A DNA stretch of 64,000 nt from Mucilaginibacter gracilis (lineage in GTDB: Bacteria; Bacteroidota; Bacteroidia; Sphingobacteriales; Sphingobacteriaceae), in contig NZ_RBKU01000001.1 in NCBI RefSeq assembly GCF_003633615.1, positions 930,001 through 994,000 of the forward strand, given 5' to 3'. Position numbers and translations under genes: made by a program. Positions within the stretch are counted from its first letter, which is position 1. Every line of letters starts with the position of its first letter. Under the pieces are notes generated by a model that saw only the letters and a list, made by a program, of their open reading frames with translations, ran no database searches and was not told where the DNA came from. This document shows positions 1 to 64,000 of the stretch, in pieces.

Positions 1-180
1 TTAATGTCTATCAATCCACTTGGAGCAGGCGTTTTTACCCGCGGGAGGGAAAAGGTGAATTTTAGCCTCGCCAAAGGCAAGCAAACAACTTTTAAGTATC
101 GCTTTGTGCAAGGCGGCAAAGATGTTGATAACGATACCCTCGAAAAATTGTTTACCGATTTTGCATCCGAGAGTTTGTAA
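1..180 (+). CDS. C-terminal fragment of an unidentified protein, possibly DUF6807/PmoA-like
   Basis: The frame is open from base 1 to a TAA at 178-180 and gives 59 residues. The start lies outside the window. The fragment contains NPLGAGVFTRG followed by a short beta-rich stretch (VNFSLAKGKQTTFKYRFV). This recalls the C-terminal end of DUF6807 (PmoA-like) proteins, but that is recognition from memory and uncertain. It lies upstream of prfA in the same direction, with a 189-bp AT-rich gap, so it is probably a separate chromosomal transcription unit outside the ICE. Confidence 0.5.
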   Translation, partial: LMSINPLGAGVFTRGREKVNFSLAKGKQTTFKYRFVQGGKDVDNDTLEKLFTDFASESL

Positions 181-369
181 AAAATTAACTCGTATGCCCG
201 GGGCATCTCATGCACATGTCAATTATATTTATAGCGCAGATATAACCCTAAAATATTAGCTAAAAAGTGTTTAATTTTGTAAATTAATTATTAGTTACCA
301 TTAGCGTTACTAATTATGCCCTAGTGCAAAATTGGTAACAGCATAATTGATAACTCATTAACAAAAAAT

Positions 370-1443
370 ATGTTAGATAAGTTAGAAGCAATAAAAGAAC
401 GCTGGCAAGATGTTGAGCGCGAACTCAGCAGTCCGGATATTATGAAGGACATGAAGCGTTTTGCCCAGATGAATAAGGAATATAAAGACCTCACCAAAGT
501 GGTTGAACGTTACGATGTTTACGCCAACGTGATGAGCAACATTGATAGCAACAAAGAAATTTTAGCTACCGAGAAGGATGTTGAGTTTAGAGAAATGGCT
601 AAGGAAGAGCTTGACGGGCTGCTGAAACAACAGGAAGAGCTTGAAGAAGAAATACGCCTGATGCTGATACCTAAAGACCCTGAAGACAGCCGTAACGCCG
701 TTGTAGAGATACGTGGTGGTACGGGTGGTGATGAAGCCGCCCTTTTTGCAGGCGACCTTTACCGCATGTACATACGCTATTGCGAAAAACAAGGTTGGAA
801 AACCGAACTGGTTGACTGCACCGAAGGTACGGCAGGCGGATATAAAGAAATTATTTTTAACGTGAATGCCGAGGATGCTTACGGCACCTTAAAATTTGAG
901 TCGGGCGTGCACCGCGTACAACGCGTACCCGATACCGAAACTCAGGGCCGCGTACATACATCGGCAGCATCGGTAGTGGTATTGCCCGAAGCAGACGAGT
1001 TTGATGTAGACATCCATGTAAACGACATCCGCAAAGATCTGTTTTGCGCATCCGGCCCAGGCGGACAATCCGTAAACACCACCTATTCGGCAGTAAGGTT
1101 AACACACATCCCTACCGGTATTGTAGCGCAATGTCAGGATCAAAAGTCGCAATTAAAGAATTATGATAAGGCTTTAGGCGTTTTACGCTCGCGCATTTAC
1201 GAGATGGAACTACAAAAACACCTCGAAGAAATATCTAAAAAAAGAAAAACGATGGTATCAACCGGCGACAGGTCGGCCAAGATACGCACGTATAATTATC
1301 CTCAAGGCCGGGTAACCGAACACCGTATAGGGCTCACAATCTACAACTTACCCGAAGTAATGAATGGAAATTTATCCGAAGTAATGGAGGCACTCCAATT
1401 TGCCGAAAATGCAGAAAAACTACAAGAAGGAAGCATTGCATAA
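370..1443 (+). CDS. prfA: Peptide chain release factor 1
   Basis: This is release factor 1, which reads UAA and UAG in the ribosomal A site and triggers peptidyl-tRNA hydrolysis. Its 357 aa is the normal family length. The GGQ hydrolysis motif is at residues 231-233 in the context SGPGGQSVNTT. The codon-reading tripeptide PDT at 187-189 (within RVQRVPDTETQGR) fits the PxT pattern of RF1 rather than the SPF of RF2. There is no internal frameshift site as in prfB. The ATG at 370 starts the canonical coiled-coil N-terminus (LDKLEAIKERW). A TAATTTTG box at 272-279 could be part of its promoter. It is a chromosomal housekeeping gene flanking the ICE. Confidence 0.97.
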   Translation: MLDKLEAIKERWQDVERELSSPDIMKDMKRFAQMNKEYKDLTKVVERYDVYANVMSNIDSNKEILATEKDVEFREMAKEELDGLLKQQEELEEEIRLMLIPKDPEDSRNAVVEIRGGTGGDEAALFAGDLYRMYIRYCEKQGWKTELVDCTEGTAGGYKEIIFNVNAEDAYGTLKFESGVHRVQRVPDTETQGRVHTSAASVVVLPEADEFDVDIHVNDIRKDLFCASGPGGQSVNTTYSAVRLTHIPTGIVAQCQDQKSQLKNYDKALGVLRSRIYEMELQKHLEEISKKRKTMVSTGDRSAKIRTYNYPQGRVTEHRIGLTIYNLPEVMNGNLSEVMEALQFAENAEKLQEGSIA

Positions 1444-1459
1444 AAATTTCAAATTTTTA

Positions 1460-1490
1460 TTTGCGAATTAAAAATGTAACCCTATATTTG
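1460..1490 (+). promoter_or_regulatory. Bacteroidetes-type promoter of tRNA-Asp
   Basis: TTTG at 1460-1463 (-33 box) is followed after 19 nt by TATATTTG at 1483-1490 (-7 box, consensus TAnnTTTG). Spacing and both boxes match the known Bacteroidetes primary sigma-factor consensus. The tRNA starts 14 nt downstream of the -7 box. Confidence 0.85.
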
Positions 1491-1503
1491 CAATCCCAAA
1501 CAC

Positions 1504-1577
1504 GGAGTGGTAGTTCAGCTGGTTAGAATACATGCCTGTCACGCATGGGGTCGCGGGTTCGAGTCCCGTCCATTCCG
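1504..1577 (+). tRNA. tRNA-Asp (anticodon GTC)
   Basis: A full cloverleaf is visible. The acceptor GGAGTGG (1504-1510) pairs with CCATTCC (1570-1576), with G1577 as discriminator. The anticodon stem CATGC/GCATG encloses loop CTGTCAC, with anticodon GTC at 1538-1540. The T-arm GCGGG-TTCGAGT-CCCGT is canonical. The sequence is close to E. coli tRNA-Asp. CCA is not encoded. The adjacent integrase suggests that its 3' end is the ICE attachment site. Confidence 0.97.
1556..1577 (+). other. Probable ICE attachment site (attL) at the tRNA-Asp 3' end
   Basis: The 3' half of the tRNA, covering T-arm and acceptor strand, is the usual target of tyrosine recombinases, and an integrase starts 245 bp downstream. 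No second copy of this segment was seen in the window, so the partner site (attR) would lie beyond base 64000. Exact borders are inferred. Confidence 0.4.
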
Positions 1578-1602
1578 CAGAGAGACCCTGTTTCTCCGCA
1601 CA

Positions 1603-1628
1603 ATGCCTCACTTAGTGAGGCATTTTTG
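1603..1628 (+). terminator. Rho-independent terminator after tRNA-Asp
   Basis: A perfect 9-bp stem ATGCCTCAC/GTGAGGCAT (1603-1611 and 1615-1623) with a 3-nt TTA loop is followed by TTTTT. It ends the tRNA transcript. Confidence 0.85.
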
Positions 1629-1784
1629 CGTTAAACCGTTTCCCACAGCGGTTTTATGAAAAAAAGGATTTTAAATCAAATCAATCATTAACAAGCTCAA
1701 AGGGTGCCTATTCGGGTACCTCTATTTTTTAGCGAATTTTGGTACCCTCGACATTTGATAATGTAGTTATCTGCGTGCGGGAAG

Positions 1785-1803
1785 AACGATTCAACTAATC
1801 GTT
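1785..1803. repeat. 7-bp inverted repeat upstream of the integrase
   Basis: AACGATT (1785-1791) and AATCGTT (1797-1803) are separated by 5 nt and end 18 bp before the integrase ATG. The position suits an operator or an integrase arm-type site. Two GGTACC hexamers also lie in this leader, at 1715-1720 and 1741-1746. Function is inferred only. Confidence 0.35.
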
Positions 1804-1821
1804 TAACTAAAAATTTGTGTT

Positions 1822-3090
1822 ATGAAAATTAATGAAAAGCTCTCTATTTTGGTGATGCTCGAAAAGTCAAAGCTCACTTCAGACGGTAAGGCACCAGTGT
1901 TTATCCGTCTTACTGTAGAAGGGAAGCGGGCGGAAATGTCGTTAGGTCAAAAGGTGTTGCTTAATAACTGGAACATTGAAGCCGGTCAGGTAAAGGGTAA
2001 TTCCCAAGAGGCACGTCTTGTTAACAATGCTATTGACATGGCTAAAATTAAGCTAAGGCAGCATTATGACCACCTAAGTTTGAGTAATGATTTTGTGTCT
2101 GCCGCGATGGTGAAACAGGCATATCAAGGCAAGCAGGAAAAAGTTAAAGGCTTATTGGAAGTTATCGATTTCACAGTTGACAAAATGGACAAAAAAGTCC
2201 AGAACGGGAAACGTGCGAAATCGTCACTAACCAAATGGAAAACGACTAAGGATAAAGCTATCGCATTTATCAAATATGCCTATAAAACGGAAGATTTGCC
2301 CTTAAATAAACTTACAGTTTCATTCGCGGAAGATTTCATTGATTACCTGATGCTGGAACAGCATATCGAAAGTAATACCGCAAACAAATATTTAAAAACA
2401 ATTCGCGGCGTGGTTACCAATGCGGTTTCCCGAGGTTGGATTACGCATAACCCTTTATGTGCGTACCAATGCACTTATATTGAGCCTGAGCGGGATATAT
2501 TAGACGATGGTGAAATCTTGACTTTATATCACAAAAAAATGCCTGTGGAACGGCTTGAAGACGTAAAAAACGCATACCTGTTTATGTGCTTTACCGGCTT
2601 TGCTTATAAAGATGCAAGTTTGTTAACGCCTGAGAACATCGTTAATCACTTTGACGGGCAGGATTGGATCGTTAAGAACCGGGAAAAGGTAACTAAAGCA
2701 ATCTGCCGCGAAAATGTCCCGCTATTACCTATTGCCAAAGAGATCATTGCCAAGTATGCCGATAATCCGTATTGCAGAAAACATAACGTCCTGCTTCCGG
2801 TAAACAGTAATCAAAAGTATAATGCCTACTTGAAGGAAATTGCTGATATCTGCGGGATAAAAAAGAATCTGACAACGCATACTGCCAGGCACACATTTGC
2901 TACCACTGTTACATTAGCCAATGGCGTACCGTTAGAAACTGTCAGTGCGTTGCTCGGTCACAGGTCAATAAAAACAACTCAGATATATGCAAAGATTGTT
3001 GCACAGAAAATCAGTGTGGATATGAACGACCTTAAAGAAAGGTTGATTGTAAAAATGCCTTCGATCATGTTAAAAACTCATGCCGCTTAA
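1822..3090 (+). CDS. int: Tyrosine recombinase / ICE integrase (CTnDOT-like)
   Basis: This is a site-specific recombinase expected to integrate and excise the element. The 422 aa comprise an N-terminal arm-binding domain (about 1-95), a SAM-like core-binding domain (about 110-215) and a C-terminal catalytic domain (about 225-400). Visible catalytic residues are H353 and R356 (HTARH), H380 (LLGH) and nucleophile Y389 (TQIYAK). The first catalytic arginine, expected in a TGLRxxD motif, is Ala261 in TGFAYKD. IntDOT of CTnDOT also lacks this arginine. The gene lies next to tRNA-Asp and points into the element. Two hairpins follow the stop. Confidence 0.95.
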   Translation: MKINEKLSILVMLEKSKLTSDGKAPVFIRLTVEGKRAEMSLGQKVLLNNWNIEAGQVKGNSQEARLVNNAIDMAKIKLRQHYDHLSLSNDFVSAAMVKQAYQGKQEKVKGLLEVIDFTVDKMDKKVQNGKRAKSSLTKWKTTKDKAIAFIKYAYKTEDLPLNKLTVSFAEDFIDYLMLEQHIESNTANKYLKTIRGVVTNAVSRGWITHNPLCAYQCTYIEPERDILDDGEILTLYHKKMPVERLEDVKNAYLFMCFTGFAYKDASLLTPENIVNHFDGQDWIVKNREKVTKAICRENVPLLPIAKEIIAKYADNPYCRKHNVLLPVNSNQKYNAYLKEIADICGIKKNLTTHTARHTFATTVTLANGVPLETVSALLGHRSIKTTQIYAKIVAQKISVDMNDLKERLIVKMPSIMLKTHAA

Positions 3091-3120
3091 TAATTATTAA
3101 GGCCATCAACAAATAAATAT

Positions 3121-3187
3121 ACAGCCGGTTGCAGGGAAAATGAGCGCCTATAATCACCAACCAATCATTTTCCCTGCATCGGGCTGT
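3121..3187 (+). repeat. 23-bp stem-loop downstream of the integrase
   Basis: Arms 3121-3143 and 3165-3187 are complementary at 21 of 23 positions around a 21-nt loop. The structure is followed by a T-rich stretch (GTTTCTTTTATC). It starts 30 bp after the integrase stop and may be a first terminator or an mRNA 3'-stabilising hairpin. Confidence 0.6.
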
Positions 3188-3201
3188 GCCGTTTCTTTTA
3201 T

Positions 3202-3236
3202 CTCAACCTCTTCCGCAGGAAGTGGTTGAGTTTTTT
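3202..3236 (+). terminator. Rho-independent terminator of the integrase
   Basis: CTCAACC (3202-3208) and CTTCC (3210-3214) pair with GGAAG (3218-3222) and GGTTGAG (3224-3230). There is one T-T mismatch and a GCA loop, followed directly by TTTTTT (3231-3236). Confidence 0.85.
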
Positions 3237-3362
3237 CAATGATTGTTCCGCTAAACTAATGGTGTCGTCTGATTTACCATGTTAAAAATCAAACTGCCTC
3301 TGTTCCATATAACACAACATAGTCTGAAAGAACAATGAAGATTTAAGCCGTGGTTTTCTTTG

Positions 3363-3418
3363 CTTCTTTCTTTTGTGTCCGGCAAAAGAAAGAAGTCCCC
3401 GCGCTATGGGGGGACTTC
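3363..3418 (-). terminator. Terminator with overlapping alternative hairpins at the end of the ssb-parB operon
   Basis: On the minus strand, GAAGTCCCC/GGGGACTTC (3410-3418 with 3392-3400) forms a stem whose 3' arm runs into TTTCTTTTG. This is terminator-like and lies about 95 bp past the last minus-strand gene. A second perfect 13-bp inverted repeat (3363-3375 with 3383-3395, 7-nt loop) shares bases 3392-3395 with the first stem. The two hairpins therefore cannot both form fully. Confidence 0.6.
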
Positions 3419-3511
3419 AAAGGGCAATGCAGCCAAACGGTCTTTGTTACCTGTAGCAATTGATTGCAGCTTGTATGGTTTGCTATCTTTCATTGTAGCT
3501 GTTATAGTTTG

Positions 3512-3760
3512 TTACAGAAATAACCGCAGGTTTTCAGCTTCCTTCCTGTTTTGTCCGTTAAGTGGCCGCCACTGTTCGCACATCTCACAAAGGATGGCAT
3601 AGTAAACGATCTTAGCCAGGCGGTAGCTGTCTTTTGGTTCACCTGCCAAATAAATCGCACCACTGGCAACGGCTTTGTTATACAATTCTTCTATTGCTGT
3701 CAGCGGACTATTGGCTGCCATCAGCGATTTGAACATTATTCTAAATTCTTCCGGTTCCAT
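3512..3760 (-). CDS. Hypothetical protein, last gene of the ssb-parB operon
   Basis: The product is 82 aa and I do not recognise its family. It looks soluble and helical, with two cysteines in LCEMCEQW and no signal peptide or membrane segment. The start ATG is only 2 bp downstream of the parB stop, so it is very likely co-translated with the ParB-like protein. A terminator-like hairpin pair follows. It may be an ICE-conserved accessory protein. Confidence 0.65.
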   Translation of the reverse strand: MEPEEFRIMFKSLMAANSPLTAIEELYNKAVASGAIYLAGEPKDSYRLAKIVYYAILCEMCEQWRPLNGQNRKEAENLRLFL

Positions 3761-3762
3761 AG

Positions 3763-5673
3763 TTATTGGTTTTTGTCTGTTTCCAGTTCTTCACCTGTTG
3801 GGCGGGTGCGTTCCAATATGTCTATTTTCTTTTGCAGGTCGGAGATACGCTGTTGCAGTTTTTCGGTGCGTTTGTCTGTTTTTTCCTGCTGTTCCTGTTC
3901 GATCTGCGCAATATTTACCCCTGCACTTTCCGCCACTTTCTGCAATACCTCGCCGGTGTCGTTGCCGGGCAACTTGCTTTCTGATTTACCCGCTATGGCC
4001 TTGCGGATCATGTAGCTGTATTGCTGCTCGGTTAGCTTTTCCATGATTTCGTAAATGGGTAGCTCCCTGTTTTCAGCATTGAACAGCACATCTTTTACAG
4101 AACTGCGGGTTGACCAGTCAAGGGACTGATAAACAAGCAATCTTGCCGCTACAAGGTCGGCAGTGGTCAGCGCGTTTACATTATTCATGTCCTTGTTCAA
4201 TTCGACAAATGCAGTATGTATGTTCACATGTACCTTTTCGCTATCGAGCTCCTTTGCCCTTTGCTCCCTGCTGTTTAGCCGCCCGATCTCCAAAACCAAT
4301 AGTTCAGGGGTGGCGTTTCCGGTTTTAATCGCTTCCTGCACTTCTTTGGCAGATACTACTGCACCGTTATTGGTGGGAGCTGAGGAGACACCAAGCAAAA
4401 ACAGGACGGGAACTACCTTTGTTTCTGAAACAAGCAAGGCTTTAAACAGGTCGCTGGATTGTATCAGTTGGTTATATTCTTCTGTGTCTGCCTCGTACTC
4501 CTGTAATGCAATCTGATAACCGGCTTCATTAAATTCAGGCGTTTCTTCTTCCGCTCCATCGTATTCATCATCTTCCAAACCATAACCCGTTTCAAAATAG
4601 TCTTCCCTTTCGGGCTTCACAGGGGCGTTGATAACGGTCACTTCATTCTTTCCATACGTTGGCAATTCCGCTACGCCTGTTATGCTATTCAGTAGCTTTT
4701 TAATCCGGTCACTAAGCCCCCATTCATAAAGCAGGGCTTGCGGCGGCTGCGCTGCAAATTCGGTGGTAAACATTTGTATAAACTGTGCATTGCATTTGGA
4801 CTGGTAGCAGTCTCTGTTGGTGCAGGTTGCTTCTTTTGATAGTTCGGGAAACAGGCTTTTTAATGTGGCTGTATTGAAAGGGCAATTCGTGCAGGCTCCC
4901 ATATTCGGGATTAACTTTTTATCCTTGATATTAAACGGCGCATTATTCAGGTCATATTTATATCGGGAGAGCACATACCGCAGGTTGTGAATTTTAAAAT
5001 TTGTGATTTCCTTCCAGTCTGCGCAATGCTGTTCAAAAAGTTCCTGCTGCGACTCGGCAGAAAGAGCGGCAATATCAAAGGCTTCCTGCATATTAATGGC
5101 ATCTGCAAAAAACATTTCCTGCATCGGCTCGGTCAGGTCTAAAAATTTGATGCGGCTATAAACAAAGGTCTTTGATTTACCCAAACGTCCGGCGATTTTT
5201 TCAATGGACATATGCACTTTTTGCATTTGCCCGATGGCCTGCGCTTCTTCCATCGCGTGCGGGTTTTCCCGTTGCAGGTTTTCGGCTAACTGTATCTCGA
5301 TAACCTCTGCATCGGTCAGCACTTTGATAATGGCGGGTAATTCAGTAAGTCCTGCGATCAATGCCGCCCTTAACCTCCGTTCTCCTGCTACGAGTTCATA
5401 CCGGCCCGATGGCATTTTACGCAAGGTTACAGGGCTGATAATGCCATGTACTGCTACTTCCCCGGCGAAGCTGTCAAGTGCTGCCTGTGAATAGTATTTA
5501 CGGTAATTCAGGGGGCTGAAATCTATTGCAGCTACTGCCACCTTCTCAAATATACCCTCCTTGCCAATGGCAGGGAGGGTTTGTTCTTTCGATACCGCTG
5601 TTATTGCGGTTGTCTTATGGGTGCCATTCTTTTTAACGGCTGCTTTCTTTTTCGCTATTATTGGAGTTGACAT
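3763..5673 (-). CDS. parB: ParB/RepB/Spo0J-family nuclease/partition-like protein
   Basis: The 636-aa protein has a ParB N-terminal domain (about 45-150). Visible motifs are GERRLRA at 97-103 and ENLQRENP at 131-138. A helix-turn-helix follows at about 150-180 (IEKIAGRLGKSKTFVYSRI). A cysteine cluster (C261, C264, C284, C289, C294) looks like a zinc site. The C-terminus (about 580-625) is a coiled coil rich in Gln and Glu. It is much longer than chromosomal ParB (about 300 aa). Long ParB-like proteins are common on Bacteroidetes mobile elements, where they may act in maintenance or gene control. It is not adjacent to the ParA gene at 60.7 kb, so the two need not be partners. Confidence 0.85.
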   Translation of the reverse strand: MSTPIIAKKKAAVKKNGTHKTTAITAVSKEQTLPAIGKEGIFEKVAVAAIDFSPLNYRKYYSQAALDSFAGEVAVHGIISPVTLRKMPSGRYELVAGERRLRAALIAGLTELPAIIKVLTDAEVIEIQLAENLQRENPHAMEEAQAIGQMQKVHMSIEKIAGRLGKSKTFVYSRIKFLDLTEPMQEMFFADAINMQEAFDIAALSAESQQELFEQHCADWKEITNFKIHNLRYVLSRYKYDLNNAPFNIKDKKLIPNMGACTNCPFNTATLKSLFPELSKEATCTNRDCYQSKCNAQFIQMFTTEFAAQPPQALLYEWGLSDRIKKLLNSITGVAELPTYGKNEVTVINAPVKPEREDYFETGYGLEDDEYDGAEEETPEFNEAGYQIALQEYEADTEEYNQLIQSSDLFKALLVSETKVVPVLFLLGVSSAPTNNGAVVSAKEVQEAIKTGNATPELLVLEIGRLNSREQRAKELDSEKVHVNIHTAFVELNKDMNNVNALTTADLVAARLLVYQSLDWSTRSSVKDVLFNAENRELPIYEIMEKLTEQQYSYMIRKAIAGKSESKLPGNDTGEVLQKVAESAGVNIAQIEQEQQEKTDKRTEKLQQRISDLQKKIDILERTRPTGEELETDKNQ

Positions 5674-5702
5674 AATATTTAGTTTTAAGTAATTAAAAAT
5701 GG

Positions 5703-6080
5703 TTAGTCCATGAAAAGCAGGTTTACCGCCTTGCTGAACTTTTGGTTATTCAGTTTTCTTTCCGTGGTGTACTGAATGAGGCAATGAACGAGATACACTG
5801 CGGCATAGCCATCAAAAAGCTGGTCGGCAAAAAGGCTGCTGCTTTTCTTTAGCTTATCGCCGTATTGGCTGATCTTTCTTTCAGCTTCTGCCGCAAGGGA
5901 TAACCAAAGGTTAACGGCGATCAGCGGGTGTTGCCATGTGGCCTTTATCTGCTCCTGTTCTTCGGCTATGGTTTGGCTCATGCCTGTTATATATTTTAGT
6001 AAGGCGGGTATTTCCGCAGGAAACAGGCCGTGTAATAATTTCGCCCTTTCCACATTATTTAAATTTTCCAATGGTTTCAT
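5703..6080 (-). CDS. Hypothetical ICE protein
   Basis: A 125-aa soluble, mainly helical protein of no recognised family. No signal peptide or clear motif is visible. It lies 29 bp upstream of parB and 17 bp downstream of the next gene, inside the same leftward operon. Its position between ssb and parB suggests an element-maintenance role, but nothing in the sequence shows its function. Confidence 0.65.
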   Translation of the reverse strand: MKPLENLNNVERAKLLHGLFPAEIPALLKYITGMSQTIAEEQEQIKATWQHPLIAVNLWLSLAAEAERKISQYGDKLKKSSSLFADQLFDGYAAVYLVHCLIQYTTERKLNNQKFSKAVNLLFMD

Positions 6081-6097
6081 AACTCGTCTTTTAGCTG

Positions 6098-6313
6098 TTA
6101 TTTGATCTTATAAATCCTTGTCTTTCTTCCGGTGGTATAGCGGATGCCGTAGCCGTTGGTTTCTATAATACCCCGTATCAGGTTTCCCGCTTGTTTTGCG
6201 TCCCAATCATCCTGCGCCGTCATATAGCAGGTGTAAAGCCTTTCCAGTATTTTGATGCTTCTTGCCAGTTCTACAAGTGCTTTCCGCTCGGTTTTATCTT
6301 TTAAAATGCTCAT
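6098..6313 (-). CDS. Small hypothetical ICE protein
   Basis: A 71-aa basic protein ending in TGRKTRIYKIK, with no membrane segment. The family is not recognised. The charged tail could bind nucleic acid, which is inference only. It belongs to the leftward ssb-parB operon. Confidence 0.6.
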   Translation of the reverse strand: MSILKDKTERKALVELARSIKILERLYTCYMTAQDDWDAKQAGNLIRGIIETNGYGIRYTTGRKTRIYKIK

Positions 6314-6366
6314 AGCTTTATTTTTAAGGTAAAGGGGCGTTTACCCCTTTACCGTTAGAGATTGGA

Positions 6367-6801
6367 TTAAATAAATCGCTGCTGCTCTATGTTGGAGAGC
6401 CATATATTGGCAAACTCCGCATGGTCTGCCTGTTGCACCCGGTGAAATTTGGCAAGGCGGTTATCTTTTATGATAACACTTTGTTGATAGATGGCAAGAT
6501 TAGCCTGTTCAAATCTATAGGGTACAATTTCGACATGCTCCCATGCGGTTGAGTCATTGCCTCTTTTGTCTACTACAACAAAACACATTTCAGGGTCTTG
6601 CATCAGGTCGCCGTTTTGCTCATAATAATGGCATAGACTATATAAAACACCATCGCCCCACGGCGTACCGATGCCCTCGCCTATTTGTTCAATGGTAAGC
6701 GGCATATAGGGTTCATTAACGATTTTAAGGTGCTGCTTTCCGTTCATTTTGTCTATGAGCCTGCAAAATATTTTGGCGCTATTTTCATTTAATGTTTTCA
6801 T
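6367..6801 (-). CDS. DUF6908-like protein
   Basis: A 144-aa soluble protein. The segment IVNEPYMPLTIEQIGEG ... LYSLCHYYEQNGDLMQDPEM resembles DUF6908, a family of unknown function found on Bacteroidetes mobile elements. The assignment is from memory. It has no signal peptide. It sits in the ssb-parB operon, 53 bp upstream of the 71-aa gene. Confidence 0.65.
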   Translation of the reverse strand: MKTLNENSAKIFCRLIDKMNGKQHLKIVNEPYMPLTIEQIGEGIGTPWGDGVLYSLCHYYEQNGDLMQDPEMCFVVVDKRGNDSTAWEHVEIVPYRFEQANLAIYQQSVIIKDNRLAKFHRVQQADHAEFANIWLSNIEQQRFI

Positions 6802-6852
6802 AACCTTTGTGCGCCCCTGTACCGGCTGCGCCCCCGTTTAATTGCTTTTGTT

Positions 6853-7161
6853 TTATGTGGTGAGTATGGAATAAGCCGCAATGATTTTTTTACTTTGTTC
6901 CTCTGCTTCCTGTAGGCGGTGTTGGTTACGGTCGGGATGCCATTCGTTAATTTTGCTACGGAATGCCTTTTTAATTTCGGCCTGTGTTGCGCTGATTGCT
7001 ACCCCTAAAATGCTGTGCGGTGTTTCAGCCTGGCTGCTTAAAATTTCTTCCGCATCTTCTTTGCTCATTCGTTGGTTAAAAGATTGCCACCATTGTTTGG
7101 CGTTCCCATAGCCGTTTGATGTATCGTAGGTTTTGTAACCGTCCAAAAATCCCTTTTTCAT
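6853..7161 (-). CDS. Small J-domain (DnaJ-like) protein
   Basis: The 102 aa carry a J-domain at about 45-102 (ILGVAISATQAEIKKAFRSKINEWHPDRN) with the HPD motif that stimulates DnaK ATPase. There is no Gly/Phe or zinc-finger region, so it is a type III J-protein. It may recruit host DnaK to an ICE replication or partition complex. A second J-domain gene lies 260 bp upstream in the same operon. Confidence 0.85.
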   Translation of the reverse strand: MKKGFLDGYKTYDTSNGYGNAKQWWQSFNQRMSKEDAEEILSSQAETPHSILGVAISATQAEIKKAFRSKINEWHPDRNQHRLQEAEEQSKKIIAAYSILTT

Positions 7162-7165
7162 ATGT

Positions 7166-7408
7166 TTAGTATTTAATTAGGTTAACTTCAAAAGGCTGTT
7201 GGTCGCCGGGAATGCCCAATTCACGCAAGTGTTTGCAATGCCGTTTACTTTTCCAACCGGGGCAGCTACAGCCCCAATACCTGCCTTTTTTATGCTGCGC
7301 AACCACATACAGGCGGTTGGAGCTTTCGCTCTGAATGTTGAATCTAAATTGCCATTGGTCGGTATCGGGCAATGCGATATTTGTCGAAATCCTGATAACT
7401 GGTAACAT
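7166..7408 (-). CDS. SWIM zinc-finger protein
   Basis: The 80-aa protein is built around a SWIM-type motif (WGCSCPGWKSKRHCKHLREL, pattern CxC-xn-CxH). Such fingers bind DNA or proteins. It is short and may act as an adaptor. It starts 12 bp after the next upstream gene and ends 5 bp before the small J-domain gene, so it is clearly in the operon. Confidence 0.75.
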   Translation of the reverse strand: MLPVIRISTNIALPDTDQWQFRFNIQSESSNRLYVVAQHKKGRYWGCSCPGWKSKRHCKHLRELGIPGDQQPFEVNLIKY

Positions 7409-7420
7409 GATTATTAATTT

Positions 7421-7912
7421 TTAGCGTGATTGATTAATGGCATAGCGTGTATTCCTTTTATTATTGTTCACTACTTCGCTGCCGTATTTGTTCCTGATTT
7501 CATCGAGTGATTTTTTACCGCCCCGGAACTCTTTTAAATCTGCGCTGCGGTAATACCACGCTTGTTTTTTGGAGGCATAAAATAGACCTGCTGCCTTTAG
7601 TTCAGCCTTTACGGGACGGGTATCGCCTGTAACCCATATCCACAGGCCGACCAGTTCGATCAATATGCCGGGAAGGTGGATTATCTGTTCTATTATTTTG
7701 CGGTACTCTTCGGAAAACCTGATTTCATGCTCTGTTTCCTCCTGTGAAAGGTTTGCGCCCTTTATGACTTTTGCGGAGGCATAAGCGTATTCTCTGTTGA
7801 TTTCCTGCATGGTGGCGGTATCGCCGCCCCTGTCGGGATGGAACTGCATCGCCAGTTTTTTGTAAGTGGCTTTTACTTCGTCCAATGTGCTGCACTCATT
7901 AAAAAATTTCAT
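7421..7912 (-). CDS. J-domain protein
   Basis: The 163-aa protein has an N-terminal J-domain-like region (about 3-50: LDEVKATYKKLAMQFHPDRGGDTATM) with an intact HPD motif. A C-terminal region (about 75-155) includes a short hydrophobic stretch (LVGLWIWVTG) and a basic tail. Similar proteins occur on Bacteroidetes ICEs. It lies directly downstream of ssb (21-bp gap). Two J-proteins in one operon is notable. Confidence 0.8.
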   Translation of the reverse strand: MKFFNECSTLDEVKATYKKLAMQFHPDRGGDTATMQEINREYAYASAKVIKGANLSQEETEHEIRFSEEYRKIIEQIIHLPGILIELVGLWIWVTGDTRPVKAELKAAGLFYASKKQAWYYRSADLKEFRGGKKSLDEIRNKYGSEVVNNNKRNTRYAINQSR

Positions 7913-7933
7913 AGCTGTAGATTTTGAAAGTGA

Positions 7934-8326
7934 TTAAAATGGTAAGTCGTCGGTTTCGCTTTCTTTCCCTGCTGCTACCGGTGCGGCTACATTGGCGTTA
8001 TCTTCCTTTGCGCCTGAATAGGCCAGTACTTTAATGTAGCTGGTATGAAAGTCAAGTGATGCGCCGATGTCGTTGGTGTTCGTGGTGTACCCTCTTGCGC
8101 TTAACCGCCCGTCAAGCCTTACTACCGCCCCTTTGCGGAGTACCTTAATTACATTGGCATTGAGCCAGTATGAGCAATTAAAAAAGGTGGCGACCTTTAC
8201 GGGTTCGCTGCTCCCTTTTGGTTTGTAGGTGTCATTATCCACTATGCTGAAATTGACGACCTGTTTGCCACCATCCAATGTTTTTACGGTGGCATCTGCT
8301 GTGATTCTTCCTGTGATCTGTTGCAT
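7934..8326 (-). CDS. ssb: Single-stranded DNA-binding protein
   Basis: A 130-aa SSB with an OB fold. Recognisable features are the N-terminal MQQITGRITADATVK, VVNFSIVDND, the RLDGRLSARGY strand, and the acidic C-terminal tip ETDDLPF that docks partner proteins. It would protect transferred or replicating single-stranded ICE DNA. It is the first gene of the leftward operon that ends at 3512. The leader lies beside the long inverted repeat at 8373-8593. Confidence 0.95.
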   Translation of the reverse strand: MQQITGRITADATVKTLDGGKQVVNFSIVDNDTYKPKGSSEPVKVATFFNCSYWLNANVIKVLRKGAVVRLDGRLSARGYTTNTNDIGASLDFHTSYIKVLAYSGAKEDNANVAAPVAAGKESETDDLPF

Positions 8327-8372
8327 AAAAAATAAAATTTAATTGTTTAAAAACCCCAATTCGGCATACTGC

Positions 8373-8593
8373 CTCTTTGGCTTTGATAAGCAACCCTTTT
8401 TTATGGCAGGACTGACAGACAAGGTTTTTCCAAAAAAAATACGCTCTCCCTTAGCCACGCCCGCAGGGCACCGCTGAAAAAAGGAGAGGAAGATTATTTT
8501 TGGAAAACCCGTGGCCGAGCGAGTGGTAACGAGCGAAAGACCTTGTCTGACAGTACAGCCATGAAGACCTTTGCTGTGGCATAAGCCAAAGAG
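8373..8593. other. About 220-bp imperfect inverted repeat (structured region; possible ncRNA, origin or leader)
   Basis: The outer arms 8373-8383 and 8583-8593 are perfectly complementary (11 bp). Inside, about 40 nt from 8389 pair imperfectly with the stretch ending near 8578, with a nearly exact core AGACAAGG/CCTTGTCT. A nested perfect 11-bp arm (8426-8436 with 8497-8507) and a CTCTCC/GGAGAG pair complete the centre. No convincing gene overlaps it. It lies upstream of ssb and about 860 bp beyond the end of the tra operon. What it does cannot be read from the sequence. Confidence 0.6.
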
Positions 8594-9387
8594 CGATAAA
8601 GAGAAAAACCAGCTTAGAGATAATCAGGGATACCCCTAAAAAGGAAAAGAAAAAATAAATCGGGAAAGCTTATTATAAACCTGATTGAAGTGGGCAAAGG
8701 GCTTGCCGGTAAGATCAGTGCAGCAGAGAGCGAGGATAGAGTGAAAAGCCCGGAGCATAGCGAGGACTTGTAGGGAAAGCCGTACCAACCGGATCGCTCC
8801 CTAATTCTGATTACAATTCTTGCCTGTTAGAAGATTTATGTTGTACAAAAATTCGGCTTTATATCTAAAGAGGTAGTAGCACATATCTCCATCCTTTGGA
8901 AAACACACACATTTTTCCCCGCAACTATCAATTTGTATGGGTAGGGAGGACTTATCATGCTCAGGAATGAAGTAATAAAGAATCCCCGGATTGCTATGAA
9001 AGCTTACTACAAAAAAAATGCTATCCAATTTATATACTCAGTGTGCAGCATTCTTATAAGTTTAATAAGAATTAATAACTTTCTGACAGCTACAATAGGT
9101 ACTAAGCCAATGTTTATTACCTACGTTAACAAAGACCTGATTATAAGGAACACGGCATAAGCTATTCCTATCAGTAATTATCTGCAATAAAAAATTCAAA
9201 ATAAAATAGGAAGATCTACAAATTTATCTTGCCGATGATTACTAATCAATTTATCAGGCTCATAATCCATTTAACCATTTTATTTCCAGTTGAGGATACG
9301 ATACTATTAAAAGCTGTCATTTGTATTATCTGGAAATCAACCCCCTGGGTTGCTATGATTTGAATAAATAGTTTTAAAAAATAAAAA
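8594..9387. other. Intergenic stretch without a supported gene
   Basis: The part at 8690-8790 is purine-rich and contains AGCGAGGA twice, and may extend the structured region. From 8800 on the sequence is AT-rich. Only weak, overlapping open frames occur (about 75 and 67 codons, on opposite strands) with unconvincing composition. Confidence 0.5.
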
Positions 9388-9433
9388 AATGAAAAAAATA
9401 GAAGCGGCGAAGCCGCCAGGCTCCGCCGCTTCT
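9388..9433 (-). terminator. Rho-independent terminator of the tra operon
   Basis: On the minus strand, AGAAGCGGCG/CGCCGCTTCT (9424-9433 with 9400-9409) forms a perfect 10-bp stem followed by TATTTTTTTC. It lies 17 bp past the stop of the last gene of the conjugation operon. Confidence 0.9.
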
Positions 9434-9450
9434 GTTCGGCCTTAAATTGT

Positions 9451-11208
9451 TTACAGCTTCACCTTTTTTGAAGGCTTGGGGGTTTGGTCATTTTTTTGCT
9501 CCTGCCGCTTGTTTTTTTTAGTGCTATCGGAAATATCATCTGTTACGTCTTCGGATTTTGCCTTAGCGTTTAGTTTGAGGTCTTTGATATCCAGTTTGTT
9601 CATGGCCTCGTCATAGGCGTTCAGCTTCCATTCTTTAGGATTGGCGGAAAGGTATATTTTTTCAGAAGTGCCATTGTTTTCCCAATTGGCTTCTGTGAGG
9701 TTCCCTCGTTTGAGCGATTTGAGCATCCGTTCGGTGGCCTGCGTATCGTCCCGTTCTTTTAAGGATAATTCTTTCAGGCTGTCTTCGATCTTAAATCCGT
9801 AGTTCTCGGTGAACTTCTCCACCTCGTAATTGTTGTTTTTGTCTTTTTGCGAGAAATCGAGCTGCACCCAGGCAGGATAGGTCTTTTTGATATCGTCTTT
9901 GTAAGACAGGTTGGTATGTACCGCCCGGCCATCAAGCAGGTTATAGGCTTCCTTTGCGGAAATATGCTGGTTCTGATAAAAGGTTTGCGTGATGCCTTTT
10001 TCATTTTCTCCCGGCTTTTTTAAGGTAGCGTCCATACGGTTGAAAAAATACATTTCATCTTTTTCTCCTTTACGGAACTGCAGGGCATATACCATGTCGT
10101 CTTCGCCTATTTTCGTTGAATGATTTAACTGAAAAGCGGGCGCTTTTGAATTGATGTTTTTTTCCAGTTCATCATTTAGTTTGGTGTCAAAGCCGGCGTA
10201 TTTAAGGCTTTCTTTCAGGTAATTTAAATTTTGCTCGTTCATAATCAATGAATTTTTAAGTGTTATTGGATAATTGATAAAGTGGGAAGGAAAGATGGAA
10301 ACTGTATAATCCTCCGGTGATGCCTTTTGCAGACGGACGTTGTATAAATCCAGTTTATCTTCAGCTCTATTAAATTTTGCGAACATATACTGGTGTATCT
10401 GCGCCGGATCACCGGGCGAATGGATATGGTGCCACCTGTATTCCATTATCTTAGGATCGTTGCTGTACTGGTAATTTGCGGTCAATAATGTCAGTCCGCA
10501 ATTGGCCGGAAGATCCCCTTCCAATCCCTGTTTCAGCGGTTTGTTTTTGTATTGCCCGATAAGCAGATAGTCATACCGCTCATTCATAGCGGAGGAAAGG
10601 TTAACGGCATGTTCCATATAATCACGGGCCTGTTCAAAGGAATTAAATGACTCCATTACCCGGTGGCGGTGGCCGATCTCATAGACCTGATGGCCGGGAT
10701 GCTCATGCTGCACAACATGGTATTGTGCTATTTCCTGTTCAGGCATAATTGTTTTGATCCATTCTACAGGGAAGACCAATTCATTTTGCAGCGTGTCACG
10801 CCACCCTTCGTATTGACTTCCGGGTATCAGGCGGACCGATTGTTTTTTCATCTGATCAGCTAATTGACCGACACTTTTAACCAAGTCAAATTCCGTGTTT
10901 ATGTTGGTCAATGCCTCCGGTTGCAAAGCGGCCTGGAGGCTGTCTATAGCCATAAAACGATAATCGGCGGGTATTTCATCTGGTCGCTCTACGCCGTGAT
11001 CAAGGCCAGGGCTGTCAATAAGATCGTCGGGGAAATTACGCCCGTAGCAATACTGTTCGGCATCGGCTGAGGAATCAAAGAAATGGAAGCGAAGCCAGTC
11101 GGGTGTCTGGCTTTCGCGCTCATTAAACGCCACCCACCGATGACCTTTGGCCCTTGCCTCTTTGAGTTCGGCGATCATTTGCGGTATTTCGGCTGGTTCG
11201 ATTTCCAT
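9451..11208 (-). CDS. Conserved ICE protein of unknown function, end of tra operon
   Basis: A 585-aa soluble protein. The N-terminal part (about 1-110) resembles a small mobile-element domain (EIPQMIAELKEARAKGHRWVAFNERES). The middle to C-terminal part (about 320-500) contains LNYLKESLKYAGFDTKLNDELEKNI and a region of alternating strands. The last 40 residues are Lys-rich and probably disordered. Similar large proteins are common on Bacteroidetes conjugative elements, but I know of no assigned function. It lies 20 bp after traN and is the last gene before the terminator. Confidence 0.75.
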   Translation of the reverse strand: MEIEPAEIPQMIAELKEARAKGHRWVAFNERESQTPDWLRFHFFDSSADAEQYCYGRNFPDDLIDSPGLDHGVERPDEIPADYRFMAIDSLQAALQPEALTNINTEFDLVKSVGQLADQMKKQSVRLIPGSQYEGWRDTLQNELVFPVEWIKTIMPEQEIAQYHVVQHEHPGHQVYEIGHRHRVMESFNSFEQARDYMEHAVNLSSAMNERYDYLLIGQYKNKPLKQGLEGDLPANCGLTLLTANYQYSNDPKIMEYRWHHIHSPGDPAQIHQYMFAKFNRAEDKLDLYNVRLQKASPEDYTVSIFPSHFINYPITLKNSLIMNEQNLNYLKESLKYAGFDTKLNDELEKNINSKAPAFQLNHSTKIGEDDMVYALQFRKGEKDEMYFFNRMDATLKKPGENEKGITQTFYQNQHISAKEAYNLLDGRAVHTNLSYKDDIKKTYPAWVQLDFSQKDKNNNYEVEKFTENYGFKIEDSLKELSLKERDDTQATERMLKSLKRGNLTEANWENNGTSEKIYLSANPKEWKLNAYDEAMNKLDIKDLKLNAKAKSEDVTDDISDSTKKNKRQEQKNDQTPKPSKKVKL

Positions 11209-11228
11209 TATGTAAAAATTTGAGGCAG

Positions 11229-12074
11229 CTACCTGGTAACCGGTCTTGCTTTTAATATTTCTTTGCCGTCCAGTGTCATAGCTAAATGACGGTCGCCATT
11301 TTTTTCATACAGTTCAACAGCAAGGTTCTTATTGTCGGCAATAGTGAATTTTTTAAAGGCCATGACGATAGTCCGGTGGCTATTACCGTTAACAGTCAGG
11401 GTGTCGCCCGGATAACAAGCAAGCGGCGTGATCTCCTGCTCCTGTACCGCCATGCGTTTCACCTTTTTGCGGTCGCGGATATAAAAGCGGATAAAGTCTA
11501 CGGTATAATTGATGTGTGATTTATTATTGACCCGTAAGCGGTAAAACATCACATCGTTAGCTAAGTAGATACCTTCCAGTTTCATTTTCATCTGATCGTT
11601 TTTGTCCTTGACATTCATAAAGGGCTTAACCAGCGTAGCACGGGCTGAAATATCCCTTACCTGTGTTTCGTTCAGGCTTTCTCCTGAAAAGCGCACTGCT
11701 GAACGTTCCCGTAATTCCTGCTGGTGGAGGTCGATAGCCTGTGTAGGTAAGTCGGTAGTCGTAGTGACTATAAAGCTGTATAGCTTGCCATCTGCGGTAA
11801 TAACGCTCAGGTTACTTTCGGGTATGCCCTGATGGTCGGCTTTCAGCTTGATCACATTTTCCGCGTCCTTTACCTTTTCGGCCAGCACATAGCGGCTTCC
11901 CCGGTCGACGCTTTTTACGGCTGTTGGGAAAAGGATCATTAATGTTTTCTGGTCGCTGATCTGAATGCGGTAGGGACTGATGATCGCCGAAGAATCAAAA
12001 TTTTTAACGGTTTGTGCCATTGACAGGCACGGTAACACTACATACATAAGTATGGCGGTAATGAGCTTTTTCAT
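11229..12074 (-). CDS. traN: Conjugative transposon protein TraN (DUF4138, VirB9-like)
   Basis: A 281-aa periplasmic or outer-membrane-associated transfer protein. A Sec signal (MKKLITAILMYVVLPCLSMAQ) is followed by a beta-rich domain. VAEKVKDAENVIKLKA and MFYRLRVNNKSHINYTVDFIRFYIRDRKK are typical of TraN/DUF4138. TraN is the VirB9-like part of the outer core of the type IV secretion system. It directly follows traM, as in CTnDOT. Confidence 0.9.
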   Translation of the reverse strand: MKKLITAILMYVVLPCLSMAQTVKNFDSSAIISPYRIQISDQKTLMILFPTAVKSVDRGSRYVLAEKVKDAENVIKLKADHQGIPESNLSVITADGKLYSFIVTTTTDLPTQAIDLHQQELRERSAVRFSGESLNETQVRDISARATLVKPFMNVKDKNDQMKMKLEGIYLANDVMFYRLRVNNKSHINYTVDFIRFYIRDRKKVKRMAVQEQEITPLACYPGDTLTVNGNSHRTIVMAFKKFTIADNKNLAVELYEKNGDRHLAMTLDGKEILKARPVTR

Positions 12075-12100
12075 AGAATTAATATTTTGTTTAATGGTGA

Positions 12101-13393
12101 TTAATTATTGAGTTGATTGTTGTTAAGCAACAGGACATTGTAACCTGCTTTCACGGTGACTTTGACCAGCTTTACTTTCTTGCTGAAAAATCCTTTGGCT
12201 ACCTGTATGCCCGCACTGGCCGCCTGTGCGCCGACCGAAGGACTATAACCCAGCGGGTCGTAGGATTGCATCGCCTGATCCACACCGTCTTTGGCCGCAT
12301 CCCTGCCAATGGCTCCGGGTACGCAGATACCGGGAATGCCGTCCCGGTCAAATACTTTCATTGATACCGGGAATACCGAGTTATGGACGCTGATCGTCCT
12401 GATGTCGATATTCAGCCGTTCCCCTTCGACCGAGCAGGAGCCGAATACGAAAGTGCTTTTGGGTATGAGCCGGCCATTGATATAAATGTCCTGCAAGAGC
12501 CTCAGCTTGATGGTCGATCCGGTCGTTAAGGTTCGGGTCTCATGTACTACAGCTTCGATGGCATTATCAGTAGCATTGTTGGTGCTGTTATTATCGAGGT
12601 CATAAAAGCCATTGCCGCGCGGGGTATCAAAATAGGTAATACGGTTATCAGGGGTGTCGGCATGATTGGGAATGATCGTTTGATCTACCGCATCAGCGGT
12701 TCCGCTGACAGGAAAGGCGATGCCTCTTTCTTTTTCCGATTGTGCTTTCAGTTTTTGACGTACCAGCGCCGGATTTTGTATCTCCTGTATCTTATCGAGC
12801 ATCGTACTTATCTGGTCCATTTGCGGGTCGGCGGCACCTGATGTTCCTGATTTTTGGATGATGGCCTGCAACCGCCTGATCTCCGCTTCTGAATCGTTGC
12901 TGCCTGCGCTATTCGCCTGCTGTTGTACCGTGGGTGAGGGTTGGCTGATCTGCCGGTTTAATGCAGACAGTCGTTGATTGATCTGCTGCTCATTGGCCGC
13001 CAGGCTGGCGCTTGAATTACTCAGGCTGCGCGTGGTAAAGCTGCGGCCTATGGTGCCGGTTTTCGGTGCTATGCCGGTATCAAAGCGTTTCACCGTATCG
13101 CCGGGCTGCCGTGTAGTATCGGCTTTATAATAGGGATCGTCTTTACGGGCCTGCTGGTTTTTCAGTGAATCTTTTTGTGCCTGCTCGTAAAAGCCCAGTT
13201 TGTTTTCAAGGCTGTCGTTTTTCAGTTTAGCGCCGGGCACTTTCATATTTAATCCGCCCACCTGCGCTGTTGCCGATTGCGCTTGCGCTGTTTTACCGCC
13301 GCCGAGCGCCCAGAACAAGAGGGTGATAAAAGGTAATACCAGTAAGGGCAGCATCAGTAATAGTTTTTTCTGCTTTTCATTTGTCTGTTTCAT
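12101..13393 (-). CDS. traM: Conjugative transposon protein TraM (VirB10-like)
   Basis: The 430-aa protein has an N-terminal inner-membrane anchor (about 10-35, LLLMLPLLVLPFITLLFWALGG) and a long Gln/Ser/Pro-rich periplasmic linker (about 40-270). The C-terminal beta domain (about 285-390) includes STIKLRLLQDIYINGRLIPKSTFVFG, the VirB10/TraM signature. It would bridge inner and outer membranes in the mating channel. The start overlaps the preceding gene by 17 bp, indicating translational coupling. Confidence 0.92.
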   Translation of the reverse strand: MKQTNEKQKKLLLMLPLLVLPFITLLFWALGGGKTAQAQSATAQVGGLNMKVPGAKLKNDSLENKLGFYEQAQKDSLKNQQARKDDPYYKADTTRQPGDTVKRFDTGIAPKTGTIGRSFTTRSLSNSSASLAANEQQINQRLSALNRQISQPSPTVQQQANSAGSNDSEAEIRRLQAIIQKSGTSGAADPQMDQISTMLDKIQEIQNPALVRQKLKAQSEKERGIAFPVSGTADAVDQTIIPNHADTPDNRITYFDTPRGNGFYDLDNNSTNNATDNAIEAVVHETRTLTTGSTIKLRLLQDIYINGRLIPKSTFVFGSCSVEGERLNIDIRTISVHNSVFPVSMKVFDRDGIPGICVPGAIGRDAAKDGVDQAMQSYDPLGYSPSVGAQAASAGIQVAKGFFSKKVKLVKVTVKAGYNVLLLNNNQLNN

Positions 13394-13724
13394 TGTGTTG
13401 TTTTTTTTGATTAATAATTTGGTTTTTAATTGAGTCAGTGCCTCCGGGCACCACTAAGGGCCTGACCATTCTTAGCGGCCTGAGATCCGGTGGGCCGTTT
13501 GCGGAAAGGATGGCGTGCCCGGCTATGAACAGGCTGAGATTGCCCATGAATAGGCAGAACAGGATCAGCATGATTTTTTTCCTCTGTTGGCTCCAACCGG
13601 CTGTTTTGCCATTCAGGTAATCGGCTGCTTTGCGGTAAAAGGGAGCAAGCGGCCCCGGAAGTCCATTGTCCGCGCTTTTATCACGCTGATTTTTCCGTGA
13701 TTTTAAGAAGCGTAGCATATTCAT
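13377..13724 (-). CDS. traL: TraL-like small membrane protein
   Basis: A 115-aa protein with one transmembrane helix (about 48-70, IMLILFCLFMGNLSLFIAGHAIL) after a basic cytoplasmic N-terminus. Its position between traK and traM is that of traL in CTnDOT-type operons; sequence similarity was not tested. It overlaps traK by 4 bp (ATGA) and traM by 17 bp. Confidence 0.7.
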   Translation of the reverse strand: MNMLRFLKSRKNQRDKSADNGLPGPLAPFYRKAADYLNGKTAGWSQQRKKIMLILFCLFMGNLSLFIAGHAILSANGPPDLRPLRMVRPLVVPGGTDSIKNQIINQKKQHNETDK

Positions 13725-14338
13725 CGGTTTTCAGTTTTCAGGTCTTTATTTTCAAGCGTATTCCACTTCTCGATCAGGAAGCCATGAGGATTGTTGTCCG
13801 AACGGGCAACGTTGCGCAGGTAACCGGCTGTGATCAGGCTGCGGGTTACAATGGAGGATGTACGGATGATCTTTTCTTTGGCGTAACAGCGGAAATAATA
13901 AGGGTATTGGTTAATGTCCACGTTTACACTGTCGATGCTTACCTGCTGACTGATGTTGCCGGACATGAGATCAGCATAATAACCCTGTTCTTTCAGGTCG
14001 TTATACATTTTCTCAGCGGAATTATCCGCGAGATAAAGAGCTTTGGTGATATTGGCAATGATCACTTTTTCGTCCGGGTCGAGGTTGAAGAAATAGTAAT
14101 GAAACATGCGGACGTGATCTTTGGCCTCTACGGGAATATTGTCTTTGCGTTCTGCGCTCATGGCTTCGAGGGCTTTGCCGTTGGCGAGAATGTAAATGTG
14201 GCTTTGCGCATTGCTGACGAACTGGTAGCTCTTGAATACGGTAAATGCACAGATAGCCGTACAGGCCGCGATGAGCACCAAACTGAACGCTTTGATGTGC
14301 TTAAAAGCGGTATCGATATTTTTGAGTTGCTGGAACAT
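13721..14338 (-). CDS. traK: Conjugative transposon protein TraK (VirB8-like)
   Basis: A 205-aa inner-membrane protein. It has a short cytoplasmic N-terminus (FQQLKNIDTAFKHIK), one transmembrane helix (about 18-40) and a periplasmic domain containing KDHVRMFHYYFFNLDPDEKVI, typical of TraK. VirB8-like proteins nucleate assembly of the secretion channel. It follows traJ after 50 bp and overlaps traL. Confidence 0.93.
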   Translation of the reverse strand: MFQQLKNIDTAFKHIKAFSLVLIAACTAICAFTVFKSYQFVSNAQSHIYILANGKALEAMSAERKDNIPVEAKDHVRMFHYYFFNLDPDEKVIIANITKALYLADNSAEKMYNDLKEQGYYADLMSGNISQQVSIDSVNVDINQYPYYFRCYAKEKIIRTSSIVTRSLITAGYLRNVARSDNNPHGFLIEKWNTLENKDLKTENR

Positions 14339-14388
14339 AATTTCATTGTTAATGGTTAATGATTATAGAAGCGGGAGGGGGGCGACTT

Positions 14389-15516
14389 TTATGTATTCCC
14401 TGAAAGACGATCTTTAAGGTGCGCGTTGTCTTCCCCTTTGTCGGTTGAGGATGCAGGGGTAACCGGAGGTGCTGCGGCTTTGCCCGCCATCATTCCCTGC
14501 AAGGCCTGACCGCCTCCGTAAGTGATCGCCATAGAAGCGATAGCGCTTGTTTTGCTGAACAGAGCGTGGCCTCCGACATTGATAATGTAATTGGCGATAC
14601 CGGGAACGGTCAGATAGCCGATAATGCCGATGACCATAAACATCAGGTAAAGGGTATTGGTCTCATCAAATCCCCTTCCCGTAACTACATCACTTTGGTG
14701 GAACTGGACCATGTTGAGTTGAATTTTGGCGATGATCGCGCCGAAAATATTGGCTACCGGAAGCCACATATAGACATTGACATATCTTGCCAGCCATTGC
14801 TTTGCGGTATGCTGAAATCCATCAAAAACACTCATTCCAAAGCAGAGCGGGCCGAGGATTGCCAGTACGATGAGCTTAAAAGTCCGTATTACGTCAATGC
14901 AGAGCGCTGCCGCCTGAAACAGCACATTGAGTATCTCGAATATCATTTTCTTGATCATGTTTTTAAATCCGAAGTCGCTGAACATATCTGCAAAGGGGCT
15001 GGTATTTGTCCCTGATGGAGCGGAATTATCGGGGTGTGCATACTGGTACCACTTATCAGGGTTGCCATTCATATTGGTCGGCGCCGGTGGCTGTGTATTG
15101 GCCTGTTCCTGCCCGTTGAGGATATTCCGCACAGCCTGATTCGTATTGTTTACCATAGCTGAGGTCGCGTTGACCGTAGGAGACAGTACACCGTTTATCA
15201 GAGCGATGACCGTGGGGAATGTCAGGATGCAAAAGCCCAGTACAAACGGGCGCAGCAAAGGATAAAAATCTACCGGTTCTGCTGCTGCTATATGTTTCCA
15301 TACCCGTGCAGCTATGTACCAGAGTGCCGCAAATCCGGCAATGCCCTGCCCTATGCCGATCAGCTGGCTGCACATCGGTATCATCTGATCATAAAGCGTA
15401 TTCAATACGCTTTGCATGTTCTGGATGCCGGATGCCGGGTCCTGTGCACGGGAAAGTAAGGGCAAAAGCGTGGCTGTGATTGCCATTATGGCAATCTTTT
15501 GAGTCTGTTTTTTCAT
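14389..15516 (-). CDS. traJ: Conjugative transposon protein TraJ (VirB6-like)
   Basis: A 375-aa polytopic inner-membrane protein. A signal-like N-terminus ends in RAQ. Multiple hydrophobic segments follow (for example GIGQGIAGFAALWYIAARVW, FVLGFCILTFPTVIALING, LYLMFMVIGIIGYLTVPGIANYII). The Gly/Ala-rich C-terminus is typical of TraJ. It would form the VirB6-like channel base. It lies 17 bp downstream of three TraI-like genes. Confidence 0.92.
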   Translation of the reverse strand: MKKQTQKIAIMAITATLLPLLSRAQDPASGIQNMQSVLNTLYDQMIPMCSQLIGIGQGIAGFAALWYIAARVWKHIAAAEPVDFYPLLRPFVLGFCILTFPTVIALINGVLSPTVNATSAMVNNTNQAVRNILNGQEQANTQPPAPTNMNGNPDKWYQYAHPDNSAPSGTNTSPFADMFSDFGFKNMIKKMIFEILNVLFQAAALCIDVIRTFKLIVLAILGPLCFGMSVFDGFQHTAKQWLARYVNVYMWLPVANIFGAIIAKIQLNMVQFHQSDVVTGRGFDETNTLYLMFMVIGIIGYLTVPGIANYIINVGGHALFSKTSAIASMAITYGGGQALQGMMAGKAAAPPVTPASSTDKGEDNAHLKDRLSGNT

Positions 15517-15533
15517 CTGTTTTTTGTTTAGCG

Positions 15534-16178
15534 CTATTGGATTCCGTAGAGTTTTTTAACCGCCTCGTGATCGTTGTTGTCGGTAGCCCGTTCCAGGGCT
15601 ACGCTTTGTGCCTGCGCGTTGAAGCTGCGTAGAAAGGTAAGTTGTTCGTGCCCGGTGGCGTAGATGTGATCGATCATTTGCAGCCGTTCATTATCGCTCA
15701 TGCGCAATTTGTTATCTGCCATAACAAGGCTCAGTTCATTGATGTTTTCGAGGCTTTGACTGATCAGGCTATTATACACATCGGTCATATAGCTGATTTC
15801 GTCTGTAGTAATGTGCTTGTCCTGCTTAAAACTTCCGTAGGCCGATTTGTATTCGCTTATCAGCGTGGTTTGATCGCAGATAATGTCTTTTACTCTGGGG
15901 TATTTCCGCACAGTGGGGCTAACGACCATCAGGCCGTTTAGAAAAGCATCGTGCAGATCAAAGCTGCCTTTGGATATGTTTTTGACTGAGTTATAGCCCT
16001 TGCTGATCATGTCGTACCCTTTGTACATTTCCTGTAGGGTGCTTTTCAGTCCGGCCAGTTTCTGATAATCCAGTGCCAGTTGCTGAATGGCATCGGCGAT
16101 GGTTTGTGCCTTGCTGTCCGTTGCATTCATCAGTCCGGCCAGTAAAATAGCTATAGTAAAAATCCAGATCTTTTTCAT
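15534..16178 (-). CDS. TraI-like secreted transfer protein, paralogue 3
   Basis: A 214-aa exported helical protein. I chose the start at 16178 (MKKIWIFTIAILLAGLMNATDSKA) because it begins a clean Sec signal and lies 10 bp after the upstream stop. The longer frame would run through that stop. The C-terminal half (ISEYKSAYGSFKQDKHITTDEISYM ... LYGIQ) is clearly homologous to the next two upstream genes. In CTnDOT-type operons this slot holds TraI, which may have a VirB5-like or channel-associated role. Confidence 0.8.
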   Translation of the reverse strand: MKKIWIFTIAILLAGLMNATDSKAQTIADAIQQLALDYQKLAGLKSTLQEMYKGYDMISKGYNSVKNISKGSFDLHDAFLNGLMVVSPTVRKYPRVKDIICDQTTLISEYKSAYGSFKQDKHITTDEISYMTDVYNSLISQSLENINELSLVMADNKLRMSDNERLQMIDHIYATGHEQLTFLRSFNAQAQSVALERATDNNDHEAVKKLYGIQ

Positions 16179-16188
16179 GTACTTCTTT

Positions 16189-16809
16189 TTAGTTGATGTC
16201 GTAAAGTTTTCTGATGTCCTGCGATTGCGCTTTCCTGTTCTGCCGGTCCAATGCAAAGGCGCGTGCCTGATGGACGAATGATTGCGCGAACTGGTATTTG
16301 TCAAGCGTGGATATATATAGCGCGTCGATGCTTTTGATGCGTTGCGCATCGGTCATTTGTGTGCCATCGTTAATGACCAGGTTGAGTTCGTCGAGATCGG
16401 TATTACATTTGGCAATCAGGGAATTGTTGACCTGTTGCAGGTAACTGATCTCATCGGCAACAAGGATCGCTTTTTCTTTCTGCCAGGCTATTTCCTGTTG
16501 AAAAAGGGTAACGATCTGTTGCTGGTCGCTGATGATCTCCGGTATTTTCTTGTTGTTGCGCACTGCCGGGCTTGCCTGCTTTTGTGCATCGAAGTAATTG
16601 CTGTGCAGATCGTAAGCGCCGTTTTTGAGGTCATGCAGGCCGTTAAGTCCTTTTGTGGTCTGCTGATAACCCGTTTTTAGGGTTTTGATATAAATCTGTA
16701 CATCGGCGATCTGCTGCAACATAACCTGTGCCTTTGTCTGTGAATGCGCGTGATTCGTGCAGGCTGCAACGGTAAAGCATATGGAAAGTATCTTTTTCAT
16801 AGTTTTCAT
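16189..16809 (-). CDS. TraI-like secreted transfer protein, paralogue 2 (divergent)
   Basis: A 206-aa helical protein with an N-terminal signal (MKTMKKILSICFTVAAC). The shared scaffold is seen in VADEISYLQQVNNSLI, a MTDAQRI-like motif and the C-terminal RKLYDIN. It is the most divergent of the three: SEYKSAY is replaced by TLFQQEI. Its ATG overlaps the stop of paralogue 1 by one base (TAATG), so translation is coupled. Confidence 0.8.
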   Translation of the reverse strand: MKTMKKILSICFTVAACTNHAHSQTKAQVMLQQIADVQIYIKTLKTGYQQTTKGLNGLHDLKNGAYDLHSNYFDAQKQASPAVRNNKKIPEIISDQQQIVTLFQQEIAWQKEKAILVADEISYLQQVNNSLIAKCNTDLDELNLVINDGTQMTDAQRIKSIDALYISTLDKYQFAQSFVHQARAFALDRQNRKAQSQDIRKLYDIN

Positions 16810-17483
16810 TATTGTATGCCGTATAAAGCCCGGATGGATTGCAGGTCGTTTTGGTCTTTGGCCCGCTGCATAGCTACCTGGGTATTATTGTTGTTGAATT
16901 GTCGCAGGTCATTTAAATTTTTCTGTATGCCGCCCGATGCCTGATGCACCAGCAACAGCCGTTCTGCATCGCTCATTTGTGTACCGAAAGAATTGACCGC
17001 TAATAATACCTCGTCGAGGTTGCGTACACTTTCCTGCAGGATGCCGGAATAGACCTGACCCATGTAGCCGATCTCATCGCTTGAAAAATGTTTATCCTGT
17101 TTGAAGAGGCTGTAGGCCGATTTATACTCGCTGACCAATTGGGCCTGCTGCGTAGTGATGCGCTTAACCTCGTTAAAATCCGCAATCACCGTTTTTACCT
17201 GCTGCAATTCATTATAGTAATCGGCATACAGGTTTTTTTCCTTATCCAGCCAACCGGATATGTCATTGAGATTGCCGAGCGACATTTTGTTTTCCAGTTG
17301 CTTTTCGGCATTTTGAAGCATGATGGTTTGGTTTTGTACCTGCTGCACTTTGATATCAATAGCGTTAATCGCCTTAATGATCGCCTGATTAATGAGGTCG
17401 ATAATTTGTGCGTCCGCTTTTTGCTGTGGCAACACGAATAACAGGAGCAGGGTTGTTCCGAAATAAATAATCCGTTTTTTCAT
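16809..17483 (-). CDS. traI: TraI-like secreted transfer protein, paralogue 1
   Basis: A 224-aa exported protein. The signal peptide (MKKRIIYFGTTLLLLFVLPQQKADA) is followed by helical segments including VQNQTIMLQNAEKQLENKM, VSEYKSAYSLFKQDKHFSSDEIGYM and C-terminal IRALYGIQ. It directly follows the VirB4-like TraG, as TraI does in CTnDOT-type operons, so it is the best candidate for the ancestral copy. The two downstream genes are its tandem relatives. Confidence 0.85.
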   Translation of the reverse strand: MKKRIIYFGTTLLLLFVLPQQKADAQIIDLINQAIIKAINAIDIKVQQVQNQTIMLQNAEKQLENKMSLGNLNDISGWLDKEKNLYADYYNELQQVKTVIADFNEVKRITTQQAQLVSEYKSAYSLFKQDKHFSSDEIGYMGQVYSGILQESVRNLDEVLLAVNSFGTQMSDAERLLLVHQASGGIQKNLNDLRQFNNNNTQVAMQRAKDQNDLQSIRALYGIQ

Positions 17484-17500
17484 AATGGTTGATTTAGTGG

Positions 17501-19966
17501 TTATTTTTTGTGTTCATTGACTAATGCCGCAATCCCTTTTTCTATGCTGCCATATTTGCGGGCATACTGCATCACCTTTACTTTTTCCGATTCCTCGGTG
17601 GTATAGGCCATATATTCTTCGGGAGATACTTCTGTGGCATATACCCGGCTGAGCATACCGGCAAGGCTGATAAAAACCTCCTTGTATTTTCTTGCGGGGT
17701 CATTAGCCTTGTTAATGGAAAGTATCAAAGCTTTCTCCTTCTCTGTCAATCCCAATAGTTCCTGTATCGCGTCGAACTTGTTCTGGTATTTGCTTTGGTC
17801 TAAGAGTATCTTACAATCGGAGTTATTGATAATGGCCTGTTTAACAACGGGAGAACTGATAATGTCTTCGACTTCCTGCGTTACTACAATGGCTTCCCCA
17901 TAAAATTTACGCACTGTTTTAAACAGGTATTTAATGTATTCGGCCATACCCTCTTTGGCAATCGCCTTCCATGCCTCTTCAATGAGGATCATCTTGCGGA
18001 TGCCCTTCAGCTTTCGCATTTTGCTGATAAATACCTCCATGATAATGATGGTCACCACCGGAAAAAGAATAGGATGGTCTTTGATGTTATCCAGCTCGAA
18101 AACAATAAAGCGTTCCGTCAGCAGATCAAGGTTTTCTGTTGCGTTCAGCAGATAATCGAACTCACCGCCTTTGTAATAGGGCCGCAAAACGTACAGGAAA
18201 TTATCAATATCGAAATCCTTTTCCTTGACCTTATCCGCTTTCAGTACCTCAATAAATTCATTTTGCAGGTAGTCATAAAAAGTATTGAAGCATGGGAAAA
18301 GGGAACCGTCTTTATCTACCTTCTCAAAATACCCTTGCAGTGCGTTGGATAAGGCGACATATTCCGCGCGGCCAAATACTTCATCATCTTTTTTCCACAA
18401 GGCGAGCAGCAACGTTTTGATGCTTTCCTTTTTCTCTGTGTCCAGTATATCCCCGGCACCAATATAAAAGGGGTTGAATCGGATCGGGTTCTTTTCATCA
18501 TAGGTGAAGTAATAACCTTTCACCAGGTCACACAGTCCACGGTAGGAATGGCCCACGTCCACGAGAACGATATGCGTTCCCTGTTCATAATAGGAGCGGA
18601 CCATGTGATTAGTGAAAAAGCTTTTACCAGAGCCGGATGGACCGAGGATAAATTTATTACGGTTGGTAATAATACCCCGCTTCATCGGTTCATCGGATAT
18701 GTCCACATTGACCGGCCTGCCTGTCATACGGTCGCCTAACCGGATACCTACGGGGCTTGGAGAACTGCGATAGCCGGTTTCCATGTTCAGAAAACACACG
18801 GCCTGTTCAGCGAAAGTGTCGAAGGTATCGTTCACCGGAAAGTCGGCTTCATTGCCGGGCAGGCCCGCCCAAAAGATCTGCGGAGCACCATCTGTCTGCT
18901 GTTTCGGTGTGGCATCCATCTGCACCATAGCCGATGCGACCTGGTTGCGGATGTCCTTTAATTCAGCGGGATCATCTGTCCATGCCAGGATATTGAAATG
19001 TGCTTTTACCGGTAGCCGCTGCGCCGAGATCGCTTCATTTAAAAAGTCTGCGGTGGCATCCCTTGAAATCGCGTTTTCGCGTGAATAGGCGGATAGGGAT
19101 TGCAGCCTTCTCCGCTTCGCTTCAAGGTTCTTTAAGGTTTTTGCAGTATCATCGATAAAGATGTACTGATTGTAGATATGGTTGCACGATAAGAGCTGGC
19201 CGAGCGTGGCAGCAAAGCCTACACTGAACTTTGTCCGGTCGGTACAATAGCGGTCATAGTTAATGCGGGAGCCGCAAGCCGGTGGCAGGTCTTCGGCATC
19301 AGACAGCGTATATAGCTGACAAACGTTGTCGCCGATCTTTAGCCCGTCTTTTAACTGAATATCCTTTAGGGCAGGGACTTCGCCCGGCGCTTGCAGAAAC
19401 AGGTATTGCGCTAATAAGCCCGGTTGCTGATCTGTTCCGGCAAGTTCATCGGAATTAAGTCTTCTCAGGCCGACAAAACCGCTATCAGTCAGTATTCTTT
19501 CAAACTGCCCCGCTCCGTCTAAAAATTCCTGGAACATTAAGGGATTAATGGTTTGTTCCGGTACAAGGCTTCTGCGGAGCAGATTGGAATACAAGGAGGT
19601 TGACGGCTTGCGGCCACCCGGCTTTTTGGTCAGCAGTACATAACATTTATGATTAAGAAAGGGGCGTTCATTAAAGAAACGCTCACTGGCGCGGCTGAGG
19701 AAAGAAATATCATCCTGCTCAAAATCCGCCTGTATTTTATCGGCTATAAACCAATCCTGTTTATGGAACACGGTAAACTTTGGGAGGATTTTAATGGCTT
19801 TAAGCCAGGCCTGATGAAAGGCTTCGTATTCCTCGTTCGACAGGGTAAATATTTCAGGCAAGGTCAGTTCGTAGGCCAGTGTAATATCTCCCCGGACAGA
19901 GAGCAGGCAGTCGTTTTCGACCTTGTAAACAGGTAACAGTTGTTCGATATCTATCGGTTGTGCCAT
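17501..19966 (-). CDS. traG: Conjugation ATPase TraG (VirB4-like)
   Basis: An 821-aa cytoplasmic ATPase that powers the mating apparatus. The N-terminal part (about 1-380) is the TraG/DUF3875-type region. Walker A GPSGSGKS lies at about 442-449. The Walker B region MILIEEAWKAIAKEGM and the downstream motif TQEVEDII are typical of VirB4. Its length fits the family (about 800-850). It starts 1 bp after the TraF-like stop, within the operon. Confidence 0.96.
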   Translation of the reverse strand: MAQPIDIEQLLPVYKVENDCLLSVRGDITLAYELTLPEIFTLSNEEYEAFHQAWLKAIKILPKFTVFHKQDWFIADKIQADFEQDDISFLSRASERFFNERPFLNHKCYVLLTKKPGGRKPSTSLYSNLLRRSLVPEQTINPLMFQEFLDGAGQFERILTDSGFVGLRRLNSDELAGTDQQPGLLAQYLFLQAPGEVPALKDIQLKDGLKIGDNVCQLYTLSDAEDLPPACGSRINYDRYCTDRTKFSVGFAATLGQLLSCNHIYNQYIFIDDTAKTLKNLEAKRRRLQSLSAYSRENAISRDATADFLNEAISAQRLPVKAHFNILAWTDDPAELKDIRNQVASAMVQMDATPKQQTDGAPQIFWAGLPGNEADFPVNDTFDTFAEQAVCFLNMETGYRSSPSPVGIRLGDRMTGRPVNVDISDEPMKRGIITNRNKFILGPSGSGKSFFTNHMVRSYYEQGTHIVLVDVGHSYRGLCDLVKGYYFTYDEKNPIRFNPFYIGAGDILDTEKKESIKTLLLALWKKDDEVFGRAEYVALSNALQGYFEKVDKDGSLFPCFNTFYDYLQNEFIEVLKADKVKEKDFDIDNFLYVLRPYYKGGEFDYLLNATENLDLLTERFIVFELDNIKDHPILFPVVTIIIMEVFISKMRKLKGIRKMILIEEAWKAIAKEGMAEYIKYLFKTVRKFYGEAIVVTQEVEDIISSPVVKQAIINNSDCKILLDQSKYQNKFDAIQELLGLTEKEKALILSINKANDPARKYKEVFISLAGMLSRVYATEVSPEEYMAYTTEESEKVKVMQYARKYGSIEKGIAALVNEHKK

Positions 19967-19967
19967 A

Positions 19968-20288
19968 TCAGTTCTTCTTTAGTTGGGTAAATAATTTGCG
20001 GGAGCGGAAACGAATGCTTGCCGGGATGTTTCTCTTTGCAGCTTTCTTCAGCAGACCGTATTGACCGTATTTATGGCTGTAGCGATAAACCATTAAAAAA
20101 AGAGTAGTTCCAAGCAGCAGGATCAGGGGCAGGCAAACGAGCGTCGGCACGCCGCTTATATACAGTACGGCAAACAGGATCATCAGCGCGACCAGCCCTG
20201 CGGCCAGGTAACCGATATATTGTGCCTTTAAACCCTGAAATTCTATTGGCTTATTAATGCCCTTATTGATCTGATAGATGCTGTTCAT
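19968..20288 (-). CDS. traF: TraF-like protein (DUF4133, VirB3-like)
   Basis: A 106-aa protein with the N-terminus YQINKGINKPIEFQGLKAQYIGYLA and two adjacent transmembrane helices (about 28-50 and 52-70). The tail is basic. This is the DUF4133/TraF pattern, VirB3-like, always next to the VirB4-like TraG. Only 1 bp separates the genes. Confidence 0.92.
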   Translation of the reverse strand: MNSIYQINKGINKPIEFQGLKAQYIGYLAAGLVALMILFAVLYISGVPTLVCLPLILLLGTTLFLMVYRYSHKYGQYGLLKKAAKRNIPASIRFRSRKLFTQLKKN

Positions 20289-20293
20289 AGTTG

Positions 20294-20632
20294 TTAAATT
20301 CGTTTGCCTTTTTTATGGGTGAATTCATTGTCCGGTAAGCCGTAAGCCCTTGCCAATCCTACGGGATCAAGCTCTTTGAGCGGAGGTACGATGACCAATC
20401 GCACATGAGGCGGTATGTTGTCCGGGTCTATGATCTCTTCGTAGACGTTCTTTTTAAGGGTGTCATAAACCAGACCGGACAGACCGCCCTCCCCTTCACT
20501 CAGTTCATACATGGATATGCGGTTCCAGGGTGCGTCCACTTCCCTGAATTCATTAAGGCGGGTATCCACATAAAAGTCTGTTCCTTCAATAGTAAATACA
20601 GGCAATTTTCTTGCGTGATTCTGATTTTCCAT
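20294..20632 (-). CDS. Hypothetical transfer-operon protein
   Basis: A 112-aa soluble protein starting MENQNHARKLPVFTIEGT. I chose ATG 20632 because a longer frame would run through the preceding gene. Residues such as PVFTIEGTDFYVDTRLNEFREVDAPWN and VIVPPLKELDPVGLARAYG are not tied to a function I know. It lies between traE-like and traF-like genes, 5 bp before traF, so it is an accessory of the transfer operon. Confidence 0.7.
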   Translation of the reverse strand: MENQNHARKLPVFTIEGTDFYVDTRLNEFREVDAPWNRISMYELSEGEGGLSGLVYDTLKKNVYEEIIDPDNIPPHVRLVIVPPLKELDPVGLARAYGLPDNEFTHKKGKRI

Positions 20633-20651
20633 AGCGCTGAATTTTAAATGG

Positions 20652-21089
20652 TTATTCTTTTCTTTCCTGATAGTCGCTGATCGCCCGGATGATCTGCCTT
20701 CGTAAACCGCGATTATTTTCGTTGTCCTCCGAAAACCCGAAATCATCGAAAACAAGGTTACAATCTTCCAGCAGGCTGATGATCTCATAGGTAAGCGTTC
20801 CGCTTTCCACCAGCCGGTAATAAACGGGCTCAAATTCATCTTCCAGTACCTCCCTGATATAATGAAACCTTGATGGCCGGAGGTCGGCTGTCAGCCTGTT
20901 CATACATTGTTCTTCAATAACAGCGGCGGGTTTTCCCGCATCCGATAGCTGCGTGATCAGTGGTACTGCCAGTTTCAATTTGTCTTCGAGATATGCCGCC
21001 ATCATGCGGTTATCATACAGTTGCACGAGCAGATCAGGATTGTTCTCTATGATAAAGCTGTGCAGCTTTTTTAATAGTTCCTCTTCCAT
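20652..21089 (-). CDS. Hypothetical transfer-operon protein
   Basis: A 145-aa acidic, helical soluble protein (LLKKLHSFIIENNPDLLVQLYDN ...) without signal or membrane segments. The family is not recognised. It lies 10 bp after the 55-codon membrane gene and 19 bp before the next gene, in the transfer operon. Confidence 0.65.
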   Translation of the reverse strand: MEEELLKKLHSFIIENNPDLLVQLYDNRMMAAYLEDKLKLAVPLITQLSDAGKPAAVIEEQCMNRLTADLRPSRFHYIREVLEDEFEPVYYRLVESGTLTYEIISLLEDCNLVFDDFGFSEDNENNRGLRRQIIRAISDYQERKE

Positions 21090-21099
21090 ATTCCGCCGT

Positions 21100-21267
21100 T
21101 TAATGTTGCCTCAGATTACCCTTCATCCACGGCCAGACCAGCATATACACGATGCCGGTAATAGCTACGGAGAGGATGACGATAATTATCCCGATCAATC
21201 CCGCGAACAGGTAGTACAGGCTCCACAGGCATCGCCCGATCAGCCGTTTTGCTTCCGGCCTTTTCAT
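21100..21267 (-). CDS. 55-aa single-pass membrane protein in the tra operon
   Basis: A short frame reads MKRPEAKRLIGRCLWSLYYL, then a hydrophobic helix (about 18-46, with LIGIIIVILSVAITGIVYML) and ends WPWMKGNLRQH. Its ATG overlaps the traE stop (ATGA, 21264-21267) and its stop is 10 bp before the next ATG. It therefore fills an otherwise unexplained 174-bp gap. The basic N-terminus predicts an N-in orientation. Likely a small accessory subunit of the inner-membrane complex. Confidence 0.7.
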   Translation of the reverse strand: MKRPEAKRLIGRCLWSLYYLFAGLIGIIIVILSVAITGIVYMLVWPWMKGNLRQH

Positions 21268-21599
21268 ACGCCGAAGAAGGATTTAAGAACAGTTGCCACG
21301 ATCACCAGGAATACACAGCTTCCGAACCATGCTGCGGCCACCTTGGACGTATCCGGCTCGCCGTGATTCCATTTGTTATAGACCTTGACGGCTCCGATGA
21401 GGCCAACCACGGCTCCAATGGCGTACATCAGGCTGGTGCCCGCTGCGAAATAACTCTTCACCTGCGTGGTTGCCGCGTTGATACCTGCATTGCCGTCCTG
21501 GGCGTATGCTACTGACGCTAAGATGGTTGCTAAAAGAACGAGTGTTGCTGTTTTGCGATTGACTTTGTTTTTTGTCTGTTTTACTGTTTGAGTTTTCAT
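21264..21599 (-). CDS. traE: TraE-like protein (DUF4134, VirB2 pilin-like)
   Basis: A 111-aa protein. A signal peptide ends in AYAQ, followed by GNAGINAATTQVKSYFAAGTSLMYAIGAVVGLIGAVKVYNKW and a second hydrophobic helix (FGSCVFLVIVATVLKSFF). This is the DUF4134/TraE pattern, comparable to VirB2 major pilins. It overlaps the 55-aa gene by 4 bp. Confidence 0.92.
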   Translation of the reverse strand: MKTQTVKQTKNKVNRKTATLVLLATILASVAYAQDGNAGINAATTQVKSYFAAGTSLMYAIGAVVGLIGAVKVYNKWNHGEPDTSKVAAAWFGSCVFLVIVATVLKSFFGV

Positions 21600-21676
21600 T
21601 TTGCACCTTTTTGAAAGTTTGGTGCATGGCCATGCTTAAAATTGACTGCGCAGTCGTGTTTACTTGTAAATGTTTT

Positions 21677-22129
21677 TCACCATAGTTGGTTAAGCTCCTC
21701 TTCTTCAAAGGAAATACCGCATTGTGCTACCGCTTCACCGGCCATGAGCTGAATGACGCTGATCCTGAAGGTTTCGGAATAATTGCCTTTAAGTGTTTGG
21801 AAATAATGCTGAAAAACGATAGCCAGCTTGGCTTTGGTCGGATGTTCACCCGCTTTGGGTATGATCTCATAACGGACCTCGTTCAGTATGTTTTCCAACT
21901 GACGGGCTTCTCCGCGATCCTCTGCTCCCGGTTGCTGTGATTTTTCGTTAGTTGCTGCAATACCTGCCCCCGGCTGATTTTGGCGCTTCACCATCAGGTT
22001 GTTTACATTGCCTGATAATAAGCCACGGATTTCGGTCCGGTAAAATAAAAGGCCGATAGCCACGTAATACACTACCGTTGCCAATGCAACCCAGGTAAAG
22101 AATGTTCCCCATGAAATACTGTTCAACAT
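21677..22129 (-). CDS. Hypothetical membrane protein, first gene of the tra operon
   Basis: A 150-aa protein starting MLNSISWGTFFTWVALATVV, with one N-terminal transmembrane helix (about 10-30), a Gln/Pro-rich linker and a helical C-terminal domain (FQHYFQTLKGNYSETFRISVIQLMAGEAVAQCGISF). I prefer ATG 22129 to the upstream ATG at 22213, because the region above carries the promoter-like boxes at 22169-22225. Function unknown; the position suggests a structural or assembly role. Confidence 0.7.
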   Translation of the reverse strand: MLNSISWGTFFTWVALATVVYYVAIGLLFYRTEIRGLLSGNVNNLMVKRQNQPGAGIAATNEKSQQPGAEDRGEARQLENILNEVRYEIIPKAGEHPTKAKLAIVFQHYFQTLKGNYSETFRISVIQLMAGEAVAQCGISFEEEELNQLW

Positions 22130-22168
22130 AATTTTGAATTTTAAGTGAGTATTGTTGTTTGTCGGGAA

Positions 22169-22225
22169 CAAAGGTGGGACGATGAAAAAGCGGTTTTTCA
22201 CAATTTCAACCAACTTGGGTGAAAT
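22169..22225 (-). promoter_or_regulatory. Promoter/operator of the tra operon, shared with the HTH-RepA operon
   Basis: On the minus strand a 30-bp box (22225-22196) lies 19 nt before CACCTTTG (22176-22169, -7-like). The centre is a near-perfect dyad, with arms 22202-22213 and 22215-22226 matching at 11 of 12. An element identical at 27 of 30 positions, with the same 19-nt gap to CAAATTTG, precedes the gene starting at 63022. The tra start codon is 40 nt past the -7 box. Confidence 0.65.
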
Positions 22226-22249
22226 TTATTTCCGGGCATTTAGGCATTA

Positions 22250-22280
22250 AACCAAAATAAGAAAAGCACCGATGGTGCTT
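22250..22280 (-). terminator. Terminator of rteC
   Basis: On the minus strand, AAGCACC/GGTGCTT (22274-22280 with 22264-22270, 3-nt loop) is followed by TTCTTATTTT. It lies about 27 bp past the rteC stop and separates rteC from the tra operon. Confidence 0.75.
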
Positions 22281-22306
22281 AATTTTCATTTACAAGGCAT
22301 TGTATT

Positions 22307-23161
22307 TTACCTGTCGTCTGTCTCGTTCATTCGCTTGATCAGGCTTTGTTTGAGCTTGTCTATAAATGTCGTTGGTTCTTTTTTACGCAGCCTTATATCA
22401 TAATACAGGCGGTAATAATTACCGAGGTCGATACCCAACACAACCTCGAAGAAACGGGCTATGTCGTTAATATCGGCTTTAGCTTTTGTTTTTACATTGT
22501 AGAATGCGCCCAGACTTTGCAGGCCATACATCAATTCCACAAAGGCTGTTTTGGTTTCCGCCCAATTCAGGCCTAAATCTTCCAGCACGTTTATTTTGCT
22601 GTCGCTATATTGGCCGCTTAGTTTCTGCAACGCTTTATTGAGATAGGCAATTAACTGTTCATTGGCAAGCAGCATCGCTACTTTATAATCGTGACTGGTA
22701 CAAAAGGCCGGGTCACAATCGAAGTAGGAAACATCAATGCCGATCAGGATATCAAATTTATCCCTTGTAAAATAGGCAATGTCCATATGCCTTGCCCCAG
22801 AGCGGTAGTACTTATAGAATGGTATGTTCTCTTCTGAGTAGGTTTTAATGCCACCCAACTTCTTTTTAAAGTACTTTCGTTGGGCCCTGTCGGAGCCATC
22901 GGGCTTATTGGTTTCGATCTCGAATAGCCTTATATAATAAATCATACGGGAATAAAAGCCCGGTTTTAACTCCCTGAAAAAATAAATCTCCTCAGCCGTG
23001 TCCTTAAAAGTATAAGTAATGACAAAAGCTTTTAGCTGTATCATTGACGTTTCTACAGCCTGGTAAGATAGTTTGGCAAGCTCTAAGATATTGGTTGCCG
23101 TTAACTCAATATCCATCAATTTCCTTTTTAATTGTTCGTATAATTCAATCACAGTTTCCAT
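22307..23161 (-). CDS. rteC: RteC-family regulator
   Basis: A 284-aa RteC-domain protein. Typical segments are IELYEQLKRKL at the N-terminus, RELKPGFYSRMIYYIRLFEIE in the middle, and a C-terminal DNA-binding part (LGLNWAETKTAFVELMYGLQSLGAFYN). In CTnDOT, RteC activates excision and, through it, transfer genes. Here it lies upstream of the tra operon in the same direction but is separated by a terminator. It is divergent from a two-component operon, reminiscent of the rteA-rteB-rteC arrangement although the regulators differ. Confidence 0.9.
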   Translation of the reverse strand: METVIELYEQLKRKLMDIELTATNILELAKLSYQAVETSMIQLKAFVITYTFKDTAEEIYFFRELKPGFYSRMIYYIRLFEIETNKPDGSDRAQRKYFKKKLGGIKTYSEENIPFYKYYRSGARHMDIAYFTRDKFDILIGIDVSYFDCDPAFCTSHDYKVAMLLANEQLIAYLNKALQKLSGQYSDSKINVLEDLGLNWAETKTAFVELMYGLQSLGAFYNVKTKAKADINDIARFFEVVLGIDLGNYYRLYYDIRLRKKEPTTFIDKLKQSLIKRMNETDDR

Positions 23162-23424
23162 AGCACGGTAGTTTAAGTAGTTTAAATTTTTTTAAAAATT
23201 TGTTTATTGGTTGCAACCGGTTTGCAGGACAAATCTATAGGGATTGCCCGCCTGCATGAGCATTATGCGGTCCTGAATACAGGGCATATAGGGAAATCTG
23301 GCGGTGAAGTAGAAAATTCCTTTATTGAAGTATTATAGGTGTAATCTGAAATTTGCAGGATTCGGTGTTTTTTAATCGCGAATTAAAAAAGACACTAAAA
23401 TTAATCCATTTAGTTCATCCTTTT

Positions 23425-23463
23425 TCACGGAAAATCCCGCGAAAACACCGGGTTTTTCCGTGA
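23425..23463. promoter_or_regulatory. Strong dyad upstream of the response-regulator operon
   Basis: Arms 23425-23439 and 23449-23463 pair at 14 of 15 positions around a 9-nt loop, 33 bp before the ATG at 23497. No T-run follows on the + strand. It may be an operator or a 5'-leader hairpin. The surrounding 335-bp divergent region between rteC and this gene also contains the palindrome GGTTGCAACC at 23211-23220. Confidence 0.45.
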
Positions 23464-23496
23464 GAATCGCATTGGAAATCGAATTAATTTTATGGT

Positions 23497-24198
23497 ATGA
23501 CAACTGATACTGTTATTCATATCGCGTTCGCCGAAGACCATGCCATGTTCAGACAAGCGGTCATTAGTTTCTTAAATACGATAGGAGGGGTTGCTGTAGA
23601 TATCGAAGTCGCAAACGGCAAACAGCTGTTGGATAAATTAGAGGAAGCATCCGTATTGCCTGATATCTGCGTGCTCGATATGAGTATGCCGGTAATGGAT
23701 GGGTTTACAACATTGGTACATATCCGGCAACGCTGGCCCGATATGAAAATATTAGTGTTGAGCGGGTTTAAACATGAGGTGTATATCGTCAGAATGATGA
23801 TGGCCGGGATAAACGGTTATGTGCATAAAAGCTGCGGTATAGAAGAAGTTAAGGTTGCGCTTGTTGCCATTCACTCCGAGGGGTACTATTATTCTGATCA
23901 GGCCAATAGTACTCTTTTCCACCTCGTAAAAACGAACGTCATTAAGCTTCAGCAATTCAACGACGAGGAAATTGAATTTTTAAAGTATTGCTGTACAGAC
24001 CTGACTTTTCATCAGATCGCCGTCAAGATGAATGTAACCGACAGGAACGTAGAAGGAAAAAGGGACAAGCTGTGTGAACGTTTAGGGGTAAATAACAGGG
24101 TTAGCCTGGCTATGTTCGCCGTTCACATGGGGCTGGTACATATAGAGCCAAATTTCTCAGGAAAAGATATTCTCCAAAATAAACTGATAAAACGATGA
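23497..24198 (+). CDS. LuxR-type response regulator (NarL/FixJ family)
   Basis: A 233-aa protein. The receiver domain (about 8-125) has acidic pocket residues E13/D14 and phosphoacceptor D61 (VLDMSMPVMDG). The C-terminal LuxR-type HTH (about 155-215) reads LTFHQIAVKMNVTDRNVEGKRDKLCERLGV. It is the first gene of a four-gene operon that ends in a histidine kinase, its likely phosphodonor. Its stop overlaps the next start (ATGA). Confidence 0.93.
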   Translation: MTTDTVIHIAFAEDHAMFRQAVISFLNTIGGVAVDIEVANGKQLLDKLEEASVLPDICVLDMSMPVMDGFTTLVHIRQRWPDMKILVLSGFKHEVYIVRMMMAGINGYVHKSCGIEEVKVALVAIHSEGYYYSDQANSTLFHLVKTNVIKLQQFNDEEIEFLKYCCTDLTFHQIAVKMNVTDRNVEGKRDKLCERLGVNNRVSLAMFAVHMGLVHIEPNFSGKDILQNKLIKR

Positions 24199-24710
24199 AA
24201 AAGAGAAATGGATTGATTGCTGTTGCGTTAGGATTTTCACTGCTCGGATGTACCGGCAGACCTGCAAAATCAAAAGGCATTGCCTTAAGCATTGCGGATA
24301 CTTTAAGCTGGTCGTACCCCGATCTTATGCCTATTGATTCAGCAAATAAGATGCTGGGCAGTTACCTGAATAGTATCAATTATCAAAGCAATGATACGGA
24401 TATTCAATCGGTCATTTTTGATGCCCGGCTTTTAAGAAACTACCTGAATACCATTTTTGATTCCGGGAATATTACTAACGTCAAAATGATGTTTGCGCAT
24501 AAGCTCAGCTATATCAATAGCGGTCATATGAATCAACCTGCAGGCTACCATAGTAACGCATTGACCATTATTATTGCGGCCTATGACAGTAGCGGTAATT
24601 ACCGGTTTTATCCGGGTAATTATGTAATTGATAAAGGTCTGGCCTGCCCTACTAACTGTCCGCCAACAGGTTCTGCATCAAGTTCACTTCTACCTTCAAT
24701 TCAGCATTAG
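24195..24710 (+). CDS. Putative lipoprotein in the two-component operon
   Basis: A 171-aa protein. The N-terminus MKKRNGLIAVALGFSLLGC gives a type II signal with lipobox LLGC (Cys19). The mature part has no family I recognise; its end is Ser/Pro-rich with CPTNCP. It overlaps the regulator gene by 4 bp and is followed after 2 bp by a membrane protein. It may act as an accessory sensor or signal modulator for the kinase; this is inference from the operon. Confidence 0.7.
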   Translation: MKKRNGLIAVALGFSLLGCTGRPAKSKGIALSIADTLSWSYPDLMPIDSANKMLGSYLNSINYQSNDTDIQSVIFDARLLRNYLNTIFDSGNITNVKMMFAHKLSYINSGHMNQPAGYHSNALTIIIAAYDSSGNYRFYPGNYVIDKGLACPTNCPPTGSASSSLLPSIQH

Positions 24711-24712
24711 TC

Positions 24713-25372
24713 ATGAATTATTATATGTCGCTGTCGATAAATTTAAGCGCTGCATCACTGCCGGTCATTTGCGGCGCTTTCAGATACCGGCTGTTAGAAA
24801 AATCATTACGTGTCCTTTATTGGCTCACCGTTTTTTCTCTTATCACTGAATGTTTCGCCTTTATGGCAGCATTGCGTTATCACAATAACCTGGCTGTATA
24901 TAATACTTCTGCCATCATCGAAACAGTTTTTATCGCCATGTTTTTCAATTATAGTATTGAAGGTTTCAGGAGGGCATACATTGGCTTTTATATTGGATTG
25001 GTCAGCGTTGTCGTTGGCTTACTTGATTTTATTTTCCTGGAACCGATTGACGGTTATGGAAGCCATTACTTTTTATATGAAACCCTCTTGATTATTACGT
25101 GCGGAATAATATTGTTTGCGCAGCTTATCCGGTCGCCGGGACATCTAAGGGTACAATATAATCCGCATTTCTGGATCGTAGTCACGTTGATCGTGTTTTA
25201 CCTCTCGAATTTCTTCGCGATGTCCTGTTATGAGTCCTGGACGAAGATCTTAGGCACGAGGAAAAGCAATATTGATGATGCAATTCTATTGTTTAGCGCT
25301 CTGGTCAATTGTTTACTTGCTTCGGTGTTTGCCTTTTACCCTCAAATGAAAAAAAGCTATGAACGATCATAA
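24713..25372 (+). CDS. Polytopic membrane protein in the two-component operon
   Basis: A 219-aa protein with about six to seven hydrophobic segments (for example FIAMFFNYSI, FYIGLVSVVVGLLDFIFL, LLIITCGIILFAQLI, WIVVTLIVFYLSNFFAM, LLFSALVNCLLASVFAFY). There is no recognised catalytic motif. It overlaps the kinase gene by 14 bp. Because the kinase has almost no extracytoplasmic domain, this protein is the best candidate for the membrane sensor. Similar 7-TM-like proteins upstream of Bacteroidetes kinases have no settled role. Confidence 0.7.
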   Translation: MNYYMSLSINLSAASLPVICGAFRYRLLEKSLRVLYWLTVFSLITECFAFMAALRYHNNLAVYNTSAIIETVFIAMFFNYSIEGFRRAYIGFYIGLVSVVVGLLDFIFLEPIDGYGSHYFLYETLLIITCGIILFAQLIRSPGHLRVQYNPHFWIVVTLIVFYLSNFFAMSCYESWTKILGTRKSNIDDAILLFSALVNCLLASVFAFYPQMKKSYERS

Positions 25373-26141
25373 CTTCATAGTCATCGGCATCATCGGCACC
25401 CTGATCTTTTTATCCGCTTTTATTGCGCTGGTAGTCCTTATGATCGTTCTCCGGAAAAAGATGAACCAGCACCATCATGAAAGACAGCAGTTGCTGCTGG
25501 CGGTTATCAGGGAAAGTGAAAGAACCTTGCAACAGGTATCCAGGGAGGTACATGATAATATCGGTCAGTTGGCCAGCTTACATCATATGACTGTTCGCAG
25601 GATTGAGAAGACGCTCGATGCTCATGAACGGGAACAGCTTTTTGAAAGCGCCTACCGCATCAGTGCATTGATTGAATCTAATTGTTCCAATCTCGGCTAT
25701 TCTTTAAACGGCGATTATATCAAGGAACGGGGACTAAGCAATATGATACAGGATGACATTGAACACATACGCGCAGCAGGTGAGATCAATTGCCATGTCG
25801 ATATTGTCGGGGATGTCAGATCACTTGGATCAAGCGCAGAAGTTGTGATATACAGGATAGCACAGGAAGCTATACGTAACGTGATCAAGCACGCAAGCGC
25901 AACTGTACTGGATACAAGGCTATACTATAACGATGATGATTTTGAACTGGTCATCAGAGATAATGGTAACGGGTTCGATATAGAAAAAATAGGGGAAACA
26001 GGGGGGCTTGGGATTTCCAATATGAAGGAGCGGGCACAGGTCTTGCAAGGAAAATTGAAGGTCGCTTCTATTCAGGGTGTCGGCAGCTGTATCATAGTGA
26101 CTATTCCTTATAGCAGTAAGGACATTATGCAGGGTTTATAA
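25359..26141 (+). CDS. Sensor histidine kinase (HisKA_3/NarX-type)
   Basis: The 260-aa protein has one N-terminal transmembrane helix (about 8-31) and a HisKA_3 dimerisation segment with the phosphorylated H65 (SREVHDNIGQLASLHHM). The HATPase_c domain (about 155-255) has N-box NVIKHA, G1 DNGNGF and G2 GGLGISNM. It should phosphorylate the response regulator at 23497. It lacks PAS, HAMP or a periplasmic sensing domain, so input probably comes from the co-encoded membrane protein. Confidence 0.93.
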   Translation: MNDHNFIVIGIIGTLIFLSAFIALVVLMIVLRKKMNQHHHERQQLLLAVIRESERTLQQVSREVHDNIGQLASLHHMTVRRIEKTLDAHEREQLFESAYRISALIESNCSNLGYSLNGDYIKERGLSNMIQDDIEHIRAAGEINCHVDIVGDVRSLGSSAEVVIYRIAQEAIRNVIKHASATVLDTRLYYNDDDFELVIRDNGNGFDIEKIGETGGLGISNMKERAQVLQGKLKVASIQGVGSCIIVTIPYSSKDIMQGL

Positions 26142-26241
26142 GCCTGCATAAATACCAGTGTCAATACCTGGAAGTGCTTGACCATAATATATACGCGGGT
26201 AATAGCTGTACAATATCATGTCTTGCCATAGTCAATGGAAA

Positions 26242-26278
26242 CTTTTCAGCCGCTGAAAAGCAGCGTTCAGCTACTGAA
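26242..26278. repeat. Two adjacent dyads between the kinase and araC-type genes
   Basis: CTTTTCAG/CTGAAAAG (26242-26249 and 26253-26260) is followed by TTCAG/CTGAA (26266-26270 and 26274-26278). Both contain TTCAG-n3-CTGAA with centres about 21 bp apart. They lie in the 302-bp gap before the AraC gene and may be operator sites. The rest of the gap shows nothing clear. Confidence 0.4.
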
Positions 26279-26443
26279 TAAGCCTGTTGATGTAATAATC
26301 TTTGCTGCTATCGCGACTTAATTATTTTACACCGGTAAATGAAAAAAATCGACCGGTTGGAATGGACTTTGCATTACTTATAACCCATATCACATATCGC
26401 TAATAACCTTGCCCTGAATCAATTTATCAAAAAAACAGGCACT

Positions 26444-27409
26444 ATGAAATTCAGGCCGGGAAAACTATTGCAGGCAACGACATTGAAAAAAGTTCTACTT
26501 CCGGACCAGCTCAAAGCATTAGTCTTTCCCAATGCAGTTGTTGACTACACCGAAGGTTTATTTGGAAGCTTTTTATCTCAGGAAATTAAGGGTGACAATT
26601 ACAGTATATCACAGCACCATTTTTTCATTAACGAACCATGCGTACTTTATGCTGTTGCGGAAGCCCCGGTACTTACGGTTAATTACTTTCTGAAGGGGCC
26701 TCCATTTCCGCAATTTACAGGTATTAGTGATGCTGGATTAACGGAAAATTACTATCGGATGTACTATGTACCACAGATGAAAAATGAGATCACTTTCAGA
26801 AAAGGTAACTACTCCTGTATTTATGTTTCATACCAACATTCTTATCTCAAAGAATTAACAGATCGGCACAATAAACTGCAAAGCTTATTTGATTATGTAA
26901 TGCAACCGGGCGAGGCTATACGATCTTTGGCTTCAGGTAAAATCAATGCGAAAATTAAATCTTCTTTATTGAATCTTACGAGAACCTATGCCAATATAAA
27001 AGAACAGGATTTGATGATTTATGTCCATTTGCGCGAACTATTGTTCTACCATATCCGGAGGCACAATACTTTGGATGACTTAGCACTCATGGACTCCCAT
27101 ACGGATAGAATAGCGGCTTTGGAAAATTACATCGATGAAAATTTAACGAAGCCACTGCATATTGAAACCCTAATTAAGTTGTGCAATGTCAACAGGACTG
27201 ACTTTTACAAATTATTCAAATCGCACTTCGGAGAAAGCCCTTATCAGTTCATCCAAAACCATAGGATTGAATGGGCTATGATTCTAATCACTACTACTGG
27301 CGAGTCGATTGGTCAAATCGCCTGGAAAGTAGGATTCAAGGATATTTCCAGTTTCAACAAAGCATTTAAAAATCGTTATAAATCATCGCCTAACACATTT
27401 CGATTGTGA
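26444..27409 (+). CDS. AraC-family transcriptional regulator
   Basis: The 321-aa protein has a variable N-terminal domain (about 1-200) and a C-terminal AraC-type double HTH (about 222-321). The HTH includes KPLHIETLIKLCNVNRTDFYKLFKSHFGESPYQFIQNHRI and GQIAWKVGFKDISSFNKAFKNRY. Three direct repeats start 10 bp after its stop, in front of a promoter for two small genes. It therefore probably controls its downstream neighbours. Confidence 0.93.
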   Translation: MKFRPGKLLQATTLKKVLLPDQLKALVFPNAVVDYTEGLFGSFLSQEIKGDNYSISQHHFFINEPCVLYAVAEAPVLTVNYFLKGPPFPQFTGISDAGLTENYYRMYYVPQMKNEITFRKGNYSCIYVSYQHSYLKELTDRHNKLQSLFDYVMQPGEAIRSLASGKINAKIKSSLLNLTRTYANIKEQDLMIYVHLRELLFYHIRRHNTLDDLALMDSHTDRIAALENYIDENLTKPLHIETLIKLCNVNRTDFYKLFKSHFGESPYQFIQNHRIEWAMILITTTGESIGQIAWKVGFKDISSFNKAFKNRYKSSPNTFRL

Positions 27410-27418
27410 GGTTTTCGG

Positions 27419-27488
27419 ACGATTTGCCAAGCTAAAAATTGACGATTTGCCAAGCAACAAACATACGATTTGCCTAACAGGGTACTAT
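27419..27488 (+). promoter_or_regulatory. Three direct repeats, putative AraC-type operator
   Basis: ACGATTTGCCAAGC occurs at 27419-27432 and 27442-27455, and ACGATTTGCCTAAC at 27475-27488. Spacings of 23 and 33 bp are about two and three helical turns, placing all copies on one face of the DNA. The last copy overlaps a TTTG (-33-like) element. Confidence 0.7.
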
Positions 27489-27506
27489 ATACCCACATTA
27501 ACTTTG
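27479..27506 (+). promoter_or_regulatory. Putative promoter overlapped by the third repeat
   Basis: TTTG (27479-27482) is followed by TAACTTTG (27499-27506), a perfect match to the TAnnTTTG -7 consensus. The 16-nt gap is shorter than the usual 19-21. A sub-optimal promoter with an activator site over the -33 box fits AraC-type activation. Confidence 0.55.
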
Positions 27507-27602
27507 CGATAGGAAATCGATAACAAAAACACACCCATTCAAAAAATATTTTCAACCGCCTTAAGCCCTTCGACTAAAAGTTCATTTTAAAAAAGCGTTT
27601 CA

Positions 27603-27785
27603 ATGAGCACGACACATAGGGTAAATCAAAAAACGACTACATCCGCAAACTACGCAGGAAAACTTATCAAGCTTTATTTAAAATTTGAAAAACGAACCTG
27701 TGTTTCGCCTCTGGCTTTGTTAGGAGCGATCGTAGGCATCGTACTTGCCTTTTACTTTCCAAATCCCTGCATATTTGGTATATAA
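27603..27785 (+). CDS. Small predicted membrane protein
   Basis: A 60-aa frame with a basic N-terminal half, one hydrophobic helix (about 36-54, VSPLALLGAIVGIVLAFYF) and two cysteines. It is about 95 bp downstream of the putative activator-controlled promoter. The family is not recognised, and it could be a chance frame. The promoter context is the main support. Confidence 0.4.
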   Translation: MSTTHRVNQKTTTSANYAGKLIKLYLKFEKRTCVSPLALLGAIVGIVLAFYFPNPCIFGI

Positions 27786-27941
27786 TACGCCTGTTTGAAT
27801 TGCTTAATAATTTAAAAATAGGTGAAGCCGAAAACCTTTAGAAACGAGTAGGCAACTTTGTTCACGCTCAGAAAAACACTTGGCAACAACGTGCAAGAGC
27901 ATCAAGGATCATTTCATTTTAAAACATCTAAAAACAATTTT

Positions 27942-28295
27942 ATGAAAAAAGTAAAATCAATACTCGGAGCATTTATTATTACTATGGGTTTATCCACTGC
28001 TGTGTTTGCCGGTGACAAGAAAACAGATGTAAAAACGGCAGTAATTACAACTACAGAAAGCGTGGCCCCTGCACCTGCAAAGGCCAAAGCAAAAAGCGGT
28101 GTGACCTATTGGGTCACAGGTACCACTATAGTGATGGGCGTTGCCTCTTATACTTTTGATCAAACACCTCAAAGCTGCGATGGAAGTGGCAACCCGTGCC
28201 AGTTCACAACGGACAATGGCGCCCTTTCTTCACCGCAGCCACAATCGGTAATCGACGGGGAAAATGGCCTTATTATTGATACAAGGAAAAATTAA
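27942..28295 (+). CDS. Small secreted protein, DUF6520-like
   Basis: A 117-aa protein starting MKKVKSILGAFIITMGLSTA, with a Sec signal ending in VFAGD. I use this ATG rather than the frame's upstream one because it begins the signal. An Ala/Pro/Lys-rich stretch follows, then YWVTGTTI and a C-terminal part with two cysteines (SCDGSGNPCQFTTD). Signal, size and the late Cys pair resemble DUF6520 proteins of Bacteroidetes; function unknown. It ends facing the TlpA-SusD-SusC operon across a bidirectional terminator. Confidence 0.7.
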   Translation: MKKVKSILGAFIITMGLSTAVFAGDKKTDVKTAVITTTESVAPAPAKAKAKSGVTYWVTGTTIVMGVASYTFDQTPQSCDGSGNPCQFTTDNGALSSPQPQSVIDGENGLIIDTRKN

Positions 28296-28349
28296 AGCAG
28301 GCCACGTGAAGAAAGTATAGTTTTTATACACTATCATCACATAAAACGA

Positions 28350-28373
28350 GAGGATGCCAATAATGGCATCCTC
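28350..28373. terminator. Bidirectional terminator between convergent genes
   Basis: GAGGATGCCA (28350-28359) and TGGCATCCTC (28364-28373) form a perfect 10-bp stem with a 4-nt loop. TTCATTTATTT follows on + and TCGTTTTATG on -. It serves the small secreted gene (+) and the TlpA gene (-). Confidence 0.85.
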
Positions 28374-28378
28374 TTCAT

Positions 28379-29689
28379 TTATTTGTCGCTTACAACCAGC
28401 ACTTTGATATCCTGGTCAGTAAAAGACAATGATAGACCCTGTTCAAACAGTGAGGTTTGTAACAATCTTTTATCAGATAAATTTTTAGGCAGATTTAATG
28501 TTACCAGAGTATTTGAAGAAATGTTTGATTTGTCTAAAAATGCCAAAGGCAAACTCAAATCTTCAATCGATTTCAAATAATTTAATACTTTAGAAAAAGG
28601 CTGATTTATGAACTTATAGACATCAGCGGTTTCTATCATCGTGTCCTTACCCATCTTACCTGATTTAATGGGTGTTTCACCGATTCTTTTTAACGTATAC
28701 GTTGGGATTTTTCTGACTGATAAAACAGCTTTAATATTATTGCGCATTAAAAAGTATCTATTCATATCCTGCAACAGAAAACTATACAGACTATCCCTTT
28801 GCCGTAGTGGCATTACTATTTCATAGGAGTAACAATATTTGCTGAACCAGGAATCGAAATCATTATTATTCTTTGGCCGTAAGTAATCATTATAGTTTTT
28901 AAGTTCGAACAAGATGCGAGTGCCGTGTGCTGCTATTTTAAAAAATTGAATTAAATCGGTATTGAAAATGTCTCTTTTATAAATATTACGGATCGTATCA
29001 ACTGATATTTTACTTCCGGCACCAAACCCTGGATTAGATTTAAAAAAGCCTGAATAAAATGTGGCCCTTATGGAGGTATCGCCAGGAAACATCAAGCCTT
29101 TATTTCTCACATCATATCCCCTGCTGTTAAGGTCGTTTTTTTCTGATAAGTTTATAACGCGGCCTGTGAGGATTTGGGATATATGCTCAGATGTCGCGTT
29201 AACAGCGGTAGTAGCAGCAATAATTTTACCACCTTTATCTATCCATACATGATGCGGGAGCTCATGATGTGGGAAGATGTATCTCCATATCGTATCACCA
29301 TACAAACATGGTAGTGTCGTAAGTCCGATACCCGGCCTAAGTACAGACATTTTAGAAACTCTTTTTTCAATATTAACTTTCGATTCCCAGGGGTCAATCA
29401 TTATAATCTGAATACGACCTTCAAATTCTTTTTGCAGGCTTTCTAAATGAGGTATCGCTGCGATGCAGGAAGGGCAGCCGGTGCTCCAAAAGTCAATGAT
29501 GACCAATTTTCCTGTGAGGTCTTTTAAAAAAAGTCTCGGAGATGGGTAGTGCAATAAATTTTTTAACGCCGGTGTTTCTGCAATATTATCGCCAATAGCC
29601 AACTGACGGTATTTGTGCTGTTGTGCCGAGCTCTCGAAAGAAATGCTCCACACAATAGCAAGGATAATAGAAAACGCTTTTCTTTTCAT
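28379..29689 (-). CDS. TlpA-like thiol-disulfide protein with long C-terminal extension
   Basis: The 436-aa exported protein has a signal peptide (MKRKAFSIILAIVWSISFES, cleavage near SAQ) and a thioredoxin-like AhpC/TlpA domain (about 28-175). The redox motif is C72-P-S-C75 in IIDFWSTGCPSCIAAIPHLESL. A 250-residue C-terminal extension of unknown function follows. It would act in the periplasm. Its ATG overlaps the susD-like stop by one base (TAATG). Such TlpA proteins are often the third gene after SusC/SusD pairs that lack glycan enzymes. Confidence 0.88.
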   Translation of the reverse strand: MKRKAFSIILAIVWSISFESSAQQHKYRQLAIGDNIAETPALKNLLHYPSPRLFLKDLTGKLVIIDFWSTGCPSCIAAIPHLESLQKEFEGRIQIIMIDPWESKVNIEKRVSKMSVLRPGIGLTTLPCLYGDTIWRYIFPHHELPHHVWIDKGGKIIAATTAVNATSEHISQILTGRVINLSEKNDLNSRGYDVRNKGLMFPGDTSIRATFYSGFFKSNPGFGAGSKISVDTIRNIYKRDIFNTDLIQFFKIAAHGTRILFELKNYNDYLRPKNNNDFDSWFSKYCYSYEIVMPLRQRDSLYSFLLQDMNRYFLMRNNIKAVLSVRKIPTYTLKRIGETPIKSGKMGKDTMIETADVYKFINQPFSKVLNYLKSIEDLSLPLAFLDKSNISSNTLVTLNLPKNLSDKRLLQTSLFEQGLSLSFTDQDIKVLVVSDK

Positions 29690-31077
29690 TACCGTTGATT
29701 CTGTTGGAGTCCTGAAATTTGTATTTCTGTATCGGGAATCGGCAAAACATAAAGCTTGTCGTTCGGATTTAGGGTATAAGTCGTTCCGCTTATTGTTTTA
29801 CTTAGCGTTGCCTGAAATACCGGATCGAGATTTAAGCGTTTGAGATCTTCCCAACGAATATTCGATACAAACGGGAGTTCCTTTCTACGTTCTTGCAATA
29901 TCATCTTAAGGGCGGTCTGGGCGTCGGCTGCGACGAGCGGTGTAAAATTATTTGTCTTGTATCGATTGATCAAAAGATGATTGAGATCATTCATTGCCGC
30001 GGAAGTCAAACCCTGACGGGCTTCTGACTCAGCTCTAATCAGGTAAACTTCGTTAGTTGCCAAGCCACAGAAATCAGCGCTGTTTCCTGAATAGGTGCCC
30101 CGATACTTAACATTACCACCAGTCACGGTGTAGAACAAAGTTTTTCTGAGATCATTAACGTCATAGGATGAATATAAGTCTGAGGCAACTATTCCTTTGC
30201 TTGTGGAAACCGGGTTCACAGAACTGTAAAAACCTCCGTAGGAATAAAACAGGATTTCGGGATTACCTTTTCCGTATTGAGGAAAACGATACGTTGCTGT
30301 CGGAGAAGCAATTGTCGAATTGTTGTAATCTAACAGCGCCGGGTGAATATTTATTGCCGCGCTGGAATAGGTTTGAGCGTTTATATAATCACCCATGTTT
30401 AGATACGCCTTTGCCAGTAATGCGTCTGCTGCTGCGTTTACCGGTCGCTGCAAATAAGGCTGTGTTGCGGAAAGCAATTGGCTTGCAAGGCTTGCATCTG
30501 ATATAATCTGATTATAAGTATCCTGAAGCGATGATCGTTGAACCAAGATATTTACATCGGAAGTTAGTCGAATCGGCAGGCCTAAATCGCTACTCGCCGT
30601 GGTTTTATTATAGGCTTTACAAAATAGCTGCGTCAATGTGTAATATCCCATTGCGCGGTGAAATAATGCCTGTCCTTTTACATTGTTATAATCAGGACTA
30701 TCACTGCTGATTTTAGCCAGCCCGTCTAAAGCTACGTTAGCTAATTCAATATTGATAAAAAAGTCATTCCACTCAGGCGATGTCCCCCCGGACCATATCG
30801 TCTGTTTCCAGGAATATAAATTGCGCTCTGTTTCATTGACCAAAGGGATAGACGCGTCAGGAATATAACTATTATCAGCACCGACATTGCCTGCTGTCGC
30901 ATAGACATAATTTAACGTAAATGTCCTATCCAAAAGTGCCTGAAAATCTGCAGTAGTCTGAGGAATAACAGAATTCAAGTTGCTTTTGGCAGCAAGCCAA
31001 TCATCCTGTTTTTTACATGCAGTAGCGCAAATCAGGAAACTTAAAATTACCGTATATAGAGTTTTATGTGTGTTCAT
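29689..31077 (-). CDS. RagB/SusD-family outer-membrane lipoprotein
   Basis: A 462-aa lipoprotein. The signal with lipobox ATAC and the following KKQDDWL are typical. SusD features include TPR-like helices (GQALFHRAMGYYTLTQLFCKAYN, AADALLAKAYLNMGDYINAQTYSSAAI) and the C-terminal RRKELPFVSNIRWEDLKRLN. It forms the substrate lid on the SusC channel. It starts 3 bp after the SusC stop. Confidence 0.94.
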   Translation of the reverse strand: MNTHKTLYTVILSFLICATACKKQDDWLAAKSNLNSVIPQTTADFQALLDRTFTLNYVYATAGNVGADNSYIPDASIPLVNETERNLYSWKQTIWSGGTSPEWNDFFINIELANVALDGLAKISSDSPDYNNVKGQALFHRAMGYYTLTQLFCKAYNKTTASSDLGLPIRLTSDVNILVQRSSLQDTYNQIISDASLASQLLSATQPYLQRPVNAAADALLAKAYLNMGDYINAQTYSSAAINIHPALLDYNNSTIASPTATYRFPQYGKGNPEILFYSYGGFYSSVNPVSTSKGIVASDLYSSYDVNDLRKTLFYTVTGGNVKYRGTYSGNSADFCGLATNEVYLIRAESEARQGLTSAAMNDLNHLLINRYKTNNFTPLVAADAQTALKMILQERRKELPFVSNIRWEDLKRLNLDPVFQATLSKTISGTTYTLNPNDKLYVLPIPDTEIQISGLQQNQR

Positions 31078-31080
31078 GTT

Positions 31081-34000
31081 TTATAAATTAATGGTTAAGC
31101 CAAAAGACAAGGCGAACGGGTTAGGATATGTTGCAAGTCCATTCCCTATTGCATCCGGGTCTACTCCAATCTTATTTTTCTTCCATATTATACCTATATT
31201 ATTAGCATAGGCGAAGATGTTGATCCGTGACGCTTGTATTTTACGCACCATCCAAACAGGTAAATCATAGCCTAAACGAATATCCTGAAGCCTGATATTG
31301 TTTCCTGACTGGACAAGCACTTGAGAATATTGATAGAAAGTGTTTCTGTCGCTATAGCTTGGATATACTAAAGATGGAACGTTCGTTGTTTTTTCGTCGC
31401 CGGGTTTTTGCCATCTTTGAGTGAAGTCTTCATTTTGACCACCATACCCTAAAATATCAGTGTAGTTCAAGCTGGTAGTTGTCTTGCGAAAAACCCAACC
31501 CAACTGATAAATTATATTGACCGACAAATTGAAACTCTTATAAGAAAAATCATTTCTAAACGAGCCAAAAACTGTTGGAACAAGAGAGCCGCTATAAACA
31601 AGGCTATCAGGATTGAAATTGTTAATGATGCCTGAATAGTTTTTGCTTATCTTTCCGTTTAAATAGCCTTGTGGATCACCATTTGTCGGGTCGAGTCCGG
31701 CCCATTTATAGGTAAATAAAGCTTCTAAAGGCTTACCCTTCACGCCACCAGCAGTGAAAATACTTTGGCTTGTCCTTACAGCATCAAACCGAACTACTTC
31801 ATCTTTAAAAGCACTTAATAAAAAATTAGTAGTCCATTTAACCGGACCATTGAGATTTTTAGTTCGTATGGTTAGATCGATGCCATTGGTTTTGGTGTTT
31901 GCTGTATTAGCCTGATAAGAAGTAAATCCAGTTTGAGGAGCTAAAAAAGTGGGCTGTATTAGATTCTCGCCTTTCTTTTGATACAGTTCTATTGATCCGC
32001 TTATAATGTTATTTCCTGTCGCAAAATCAATTCCAATATTTATATTCCTTATTTTTTCCCAACGTAATTCAGGGTTGGGTGCAGTGGGCTTGCCCAGGCT
32101 TGTCGCGCCTGTAGATGAATCAGTAACATAAACGGCGCTCAAATAAGCAGACCCATTTTGATAGGTATTTCCATTATATCCGTAAGTGCTGCGAAATCTT
32201 AAATAGGGCAGCCATTTTAGGATATAAAATGATTCTTTACTGATATCCCAGCCCAAACCTGCAGACCACATCGGAGTGATCTTATCATTTGTTTTTGCAC
32301 CAAATAGATTAGTCCCGTCTTCACGCCCGCTGAGCGTTAAAGTATATTTGTTATCGTAAGAATATGCAGCATTTGCATAATAAGAAACATATCTGTTAAG
32401 GGTACCAACAATGTTGCCGTCGGTTTGTGGGATATATCCCGATCCTGCCGGGTTCATGGGATAAAATTGCCCATAGTTTAAATTACCGACTGTCGTACCA
32501 AAATCTTTATTATAGCCATAAGAAACCCGGGTAAACGCTTCTGTCCTAAACTCTCTTATTTCCGCACCGCCGATTGCAGTAAGGGAACTTTTTTTAAAAT
32601 CCTGATCATAGTTCAGCTGTGCTCTCAGGCTATTTATGTACCAATTTGCATTGGAGAGGGTTAAAATTCCACCTAACGGAAAGTTATATGTTGTAACGCC
32701 TGTACTGGAATTATAGCTGCCAAATTCATTGATAAGATTTCGTGTATAATAACTTTCCTGGCTCTGGTCGTTTGTTCCCTGAATTATCTCACGTTCATTT
32801 TGGTAATTGATCTGAGCGCTTAGCTGAGGAATAAATTTGTATGTGGCTCCGGCTTTCAGCAGTATATCACTAACTTTCGTATTGTTATCACCTAACCTGA
32901 GTTCATTAAGAGGGCTGTAAGACCAGTCCATCAACCCTTGCGATTTAATGATTTTGATATAGGCATCGTTATAAATATAAGGGATGGCAAGTGGATTGCC
33001 ATTTGCGTCAGCCAGACGGTCATATGGTATTACGTTGCCATAGGGATAGCCGTTACCTGATAGTGTACCAAATCCAACACTGTTATTTAGCAGGGTTGTA
33101 TTTTGGCTATAGTTGATGCCTGCAGATAATTCCAGATTTTTTGTGACCGAGTATGTATTAGTGCTGTTTATTGTTGTTCGGTTGTAACCGTTGCGGACAA
33201 GCGTATTCCTATCATTATCCTGCCCGATAGATAACTGATAGGTCATGTCTTTACCACCACCCCTGATTCCTAAAGAATATTGTTGATTGACGGCCTTTTG
33301 ATAAATGTATTTGGCGTAGTCATTTCTTACGTCATATTGACTTAAAGTATTCAACTGACTGGCGGCATCCGAGCTTGTGATATTTCCGGCTCGTTGCTGT
33401 GCGAGTATCCCGACCGCCGGGGATAAGGCAGGATTGTATACATAGTCTGAAATAAGTGGATCAAAGTAACCTTGATTAAACAGATATTGCTCTACACCTA
33501 TATAACTTTTGGGGTCTAAAAAATTCTTTGCGTAAAACAGGTCAGGCTTATTGATCACCGTCAAAGTGCTGTTGAATTCAACTTTCATCTTTTGGTTGAG
33601 CTTTCCTTTTTTTGTAGTGATAACTATTACGCCATTTCCTGATCTAGCCCCCCATATTGACGCTGCCGCAGCATCCTTTAAAATCGTAATATTCTCGATG
33701 TCATTTGGATTTAGATTATTTATCTCCCCCTCATAAGGAAAATTATCAACTACAATCAATGGTTGAGTAGAGGCCATGAAAGTACTGACACCCCTGATTG
33801 TAATACCGGAATTTTTCCCCGAAGGTTGCGTTGCGATAGCTGTGATGTTAGCCAATCCGCTAACAAAAAGTCCTGAAGCCACTCCGTCGATACGGTCAAT
33901 GATATTGGTCGATACCCGCCTATTTAAAAGAGTATTGTCTATTTGGTCAAATGACCCGGTTGCTCTTTCCTTTGGTAAAGACTGGTAACCGGTTGAAACA

Positions 34001-34662
34001 ACCGCCACTTGGCTCAATTGTGATGAAGCGGTATGAAGGACAACTGTAATCGGGTTTGAGAGTGTTTTAATGGCTGCAATTTCTGTCTTGTAACCTATAA
34101 AGCTTACAACTATTACTGCATCGTCCTGTACATTCAATAGTTTAAACCGGCCATTTGAATCAGTGATCGTAACGTTTGTACTATTCTGAACCTTAATGGT
34201 CGCTCCGTTGATCGGCATACCCGTTGTATCAGTAACCAGGCCAGTTATATCCCTGGCGGCAATTAGTTTGTCATCTTTCGCTGCTGGTGTTAAATGTTCA
34301 GTGGCGCTTTTTTTTTCTGATTTAATTGCCGTTACCCCGATAAGCGTTCCCGCTTGTTTAAATCGTAGCGGCACCTGCTTTTCAATTTGAGAAAGCACCT
34401 GCGCAAGCGGCGTGTTATTGACTTTCAGCGTCAATTCTGGTAAGCCTTCCAATAGTTTATCGTCACAAACGAAGCTGACAGATGCCTGTTTCTCGATAGT
34501 CTTGAATAGCTGCTTTATATTAACATTACGGACATCAATAGTAATGTTCTGTGCATTGCTTGTGTTTGCCAAAAGCAGCGCGCTACAACAGAGTTGTATG
34601 CAAATGATAATGAAGGTTATGCGCATACACTTAAAGTATAGGGTACGGTAAATTTTTACCAT
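31081..34662 (-). CDS. SusC/RagA-family TonB-dependent transporter with STN domain
   Basis: A 1193-aa outer-membrane transporter. Order: signal (about 1-38), STN/secretin domain (about 45-110, LFKTIEKQASVSFVCDD), CarboxypepD_reg-like domain (about 135-220, DITGLVTDTTGMPINGATIKV) and plug (about 225-350, with NPNDIENITILKDAAAASIWGARSGNGVIVITTKKG). A beta-barrel runs to the C-terminal FALSFGLTINL. The STN domain predicts control through FecR and an ECF sigma factor, and both genes occur nearby. No glycoside hydrolase is linked, so the substrate is not predictable. Confidence 0.95.
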   Translation of the reverse strand: MVKIYRTLYFKCMRITFIIICIQLCCSALLLANTSNAQNITIDVRNVNIKQLFKTIEKQASVSFVCDDKLLEGLPELTLKVNNTPLAQVLSQIEKQVPLRFKQAGTLIGVTAIKSEKKSATEHLTPAAKDDKLIAARDITGLVTDTTGMPINGATIKVQNSTNVTITDSNGRFKLLNVQDDAVIVVSFIGYKTEIAAIKTLSNPITVVLHTASSQLSQVAVVSTGYQSLPKERATGSFDQIDNTLLNRRVSTNIIDRIDGVASGLFVSGLANITAIATQPSGKNSGITIRGVSTFMASTQPLIVVDNFPYEGEINNLNPNDIENITILKDAAAASIWGARSGNGVIVITTKKGKLNQKMKVEFNSTLTVINKPDLFYAKNFLDPKSYIGVEQYLFNQGYFDPLISDYVYNPALSPAVGILAQQRAGNITSSDAASQLNTLSQYDVRNDYAKYIYQKAVNQQYSLGIRGGGKDMTYQLSIGQDNDRNTLVRNGYNRTTINSTNTYSVTKNLELSAGINYSQNTTLLNNSVGFGTLSGNGYPYGNVIPYDRLADANGNPLAIPYIYNDAYIKIIKSQGLMDWSYSPLNELRLGDNNTKVSDILLKAGATYKFIPQLSAQINYQNEREIIQGTNDQSQESYYTRNLINEFGSYNSSTGVTTYNFPLGGILTLSNANWYINSLRAQLNYDQDFKKSSLTAIGGAEIREFRTEAFTRVSYGYNKDFGTTVGNLNYGQFYPMNPAGSGYIPQTDGNIVGTLNRYVSYYANAAYSYDNKYTLTLSGREDGTNLFGAKTNDKITPMWSAGLGWDISKESFYILKWLPYLRFRSTYGYNGNTYQNGSAYLSAVYVTDSSTGATSLGKPTAPNPELRWEKIRNINIGIDFATGNNIISGSIELYQKKGENLIQPTFLAPQTGFTSYQANTANTKTNGIDLTIRTKNLNGPVKWTTNFLLSAFKDEVVRFDAVRTSQSIFTAGGVKGKPLEALFTYKWAGLDPTNGDPQGYLNGKISKNYSGIINNFNPDSLVYSGSLVPTVFGSFRNDFSYKSFNLSVNIIYQLGWVFRKTTTSLNYTDILGYGGQNEDFTQRWQKPGDEKTTNVPSLVYPSYSDRNTFYQYSQVLVQSGNNIRLQDIRLGYDLPVWMVRKIQASRINIFAYANNIGIIWKKNKIGVDPDAIGNGLATYPNPFALSFGLTINL

Positions 34663-34701
34663 CTTTGTTTGGGTTAATTAGGTGAGAACTTAATGAACTT
34701 T

Positions 34702-34739
34702 GCCTTTGCTACAGCGGCTCGAATCAACGTAGCGAAGGC
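34702..34739 (-). repeat. Hairpin between fecR-like and susC-like genes
   Basis: GCCTTTGCTAC (34702-34712) and GTAGCGAAGGC (34729-34739) pair at 10 of 11 positions plus a G-T wobble. On the minus (coding) strand no T-run follows, so it is not a classic terminator. It may be an mRNA processing or stability element that separates low fecR from high susC expression. Confidence 0.4.
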
Positions 34740-34797
34740 TTCTTTTTTACCGGACTATATACCGGCTCTTTCCTTTCTTCCCTTGGAAGCCCGGAAA

Positions 34798-35787
34798 TTA
34801 TTTTATAATCACTGTGCTGTCATTCGCTAACTGATACTGAAAATGTTTTGAAAAGCTTAGTGCTGTCAAGACATCGCTAAGCGGTTGGTTATTGAGTTTC
34901 ATAGAGGTAATCTCAGTGAGCAGTTTAGGGCTTTGCACCTTGATATGTACATTGTATTTCCTTTCCAAAGCCTGGAACACATTGTCTAAGGATTCGTTAT
35001 CGAATACCAGCCGATTTTCGCGCCATGCAGCGATATCATTAATTCCCTGATGTTGAACTACGGATTTGGTATTATTATCAACTATTACCTGCTGACCAGG
35101 TAATAAGAATACAGCTCCTTTGTTCAAAGCGGTAATTGTTAGACCTACTTTACCTGTGGCTACTGTGATTCGTGTATCCTTTTCCTGTGCGAATGCCTTT
35201 ATCTCAAATGATGTACCCAATACTGTTACGGCCACAGTAGAAGTGCGGATTAAAAACGGATGTTCAGCCTGATGCACTACGTCAAAAAATGCCTGTCCTT
35301 TCAGATAAACCGTTCTCGTTTTACCGATAAAACGTTCTGGGTATTGTAGACACGAGCCCGCATTTAACCATATTTTAGAACTATCCGGCAAGGTTACTTG
35401 TAGGGTATGTCCCATTGGAACATTGACCGCGATCATATCAGGTTGAGCATTATTCCGTAATACCAGCAATATGCCGGCAACAACGAACACAATGACAACA
35501 GCCACCGCCCTAAACCATGTCTGGCGCCACATAGGAACGATCACCCTTTCGTCTGCGTCGATAAGGTATTGAAGCCTATTATAAACACGGCTATATACCG
35601 GCTGTCTCTCTGCTAATGTTGCTTCATCTATTCCGGTGGTATCGGCCATTTCATTTACGATGAGTTCCAAAAGGGCTTCACTATCCCTTTCCACATGAAA
35701 ATGTTGCAGTAAAGCGTTAACCTCATCCTCGGTGGCGCGACCAGCGATATACCGCTCAAAAAGCTCTTTAAGTTCGTTTGTTTCCAA
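34798..35787 (-). CDS. FecR-family anti-sigma factor
   Basis: A 329-aa inner-membrane protein. It has a cytoplasmic sigma-binding N-terminus (about 1-85, LKELFERYIAGRATEDEVNALL) and one transmembrane helix (about 90-110, FRAVAVVIVFVVAGILLVL). A periplasmic FecR domain follows (about 115-235), then a C-terminal STN-like DUF4974 domain (about 255-329). It would receive the signal from the SusC-like transporter and release the ECF sigma factor. In most such loci the sigma gene is directly upstream; here it lies 3.5 kb away across an inserted cassette. Confidence 0.92.
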   Translation of the reverse strand: METNELKELFERYIAGRATEDEVNALLQHFHVERDSEALLELIVNEMADTTGIDEATLAERQPVYSRVYNRLQYLIDADERVIVPMWRQTWFRAVAVVIVFVVAGILLVLRNNAQPDMIAVNVPMGHTLQVTLPDSSKIWLNAGSCLQYPERFIGKTRTVYLKGQAFFDVVHQAEHPFLIRTSTVAVTVLGTSFEIKAFAQEKDTRITVATGKVGLTITALNKGAVFLLPGQQVIVDNNTKSVVQHQGINDIAAWRENRLVFDNESLDNVFQALERKYNVHIKVQSPKLLTEITSMKLNNQPLSDVLTALSFSKHFQYQLANDSTVIIK

Positions 35788-35813
35788 TTTTCTTTTGATT
35801 AATTCCGTGTGTT

Positions 35814-35844
35814 AAAAACATCCCCCCGCCTCGCGCGGAGGGGA
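35814..35844 (-). terminator. Terminator-like hairpin upstream of the FecR gene
   Basis: On the minus strand a GC-rich stem (TCCCC+CCGC, 35821-35829, with GCGG+A+GGGGA, 35835-35844) is followed by TGTTTTTAAC. It sits between a 40-codon frame and the fecR start, so it could end that small transcript or attenuate fecR. Confidence 0.45.
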
Positions 35845-35891
35845 CTGCTCATCATTTAACTATAACTGATTTATCACTAAAACTTCCGGTA

Positions 35892-36014
35892 TTATTCATT
35901 CATTTTATCCCGTTCTCTCCGGTTATCTCTCCACAAGAGGATGATCCAGACAATCAATACGACACTAATGACGAATTCAACAGCAAGAACAAAGGCAGTA
36001 TTGGATTCCAACAT
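35892..36014 (-). CDS. Possible 40-aa single-pass membrane protein
   Basis: The frame reads MLESNTAFVLAVEF, continues through a strong hydrophobic helix (about 8-28, ending VWIILLW) and closes with a charged tail RDNRRERDKMNE. The topology is coherent and a terminator-like hairpin follows. No family is recognised and no promoter was identified. It lies upstream of the FecR-type gene. Confidence 0.4.
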   Translation of the reverse strand: MLESNTAFVLAVEFVISVVLIVWIILLWRDNRRERDKMNE

Positions 36015-36139
36015 TCAACGCTATAAATTATTTGCGCTGCTCGGCCCTTTCACTTCCTGTATACAGGTATGACGGGGAGCGGTAGTAGAACATCTGCTCT
36101 GAAAAAAAATATTTTTGAAAAAAATGAATAGATGTCGTT

Positions 36140-36181
36140 ATTCACAGGTTATCATACACTTTATTCATAGCTAATCATACA
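36140..36181 (+). repeat. Left 42-bp inverted repeat of the hydrolase/NmrA/HxlR cassette
   Basis: These 42 bp match the reverse complement of 39192-39233 at 39 positions. The outer end is ATTCACAG in both. The repeat consists largely of two tandem copies of a 23-bp unit (36141-36186 region, 19 of 23 identical). It lies between fecR and the last gene of the cassette. No flanking target duplication is evident. Confidence 0.8.
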
Positions 36182-36221
36182 CTTTTTTGATGGCAATGAT
36201 CTTTAGTGTCTAATCAGCTTT

Positions 36222-36256
36222 TAAATAAAAAAGCAGAACTTCAATTAAAGTTCTGC
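36222..36256 (-). terminator. Terminator of the NTF2-like gene operon
   Basis: On the minus strand, GCAGAACTT/AAGTTCTGC (36248-36256 with 36233-36241, 6-nt loop) is followed by TTTTTTATTTAA. It is 26 bp past the stop. A second small hairpin, CAGACG/CGTCTG, lies at 36260-36275. Confidence 0.85.
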
Positions 36257-36282
36257 CATCAGACGGGATCGTCTGTTTAAGA

Positions 36283-36723
36283 TCAATCGCTGGTCAATGA
36301 ACGCATCACTGCCAGGGAATCCATGTAATCACGCCAATGAATGATTTTCCGGTCCTTTATAGTGATGATAGAACAAAAGCGGTTGTCATAAGATTTTCCG
36401 GTGGAAGGCACCGTACCATGCACTTCGTACTCCAATATGATGACATTAGCCGGCTGTTGCGCTTTGTACATTCTTAAATGGTCTGCTGAATGCAGTACAT
36501 TGCTGTAACCGCTGAACCAATCCATATAAGCTTTTCTGCCCGATATCTTGTTGGTAAAGCCCGGAAAGTTGTACATGAATTCAAATACTGCATCATCTGC
36601 TACCGCATCCCAAAAATGCTCCCCGTCAACTTCCCCGGTAAGACCTTCCATGATGATGCTGAAAAAAGGCCCCGCATTTTTATTAAATCCAGGATGGTTC
36701 CTGTTGAGTTCAATCTTTTTCAT
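36283..36723 (-). CDS. NTF2-like / SnoaL-type protein
   Basis: A 146-aa single-domain protein of the cone-shaped NTF2 fold. Supporting features are DGEHFWDAVADDAVFEFMYNFPGFTNKISGRKAYMDWFSGYS and the terminal sheet RFCSIITIKDRKIIHWRDYMDSLAVM. Such proteins are small-molecule isomerases, hydrolases or binding proteins. It is the last gene of a three-gene leftward set with an alpha/beta hydrolase and an NmrA-like protein, which suggests metabolism or detoxification of a small compound. It has no signal peptide. Confidence 0.88.
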   Translation of the reverse strand: MKKIELNRNHPGFNKNAGPFFSIIMEGLTGEVDGEHFWDAVADDAVFEFMYNFPGFTNKISGRKAYMDWFSGYSNVLHSADHLRMYKAQQPANVIILEYEVHGTVPSTGKSYDNRFCSIITIKDRKIIHWRDYMDSLAVMRSLTSD

Positions 36724-36752
36724 AATGAATCATTCCAATGTTATAAAATTAC

Positions 36753-37790
36753 TTATTTCAATGCGTTTTTTAGTTCTGCCGCAGCCTGCAGCATGGATGA
36801 TCTCGTGGCGGCGATGTGCGCAAGCGGGTTAAGCAGGCCCCAGTCATGAATGACGCCGTTATAACGGGTCAGTGTTACCGCCACGCCGGCCTCATCCAGT
36901 TTACGGGCATAGGCTTCGCCTTCATCCCGCAACACATCATTTTCGGCGGTCTGCACCAATGCAGGGGGTAATCCTTTTAACTGGTCAGGGGTCGCGCGCA
37001 AAGGCGAGGCATAGATTTCATGACGTGCATTTTCGTCGGTCGTGTAGCTATCCCAGAACCAGATCATCATATTCCGGGTCAGGAAGCGGCCGTTTTCATA
37101 GGCATGATAAGACCCGTCGTCGAAAGCTGCATTGGTCACCGGCCAGAACAGCATTTGGAATTTAATCTCTGGCCCTTTTTTGTCTTTGGCCATCAATGCT
37201 ACGACCGCTGCCATATTGCCGCCGACGCTGTTGCCCGCAACAGCAAGCTTTTTACCGTTCACGCCTATTTCTTCGCCATGCAATGAAACCCATTTAGTGG
37301 CGGCATAAGCCTGGTTGATCGCAACCGGGTAATGCGCTTCGGGTGATGGCGCATAGTCGGGAAATACCGCAGCCAGCCCGCTTTCCACGACCAGGTCGCG
37401 GACGAAGCGGCGGTGCGTAGGATAATCCCCTAATACCCATCCGCCACCATGGAAGAACATGAACACGGGAATATCTTTTTTCGCACCGGCCGGCTTAACG
37501 ATATGGATATTAACTGTGATGCCATCCTGCGTGATGATCTTTTCCGACTCTTCAATACCGGAATAATCGACGGATACAGATTGCTGTGCGCCGGCCAGCA
37601 CTTGTCTTGCATCGGCGGGTGAAAGCTGTTCAAGCGGCTTACCACCACCGGAGTTTAAAGCCTTTAAAAAAGTACGTACATCCTTTAGGATCAAAGGATC
37701 ATTTTCTGCTTTGGGGTTGTTTTGGGCCATAACATTGAGTGTTATAATAAAAAGTAAATAAATGAGGGTTACTAATCTTTTGCGTTTCAT
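36753..37790 (-). CDS. Secreted alpha/beta hydrolase (HSL-type esterase)
   Basis: The 345-aa protein has a signal peptide (MKRKRLVTLIYLLFIITLNVMAQ). The oxyanion motif HGGGW is at 114-118 and the nucleophile Ser188 in GNSVGG. Acid and base are probably the Asp in AENDVLRDEGEAY and the His in VIHDWGLL. This is the hormone-sensitive-lipase family of carboxylesterases. It acts outside the cytoplasm, unlike its neighbours. It is 29 bp upstream of the NTF2-like gene. Confidence 0.93.
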   Translation of the reverse strand: MKRKRLVTLIYLLFIITLNVMAQNNPKAENDPLILKDVRTFLKALNSGGGKPLEQLSPADARQVLAGAQQSVSVDYSGIEESEKIITQDGITVNIHIVKPAGAKKDIPVFMFFHGGGWVLGDYPTHRRFVRDLVVESGLAAVFPDYAPSPEAHYPVAINQAYAATKWVSLHGEEIGVNGKKLAVAGNSVGGNMAAVVALMAKDKKGPEIKFQMLFWPVTNAAFDDGSYHAYENGRFLTRNMMIWFWDSYTTDENARHEIYASPLRATPDQLKGLPPALVQTAENDVLRDEGEAYARKLDEAGVAVTLTRYNGVIHDWGLLNPLAHIAATRSSMLQAAAELKNALK

Positions 37791-37817
37791 GATGCGGGTG
37801 TTTAAAAAATGATCGAT

Positions 37818-38714
37818 TTAGGCTGCGTTGTACGCCGCAGCGAACACGTCCCTGGCGAATACCTCTGCGGTGGTGGGTGATGAATTTTCAGCCGTCCGTT
37901 GCTGGTAGTTCATGATGCCGTTTTTCAGGGAAGTTTCCATGTTCACGATATCTTCAGCGACGTTTTCGGAAATGCCCTGACTGATCATACCCGCTTTAGC
38001 TTGTTCAACCGGAAATTCTACCAGTTGCAAATCGGGTTTGCCAATTGATCTTCCCAGGATACCGGTGATCTCGCTAAAGGAATAGTTCCGGTCGCCCAAA
38101 ACGGGCCGAACCACTTTGCCCTCAAAATCCAGGTTAGCTAATGCTTTTGCGGCAACAGCTGCCACGTCGCTGGTCGCTACCATCGGTATTGGGTGATCCG
38201 GGTAAGCGGTCGTGCCGTTGATCCCGCTGTTTTTGATGAGGTTGATATTGAGTAACGCATTATCGAGAAAATAAGCCGAACGCAGGTGCATGACATTGAC
38301 GTCTTTTAATTGGTTCAGCTTGACTTCCTGTTCAGCCAGGCCGGCAATTAGGCCATTGCCTTCGTGTAACTGTGCACCCGCGCTGCTCAGGCTGACCACA
38401 TATTGAATACCCGATCTTTTGATCGCCTCAATAGCCGCATCCCCGACTTCCCTTTGGAACGCCCGGTAGTCTCGTGCTGTGAAATTTGGTGGTAACAAAA
38501 TAAAGGCGCTGTCGGCACCCTTAAATGCAGCAGTCAATAAATCAGCATCGGTGATATCGCCGGGGATCAGTTCGGCCCCTGTATGACCGAACCTTTTTTC
38601 GAGGTCTTCCGACCTGGCAATTAATTTTACATGGTGTCCTTCGTTAATGAGAAGGTCTGCGATCTTACCGCCAACTTTGCCGGTGGCGCCTAAAACGACG
38701 ATTGTCTTTTTCAT
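37818..38714 (-). CDS. NmrA-like NAD(P)-binding protein
   Basis: A 298-aa atypical short-chain dehydrogenase. The N-terminal dinucleotide motif GATGKVG lies in KTIVVLGATGKVGGKIADLL. The NmrA/TMR-like core continues with ADSAFILLPPNF and YVVSLSSAGA. I use ATG 38714, nine codons inside the frame, because it starts the Rossmann strand directly. Related proteins are NAD(P)H-quinone reductases or redox sensors. The divergent HxlR gene supports a quinone/electrophile response. Confidence 0.9.
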   Translation of the reverse strand: MKKTIVVLGATGKVGGKIADLLINEGHHVKLIARSEDLEKRFGHTGAELIPGDITDADLLTAAFKGADSAFILLPPNFTARDYRAFQREVGDAAIEAIKRSGIQYVVSLSSAGAQLHEGNGLIAGLAEQEVKLNQLKDVNVMHLRSAYFLDNALLNINLIKNSGINGTTAYPDHPIPMVATSDVAAVAAKALANLDFEGKVVRPVLGDRNYSFSEITGILGRSIGKPDLQLVEFPVEQAKAGMISQGISENVAEDIVNMETSLKNGIMNYQQRTAENSSPTTAEVFARDVFAAAYNAA

Positions 38715-38768
38715 AAATTTTTTCTTTTTTGTTGAGGACAAATTTCTATATTTGATTTCATAATCACC

Positions 38769-38794
38769 AGTACATACTAATTTGTACTATAGTA
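38769..38794. promoter_or_regulatory. Putative HxlR operator in the divergent promoter region
   Basis: AGTACA (38769-38774) and TGTACT (38783-38788) form a dyad, overlapped by the palindrome TACTATAGTA (38785-38794). It lies between the divergent NmrA-like gene and HxlR start codons. The TACT...AGTA layout resembles known YodB-type HxlR sites. Confidence 0.55.
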
Positions 38795-38809
38795 TCTAAA
38801 AAGAAAGTA

Positions 38810-39163
38810 ATGAGAAAAACAACGTCAACCAACTTTTCTAACGAAGAAGCGCTGGCTGCTATTTGCCCGATGCACAATGTGATGCGGGTATTGGGCGGGC
38901 GCTGGAAGATCGCGCTGCTGTATTTTATCCACCAGGGCCATCACCGTTTTGGTTTATTGCAAAAGAAAATGCCTTTTATCACCACGAAAATGCTCAGCGC
39001 ACAACTCAAAGAACTGGAACAGGACGATCTGGTGATCAGAAAGATTTATGCTGAAATGCCGCCACGTGTCGAATACTCGTTAACCGAAAAAGCACAAACT
39101 TTATTACCCGTATTGGAAGACCTTTATAATTGGGGAGAACAATACATCACGGCCCAGGCATAA
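38810..39163 (+). CDS. HxlR-family transcriptional regulator
   Basis: A 117-aa winged-helix regulator. CPMHNVMRVLGGRWKIALLYFI at the N-terminus, KKMPFITTKMLSAQLKELEQDDLVIRKIY (recognition helix and wing) and RVEYSLTEKAQTLLPVL are diagnostic. Cys19 sits at the position of the redox-sensing cysteine in YodB/QorR-type members. It is divergent from the NmrA-like gene and probably represses it until a thiol-reactive compound modifies Cys19. Confidence 0.93.
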   Translation: MRKTTSTNFSNEEALAAICPMHNVMRVLGGRWKIALLYFIHQGHHRFGLLQKKMPFITTKMLSAQLKELEQDDLVIRKIYAEMPPRVEYSLTEKAQTLLPVLEDLYNWGEQYITAQA

Positions 39164-39191
39164 AAATCGCACAGATATAAGACAACATACA

Positions 39192-39233
39192 TGTATGATC
39201 AACTATGAATAAAGTGTATGATAAACTGTGAAT
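39192..39233 (-). repeat. Right 42-bp inverted repeat of the cassette
   Basis: The reverse complement matches 36140-36181 at 39 of 42 positions, with mismatches at 39200, 39202 and 39225. It sits in the 87-bp gap between convergent HxlR and sigma-factor genes, where a promoter operator would not be expected. Confidence 0.8.
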
Positions 39234-39250
39234 TATAACAATAGAGCCTT

Positions 39251-39850
39251 TTACGGGTGATGCATTAACCCGATGAGAATGATGGTAATGGTTGCCTCCT
39301 GCGAATTAATAAAGTGCTTTTGGATAGCACGTTTTGCTTTTACGAGATGGTCATTTATGGTCGAAGTGGAAATCCCCAATATCTGGCTTACCTCCTGATA
39401 GCTTTTACCCTCTACTTTACACAGGTTGTAAACCATACGGCGCTGGGGCGACAGCGAAGAAATTGCCTGTTCTATTAGTACATTGCTTTCCTTAAAATTG
39501 ATATGGTCTTCGATATGGTCATACAATTCAGTCATGGTGTAAGTTAGCCGCTGAATGAGCTTCTTATCTAAAGCGGCTTTACGGTAAAAATCCGCCACGA
39601 GGTTAGCGGCCATCCGGTACAGGTAGGAAGAGAATGATTGTACGTCTGAAAGATTGGTCCGGTTGAGCCATAATTTAAAGAACACTTCCTGTAGCAATTC
39701 CTCAGCAAGATCGTCGACGCGTACCAGCTTCAGGAGGCTCCCGTAAATCCTGTCCTTGTATTGACGATAAATATGATCAAAGGCCCGTCTGTCCCCTGCC
39801 TGTAACCGCAACAGCATTTCTTTTTCATCCACATGCAGGGGAACAATCAT
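39251..39850 (-). CDS. ECF RNA polymerase sigma factor
   Basis: A 199-aa sigma-70-family protein. Region 2 (about 15-85) contains YRQYKDRIYGSLLKLV and EELLQEVFFKLWLNR. Region 4 (about 120-180) contains SLSPQRRMVYNLCKVEGKSYQEVSQILGISTSTINDHLVKAKRAI. This type in Bacteroidetes partners FecR proteins and drives SusC/SusD genes. Its FecR partner is probably at 34798, beyond the inverted-repeat cassette. The last residues are hydrophobic (TITIILIGLM). Confidence 0.93.
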   Translation of the reverse strand: MIVPLHVDEKEMLLRLQAGDRRAFDHIYRQYKDRIYGSLLKLVRVDDLAEELLQEVFFKLWLNRTNLSDVQSFSSYLYRMAANLVADFYRKAALDKKLIQRLTYTMTELYDHIEDHINFKESNVLIEQAISSLSPQRRMVYNLCKVEGKSYQEVSQILGISTSTINDHLVKAKRAIQKHFINSQEATITIILIGLMHHP

Positions 39851-39920
39851 CCTTACCGTATAATACGATAAAGTTAAATAAATATTTATCCAATGTAAAG
39901 ACCCTGAGCATAAAGTATCA

Positions 39921-40286
39921 TTACTGATACTCTATGCGAAATTGGATACCGCCAACAGCGGAAAAACCACTGGCACCATAGGTAAGATCCATACTACCTT
40001 CTTTATGGACAAGTTTCGTCGCGCCCGCGCCCTGGAATACTAACGTAACCGGAAGCTGGTTTTCAATTGCAAAACCCGTTTGGTTGGAGGCTTGCTCAAT
40101 AAACCGGCTGTCCATTTGTGAAAGGTATGTTCGCTGTGCCTGATTTAATGTGAAATTGTCATTGAGCCAGGTAACAAGATCACTGCGGATTAAGTTCGCC
40201 TGCGTTAGGCGGTCGTTTTGACTAAGCTGATTAAGTTCTGCTTGTTTTTGCTGAACGCCAGCGGAGGTAAATGGTTGTTGTGACAT
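39921..40286 (-). CDS. Hypothetical protein
   Basis: A 121-aa soluble protein with a Gln-rich N-terminal helix region (PFTSAGVQQKQAELNQLSQNDRLTQ) and a strand-rich C-terminus. There is no signal peptide, and I do not recognise a family. It is followed on the same strand by the sigma factor after 70 bp and is divergent from the LytTR gene. Confidence 0.6.
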   Translation of the reverse strand: MSQQPFTSAGVQQKQAELNQLSQNDRLTQANLIRSDLVTWLNDNFTLNQAQRTYLSQMDSRFIEQASNQTGFAIENQLPVTLVFQGAGATKLVHKEGSMDLTYGASGFSAVGGIQFRIEYQ

Positions 40287-40389
40287 AATATAAATTAGTT
40301 AGTTAAACACGTAATAGGCTACGTTAAAAAGGGGTAGGAAAAAAACAGAAACGGCGAATTATTGTTTTAACAAAAATAATATTGCTTGT

Positions 40390-41217
40390 ATGAGCCTTGA
40401 AAAAACATCATCTGGCTATAATGATCTTTATTTCAGAATTATTTTAGCCTTACTTGCCGCACACACTATACTTTGGTTCGCCGCCAAAGAAAGTATCTTC
40501 CAGTTATGGACCTCATGGTTCTATTACCGAGACATGGCGCTCAGTTTTCTGATCGCATTTTTGTTGATCAGTGAAGTTTACCTGGCTACCTCTAAGCTGG
40601 ATAAAAAATATGATTGGAAGCAGTATACGGCTGAGCGCATCGGCTTGCAGGTAACCTTTGCGCTGGTTATGCCCTGCATTACCGCTTTTCTTTTGGCTGC
40701 CGGATATTTTCGCATTTTTCATCTGAATATCCTGGAAACAGACTATATAAAATTGGATTTCCCTGTGATCGTAATCCTGATAATATTACTGAATGTCTAC
40801 TATTTGGCCTTTTATTTTTACAGACAATGGCAGCTTGCAGAAAGCAAACAGATCTCCGTTGAAAAACCATTGAGGAAGGTAAGGGAAACTTTTGTTGTAC
40901 AGAAAGGAGCGAAGAATATTCCGTTGCCCGTAGAAACGATAAGCTACTTTTATCATGACGGGCAGTACAATTTTCTGCGCACGAAAGAACGTGAGGATTT
41001 TATGGTTAACCAGCCATTGGACGAGGTACAGAAAGTATTGCCTGATAGCCTTTTCTTCCGGGTCAACAGGCAAATGATTGTAAATTTCAACGCTTGCCAG
41101 CATTTTGAACCCATAGAATTTGGCAAACTGGAATTGATCGTAACCCCTACGACAAAAGAGCAGATCGTCATCAGCCAGAAAAGGGCGAAGCAATTTAAAG
41201 AATGGATCAGCAGATAA
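40390..41217 (+). CDS. Membrane-bound LytTR-family regulator
   Basis: The 275-aa protein has four predicted transmembrane helices (about 12-30, 42-62, 85-112, 120-145) and a cytoplasmic C-terminal LytTR DNA-binding domain (about 165-272). The latter includes ETISYFYHDGQYNFLRTKEREDFMVNQPLDEVQKVLPDSLFFRVNRQMIVN. There is no receiver domain, so it is a one-component membrane regulator. Tandem 20-bp repeats 62 bp after its stop precede a tiny membrane-protein frame and are its likely binding site. Confidence 0.9.
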   Translation: MSLEKTSSGYNDLYFRIILALLAAHTILWFAAKESIFQLWTSWFYYRDMALSFLIAFLLISEVYLATSKLDKKYDWKQYTAERIGLQVTFALVMPCITAFLLAAGYFRIFHLNILETDYIKLDFPVIVILIILLNVYYLAFYFYRQWQLAESKQISVEKPLRKVRETFVVQKGAKNIPLPVETISYFYHDGQYNFLRTKEREDFMVNQPLDEVQKVLPDSLFFRVNRQMIVNFNACQHFEPIEFGKLELIVTPTTKEQIVISQKRAKQFKEWISR

Positions 41218-41278
41218 GGTAGCTAATCCCAAAACGGGCCAGCTGCTCTTAACCATTACTTAAAATTGTTATCGATAT

Positions 41279-41318
41279 ACCGTTTAGAAACTTTTTTGAC
41301 CGTTCAGAAACTTTTTTA
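41279..41318 (+). promoter_or_regulatory. Tandem 20-bp direct repeats, putative LytTR site
   Basis: Two adjoining copies (41279-41298, 41299-41318) match at 18 of 20 positions and begin ACCGTTTAG and ACCGTTCAG. LytTR proteins bind direct repeats about two turns apart, and ACCGTTC equals the start of the AlgR box. A TATTTTCG (-7-like, 7 of 8) follows at 41340-41347. Confidence 0.6.
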
Positions 41319-41368
41319 GTTCTCAAAAAAATGTTCATTTATTTTCGCTCGAAAGAGTAAAACTAAAC

Positions 41369-41500
41369 TTGGAGCACAAAAACAAAAAAAGGAAAAATTA
41401 TCGGTGGACTGATATCGGCACGTTAACAGTAATATTGATTATTGGGGCGACCATCATCATTTACATATATGTTCTTCTAAACGGCTCGCTGGATGTATAA
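41369..41500 (+). CDS. Possible 43-aa single-pass membrane protein (TTG start)
   Basis: The frame begins at TTG 41369 with EHKNKKRKNYRWTDIG, followed by a strong hydrophobic helix (about 17-37) and a short tail. GAAAGAG at 41351-41357 could aid ribosome binding. The -7-like box and the tandem repeats directly upstream support expression. No ATG is available in frame. The basic N-terminus predicts N-in topology. Confidence 0.4.
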   Translation: MEHKNKKRKNYRWTDIGTLTVILIIGATIIIYIYVLLNGSLDV

Positions 41501-41531
41501 TCAACCACTACTTTGATTGATTTATTTAATC

Positions 41532-41560
41532 AAAAAAAGCCAGCCTGAGAACAGGCCAGC
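41532..41560 (-). terminator. Terminator of the PKD protein-REC operon
   Basis: On the minus strand a stem of about 9 bp with two G-T wobbles (GCTGGCCTG/CAGGCTGGC, TTCT loop) is followed by TTTTTTTG. It lies 30 bp past the REC-protein stop. Confidence 0.8.
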
Positions 41561-41590
41561 CAGTTTATATACCTCATTTTCTAACCCAAT

Positions 41591-41971
41591 TTAGCCAACT
41601 GCGAGTAATCCTAAGATCATCGTCTTAAGCTCCCACGAACTATTACCCTTTACCCAGCAGGCATCAGCACCGCTTGCGAGCATCCCCGGAATTTCCCCGT
41701 TATTAAAGGTGTAGCCCAATATCTTTATCCGCGGCCACTGCCGTTTCAGGACGTTTGCAGTTTCCATGCCATTCATCACCGGCATATTAATGTCAAGCAG
41801 ACAAAGATCAGGTAACACAGGACACTCATCTAACTGCAATAGAAAGTCTTTACCATTCACAGCCTGCAGGACAACCTGAAATCCCATAGTTGTGAGCATG
41901 TTGCTCATGCCTTCGCGTACAAGGGCATGGTCATCCACTACCGCGATGGTAATGGGAGTTGTAATATCCAT
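41591..41971 (-). CDS. Single-domain (REC-only) response regulator
   Basis: A 126-aa receiver domain only. D13/D14 form the acidic pocket, D60 in LLDINMPVMNG is the phosphoacceptor and K108 in WVKGN is the conserved lysine. No output domain follows; the stop is close to the domain end and a terminator follows. It is 25 bp downstream of a large T9SS protein gene, so they are co-transcribed. It could be a phosphate sink, a CheY-like protein or a truncated NarL-type regulator. Confidence 0.88.
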   Translation of the reverse strand: MDITTPITIAVVDDHALVREGMSNMLTTMGFQVVLQAVNGKDFLLQLDECPVLPDLCLLDINMPVMNGMETANVLKRQWPRIKILGYTFNNGEIPGMLASGADACWVKGNSSWELKTMILGLLAVG

Positions 41972-41996
41972 TTTAAAATGAGGGGTAAAAAAGGGG

Positions 41997-44897
41997 TTAC
42001 CCCTTGATGAAACGCATCGTGTTTTTTTCGCCGGTCGGGCCGGTCATTTCTAATAGATATATCCCCGCCGAAATATTGGGCAACGGTATGATGTTGCCCC
42101 CTGTTTGCAATGCACCCGTTTGCAGGTTGATACCGGTAACCGTTAATATGCGATAAGCTGTCGTTCCCGGAATACCGGTAACTGATAACTCATTTGTAGC
42201 CGGGTTGGGATATACTTTAATATCAGCCAACGATAAAGTTTCTACACCCGTTGTATGCGCAACTACAATATCACGGCACACCAAATTATTACCGCAGTCG
42301 GTATAGACTGTGACGCAAACATGGTAAGTGCCGGAATGGGCAAAGGTGTGCAATCTCGCCATACCGGTATCCCGATGACCATCGCCATAATCCCATACTA
42401 CGCTATCCAGTCCGGCTGTAGTTCCTGTAAAAGCAAAACCATGCACCGCATTTCCGGTATCGGTGAATGCCGCAGTAACAGTGGTAATACAAGTTATAAT
42501 TACATCATGGCAGATCGTGCTATGCCCACAGGCGGTATAGGCGGTAACGCAAACATGAAACGTACCCGTTGTTGCATAGGTATGGCTTGGGGTTGTACTG
42601 GTAGAGGTTCCACCATCGGCAAAATCCCATCGCACACTATCTAATGCAGCGGTTGTGCCGCTGTAGTTGAAACTGATCGTTGCCCCTGTTCCGCTCGAAG
42701 TAAACGCTGCTACCGGAGCCGTAGTACAAGTAATCACGATAGTATTGCAGTGTGTATTTGTGCCGCAATTGGTATGCACGGTGGCACATGCAGTATACGC
42801 GCCGGGAGCCACATAAGTATGACTTGCCGTAAGGCCTGTTGCCGTACCGCCGTCACCGAATGTCCAGGTAACGCTATCCAGACCAGCCGTTGTTCCGCTA
42901 TATGTAAAGCTGCGCGAAGCACCGATGCCGGTAAAAGTAAAGGCTGATACCGGGGGTGTTGTGCAGGTTACTACCATGACATTGCATGAGGTTGTAGTAC
43001 CGCAGGAATTGGTTGCCGCAAGGCAGATCACATAAGTACCTGCTGCCGAAAAAGTATGTGAAACCGGCGTAGCTGAACTGGCTGGCGTACCGTCGCCGAA
43101 CGTCCATGAAATAGTGCCCGCTGTGCCTAAACCAGTGCCTGTATAAGTAAACGTTTGGGTAAGCCCGGTTCCTGTGGTGGTATAGGCCGCTGTTGGCGCA
43201 CCTGCGCATACAATAGTTATATCGGAGCAATGTGTATCGCTGCCGCAAGCTGTATAAACGGTAACGCAGGCTGTAAATATCCCCGGTGAGCTATAAGTAT
43301 GGGTTGGGCTAAGGGCAGTACTTGTACCGCCATCGCCAAATTCCCACCGCACACTATCTATACTGGCTGTTGTCCCAGTATAAGTAAATACCCGTGTAGC
43401 AGCGCCGACCTGTGTATAATTTGCCACCGGCAACGTAGTGCAGCTACAGTCCACACCATATTTCATGATAAAATAATCCGTGTTACCACCAACAGAAGTA
43501 TAAGGGCTTAAAGAGCCGCCCCAAACATTATTAACTATTGCGCCACCGATATACAGACTACCTTTTTTATCAGCCGTGATCGCGTAAGCATCATCATAAA
43601 AACCTGTTCCGTGTATTTGCTGAATCGTATGCACATAGCCCGCCGTGTCCAGTATCGTGAAGTAACAATTGTGGCCTTCACCGGAATAAGAAGTAATTGT
43701 GTCACCACCGCTCGCAATAGTTCCTGCAATGGTTCCTGCAGAGGCAATTTTGTTATTGGGTAACAACGTTATTGCATTCAGAAAATTAATATCAGAAGTT
43801 CCACTATAGGCTTTTTTCCATCTAAGGTTACCGGCGGTATCGAGTTTCATCATTACAGAAAAAAAATATGGTGAAGTGGACATTGTATTTGATGATGTAT
43901 CATGCTTGTACACCAATTTCCCGTTGCCACCGCATGTAACATATAAGTGGCCGATATCATCCGATACAATACTTGCAAAAGCTGCTGCATCTACGATTAA
44001 TGGATTGGACAATGTATCCGTCCATATTAAGTTACGCGAAACATCGAACGCCGCAATGTATGGATGGTAAGACATTGGAGAGGACGTAAGATAAAAAGGA
44101 GCACTTCTTGTACCATGCACATAAAGCTTGCCGGTAGATTTGTCTATCGCTGCCCCATCCACTTCCAGTGTTGTGTCCTGCAATAATTGAGTGGCACTCA
44201 ATAGCGTTCCTGATGCGTCATATGTAAGATCATAAACGCCATAATGAGAACTAACAGATGACGACAGTGGAATGCCGACACCAACGGAGCCACAAATAAA
44301 ATGCACATTGTCGCTGCCATCCATCACTATAGGGTTACTTTGTCCCGCAAATGCTGAAATCGAAGCGAAGGTACTTGGCCCAACGAAGCGTATCCAATTG
44401 AACGCACCCAGTGTATCAAGTTGAATGACACCTAAAGTAGAATACGGAAAAGTAGCAAATGAAGTATCATAACCAATGTACAGGGTATGAGTTGGACCCG
44501 AGTGAGGAAATGATCCGGCTATATAAACATGCCCCGAATTGTCTGTTGTTATACCATAGTTCTCATTGTTTGTTGATGTTGAGCCAATAAGTTTTGCCCA
44601 ACGCATTTGACCGCTACAATTGTAACTAACTACAAAAATGTTATTTGGAGCGCCATAAGCCCCTGAAGGTCTATGGAAAGTATCGGCTATAATAGCATTA
44701 TTACCTACAATGCCTATACCATATACGTTGCCGTTAGCATCGGTACACATATGATCCATTTCCTCATCGCTGTACGCGCTCGAAAGATCCTGACTGGTAC
44801 CGCCGCCCTTCACCCATTTATAGGTTTGCGCATTCAGGCTTACTTGTAGAAATAGTATTGTAAAACAGAGTGATAGAGATGTTAACAGCCTTTTCAT
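41997..44897 (-). CDS. T9SS-exported surface protein with five PKD repeats
   Basis: The 966-aa protein has a signal peptide (about 1-23) and a beta-propeller-like N-terminal half (about 25-490) with recurring GNVYGIG/GHVYIAG strands (SBBP-type). Five PKD domains follow (about 490-880), each with WxFGDG or a close variant and ending in a Cys-rich strand. The C-terminal type IX sorting tail (about 890-966) includes IKVYPNPATNELSV and ends FIKG. It should be exported by T9SS and anchored or released at the cell surface, perhaps as an adhesin. Confidence 0.9.
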   Translation of the reverse strand: MKRLLTSLSLCFTILFLQVSLNAQTYKWVKGGGTSQDLSSAYSDEEMDHMCTDANGNVYGIGIVGNNAIIADTFHRPSGAYGAPNNIFVVSYNCSGQMRWAKLIGSTSTNNENYGITTDNSGHVYIAGSFPHSGPTHTLYIGYDTSFATFPYSTLGVIQLDTLGAFNWIRFVGPSTFASISAFAGQSNPIVMDGSDNVHFICGSVGVGIPLSSSVSSHYGVYDLTYDASGTLLSATQLLQDTTLEVDGAAIDKSTGKLYVHGTRSAPFYLTSSPMSYHPYIAAFDVSRNLIWTDTLSNPLIVDAAAFASIVSDDIGHLYVTCGGNGKLVYKHDTSSNTMSTSPYFFSVMMKLDTAGNLRWKKAYSGTSDINFLNAITLLPNNKIASAGTIAGTIASGGDTITSYSGEGHNCYFTILDTAGYVHTIQQIHGTGFYDDAYAITADKKGSLYIGGAIVNNVWGGSLSPYTSVGGNTDYFIMKYGVDCSCTTLPVANYTQVGAATRVFTYTGTTASIDSVRWEFGDGGTSTALSPTHTYSSPGIFTACVTVYTACGSDTHCSDITIVCAGAPTAAYTTTGTGLTQTFTYTGTGLGTAGTISWTFGDGTPASSATPVSHTFSAAGTYVICLAATNSCGTTTSCNVMVVTCTTPPVSAFTFTGIGASRSFTYSGTTAGLDSVTWTFGDGGTATGLTASHTYVAPGAYTACATVHTNCGTNTHCNTIVITCTTAPVAAFTSSGTGATISFNYSGTTAALDSVRWDFADGGTSTSTTPSHTYATTGTFHVCVTAYTACGHSTICHDVIITCITTVTAAFTDTGNAVHGFAFTGTTAGLDSVVWDYGDGHRDTGMARLHTFAHSGTYHVCVTVYTDCGNNLVCRDIVVAHTTGVETLSLADIKVYPNPATNELSVTGIPGTTAYRILTVTGINLQTGALQTGGNIIPLPNISAGIYLLEMTGPTGEKNTMRFIKG

Positions 44898-44962
44898 GAA
44901 TTATCTTTTAATAAAGTTAACTAAAGATTAAATGCGTAGCGTTTTTGATCGGGCTATTCCGA

Positions 44963-45021
44963 TAAAAAATACCTCCCGCCTACCCTTAGGTAGATAAACC
45001 TGTCTTTTGGTAGACGGGAGG
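44963..45021 (-). terminator. Terminator of the giant surface-protein gene
   Basis: On the minus strand, arms 45009-45021 and 44972-44984 pair at 12 of 13 positions (CCTCCCG core) and are followed by TATTTTTTATC. Confidence 0.85.
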
Positions 45022-45027
45022 ATATTG

Positions 45028-48000
45028 TTAATGTACTATTACTATTTGCTGCGTATGCAGTGGCCGTCCATCGCCTTCCATGCGGATAATATAGTTACCC
45101 GGTGTCCAGTCGGCTGTGTTGAGTTTCCAGTTACCGTGTATTTCCTGCGGTATGCTGTAGTTCATTTTCCGGCCCATCACATCATAGACCGCTAGCAAAC
45201 GTCTGTTACTGCCTTCGCTGCCGAAGTCGTAAGAAACGTTCACCTCGCCCGATGATGGGTTAGGATATACCATGAGCGCACTGCTGATGAGGCTATGGTT
45301 ATCTAACGGAGCGATATTACTGCCATGAATACCAGTTGTCTTTTCAGCCGTCCAATGGCAGGCAGGCATCGGTATTTTTATATGCTCAAAGCACTTATCC
45401 CCGTTCGGCCTTGTTAGCGTCAGTTCTAAAGTAATGCTATCCGGCAGGGGACTTGTAACCAAAGTGGTGAACGTAAGTGTCGACGAGAAGCCAATACTAC
45501 CCAGTGTGCCGGAGAACGGAGCGATAGGCCCAAAATCCGTTCCGAGCACATAGGTCGTCCCGGCTTCAGGACTGCTAAACGTGATCGCTATCTGGAAACT
45601 GGCCGGGTTGGTGGTATCACAAATGAGCGTACCGGCAAGGTCTTCCAACTGGCAATGATCGCAATGCACCGTAGATACATTCATATGATCAGAGACTTTA
45701 GGGCACAATCCGTTATTGAGCGCCCATTGATAATCTCCCGGCCCGGTAATGGTGTACGGCAACATATCGCCGGTGCCACCTAAAACCACAGCCCCACCGT
45801 TAATCCATCCCCATGAAGTAAACGGAACGCATGGCGGGCCGTATAGGGTAAGCGGTAATTGCTCGCTGCATAGATTATAGCAGCCCGCAGGGAAGTAGCC
45901 AAAGTAGTAATCAGATGCCTTTGGCACTACAACATCGCTATGATTAATGCAGCCATGCAGATCGGTAAACCATACCCGGTAGGGGCCGCCGTAATCCACG
46001 GTGTCTGTTTGTCCGTCTACACCATTGCTCCAATTGTAAGTACCCGATACCGGTTCCAATGCTACCAAGCGTAAAGAATACTGGTTACAATCGAGTACAA
46101 AAGGCCCGCTAATCGTCGGTGGTGCAGGCAGATCATAAATGCGCACAGAATCGATATCAGAAACATTGCTGCAGGTATCGCCGGTTAAAGAATCGGTAAC
46201 CGTGATCACCAGTTTATAGCCATAGTGGCCCACAGGCAATCCCGGATCATTAACCTCTTGCGCCGTACTGATCAAAGCGCCATTCCTGTACCATCTGTAA
46301 CCAACGCCTGTACCGGCATAACCATAAAGCTGTACCGTTTCGCCGATGCAATAATGCTGCACGCCATAAATAATGGCAGGTGGCACATTCAATACTTTTA
46401 CATTTTCAGCAACAATAGGGACAAATCGGCATTCGTGGGCATCAGTCACGGTAACCCAATAGGCCCCTGAAGTAGACACACCAATGGTCGGGATGCTTGT
46501 TAATGCACCGGTTGACCAAACATAACTATAGGGTATTGTTCCAGTTCCAGTTGCACCGAAGTTAACAGCATAGGGAATACCGTCGGGGCAAACCACATCC
46601 CCAACAGCCATGATGCCTCCCATTAGATCATGATAAATATCCACTTGCTGCGTAGTATCATCCGTACATCCTATACTATCTGTTACGGTCAGCTTGACTC
46701 CAAAATGGAAAGGGTTTGAAATTCCCGGCCATGTGTAAGTCCGTTGTGGATTTTGTATTAGCACACCTGAAGTATCCCCGAAGTCCCAACTGTAGGACAC
46801 AATTGCTCCGGTACTCAAAGAAGTAAACTGCACTGGTACTTTCTCACAGACCGGCGAAAGCGTATCCTTAAACGAGGCCACAGGCTGCCCCGGTATCCTT
46901 ACGATGTGCGTCTTAGAACAGCTAAACGAACTGCCACCCGGAACAATGTAATTTACTACTTCCTTGATGGTGTCTGTAGACGGGCCGGGCAGGTTCACAT
47001 TCAAATTAGCGCCTGAGCCGATGAAAGTGCTGCCAATGAACCAGTTAATAGTGCCGAGCGTAACGAACGGCAGGTACGCGGTGTGATCCATGAGCTTCAG
47101 CGTATCAAAGCCGGATACACCGCAACGGATAGTGTACTTGAAATCAGGAACGATCATCACCGTATCGGCAATGGTGCTGTCATGCGTCGAAGAGCAACTT
47201 GTATAGGTTCCGCTGAAATTAAACCAGTAAATTCCCGGCACATCGTACGTTGCCAGCTCCGATAATCCACCGGTGAACGGGAACAACGGCGGCGTGCCCG
47301 CTGTCCATGTACCTGCGCAACCCGCACCGGCAGTCACCGTAATGGTATTGCAGGAGTGGGATGAATGCACCGGCAAAGCGCAGGTAGCCACAAAGCCACC
47401 ACAATCCGTCCCGGTATTCAGAAACAGGTTGTTTGATGTGGCGCTGCAACCGTTCGATGCGGTTACCGTAAACACATAGCCCCCGCTGGTTAAGGCATAC
47501 AGGGTTGCCGGGCTGCCGCTGGTATAGCCGGAGGCACCTGCCGAGAAGCCCCATGAATAAACAAGCCCTGTTACATTACTCGTCACAGTTCCTTCCAGAA
47601 TCAGGGTATCGCCTGAACATATGGTATAAGTACCGGTACTCAGGTAAGCCACTGGCCCCGGTTTGATCGTTTCTGTCAGTTGCGCAGTACCCGCAATCGG
47701 GCAAGGAGATAATGGGTCAGGCAGGATCGTGACTTTCACAATATACCCGATGTTGCCCGTGGTAGTATTTGCAGGGAACAGGTGCGTAATGGTATCGGAA
47801 AGCGTTGTCGCGGAACTGCCATCACCAAAGTCCCACAGGTACGAACTGCCACCCGCGGCCGCTGTAAACAATACAGGCGCACCGGGGCAGGCTATTGTAG
47901 TTGATGAAGCAATCGACGCGCCTAAAGAAGGCTGTACGGTAACGGTGAGCGTATCATTGACCGCTGTATCGCATTTATGCACTGTTACCACGATGTTTGC

Positions 48001-51000
48001 TGTAACCGGAACGGTCGTGTTGTTCCAAAGGATTTTCACGCTGTCCTTATAGTTACCGTTCACCACGCTGCCTGCCGTATTGGGGAAAATGGCCCAATCG
48101 TAACTTTCAGCTCTGGTATAGTTGCTGTTGTAATTCCGGTAGGAATTGGCGCAGGGCACCACATCACCCGTAACATTGGGTGTTATCATTTCCTGGTTAA
48201 TATTGAGAACGTATTGCGACCCTTCGCAATAAGGCGTGGTCATGCTCACATGGCGCACTTTTAATTGCTTAACGCCGGGATCTGTCCAGATGACGGTAAC
48301 GACACTGCTGCCCGATGCCGGGGTGACCACGCCGCCCACAGCTTCCCAGGAGTAAACCGTAGTGCCTACGTCATTCCACGCCTTGTAGGTATAAGTGCGG
48401 TTCAGGCATACGATGTGCTGTCCTGTAATGCTGTCTATAGCCTTTGGCAGCGGCAAAACATTAATGGTCAGTGTATCGGCGCAGAAATCGCCCGATGCAC
48501 AAAGCAGGTAGATACCCGGAGTACCAAAGCTATGGCTAAAGGTTGTGCCACTTGCGGTAGTAAGGAGCGAACCGGTCGACGTTTTCAGCCGCCAGTCTGC
48601 ACTATAGCCACCGGCAACGGAGTAAGTCTCTACCACCGCAGTGTCGGCACATACCAGCGTAAGGCCAGTAATGGCAGAAGCAGGCACAACGTTCACCGTA
48701 TCGAACACATTGCCGCCGCAAAGTTTAATGCGGTTCTGATACCAGCCATGTATGATCTTGGTGCCTGGTGTAGAGAAATGCAGGGCTACCGTATGGTCGT
48801 TATGGCAGCCGGGAATTGCGCCCGGTTCGCCTACCACGCCCCAATTGTAGCTGGTAGCGGGCCACAGCGGCAAGCCGAATTCATAATCCTTGCCTACGCA
48901 AAGCGTATGCGGCCCTTTTAATTGAGCGCTTTGCAGGATCACAGGTACTTTAATGGTAGTGGGTGCCGAACAAAGCAGGCTGCAGCCCGGCGTAACTAAA
49001 CTCACATAACCGAAACCCGCTGAATCGGGGTTATTCCATAAAATGGTTACATCGGCTGTACCTGCACCCGCAGTAATGGTGCCACCGGTAACCGACCACA
49101 GGTAGGTAGCGCAGGAAGCGTTGCTGTGATAATGCGCCGACTCACCCGCGCAGACTATGGCCGGGCATTGTATGTCCGGGCCTTGATTGCTGTCTATATG
49201 CAGCACATAATGAAAGGAATCGGTACAGTTACATTCATTCTTTACGGTCAGCGTCACGGTATAAGTGCCGCCTGCCGTATAGCTATGCTCCGCAGAGCCG
49301 GGCGCTGTTGAGCCGTGACCATCGCCAAAATTCCAGTGATACCCGGTAAGACTTGACGAAGCATCCCCGGTAGAAAGATCAATGAACTCAATATTATCAC
49401 CGTTGCAATAATGATTGGTCGATGTATAAAATTCCGCATGGGGTTTGGCGATCACGCGGATACAGGCATAGGCTGAATCAATGCAATGGCTGAAAGTGTC
49501 GTGCAGGGTAATACTTCCTACGAGCCCCACTGTTTGCCATTTGACCAGCAAAGAATCGCCATAATCGGCCAACACAATTCCTCCGTTTACGTGCCACGTA
49601 TACGATGATCCTACTACACCATTCGCATAATACATGATAACCGAACTGTCGCAAACAAGGATACAGGGGCCGCCTTCTGAAATAATATGCGCCAGCAGGT
49701 TCACGGAATCTACGAGGTTTTGACAGGCCACAACCGAATTGGCCGTAATGTATGGCTCCATATTCACCAATACATTGACTGTCGCAACCGCTGTGCCGCA
49801 AGGGGTCGTTACTTTATAGGAGATCGTTACGGAGCCGCTGGCTATCCCGCTGACAACACCCCCGGTACTGATGGAGGCAATCGCCGGGTTGCTGCTGCTC
49901 CATACCCCGCCCACTGTTGTTTCATGCAGCGTATCGGTAAAGCCGGAACATACGCCAAGTATACCGGTGATCGGTGCCACCACAGGCGGCCCGGAAACCG
50001 TTATTTTTTTTGTTACGATGGTTTTCCCGCAGTCGTTAGAAACGGTGTAGCTAACTGTAATTACCCCTTCTGATATGCCGCTTAAAACAGCCACTCCTGT
50101 ACCTACTGTTATACTGACTGCTGCAATAGTGGGATCACTTGATGACCACTGTCCCCCGCCTGTCGAATCAAATAACACAAAAGAAGAATCCAGGCAAAGC
50201 ACGGAAGGACAGATAATCGGCAATACCACTGGCAGCGGCTTAACGGTAACTACCGTTGTGGCCCGACAGCCTGTAGCTAACGTATAGGTGATTGTCGTCG
50301 TACCACCGATAATTCCTAATACTTTACCGGTATTGCTGCCAACGGTGGCTACCGCAGTTGTTGAACTGCTCCACGTGCCGCCTGATACGCCATCTGTTAA
50401 TACTAAAGTCTGACCCACGCAAACAGAATCCGGTCCCGGAATGGGAAGCGGCAGGGGATTTACGTTTACTGTTCCGGTGATATAACAGCCGGTTGGCAAA
50501 GTATAACGTACAATCATTGTACCTGATGCTAACCCGGTAACAAATCCCGTAGCGGAATTGATGGTACCTGCCGGGCCTGTACTGCTCCATGTCCCGCCTG
50601 CCGTTGCGTCGTGCATGGTGAGGGAATCACCAGCGCAAAGGGAAACCGGTGCAGGGGTGACCGGAGCCGGAACAGGGCTAACAGTGATCAATTTTGTTGT
50701 AACACATGACCCTGTTGTCACATAACTGATCAGGGCTGTGCCGCCGCTAATACCAGTAACTACGCCTGAGCTACTGCCAACAGTAGCATTTCCGCTGACG
50801 GTTGCCCAGGTTCCCCCTGATGAGGTATCACTTAAAGTAATCGTAGCGCCCTGACATACGGTTGAAGGGCCGGTTATCGGTGCCGGTGTAAGGTTCACCG
50901 TAATCGCGTAAGTAGCCTTACAGCCTGTAGACAACGTATAAGTTATTGTCACCGGCCCGGCACCAATGCCATTGACAATGCCGGAAAGTGAGCCGACCGA

Positions 51001-53406
51001 AGCAATCGTGGTATTGCTGCTGCTCCATGTTCCTCCGCCCGGACCGCTGCTAAGTGTGATCGTGCTGCCCACACAAACATTTGTCGGCCCCGTGATCGGA
51101 GCCGGAAGCGGGTTAACCGTTACCGGATAGGTAACGAAGCACCCATTGGTTAGCTTGTAAGTTACGGTAACCGGCCCGGCAGATACGCCTAAAACGTCAC
51201 CGGCGGTGATTGTTGCTATGCTGCCATCGCTGACCGACCAAATACCGGATGCTACGGAATCCAGCAATAGAATGTGATCATGCGGACATACCGTATGCGG
51301 GCCTGTAATGGCAGCGGGCACAGGCATTACCGTAACAACAAGTGTCCGGGTAAACGGCCCGCAAGCCGCAGATCCCACATATTTTATGGTGGCGGTGCCC
51401 GGCGCTACCCCAAAAACGGCACCTCCTGTACTAACAGTTGCAACAGCGGTATTCAGGGATGACCAAACACCACCGGTAAAAGGTGGAACTAAAGTGATCG
51501 TGCTACCCTTGCAAACACTCGTCGGCCCGGTTATCGGACCAGGGACGGGATCAACGGTGGCAACAATGGACACATAACATAATGTGCCCGGCATGTAATA
51601 GTTGATGGTGGCTGTGCCGACTGCAAGCGCCGTAACAAAGCCGCCATCAACTGACACTACAGTCTCAGGAAGGGAAGACCAGCCACCTCCGGCGGTGGTG
51701 TCATGCAACGTAACGGTATCGCCCAGGCAAAGATGCGCGGTGCCGATAATTGGCGATGGGTTTGGGTCGATGGTCACTATCTCTGTAATATAACAACTGG
51801 TTGTGCCGTAAGTAATGGTTGCCGTTCCCATAGCAACGCCAAGTATGCCGCCAGTAACGGGATTGACTATGCTCGCCACCGCCGGGTTACTGCTACTCCA
51901 GGTGCCGGTGCCGGTGTGGGGTTGATAATAGGGATAGCCAACACAGAACTTCGGTACGCCCGAAAAGGTGGGTACAGGCAACACAGTCACAATATAATAG
52001 GCAGTGCATCCGGTACTTGTGGTATACGTGATATTCGTGGTGCCTGCTACGAGTCCGCTAACTTTACCCGTAGTGAGCGTGATCGTTGCGTTGGCGGGTG
52101 TCCCGCTTAACCAGGTTCCTCCGGGCGTGGCATCGGCCAACGTGATCGTGCCGCCTATACATACCGTTGTAGGGCCGCTGATGTCTGTGGGAATAACGGT
52201 TACTACTACAGAAGCAGTACAGCCGCTTGGGGACATCGTATAGGTAATCGTATCCATTCCGGGAGTGCTGCTGGCACCAACATACCCGGAAGACGCAGCA
52301 ACCGATGCAACCGTTGTATTACTGGACGACCAGGTGCCCGTACCGGAGCCGGTCAATAACGTAGTGGATAACGGGCACAGCGTAAGGTTACCGGTTATGG
52401 CAGGTACGATAGGGTCAATGGTGAAATAAAAAGTATCACGGCAACCGGAAGCTGAGGCTGGCGCACCGACTACAGCGTAAACGGAGGTAACAGCCGGGGA
52501 CGCGATAGCAGGTGTCGGGGTCTGGCCTGTTGCCACAGGTGTACCCCATCCCGGCTTATACCAGGTATAGGTTGCAAAACCGGATGGGGCATGAAGCGTT
52601 CCGACGAAGCCGGGATAACAAGGATGCTGCACCGTAGAACAAATCGTCACAAAATCGATGTAGGCGTATCCGAAGTGACTGCTGGCTTCACAATCGTTGG
52701 TCGAAAAATCAATAGCGATTGTTTTTCCGGCCTGACCGGAAAGATCAATACTTGTCGTTGCCCAGCCTTTATAGCCGACCTGGCAGATAGGCAAGCCGGG
52801 AGGCCCGGCCACAGGTGATGTCAAGTAATCCGTAAGGTTGTAGTGGTAGACCGTATCGGCACAACCGATATGTGCGCCGGTAATGGAGTCACTAACCGAC
52901 ACCGTTAATTGTGGTGGCTTGCCTGACCCGGTATGCGCAATGTCACCCATATAAATATCCTGAAATACGAGCGCATAACGGTAATATAAATGATAGCTAT
53001 TCATTCCTGCCGGGACATGAACGATATACCTCGCCCTTTCTGCTTCCGCTCCACTGCCGTCATTGCCGAGCATCAAAGAAAACTTATGGGTATTGCAGGA
53101 AGGAAATGTAGGTTCTGCGGTAAATCCCTGGTCAACTATGGAAAATCCTCCATAAGGATCAACCCCTGCTCCGGTAGTCAACGTATGCCTGCCTGGAATC
53201 GCAGGTGTTGCAGTCGGGGTTCCAACTACGCCGGGGCCATAACTGCCACCGATGCCGCCAACGAAAAATAACCAATTGGACAAACTCCCCGACTCAAAAT
53301 CGATGTTTGTTTGCGCCTGTAACGCTACCTGCTGGAACAAAAACACCATAAACAAAAGGATGTTTTTTTGCCGGTACAGGTGTTTAAAAAAAGACTTGAT
53401 CTTCAT
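45028..53406 (-). CDS. Giant T9SS surface protein with twelve Ig-like (Big) repeats
   Basis: The 2792-aa protein has a signal peptide (about 1-31) and a jelly-roll-like N-terminal domain (about 35-260). About twelve tandem Ig-like repeats of 70-75 aa follow (about 336-1210). Their pattern is ITGP-x-VC-x-G-x-TITL ... GGTWSSS-x-x-x-VA-x-V, then TG-x-V-x-G-x-x-x-G-x-x-x-ITY, with a Cys near each end. PKD and further Ig-like modules follow (about 1290-2400; HWNFGDG, LWDFGDG, SWDFGDTSG). The C-terminal T9SS sorting domain (about 2710-2792) starts MVYPNPSSGEVNVSYDF. Probably a long surface adhesin. It is unusually large for ICE cargo. Confidence 0.92.
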   Translation of the reverse strand: MKIKSFFKHLYRQKNILLFMVFLFQQVALQAQTNIDFESGSLSNWLFFVGGIGGSYGPGVVGTPTATPAIPGRHTLTTGAGVDPYGGFSIVDQGFTAEPTFPSCNTHKFSLMLGNDGSGAEAERARYIVHVPAGMNSYHLYYRYALVFQDIYMGDIAHTGSGKPPQLTVSVSDSITGAHIGCADTVYHYNLTDYLTSPVAGPPGLPICQVGYKGWATTSIDLSGQAGKTIAIDFSTNDCEASSHFGYAYIDFVTICSTVQHPCYPGFVGTLHAPSGFATYTWYKPGWGTPVATGQTPTPAIASPAVTSVYAVVGAPASASGCRDTFYFTIDPIVPAITGNLTLCPLSTTLLTGSGTGTWSSSNTTVASVAASSGYVGASSTPGMDTITYTMSPSGCTASVVVTVIPTDISGPTTVCIGGTITLADATPGGTWLSGTPANATITLTTGKVSGLVAGTTNITYTTSTGCTAYYIVTVLPVPTFSGVPKFCVGYPYYQPHTGTGTWSSSNPAVASIVNPVTGGILGVAMGTATITYGTTSCYITEIVTIDPNPSPIIGTAHLCLGDTVTLHDTTAGGGWSSLPETVVSVDGGFVTALAVGTATINYYMPGTLCYVSIVATVDPVPGPITGPTSVCKGSTITLVPPFTGGVWSSLNTAVATVSTGGAVFGVAPGTATIKYVGSAACGPFTRTLVVTVMPVPAAITGPHTVCPHDHILLLDSVASGIWSVSDGSIATITAGDVLGVSAGPVTVTYKLTNGCFVTYPVTVNPLPAPITGPTNVCVGSTITLSSGPGGGTWSSSNTTIASVGSLSGIVNGIGAGPVTITYTLSTGCKATYAITVNLTPAPITGPSTVCQGATITLSDTSSGGTWATVSGNATVGSSSGVVTGISGGTALISYVTTGSCVTTKLITVSPVPAPVTPAPVSLCAGDSLTMHDATAGGTWSSTGPAGTINSATGFVTGLASGTMIVRYTLPTGCYITGTVNVNPLPLPIPGPDSVCVGQTLVLTDGVSGGTWSSSTTAVATVGSNTGKVLGIIGGTTTITYTLATGCRATTVVTVKPLPVVLPIICPSVLCLDSSFVLFDSTGGGQWSSSDPTIAAVSITVGTGVAVLSGISEGVITVSYTVSNDCGKTIVTKKITVSGPPVVAPITGILGVCSGFTDTLHETTVGGVWSSSNPAIASISTGGVVSGIASGSVTISYKVTTPCGTAVATVNVLVNMEPYITANSVVACQNLVDSVNLLAHIISEGGPCILVCDSSVIMYYANGVVGSSYTWHVNGGIVLADYGDSLLVKWQTVGLVGSITLHDTFSHCIDSAYACIRVIAKPHAEFYTSTNHYCNGDNIEFIDLSTGDASSSLTGYHWNFGDGHGSTAPGSAEHSYTAGGTYTVTLTVKNECNCTDSFHYVLHIDSNQGPDIQCPAIVCAGESAHYHSNASCATYLWSVTGGTITAGAGTADVTILWNNPDSAGFGYVSLVTPGCSLLCSAPTTIKVPVILQSAQLKGPHTLCVGKDYEFGLPLWPATSYNWGVVGEPGAIPGCHNDHTVALHFSTPGTKIIHGWYQNRIKLCGGNVFDTVNVVPASAITGLTLVCADTAVVETYSVAGGYSADWRLKTSTGSLLTTASGTTFSHSFGTPGIYLLCASGDFCADTLTINVLPLPKAIDSITGQHIVCLNRTYTYKAWNDVGTTVYSWEAVGGVVTPASGSSVVTVIWTDPGVKQLKVRHVSMTTPYCEGSQYVLNINQEMITPNVTGDVVPCANSYRNYNSNYTRAESYDWAIFPNTAGSVVNGNYKDSVKILWNNTTVPVTANIVVTVHKCDTAVNDTLTVTVQPSLGASIASSTTIACPGAPVLFTAAAGGSSYLWDFGDGSSATTLSDTITHLFPANTTTGNIGYIVKVTILPDPLSPCPIAGTAQLTETIKPGPVAYLSTGTYTICSGDTLILEGTVTSNVTGLVYSWGFSAGASGYTSGSPATLYALTSGGYVFTVTASNGCSATSNNLFLNTGTDCGGFVATCALPVHSSHSCNTITVTAGAGCAGTWTAGTPPLFPFTGGLSELATYDVPGIYWFNFSGTYTSCSSTHDSTIADTVMIVPDFKYTIRCGVSGFDTLKLMDHTAYLPFVTLGTINWFIGSTFIGSGANLNVNLPGPSTDTIKEVVNYIVPGGSSFSCSKTHIVRIPGQPVASFKDTLSPVCEKVPVQFTSLSTGAIVSYSWDFGDTSGVLIQNPQRTYTWPGISNPFHFGVKLTVTDSIGCTDDTTQQVDIYHDLMGGIMAVGDVVCPDGIPYAVNFGATGTGTIPYSYVWSTGALTSIPTIGVSTSGAYWVTVTDAHECRFVPIVAENVKVLNVPPAIIYGVQHYCIGETVQLYGYAGTGVGYRWYRNGALISTAQEVNDPGLPVGHYGYKLVITVTDSLTGDTCSNVSDIDSVRIYDLPAPPTISGPFVLDCNQYSLRLVALEPVSGTYNWSNGVDGQTDTVDYGGPYRVWFTDLHGCINHSDVVVPKASDYYFGYFPAGCYNLCSEQLPLTLYGPPCVPFTSWGWINGGAVVLGGTGDMLPYTITGPGDYQWALNNGLCPKVSDHMNVSTVHCDHCQLEDLAGTLICDTTNPASFQIAITFSSPEAGTTYVLGTDFGPIAPFSGTLGSIGFSSTLTFTTLVTSPLPDSITLELTLTRPNGDKCFEHIKIPMPACHWTAEKTTGIHGSNIAPLDNHSLISSALMVYPNPSSGEVNVSYDFGSEGSNRRLLAVYDVMGRKMNYSIPQEIHGNWKLNTADWTPGNYIIRMEGDGRPLHTQQIVIVH

Positions 53407-53909
53407 AAATACTTGCTTTACGTTTTAAAAAAGACTTAATGAAATGATGGATGTGATGATTCGAGGTACCGAAAAGAAGGTTTGCTATGAATAATGAGCA
53501 TTTATTGAAGTAAAATATACCTTCATAGCTTTTAATAAATTGTTTAATGAATCATATTAATAAAATTGCAATCATTTTTGGAAAGGGCCCAGCTACGCAC
53601 CGGTGAAGTACTGAATTTACTCCACCCTTTAATGAGCATTAAGCATAACTAATCAGTAAAAGCCCTACGAGTAGGCAATCTGCATCCGTTTTAGAAGCTG
53701 TAGGTTCTTCATGGAGGTCTCCGTTTTAGTTAATGGTTAAGAAATGGTTGGGTAAACGGTGACGAAAAATTATTTGTGGAATAAGCTATACATTGAATTA
53801 GTGGCTAAGCCCCTACATGTATATTATTATTTCAAACAGTAAATTAGATAATTATTCAACTGCAAGATAACGCAGTTATTGACATTTCCTAAATTTCGGA
53901 AAATGTATT
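53407..53909. other. AT-rich intergenic stretch upstream of the giant gene
   Basis: No gene, RNA or clear repeat was recognised here. It should contain the promoter of the leftward giant gene, but no convincing -33/-7 pair was found. Confidence 0.5.
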
Positions 53910-54075
53910 TTACGCCTAAAATGGCGTAATTTACGCCGTATATTACCAAAAATATATGTCGCGCAATATTAGCAACAGAGACGAAAACCGCTAAAACAGT
54001 GGTAAATTGCACACAAATGAAATAATAGAAAATCGGAAAAACGTGGCGTAACTTACCGGTATATTACTAAAAATA
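53910..54075 (+). promoter_or_regulatory. Duplicated operator/promoter block of the XRE regulator
   Basis: TTACGCC (53910-53916), GGCGTAA (53923-53929) and TTACGCC (53931-53937) form overlapping dyads. GGCGTAA recurs at 54045-54051. Both GGCGTAA copies are followed by TTAC and by TATATTAC-n-AAAAATATATG, so an element of about 40 bp is present twice, 122 bp apart. This suggests cooperative autoregulation of the gene at 54104. Confidence 0.6.
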
Positions 54076-54103
54076 TATGTTGATCTCGAAAAATTCGCGA
54101 AAT

Positions 54104-54502
54104 ATGGTTCATTTAGGACATAATATTGCCAAACTTCGCGGCATTCGCCGCCTGCCACAAAAAGACATTGCCAAGAAATTGTCCATGACACAACAGGAAT
54201 ATTCTAAAGTGGAGAAAAGCGCCAGTGTGGATGAAGACAAATTGATCTTGATTGCCGAAGCATTGGACGTTTCCCTTGATGCCATTAAAAACTTCAATGA
54301 CGAAGCTGCCATTAATATTTTCAATACAAACACGACATTAAACGATAATTCGGCTGCAAACATTGGAAATAAATCGGTCAATACTTTCAATCCGATTGAA
54401 AAATTGATGGAAATGGTAGACGAAAACAAGAAATTATACCAGCAACTTTTAAAGGAAAAAGATACAGTAATTCAAATGTACAAGCAGCAAAAGGGTTCAT
54501 AA
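54104..54502 (+). CDS. XRE-family transcriptional regulator
   Basis: The 132-aa protein has an N-terminal HTH_3 domain (about 3-62: LGHNIAKLRGIRRLPQKDIAKKLSMTQQEYSKVEKSAS) and a C-terminal coiled-coil region ending in a basic tail. I prefer ATG 54104 over the in-frame ATG at 54077, because the latter lies in a repeat that also occurs 122 bp upstream without a gene. It has Asn/Thr-rich residues at 78-95. It probably binds the flanking dyads. Similar small XRE proteins are frequent in Bacteroidetes accessory regions. Confidence 0.85.
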   Translation: MVHLGHNIAKLRGIRRLPQKDIAKKLSMTQQEYSKVEKSASVDEDKLILIAEALDVSLDAIKNFNDEAAINIFNTNTTLNDNSAANIGNKSVNTFNPIEKLMEMVDENKKLYQQLLKEKDTVIQMYKQQKGS

Positions 54503-54603
54503 AGTTCAATAGTGCAACGTAAACAACATCAATTGCATTGCTGAGCGTTAGTGCCGCTTATGAATAATTATGAAACAATGCCAAGGAACACGTTTCCGGT
54601 ACG

Positions 54604-55434
54604 TTAGCGGTAAAAATGGCTACCAGGTCTCTTTTTTATTTGAACCTCTTCTTTCCGCGCAAACCTGTAGCGACACTCAATCATCAATCCGCCCGATGCA
54701 CTGTGATTGGCAGTACGCCCATCAGGATAGTATTTTTGTGAACGGCCATCAACATTAGTAAACATGGCGCTTTTGTTTTCCGCATCAGAAAAACTGTATT
54801 CAAGACGAAGGTTTGCGGCGAGTGAGAGCTTTTCCGATAGATTGAATCCGGCACCAAGCCCTAATACTCCATCTATAAGCACTTTGTTATAAAAGTTCGC
54901 TGGTTGATTGCTCATTCCCATAAGCGGAGTTTCCTTGTCATTTACAGAAAGGCTCACGCCATTTACAAGAGTAACCTGTGGCCCGGCAAAAGAATTGAAA
55001 TAGACCTTCTTTGTTGCATCACCTGTATAGCGGAATAGGATGGGTATTTTGGTGCAACTTATTTTCACCTCGGCAGTGTAGTTACCGGACATGGCAATAT
55101 TATTTGCCTCAGCCAATGCATTAATCTGGTTAAGAAAAATCCGGGAATCATTTGTGGGTTTGACTATGCCTGTGTACATCTGCCCTTGTGTAGCATGTAT
55201 CACATTTATCATTAGTCCCAAATGACTGCTGGAAGTATAGCCGCATCCTATACCAAGCGGGATGCCTATCTTTTGTTTAAAATTAAGCTCCGGGCCGGCG
55301 GCCTGATCTTCCTGGTTGATTAGCGTGGTTGTTTGAAGTCCAGAGTTGACCGATATATCAAATCCTTTCTGAGCTAAGGAATGAAAGCTACCCATTACGG
55401 CACACAAAGTGAGGACATTAATTGTCTTATTCAT
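54604..55434 (-). CDS. Outer-membrane beta-barrel protein (PorT-like)
   Basis: A 276-aa protein with a signal peptide (about 1-21, ending LAQ). Alternating strands typical of 8-stranded OMP_b-brl_2 barrels follow, for example FDISVNSGLQTTTL, VKISCTKIPILFRYTG, KVYFNSFAGPQVTLV and LSLAANLRLEYSFSDAEN. The specific role is unknown. It is a monocistronic gene convergent with the XRE gene. Confidence 0.8.
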   Translation of the reverse strand: MNKTINVLTLCAVMGSFHSLAQKGFDISVNSGLQTTTLINQEDQAAGPELNFKQKIGIPLGIGCGYTSSSHLGLMINVIHATQGQMYTGIVKPTNDSRIFLNQINALAEANNIAMSGNYTAEVKISCTKIPILFRYTGDATKKVYFNSFAGPQVTLVNGVSLSVNDKETPLMGMSNQPANFYNKVLIDGVLGLGAGFNLSEKLSLAANLRLEYSFSDAENKSAMFTNVDGRSQKYYPDGRTANHSASGGLMIECRYRFARKEEVQIKKRPGSHFYR

Positions 55435-55616
55435 TTTGATAAGGTTTGGAGGTTAGGTAAAATGGTTACAATAACAGAATTGCAAATCCTGTGCCAGATT
55501 TAACCATAAATAATGAGAAAACCTGCTTCCTGATGAAAGAGGCGGCATTTAGATGCCACCAGAAGTGATTTAATATTAGTGGCGGCTGCCGTTACGCCCC
55601 GGCTGCCGCTAATCAA

Positions 55617-56093
55617 CTAAAGGGTAAAAATAAGGTAACATATCATGAGCAGGAAGATAAACAAATCGGAGATCATGGCTAAAATCTCATTACGGCTGTC
55701 TGGACGCTTGAAGATGTGCATGATCCCTGCCAGCCCAAAATAAAGGCCGCCCGCAATAGCGGCAGGTGTCGCCCATTGTGCATTAAACAGGGATAGAATT
55801 CCAATAAGCCCGATACTGATATTTGCAAAACCTAATTCCCGTATTACCACAAAACTTTCCGAACTTCTAAAGTGAAATATTTCGCGAGCCGTAAACTCAG
55901 GTTGAATCGTCTGTTTCAATCCTGCAGTAAACAGCCTGACCCCTACAGACCAGAAAAGAAACCATTTGCCGATAAGCCCCCAAGACAGCGAAAGTGCTCC
56001 ATTATGACATTGATAAGTAATGCAGCTAACGGGCAGCACCAGCATGAACAGGGATACGCTGATCAGGTAAAGGGAAAGGTTCTTTTTAGCCAT
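55617..56093 (-). CDS. Membrane protein, DUF6790-like
   Basis: A 158-aa protein with about five hydrophobic segments. The sequence ESFVVIRELGFANISIGLIGILSLF ... GGLYFGLAGIMHIFKRPDSRNEILAMISDLFIFLLMI resembles the DUF6790 family of unknown function (from memory). It lies between the cargo and mobilisation regions, transcribed leftward like both neighbours. Confidence 0.7.
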   Translation of the reverse strand: MAKKNLSLYLISVSLFMLVLPVSCITYQCHNGALSLSWGLIGKWFLFWSVGVRLFTAGLKQTIQPEFTAREIFHFRSSESFVVIRELGFANISIGLIGILSLFNAQWATPAAIAGGLYFGLAGIMHIFKRPDSRNEILAMISDLFIFLLMICYLIFTL

Positions 56094-56187
56094 TGTGTTT
56101 TAATTAGCAGGTTGAGCTTAGCGCCATGAACTAAGTGTAACGATGTTCTTCAAAAAACTGAAAGACGATCGAAATGCTTTTCAACCG

Positions 56188-58176
56188 CTAAATTACTTTT
56201 TTAAGAATAAAATTCGCCAGATCGGGACTATCCATCATCCGTTCTATTTCGGTATCTATTAGTTGCACAATGTCCCTTTTAATTTCAAGATAATTTTGCT
56301 CAATCAAGCTAACGCTTATATCCCGGATTTTGGGAATGGGCAAGTATTGATCTTCTTCCTGTTTAATCGCGTCATGATCGTTAATGATTTCAGCATGAAA
56401 GGTTTTCAGCTCGATTTTTTGCATCGGGTCATCGGCCACCATTCCGACAAACTCACCGGACGAAAGGCCGCTGATCTTGGAAGGAGGGATTGCGCTTTCT
56501 AACTGTGTGGACTTGCTGATGGAAGTATCCATGCTATTAATCGACACACTTTCACGTTCCTGCATGATCTTGCCAAATCTTTCCGATAACTGCTTTGCGG
56601 TATCACCAACAACTTGTCCACTGATAATATTGCCAACGATATTCATAATCACCTCTGCCTGTTCGCGGCCATAATCTTTTTTCAGTTGGGAATAATCCTG
56701 CATCCCCAAGCAGGTAGCAACTTTATTGGAACGGGCAGTTGCGATCAGGCTGTCAATGCCATTAAAATAGATGGTCGGAAATTCATCAAATACGAGACTG
56801 CTTTTTATTTTGTTTTTTTGATTGACGAGTTTAATCATTCGTGAAATATACAAACTGAGAACAGCTCCATACGTTTGCTGTTTCTGAGGATTATTACCCA
56901 TGCAAATGATCTTAGGCTCTTCCGGGTTATTCAGATCAAGCGTAAAATCATTGCCCGATAATACAAAATAAAGCTGCGGGGAAGCCAGGCGTGCCATGCT
57001 GATCTTTGCACTGGCTATCTGCCCTTCCAACTGATCCGTTGCCCTGTTCTTGTAAGCCGACACGAAAGGGTTAATCAGAACTTCTATTTCAGGTTCGGTT
57101 CTTAAAACCGAAAACAGGTCATGGTATTCCACCTGCATTAATTCAATGACATGCGGTAACGTGCAATAAACGCCTTTGCGGTATTTCTTCAGGAACCATA
57201 TTATTGCGGTTACGAAATTGATAGGCGATTCCACAAAGAAGTCGCCTTGTTTTTTAATCCATTCCCTGTTCAACCCGAGCATGATCGTCCGGGAAGATTC
57301 CGCCGCGTCTGTTATATCGTCCATCCTTCCGGGTTCTAAAGGGTTACACCGGTGGGTCTGGCTGAGATCGTCAAAATTGATAACGCAGAACTTCGGCTTG
57401 ACCTGGTAAGCGGATAAATTTTGTTGTAAGGTGTTATAGACAATACGGGTCAGGTCATCATACTTAAAATCATAAACGAACATGGTAAAACCCTTTTTGA
57501 TGTGCTGTGTAATCACATGCCTGATTACGAAATAGGATTTGCCCGCACCCGGTGTACCTACCACTAAAAAGGCACGGAATGGGTTAATGATATTTATCCA
57601 GCTTTTGCAAATCTTCCCTCTCAGGTTGTATCTGGCAGGCAGGTTAACAGAATATTCATTTTCAAGCAACCGTTCTTCCTGCGGGAAAGATTCATTGAGT
57701 TTATTGAAAATATCGCCTTTAAATTTGAGTTGCAGGATACGGGACAATAAAGCCCCGCCTCTTAATACCATCACGTACCCTAAAGTTGTAACGGTGATAT
57801 ACAATACAGTAATCACTACATGGCTGGCATTAATGGATAACAGGAAATAACTGAGGACATATAAAAGAAGTCCAAAGCCGCTCGTTCTAAAAGCCACACT
57901 CCATTTCAGGGTATCATCTTTCTTCCCCCTCGAACCAATTAATGAAATAAGCAGCAATATCAGCGCTGCCAGCTTTGACGTATAATTATGATTGAATAAA
58001 CCCGTGTAATTCAGGTTCAATAAAAATTTATCGGAAACGGGATGAGATAGGCCCCATTGCTTAAAGGCTCCGTAACAATAAACATAGTAATGCAGCACCA
58101 GCAATATAATGCTCATTTGCCTGGTCATGTCTATGATCTTCCGTAATCCCTCCGTATTCTCGCCGGTGTTATTCAT
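56188..58176 (-). CDS. mobC: Type IV coupling protein (VirD4/TraG-family; MobC of Bacteroides)
   Basis: A 662-aa inner-membrane DNA-pumping ATPase that links the relaxosome to the secretion channel. Several N-terminal transmembrane segments (about 15-150) are followed by Walker A GTPGAGKS at about 207-214, the VirD4 Walker B region SSLVFDEFPTIYFNG and a TraM-recognition-like part (NKVATCLGMQDYSQLKKDYG). Its length fits Bacteroidetes MobC/TraG proteins. It starts 15 bp after the relaxase stop. Confidence 0.94.
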   Translation of the reverse strand: MNNTGENTEGLRKIIDMTRQMSIILLVLHYYVYCYGAFKQWGLSHPVSDKFLLNLNYTGLFNHNYTSKLAALILLLISLIGSRGKKDDTLKWSVAFRTSGFGLLLYVLSYFLLSINASHVVITVLYITVTTLGYVMVLRGGALLSRILQLKFKGDIFNKLNESFPQEERLLENEYSVNLPARYNLRGKICKSWINIINPFRAFLVVGTPGAGKSYFVIRHVITQHIKKGFTMFVYDFKYDDLTRIVYNTLQQNLSAYQVKPKFCVINFDDLSQTHRCNPLEPGRMDDITDAAESSRTIMLGLNREWIKKQGDFFVESPINFVTAIIWFLKKYRKGVYCTLPHVIELMQVEYHDLFSVLRTEPEIEVLINPFVSAYKNRATDQLEGQIASAKISMARLASPQLYFVLSGNDFTLDLNNPEEPKIICMGNNPQKQQTYGAVLSLYISRMIKLVNQKNKIKSSLVFDEFPTIYFNGIDSLIATARSNKVATCLGMQDYSQLKKDYGREQAEVIMNIVGNIISGQVVGDTAKQLSERFGKIMQERESVSINSMDTSISKSTQLESAIPPSKISGLSSGEFVGMVADDPMQKIELKTFHAEIINDHDAIKQEEDQYLPIPKIRDISVSLIEQNYLEIKRDIVQLIDTEIERMMDSPDLANFILKKVI

Positions 58177-58191
58177 TGTCGTTCTGTTTGA

Positions 58192-59427
58192 TTATAAATT
58201 AAATCCCTTGCGCTTTTTCTTTTTGCGCGTCATTTTTAAATGGTAGTCCATGTTTTCATTAATGTCATCTGAACCGAGCAGCGTATTAATAATTGATTCG
58301 CCGTTAGGTCCGGTCGGCAGTATCGCATCTCTTTGCCTGATTGTGAGCGACTGATCGTCCCCGGCTGTTGCATTGTTAGTCAGCCGCTCACTAATGGCAT
58401 TGGCACTGTAAGGCTTGCCCAGGTCGCTCCCGTTAAAAACAGTCTTTGTCGCATTGTCAACGTAGGTTACTCCATATAGGCGGCTTTCCGCATTGATTCG
58501 CCATACTACCTGTACTTTCTGTTCTTGCAGGGCGGCGGCAAAGTCCTGCCGGGTTTGGATATGGTGATTATTCAATGTTTTATCCAAAACGTGCTGTAGC
58601 CGGTTTTTAAAATCTTCCCTTATGGCCTTATTATTCGCAAATCTCTTTTCGAGGTTGGCTAAAATCGGCCTGCCATATATTTTACTGGCTTTTATGGGCA
58701 CACCTATTTTGTTGCCGTCTTTATCCAGGATGCTATAAGTCAGCCCTTTTTTATCGTGCTTTATCGTGCCGGGCTCTCCGGGGTCGGCAACAATATTGAA
58801 TTGCCGTAGTGCTGCGTTCAACTCTGCCAGCGAAGTATATTTATAGCTCTTGACCACTTCGCGCACCGTATTGGAAATTGCGGCTTTAGTTTCAGATTGC
58901 CCATAAATCGCTTTTTCAAGGCTGATGGGTTTTAAATATTCATCGTTACTTATTTTTTTGCTCTCCGCTTTTACAATGCCAAATTCAATTTCCACCTCCT
59001 TGCGGGCCTGTTCAGATTGATTTTTACCAATGTCGTGCAAAGAAATCCTGTTGCCCCCTTCTTCGATATTGGTAGTTACGATGTGGATATGTTTATGGGC
59101 TGCATCGTGATGCTGGTACACCAAATAAGGCTGATCACCAAACCCGATCTTTTCCATATAGCTTGCAGCAATCTGTTCCAATTGCAGCTTGCCCAGTTTG
59201 TCAGCCTTATCGAAATTCAAAGAGATATGGACTGCATTAGTTTTGGTGCGCTCGTTCTGCTGTATCAACCGTTTAAAACGGTCGAACTTCTGTGCATAAG
59301 TAAGCTGCGCTACATCTTCCATAAACTTGCTGCCCGCGATCAGCTCAGCTTTCCCTGCCGCTACTTTTTCCTCGTTGTAGTTCAGCACGCCCCGGATTGT
59401 TTTTCCTGAAACTATTTTGGCGACCAT
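58192..59427 (-). CDS. mobB: Relaxase / mobilisation nuclease MobB
   Basis: The 411-aa relaxase carries the histidine triad H111, H113 and H115 in HHDAAHKHIHIVTTN (MOBP-type, PF03432) and the likely catalytic Tyr17 in GVLNYNEEKV. It nicks oriT and stays bound to the 5' end during transfer. The C-terminal part (about 180-411) is a typical variable extension ending in a basic KKKKRKGFNL tail. It overlaps the preceding MobA-like gene by 16 bp. Confidence 0.95.
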   Translation of the reverse strand: MVAKIVSGKTIRGVLNYNEEKVAAGKAELIAGSKFMEDVAQLTYAQKFDRFKRLIQQNERTKTNAVHISLNFDKADKLGKLQLEQIAASYMEKIGFGDQPYLVYQHHDAAHKHIHIVTTNIEEGGNRISLHDIGKNQSEQARKEVEIEFGIVKAESKKISNDEYLKPISLEKAIYGQSETKAAISNTVREVVKSYKYTSLAELNAALRQFNIVADPGEPGTIKHDKKGLTYSILDKDGNKIGVPIKASKIYGRPILANLEKRFANNKAIREDFKNRLQHVLDKTLNNHHIQTRQDFAAALQEQKVQVVWRINAESRLYGVTYVDNATKTVFNGSDLGKPYSANAISERLTNNATAGDDQSLTIRQRDAILPTGPNGESIINTLLGSDDINENMDYHLKMTRKKKKRKGFNL

Positions 59428-59798
59428 TGTTCCGATAGTTTGGTAATGATATTAAAGAGTTGATCGATCTTGCCACCTACTATTTTGTATTGCTCCGCCG
59501 CGCCTAAAGCGTAATAAAGTTTTTGGTCCTGCTCTTTGAATGTGTTGAACGACCGGGTGATCTGGTTAATGTTAATTCCGATTGAACGCAGTTCTTTACG
59601 GATGCCTGAAAGTTCCTCGATCAGCAAGTCTAAAGACTTATCCCGGTGTAATAAAATCACTGGCCGGTTGTATAAAATATGCCTGACCAGCTCGCTCATA
59701 TTCCGGCATTCCGACTTATTCAGAAGATCGGTTAGCTGATCGAATTTGGCATCGTTCACCCTTGTTTTGATCTCGTGTTTTAATAGTTCACTTTCCAT
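59412..59798 (-). CDS. mobA: Mobilisation accessory protein MobA (relaxosome RHH-type)
   Basis: A 128-aa protein with an RHH-like N-terminus (ETKTRV-type strand: LKHEIKTRVNDAKFDQLTDLLNKSECRNMSELVRHILYNRPV) and a helical C-terminus (IEELSGIRKELRSIGININQITRSFNTF) characteristic of relaxosome MobC-family accessory proteins, called MobA in Bacteroides elements. It helps the relaxase recognise oriT. It lies immediately downstream of the hairpin-rich oriT candidate. Confidence 0.9.
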   Translation of the reverse strand: MESELLKHEIKTRVNDAKFDQLTDLLNKSECRNMSELVRHILYNRPVILLHRDKSLDLLIEELSGIRKELRSIGININQITRSFNTFKEQDQKLYYALGAAEQYKIVGGKIDQLFNIITKLSEQWSPK

Positions 59799-59889
59799 CC
59801 TGCCTGTTTGAAATGGTGTTCATGACTGACATTTATTCATCCGTTACAGTAGCTTTAGCAGACCCGCGCCGACTTCGGAGGCATGGCGG

Positions 59890-59953
59890 GCAAGATGGTT
59901 TGGGCACCTTTGTGCACAAACGTACATCTTGCTTAACGCGATGACCGCGTTAA
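59890..59953. other. Candidate origin of transfer (oriT)
   Basis: Nested inverted repeats lie upstream of mobA. GCAAGATG (59890-59897) pairs with CATCTTGC (59925-59932), enclosing TTTGGGCAC/GTGCACAAA (59899-59907 and 59912-59920, one mismatch). Next to them is a perfect TTAACGCG/CGCGTTAA (59933-59940 and 59946-59953). Position and dyads fit an oriT; the nic site cannot be read. Confidence 0.6.
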
Positions 59954-60042
59954 TAGGAACTGCTGCCGATAGCATCAGCGTTCGTTTATTCAAATAGCTT
60001 CCGGTTATACTTATTTATGATTAGCCCGGTATCTGCCATAAT

Positions 60043-60104
60043 GCCGCCATTTAATGGCGGCCTTGTTCCCCCCTATTGTCTTTTTCATGGCGACCATCGC
60101 CATG
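60043..60104. repeat. Two perfect hairpins between the oriT candidate and the RHH gene
   Basis: GCCGCCATT/AATGGCGGC (60043-60051 and 60053-60061, 1-nt centre) and CATGGCGA/TCGCCATG (60086-60093 and 60097-60104) are both perfect. The second lies 19 bp downstream of the RHH gene stop. Neither has a T-run on the minus strand. They may belong to oriT or to mRNA end processing. Confidence 0.6.
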
Positions 60105-60122
60105 AAGAGGCTGCATTTTTTA

Positions 60123-60392
60123 TTATGTATCACCCGTCTCATTGGCTTTGTCATTTGATGCAAGGAACTCCCTTAATGCGTGGATAGTGATATCTTTTGA
60201 CGACATATCATGCTCAACGCCGTAGGTCTTTACCTGCTTTACAAGGCTCCTGGGTATCCAGTTATTAAATTGAACTTCCTGCTCTTTAGGTGGCTCGGAG
60301 CTGACGGGCTGTACCTGTTGAATCGGCGTTTTAGGAGATTCGTTTTTTAGCTTGTCCGCAAGACTGCCGAGTTTATTTTTATAATCTTCCAT
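60123..60392 (-). CDS. Small RHH-like protein, possible partition or mobilisation partner
   Basis: An 89-aa protein. A disordered, Pro/Glu-rich N-terminal half (about 1-45) is followed by QFNNWIPRSLVKQVKTYGVEHDMSSKDITIHALREFLAS, which fits a strand-helix-helix (RHH) fold. Size, disordered arm and RHH recall ParG-like centromere-binding proteins. The next upstream gene is parA, with a repeat array between. In CTnDOT-type nomenclature this slot would be TraB-like, so a transfer role is an alternative. Confidence 0.65.
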   Translation of the reverse strand: MEDYKNKLGSLADKLKNESPKTPIQQVQPVSSEPPKEQEVQFNNWIPRSLVKQVKTYGVEHDMSSKDITIHALREFLASNDKANETGDT

Positions 60393-60470
60393 CTTTGTAG
60401 GTTTCTATAATTCTAATATTCTATAGTTACATGGGAGCGATCTATCATTGTAGGATTATAGCATTCTATT

Positions 60471-60675
60471 CTTTTAGACTGGTATACTTATAGCTTTATA
60501 AAGGTTTAAGTTGCTATAGCTTTATGTTTGTAGGAATCTAAATTGCTATCGTTCTATACTAATAGGTTTGTAGCAATCTAAATAGCTATAGGCCTATGTT
60601 TATAAGAATCTAAATTGCTATTGTTCTATGCTGATAAGTTTATAGCGTTCTAAACTGCTATAGCCTTATATCGCT
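60471..60675. repeat. 72-bp (40+32) repeat array between parA and the RHH gene
   Basis: Units of 40 and 32 bp alternate, ending in TCTAAA or a variant: 60471-60510, 60511-60542, 60543-60582, 60583-60614, 60615-60654, then a partial one. The two complete 72-bp blocks (60511-60582 and 60583-60654) match at 59 of 72 positions. Each unit has (T/C)(T/A)GCTAT near its start. The array resembles centromere-like iterons (parS). Confidence 0.75.
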
Positions 60676-60695
60676 ATACTTCTATAGTTTTAGAA

Positions 60696-61301
60696 TTATG
60701 TAGAAATGAGATCAACAATTTCCTCTGCAAGTGAAGTAATCTCTTCTTTTGCTTTCTGATCTTTGCCATTAATTATTCCGGAAGTTATGGCTGAGCTGGC
60801 GATGCTCACACGATCATGAATCATAGTCTTTAGGATGGGTGTATTCATGGTTGCTAAAAGGTCAATTACATCATTTGTAATGCCTGCCCTTGGTTTGATC
60901 ATGTTCAATATAATTGCGGCCTTTAATGTCGGGATTTTCACCTTGGCAGCTTTTATCAGAGCCAACGTTGAACGGATTGCCATCACGTCGAAAAAACCGG
61001 CCTTGGTTGGAACGACTATAAAATCAGAGCTTTCAAATAACTCCGGTAGCAGGTTTGACAGATAGGGCGGTGTATCCACTATGATCAGGTCGAAAGCAAG
61101 TTGCCGGATATTTTGCAGGTTGCTTTCACCAATGATAGATAATTGCGGAAAATCATCTTTGATGTGTAGAAGACTGCCTTGCGGGTCAATATCGACTATC
61201 GCCACAGATAGTTGGTCCTGAAAACAAAGGGCAAGATTGATAGCCAATGTGCTTTTACCTACTCCGCCCTTCTGATGCGCAATTGTGATTATTTTTGACA
61301 T
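60696..61301 (-). CDS. parA: ParA-family ATPase (TraA-like)
   Basis: A 201-aa Walker-type ATPase. The deviant Walker A KGGVGKS is at 11-17, A' VAIVDIDPQGS follows, and B is LIIVDTPPYLS. The length is that of small type Ib ParA proteins without an N-terminal HTH. It would move or position the element's DNA or relaxosome. Bacteroidetes ICEs carry such a gene (traA) upstream of the mob genes. Repeats and an RHH protein directly downstream argue for a partition-like function. Confidence 0.93.
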   Translation of the reverse strand: MSKIITIAHQKGGVGKSTLAINLALCFQDQLSVAIVDIDPQGSLLHIKDDFPQLSIIGESNLQNIRQLAFDLIIVDTPPYLSNLLPELFESSDFIVVPTKAGFFDVMAIRSTLALIKAAKVKIPTLKAAIILNMIKPRAGITNDVIDLLATMNTPILKTMIHDRVSIASSAITSGIINGKDQKAKEEITSLAEEIVDLIST

Positions 61302-61341
61302 AATTGTTGATATTATAGTTAGTGATTCAATTAATTTTCTT

Positions 61342-61460
61342 TTCCCATTTTTTCCCGTGATCGTTTCCGAAACGCATTAAGCCGTTGACAAACAATAACT
61401 TGTTTCGATCATTTTTCCCATTTGTCGGGAAAGTGGGAAAAATGGGAAAACGGGAAAAAT
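61342..61460. repeat. GGGAAAA repeats and matching inverted repeat between repA-like and parA genes
   Basis: GGGAAA-type heptamers recur every 8-9 bp at about 61427-61458 (four copies). The inverted counterpart TTTTCCCATTTTTTCCC lies at about 61342-61358 and TTTTTCCCAT at 61413-61422. The array covers the region just past the RepA-like stop, upstream of parA. It may be operator or origin iterons. Confidence 0.55.
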
Positions 61461-61471
61461 TGGAACTGTTT

Positions 61472-62443
61472 CTATTCTTCTTCCGTCTTCAGCCAACGGT
61501 GTATCGTGCTTTTCCCTTTACCCAAAATCTTCGCGATCTCTACAATATTCTTACCCTGTGAACGGAGCAACTGAGCCATATCCTTTTGTTCGTCCTTCTC
61601 TTTTAATCCGCTCAATCCAATATGCTCGGCCTCGTTAACATTATCTTCGACCAGCTCAAACCATAAGGTTTCAGGATTTAACCGAATCAATTTTGCATCT
61701 TCTGATTCTTCAAAATGCCGGGACTTATCTCGTTTTAAAATCCTTAATGTTTTATCCTGGCTACTGCGCCGCAGGAAAAAATCACCATCCGACAAGTCGG
61801 TTTTAATACCCGAACCGCTCTGCAGGTCGCTGCCGGTTAGCTGGCCGTTGGTGTGTTTGCGAAAGTGGTCGGTAACGATCAGCGCTGCACCGGAGGTGTC
61901 GCAAATAGCCAGCAACATGTTCATTACCCTTGTACTTTCCCGGCTATTGTTCAGGTCTGTTTCTGTGAAGGCCATTCGTAAGTTGTCGATCACGATCAAT
62001 ACCGGATTGTATTTTTCGACATATCCAATAATGTTTGCAAGCTCCATATTCAGCCCTGCGCGGGTGGTAAATACCAAAGCCTTGTAATTATTCTTTAGTG
62101 GCTGAGGAAGAGCGCCGTAAAGTTTTCTGCTGCGCCTTCTCATGGTGTTTGGGCTGAGCTCGTGGTTGACATACAGGGTGTTGCCATGACGGTTTATTTC
62201 CTCACCTAAGAAGCTCCCCCACTCTCCCGCAACGGCCATACAGATTTGCATACAAAGCCACGATTTGCCGACACCCCGTTGCGAGGGAAAATGAATAAGG
62301 CTTGCCTGTGGGATATACCTGCCAAACAGCAAGCCGGGATCACTCAAATGTTCTCCTTCCTCCGAAAGTTTCTCAATGGATCTGAATGTAGATTGTGTTT
62401 GATAAAACACGCCATCTGTCAACTTTTGTGTTCTGGCTTTCAT
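61472..62443 (-). CDS. RepA-like AAA ATPase with C-terminal HTH
   Basis: The 323-aa protein has a RecA-fold AAA_25/RepA-type core (about 40-235). Walker A is SQRGVGKSW at 54-62 and Walker B is VLIVIDNLRMAF. A further motif is ALIVTDHFRKHTNG. The last 35 residues form a helix-turn-helix (IVEIAKILGKGKSTIHRWLK). The RepA-type core suggests a replicative helicase; the HTH suggests sequence-specific DNA binding. It overlaps the upstream gene by 4 bp (ATGA). Confidence 0.85.
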   Translation of the reverse strand: MKARTQKLTDGVFYQTQSTFRSIEKLSEEGEHLSDPGLLFGRYIPQASLIHFPSQRGVGKSWLCMQICMAVAGEWGSFLGEEINRHGNTLYVNHELSPNTMRRRSRKLYGALPQPLKNNYKALVFTTRAGLNMELANIIGYVEKYNPVLIVIDNLRMAFTETDLNNSRESTRVMNMLLAICDTSGAALIVTDHFRKHTNGQLTGSDLQSGSGIKTDLSDGDFFLRRSSQDKTLRILKRDKSRHFEESEDAKLIRLNPETLWFELVEDNVNEAEHIGLSGLKEKDEQKDMAQLLRSQGKNIVEIAKILGKGKSTIHRWLKTEEE

Positions 62444-62697
62444 CGGCCACGATTTAATTTTAGTTGAAGGGCTACAATCCGAGACCGTTGAATATCATAA
62501 ATCCAATTGCCGGCAACAGTCTTCCAATTTTTGATTGGTGTTCCGGCCTGCGTTTTCCATTGGTGCGCGGCCTGGTAATGAAAGAAGGCTTCGGCTTCTC
62601 TGGTGGACATGCCTTGCTGGTCAAAATAGATCAGGACGTGGGGTAATATGGGCGGCACACTCCGGCCATGTCCGGTTAGTTTAATTTGATCATTCAT
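62440..62697 (-). CDS. Small hypothetical protein between HTH and RepA-like genes
   Basis: An 85-aa protein starting MNDQIKLTGHGRSVPPILPHV. I use ATG 62697 because a longer frame would overlap the HTH gene. FDQQGMSTREAEAFFHYQAAHQWKTQAGTPIKNWKTVAGNWIYDIQ looks like a small helical DNA-linked domain. Proteins of this size are common next to RepA-like genes on Bacteroidetes elements. It is coupled to the RepA-like gene by a 4-bp overlap. Confidence 0.7.
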   Translation of the reverse strand: MNDQIKLTGHGRSVPPILPHVLIYFDQQGMSTREAEAFFHYQAAHQWKTQAGTPIKNWKTVAGNWIYDIQRSRIVALQLKLNRGR

Positions 62698-62701
62698 GGC
62701 T

Positions 62702-63022
62702 TTAAGATTGGGCGTGCTGGAATTTGCGGCTGACGAACATTTGTTGTATGTCGTCCGCATCGTAGTAGATTACGCCACCGATACGGGTGTAAGGCAGCGT
62801 ACCGTTAATCCGCAAGGTTTGCAGGGTGCCAGTCGAAACGTTGAGCATCTTTTTAACCTCTTCCGTTTTGAGCCATTGTTTTGATGGCTTGCCGCCATGT
62901 TCCTTTAGCAACTTTTTGAATTCATTGATAAGTTCCTGCTTGAATATATCGAGATCGTCAAGAGTGATTAGCTGTTGCAGAAACGCTTTCTTACCGTTTG
63001 ATTTGTTTTCTGATTGGTTCAT
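62702..63022 (-). CDS. Helix-turn-helix (excisionase-like) DNA-binding protein
   Basis: A 106-aa protein. A helical N-terminus (about 10-45) is followed by an HTH_17/MerR-like domain (about 50-100: WLKTEEVKKMLNVSTGTLQTLRINGTLPYTRIGGVIYYDADDIQQMF). Such proteins act as excisionases or regulators of Bacteroidetes ICEs. It is the first gene of the leftward repA-parA-mob region, behind the promoter element shared with the tra operon. Confidence 0.88.
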   Translation of the reverse strand: MNQSENKSNGKKAFLQQLITLDDLDIFKQELINEFKKLLKEHGGKPSKQWLKTEEVKKMLNVSTGTLQTLRINGTLPYTRIGGVIYYDADDIQQMFVSRKFQHAQS

Positions 63023-63044
63023 ATGCTTTCAGATTTGTTGAGGT

Positions 63045-63101
63045 CAAATTTGAAGGCATTTCAAATTGTTCTTTCACAATTTGAACCAAGTTGGGGGAAA
63101 T
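63045..63101 (-). promoter_or_regulatory. Promoter/operator of the HTH-RepA operon, shared with the tra operon
   Basis: The 30-bp box (63101-63072, minus strand) matches 22225-22196 at 27 positions and is likewise 19 nt from a CAAATTTG box (63052-63045). An additional perfect 10-bp dyad TTCAAATTGT/ACAATTTGAA (63060-63069 and 63076-63085) overlaps it, and TCAAATTTGA lies at 63044-63053. Confidence 0.65.
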
Positions 63102-63168
63102 AAACGCATCGCAATGATGTCTTCCGTAACTTTAAATGAAAAAATAGCAACCTGCCAAAAGGATTCGT

Positions 63169-63705
63169 ATGAATCAAATATTCTCAAATGCACTTCAGGA
63201 AAATAATTTGGACTTGATAAAAGATTTTGTCAAGCTCATTGCTATGTCCGTGAGAAATGAAATGGAAAACTTTCATGTCGAACATTTGTCGGATGGTCAA
63301 ATGAAGGAACTTAATCCATTAATCAGAACTGGTATCTACAATGCTTTATTTGCAATCGCCAATCATGACAAGGATGAATTTTGTAAGATTTTTTTGGATT
63401 TCCAGGCGACTTTGATTCCTGCTTATTGGGAAGAACCTCAACTGGGTTCAGAATTTCAGAATAGCCTTTTAAGATTAACAACCCCTCAGCCAGTAGTATT
63501 TCGCTCCGAATTTCTGAATGAACAATTACAAATTGGTAACCTCTTTTTAAGTTCAGGCAATGTTTGTGTAAAAATCAAATGGTCTTTTAACTTTGCAAAT
63601 GTTGAAGGAGATAAACATAAGCACAGGAGCAAAATATCTTCGCAACTTCGGAAAGAAGGATATTCCTTTATTCCAGCCTTAGATGGATACACTAAAAAGA
63701 GATGA
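63169..63705 (+). CDS. Hypothetical protein
   Basis: A 178-aa soluble protein: a helical first half (LKDFVKLIAMSVRNEMENFHVEHL-like) and a strand-rich second half with a basic C-terminus (DGYTKKR). The family is not recognised. It is divergent from the HTH gene across a 146-bp regulatory region, so both may respond to the same operator. Confidence 0.65.
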   Translation: MNQIFSNALQENNLDLIKDFVKLIAMSVRNEMENFHVEHLSDGQMKELNPLIRTGIYNALFAIANHDKDEFCKIFLDFQATLIPAYWEEPQLGSEFQNSLLRLTTPQPVVFRSEFLNEQLQIGNLFLSSGNVCVKIKWSFNFANVEGDKHKHRSKISSQLRKEGYSFIPALDGYTKKR

Positions 63706-63747
63706 TAATAAGGGTTGCTGTGATACTTAACCATTCATATATTGCCA

Positions 63748-64000
63748 TTACTTAAGCCGGTTGATAACCTTTTTACGGAACAATGAATATTGGCTTTTAA
63801 GAGTAAGGTTAAAAGGAAAAGAATAATAGCCCCAGTTGTTTTTGAATACCATCGCTAAAAATTCAACAGTTTTTAAATTGTATTTGTCTTTTATCTTCTT
63901 AAATTCTGCGAAGGAAATAGTTTCCCCATTACCTTCATCTAATTTGTTCTGAATAACGGCTTCTACATCGCGCCTATATGGATAATTCCTTAAGTAGTTT
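63748..64000 (-). CDS. C-terminal part of an unidentified protein (runs off the window)
   Basis: The minus-strand frame is open from base 64000 to a TAA at 63748-63750, giving 83 residues. Visible are NKLDEGNGETISFAEFKKI and VEFLAMVFKNNWGYYSFPFN. No family is recognised. Its stop is 42 bp from that of the convergent gene at 63705. Confidence 0.55.
   Translation of the reverse strand, partial: NYLRNYPYRRDVEAVIQNKLDEGNGETISFAEFKKIKDKYNLKTVEFLAMVFKNNWGYYSFPFNLTLKSQYSLFRKKVINRLK

Follow-up and report, generated by a model that had tools for sequence, protein, structure and literature searches.

A transposase-less four-gene cassette between ECF sigma and FecR genes of Mucilaginibacter gracilis, a probable non-autonomous Tn7-like element

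We analysed a stretch of 64,000 nucleotides from the genome of Mucilaginibacter gracilis (the window; positions count from its first letter). The segment 36133-39240 is very probably (we estimate a probability of about 0.88) a 3.1-kb non-autonomous Tn7-like element that lacks a transposase. As far as sequence comparison can establish them, the limits of the element, its duplications, ends in common with a TnsABC-TniQ transposon, the presence of the cassette at several sites and a preference for one kind of site are all in place. Transposition itself was never observed, and the case for mobility rests on sequence.

An earlier note on this DNA had reported 42-bp inverted repeats round the cassette. 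These are genuine: 39 of 42 positions are identical, compared with a best of 25/42 at 60 random places in the window with the same spacing. The repeat runs 7 bp further outward on each side, giving ends of 49 nt that agree at 43 positions and have the form TGT...ACA (Table 1). The statement that no target duplication is visible proved to be wrong, as a perfect 5-bp direct repeat abuts the 49-nt ends. Ends and duplication reached a combined score of 36; the runner-up pair in the interval scored 23, and shuffling the end regions 30 times gave 26 at most. Each end contains tandem 23-bp units, as had also been described (36138-36160 and 36161-36183 on the left; unit cores at 39190-39209 and 39213-39232, on the opposite strand, on the right). 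The unit core has four matches in the window, where 0.11 are expected, and we presume that the units are TnsB sites. Two properties of Tn7-like transposons, a 5-bp target duplication and TGT...ACA ends with repeated units common to a tns-bearing element, are present in the window cassette. A third, tns genes of its own, is absent, and we therefore file it as a non-autonomous derivative.

Table 1. Features of the cassette and of its insertion site (positions in the window)
Feature	Position	Strand	Remarks
Target flank: FecR-type anti-sigma, 329 aa	34798..35787	-	Listed TTG start, 345 bp off element; Pfam FecR E 3.6e-15, FecR_C E 6.7e-17
Target flank: 40-aa ORF, hydrophobic by eye	35892..36014	-	First FecR-side ORF; ATG 118 bp off element
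Target flank: A/T-tract, promoter-like region on FecR side	36015..36127	-	Promoter function inferred
Target-site duplication, left copy, ATAGA, 5 bp	36128..36132	.	Abuts left end
Left transposon end, 49 nt	36133..36181	+	Begins TGT; two 23-bp units; same end family as element B
Cargo: SnoaL_2/NTF2-like protein, 146 aa	36283..36723	-	Pfam E 1.4e-9
Cargo: Abhydrolase_3 esterase, 345 aa	36753..37790	-	Pfam E 4.7e-69
Cargo: NmrA-like NAD(P)-binding protein, 298 aa	37818..38714	-	Pfam E 1.1e-23
Cargo: HxlR-type regulator, 117 aa	38810..39163	+	Pfam E 6e-31
Right transposon end, 49 nt	39192..39240	-	Closes with ACA; inverted copy of left end, equal two-unit layout
Target-site duplication, right copy, ATAGA, 5 bp	39241..39245	.	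Abuts right end
Target flank: ECF sigma factor, 199 aa	39251..39850	-	Stop codon 10 bp off element

The gene content agreed with the previous description: the four enclosed genes belong to the families named there, none of them codes for a transposase, the FecR and ECF sigma genes lie outside, and the convergent HxlR and sigma genes face the right end. Every NCBIfam match of the esterase was below the cut-off. We regard the cargo as a small regulator-plus-enzyme module, the function of which can only be guessed from the protein families.

The earlier note had proposed a search for the same ends round other genes. In the same genome, such ends were found to enclose both other cargo and a TnsABC-TniQ set. 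The tns-bearing element (element B, L013:5586-10338) has the ends of the window cassette and encodes TnsA, TnsB, a TniB-type TnsC and TniQ; its domains (TnsA N and C, Mu-transpos_C, TniB and TniQ) fulfil the gene-set criterion for a Tn7-like element. In element B and in an element of genome G192, the four genes lie directly between ends of one family. The TnsB profile matched solved TnsB structures with a best E of 1.9e-59. Among solved structures, the TniQ profile gave only a weak match to TnsD (E 0.0061), and a single-sequence AlphaFold model of the M. pineti TniQ was too poor to use (mean pLDDT 33.8). The G192 element is minimal: it contains TnsA, TnsB, TnsC and a 426-aa TniQ, no other non-overlapping ATG frame of at least 90 aa (a possible TnsF) was found in it, and it leaves no room for the cas genes of a CRISPR-associated transposon, a point considered for G192 only. 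Some tns sets are not intact: TniQ is split across two frames in G186, TniQ and a short TnsC frame are separated by a reverse-transcriptase-like ORF in G317, and in element D no ATG stands near the N-terminus of the TniQ frame.

These elements bear on two other explanations of the repeats. The repeats could be paired operator sites of a regulator such as HxlR, without any mobility, and both the tandem 23-bp units and the regulator gene inside the cassette would fit. We find this scarcely credible: such ends are also found round a TnsABC-TniQ set and round unrelated cargo, 5-bp duplications adjoin the repeats, two genes converge on the right copy, and the ORFs of element B include no HxlR gene. 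The regulator-site alternative raised in the earlier note is likewise unsupported, the 23-bp units being the end repeats of whole elements, in inverted pairs round unrelated genes. Alternatively, the ends could be those of a different type, IS21 or IS481, which likewise has TGT ends and subterminal repeats, the Tn7-like set being nested inside by coincidence. TnsB does score on the IS481 and IS21 models too, far below the cut-offs. The arrangement of element B and G192 speaks against such a coincidence, as does the lack of any IS21- or IS481-like ORF noticed at the loci (incidentally, without a dedicated search), and we consider it very improbable.

The same four-gene cassette is present in genome G336 (L301). 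The two copies are 83.9% identical over 3101 bp, the alignment stops at the element ends, and the G336 copy has its own duplication, GCAAA. Identical residues in the cargo proteins number 112/117, 256/298, 313/345 and 128/146 (86-96%); those in the flanking sigma factor and FecR number 44/136 and 88/306, which identifies an unrelated sigma/FecR pair. We also found a three-gene version (G308, L298; duplication AATAT) and a two-gene version (L299; duplication ATGAT). Since the cassette has its ends in common with a tns transposon and the G336 copy lies at an unrelated sigma/FecR pair, we interpret it as a Tn7-like element that is not autonomous and is presumably moved in trans by TnsABC-TniQ; the latter is an inference. 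The suggestion of a non-autonomous mobile cassette is thereby supported, the cassette being found at differing sigma/FecR pairs with differing duplications. Repeats without this cassette in related genomes had been named as a refutation. Such repeats do exist, so that the wording was literally met, but they bound other inserts there, as would be expected of a shared transposon end.

Perfect 5-bp duplications were present at 13 of 18 two-ended elements. Of the remainder, L304 has a 6-bp repeat, L309 and element B match at 4/5 positions, element A matches at 3/5 and L014 has none. Excluded from this count are L303, L306, L066, L297, L302 and L062/L063, in which the second end was unresolved or unexamined; in L066 (G186) the unresolved end is the one on the sigma side, and the duplication is undetermined. 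We read the duplications of element C and L308 and the L304 repeat by eye. In the case of L305, the perfect pair came second by total score and was picked since its ends begin with TGT.

Loci were discovered by end pattern or by TnsB, never by context. A first end search with a 17-mer matched 24 of 251 genomes, and its reversed control also matched 7, mostly with single matches. Longer end patterns replaced this search, and their reversed controls gave 0 matches. Among the genomes from the 17-mer search, only G125 (L064) and L065 of M. gracilis were viewed as wider stretches; no sigma/FecR or Tns gene was recognised in L064. The resulting set of 22 loci in the genus omits L065 (weak end), the distant-TnsB loci of G263, G286, G313 and G409, and the other 17-mer matches. 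Among the copies found in the genus, those without a transposase outnumber those bearing tns genes. No TnsB relative, and hence no helper, was found in 11 of the 14 genomes with such ends. At E 1e-120, the TnsB profile detected 5 of 399 family genomes (2 of 25 genera). At E 1e-30, the TniQ profile detected M. gracilis and G286 among 395 genomes of the class, and the G286 element is of the comM type. The best 5000 plasmid records contained no TnsB match of at least 60% identity. One regulator-plus-enzyme module carries a Tet(X)-family monooxygenase.

Mobile insertion cassettes (MICs) are transposase-less passenger elements, and the MICs and TIMEs known to us derive from IS or Tn3-family elements. 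The window cassette qualifies as a MIC: it shares its ends with an autonomous element, carries passenger genes and no transposase, and occurs at several genomic places. It resembles MICs and TIMEs in carrying passenger genes between such ends, with presumed mobilisation in trans, and differs from them in that the cassette and its relatives have Tn7-like ends. TIMEs, too, are reported to be transposase-less (PMC4133298, PMC13367494).

Eighteen of the 22 loci are flanked on one side by an ECF sigma gene and on the other by a FecR gene of the same strand. The flanking sigma and FecR genes are absent at three loci (L297, L299 and L302), and one remnant (L062/L063) has the sigma gene only. At the usual site, 75-131 bp separate the insertion point from the first start codon downstream of it on the FecR side; L299, although off-site, is also 90 bp before a start codon. 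The distance from the sigma gene varies from inside the gene to more than 1 kb. For nine sites (the window, L298 and L303 were left out), the standard deviation of the distance was 11.8 bp from the FecR start versus 91.4 bp from the sigma stop (P = 0.0006 versus uniform placement). Some FecR-side starts were chosen post hoc: that of the 40-aa ORF for the window, a TTG at 77 bp for L298 and the second ATG for element C. Measured to the listed start of FecR, the window is an outlier, and it fits only if the 40-aa ORF counts as the first gene. The anchor of the insertion appears to lie on the FecR side and not at the sigma stop.

A motif at a fixed distance was sought on both sides. The sigma side gave 1 column versus 0.40 expected (2 versus 1.0 in another run), and the FecR side gave 0 versus 0.19. 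A motif search recovered an A/T tract, usually a few bp from the insertion; this is weak evidence, the control being three mononucleotide shuffles with fewer starts. Three candidate targets were rejected. No fixed motif was found in the sigma 3' end. A constant distance from the sigma helix-turn-helix is ruled out by a range of 105-184 bp (8 of 10 sites, those with a findable motif). One sigma subfamily as the target is unsupported, since the targeted factors are scattered over the tree (15 changes versus a shuffled mean of 15.0; 18 targeted factors, 5 from the own genome and 13 from others, versus 34 untargeted, all from the own genome). Insertion in one orientation at a fixed distance from a recognition sequence is not what we see: there is no fixed-register motif, and both orientations occur.

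The 6.66-Mb M. gracilis genome contains 39 sigma/FecR pairs (4 of 79 rows of the sigma list, below the Pfam cut-off, were dropped). The 28 uninterrupted gaps measure 42-318 bp, and the other 11 are split, at least 4 by Tn7-like elements and 2 by IS. Because other inserts also split the gap, its permissiveness must contribute. The cassette might indeed be mobile and owe its position to survival of insertions in a permissive, AT-rich gap beside dispensable nutrient-uptake operons, not to targeting. The splitting by other inserts, IS included, the lack of a fixed-register motif and the scatter of the targeted sigma factors all agree with this. Yet such gaps are a tiny share of the genome and hold 18 of the 22 loci, and the position within the gap relative to FecR is tight. 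Further evidence came from 79 loci with distant TnsB relatives (≤48% identity). In the stretches viewed, a comM-like gene was present at 46 of these, within 1.5 kb of TnsA in 44, and FecR at none; site use therefore follows the transposon lineage. (We call these genes comM-like on the strength of their Mg_chelatase domains.) On balance, survival without targeting seems unlikely, though not negligible.

Tn7-like elements are known to use one or a few conserved chromosomal sites and a dedicated selector. Element B and the G192 element resemble them in their four genes in order, TGT...ACA ends, repeated subterminal units, insertion beside one kind of gene and duplication (perfect in G192, 4/5 in B). 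They differ in their site, the sigma/FecR gap with its 39 instances in the own genome, in having near-symmetric ends and both orientations, and in that most copies found lack tns genes. Table 1 of PMC11406308 gives Tn7 at glmS and Tn6230 at yhiN. Tn6022-type Tn7-like elements are reported to target comM (PMC10293859, PMC11406308). The nearest TnsB relatives outside our clade often have a comM-like gene; unlike these, the present elements lie in the sigma/FecR gap, and the minimal G192 element has no candidate TnsF frame of 90 aa or more. In the literature searched, we found no report of a landing site between sigma and FecR genes, of near-symmetric ends with both orientations or of transposase-less copies in 11 genomes.

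We propose that TnsB made elsewhere in the cell would bind the two 23-bp units at each near-symmetric end and that TnsA and TnsB would excise the cassette. TnsC, with a TniQ of 413-449 aa, would then steer it to a new site, and 5 bp would be duplicated there. At the usual site, the ECF sigma/FecR gap, the insert would displace the sigma gene, and promoter-like DNA would stay with FecR. That TniQ is the selector and the promoter the anchor is inferred. It is possible, but on present evidence doubtful, that the clade recognises the promoter region of the FecR operon and not the 3' coding end of a gene as Tn7 does. TniQ or TnsC could read promoter DNA or bound ECF-sigma/RNA polymerase; yeast Ty elements, which are guided to RNA polymerase III promoters, offer an analogy. 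If true, each genome would provide dozens of safe sites, shared among many regulator-plus-enzyme cassettes without a transposase.

A Tn7-like system with four proteins, near-symmetric ends and no fixed orientation could be of technical interest. As to its biology, this lineage, whose distant relatives are often located at comM, appears to exploit a numerous family of paralogous sigma/anti-sigma junctions, and its transposase-less copies persist even where no helper was detected in the genome. Here a change in target choice can be put to the test, transposition may prove to be linked to ECF promoters, and small regulator-plus-enzyme modules have a route along which they may spread among Mucilaginibacter-like bacteria.

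The 42-bp inverted ends that the earlier note had placed around the four-gene cassette match at 39/42 positions, compared with at most 25 at the same spacing in 60 random places of the window. The repeat is longer than that: 49 nt per side, 43/49 matching, with TGT at its start and ACA at its finish. When TG...CA pairs were scored in the interval (gap) between the sigma and FecR genes, this pair obtained 36 versus 23 for the runner-up and a maximum of 26 in shuffled end regions (n = 30). Each end contains two 23-bp units, arranged alike in both ends, and the identities proposed for the four genes and for the flanking sigma and FecR genes hold as well. The claim that there is no target duplication was wrong, however: a 5-bp repeat abuts both ends (see table).

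Using a 22-nt end unit (≤ 3 mismatches), we found 12 copies in the M. gracilis genome (reversed control 0), of which four lie in the window, seven in a second region and one in a third. All three regions carry sigma and FecR genes. The earlier note had suggested looking for the same ends around other genes, and they do surround elements A and B and the decayed L014 element. A profile from the TnsB of element B and four relatives found solved structures of TnsB, the best with E 1.9e-59. Since the window cassette and element B have the same ends, those of the cassette are the ends of a Tn7-like transposon residing in the same genome.

Positions and content of the elements and of other features; L-numbers denote loci
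Feature	Position	Ends	Content
Target duplication, left	window 36128-36132		ATAGA
Window cassette	window 36133-39240	49 nt	NTF2-like, esterase, NmrA, HxlR
Target duplication, right	window 39241-39245		ATAGA
Element A	L013:3278-5579	window type	AraC regulator, FAD monooxygenase
Monooxygenase of A	L013:3353-4474		Tet(X)-family flavin monooxygenase, AraC regulator alongside
Element B	L013:5586-10338	window type	TnsA, TnsB, TniB-type TnsC, 449-aa TniQ
L014 element	own genome, decayed	window type	HxlR, Fib_succ_major protein
Element C	L015:875-14071	differ from window type	TnsABC-TniQ set; at sigma gene
Element D	in L058	differ from window type	TnsABC-TniQ set; at sigma gene
tns remnants	L062:~9647-13133; L063:~2500-6150		TnsB fragment, TnsC, TniQ, sigma gene
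GH43 insert (own genome)	L065:6082-7448	single weak end-like site	GH43 gene between sigma and FecR
DDE transposase ORF	L224:2137-3609; L225:2573-4045; L058:14830-16302		490 aa
L226 insert (own genome)	L226:1681-4155	none recognised	short-chain dehydrogenase, polyketide-cyclase-like, AraC genes between sigma and FecR
Off-site cassette copy	L299:9093-11121		two-gene version
AraC-type HTH + MacB/FtsX permease proteins	L297:5676-9080; L304:8421-11834; L308:7954-11343		1129-1137 aa
L212 insert (G326)	L212:4737-5555	none recognised	272-aa gene

The monooxygenase of element A matches TetX2 structures over residues 2-373 (E 1.8e-150), and a more distant Tet(X)-family enzyme (146/353 identical) is cargo of L306 in genome G314; activity has not been shown for either. 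The 13-kb element C (duplication ACAAA) has among its cargo a P-type ATPase and a fusion of an AcrB-family pump with an outer-membrane efflux domain, and is preceded by an apparent solo end of its own type. The remnants L062 and L063, one close to each end of the chromosome record, also lie at sigma genes. They are near-identical (100% over most of ~3.5 kb), and whether they represent a true repeat or an assembly overlap is not decided. The GH43 insert, whose end-like site scored 5.3 by PWM (shuffle maximum 2.2), is possibly an old member of the group.

We surveyed end patterns across the genus, in 149 genomes counting that of M. gracilis, with reversed patterns as control. Window-type ends were present in nine and D-type ends in seven (reversed controls 0). 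G336 (L301) has the complete set of four window genes, enclosed by window-type ends, and the alignment with the window cassette (83.9% over 3101 bp) reaches the element limits. Its cargo is closely similar (identities: HxlR 112/117, NmrA 256/298, esterase 313/345, NTF2 128/146) while its flanks are not (sigma 44/136, FecR 88/306), and its duplication is GCAAA. G308 contains a three-gene version at another sigma/FecR pair in the opposite orientation (L298, AATAT) and a two-gene version (L299, ATGAT) without sigma/FecR found nearby. The latter precedes a 147-aa non-FecR ORF, with 90 bp between it and the start codon. The HxlR of the L014 element recurs in G189 (L302; 104/110 identical), adjoining a window-type end. 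The earlier note had proposed a mobile cassette; judged by sequence comparison, its mobility is settled by these recurrences at differing sites with different duplications. The elements that carry or adjoin the AraC-HTH/MacB-FtsX proteins have ends of two different kinds.

The landing site was examined at 22 distinct element loci: five in M. gracilis, three found by TnsB (G192, G186, G317) and 14 by end pattern. Same-strand ECF sigma and FecR genes flank the element on its two sides in 18 of them. Extra genes intervene between element and sigma or FecR gene in L300, L305, L306 and L308, L062/L063 have a sigma flank only, and neither gene was among the flanking genes of L297, L299 and L302 within the stretch available. 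Both ends could be placed for 18 elements, and 13 of these are bordered by perfect 5-bp duplications (window, C, D, G192, G317, L298, L299, L300, L301, L305, L307, L308 and L310; C and L308 judged by eye). Of the others, L304 has a 6-bp repeat, L309 and B match at 4/5 positions and A at 3/5; the L014 element had no target duplication. As to a sigma-FecR locus lacking the insert, which the earlier note had recommended seeking, L213 of G314 has the same set of neighbours as the window cassette (LytTR-like gene, 122-aa gene, sigma, FecR), each next to the other with nothing inserted. With identities of just 48% (sigma) and 39% (FecR) to the window pair, this is an uninterrupted neighbourhood but not a nucleotide-level empty site. 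The best-scoring matches to the window pair (54% and 42%), in G326, are split by the L212 insert, a different gene.

Among 80 named loci, the best of 207 matching the TnsB profile, the sole sigma/FecR locus was that of M. pineti (TnsB 59% identical). In the other 79 (TnsB ≤ 48% identical), a profile built from two Mg_chelatase-family proteins gave a comM-like match in 46, 44 of these ≤ 1.5 kb from TnsA; within the stretch available, 33 had no such match and none had a FecR match. TnsB relatives occur in 6/149 genus genomes, own included, and that of G263 is at comM; the relative in G313 is a 27% match. No TnsB relative (E 0.001) was detected in 11 of the 14 genomes with these ends, and eight of these 11 are listed as 99-100% complete. 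Targeted sigmas (18, with 34 untargeted) did not cluster on the tree (15 changes versus a shuffled mean of 15.0).

Known Tn7-like landing sites include glmS, yhiN, comM, parE, tRNA genes and plasmid resolution sites, with guaC, yciA, ffs and rsmJ as guide-RNA-directed sites, according to the accessible part of a review (PMC11406308) in which the word 'sigma' is absent. Faure et al. (PMC10293859) has no 'FecR' or 'rpoE', and those of its 19 'sigma' that are displayed are a supplier name; Benler et al. contains neither 'sigma' nor 'FecR'. A sigma/FecR landing site is undescribed in the titles and abstract openings of the literature searched, outside which most subscription papers fall. Tn7-like transposons at other sites are thus known, and this site seems not to have been met in that literature.

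In the best supported mechanism, TnsB would bind the two units at either end, TnsA and TnsB would perform cutting and joining, and TnsC and TniQ would choose the site. TniQ is 413-449 aa where a full ATG frame was seen (B, C, G192, L062); for loci with two such proteins, Faure et al. (PMC10293859, in part) regard the one > 400 aa as suggestive of direct target selection. The minimal G192 element has no additional non-overlapping ATG frame ≥ 90 aa. Some tns sets are damaged: TniQ is divided between two frames in G186, is separated from a short TnsC frame by a reverse-transcriptase-like ORF in G317, and lacks an ATG near its N-terminus in element D. Asymmetric ends are described as typical of Tn7-like elements (PMC13370975, in part), whereas the ends here are near-symmetric. 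Tn7-like elements are also said to control orientation (PMC11406308, in part), but those studied here occur in both: the sigma-facing end has HxlR in the window and L301 and NTF2 in L298, and the tns genes of D and G317 run in opposite directions.

The M. gracilis genome has 39 FecR genes whose same-strand sigma lies ≤ 40 kb upstream; in 11 of these pairs the two genes are split apart, at least four by these Tn7-like elements, two by one IS (L224, L225) and others by extra genes. The DDE transposase ORF, its first 60 residues identical in all copies, occupies two other gaps and is also present within element D, close to FecR; the gap therefore draws unrelated insertions too. The L226 gene set is cassette-like. 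Because other inserts also split gaps of this genome, permissiveness of the gap plays some part in site use.

Fixed-distance DNA conservation was not found on the sigma side (1 column at ≥ 8/10 sites, 0.40 expected) or the FecR side (0 columns at 12/16 sites, 0.19 expected). A loose A/T-tract motif begins 3-21 bp beyond the insertion at 13/16 sites, with a weak control. The element lies 75-131 bp from the first FecR-side start codon at 16/16 sites, start codons for the window, L298 and C having been picked after inspection; the window distance to FecR's listed start is 345 bp. At nine sites with both distances, the standard deviation was 11.8 bp on the FecR side versus 91.4 bp on the sigma side, and so small a FecR-side spread has P = 0.0006 under uniform placement. 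L309 inserted 45 bp before the sigma frame end and L304 274 bp past it, at 81 and 109 bp from FecR, respectively. In the A-B-C array, the duplication is perfect only for C, on the FecR side, as if the array may have grown by insertion on that side. Since the FecR-side distance is tight and the sigma-side distance loose, the insertion anchor looks to be the upstream region of FecR; that this anchor is a promoter is an inference.
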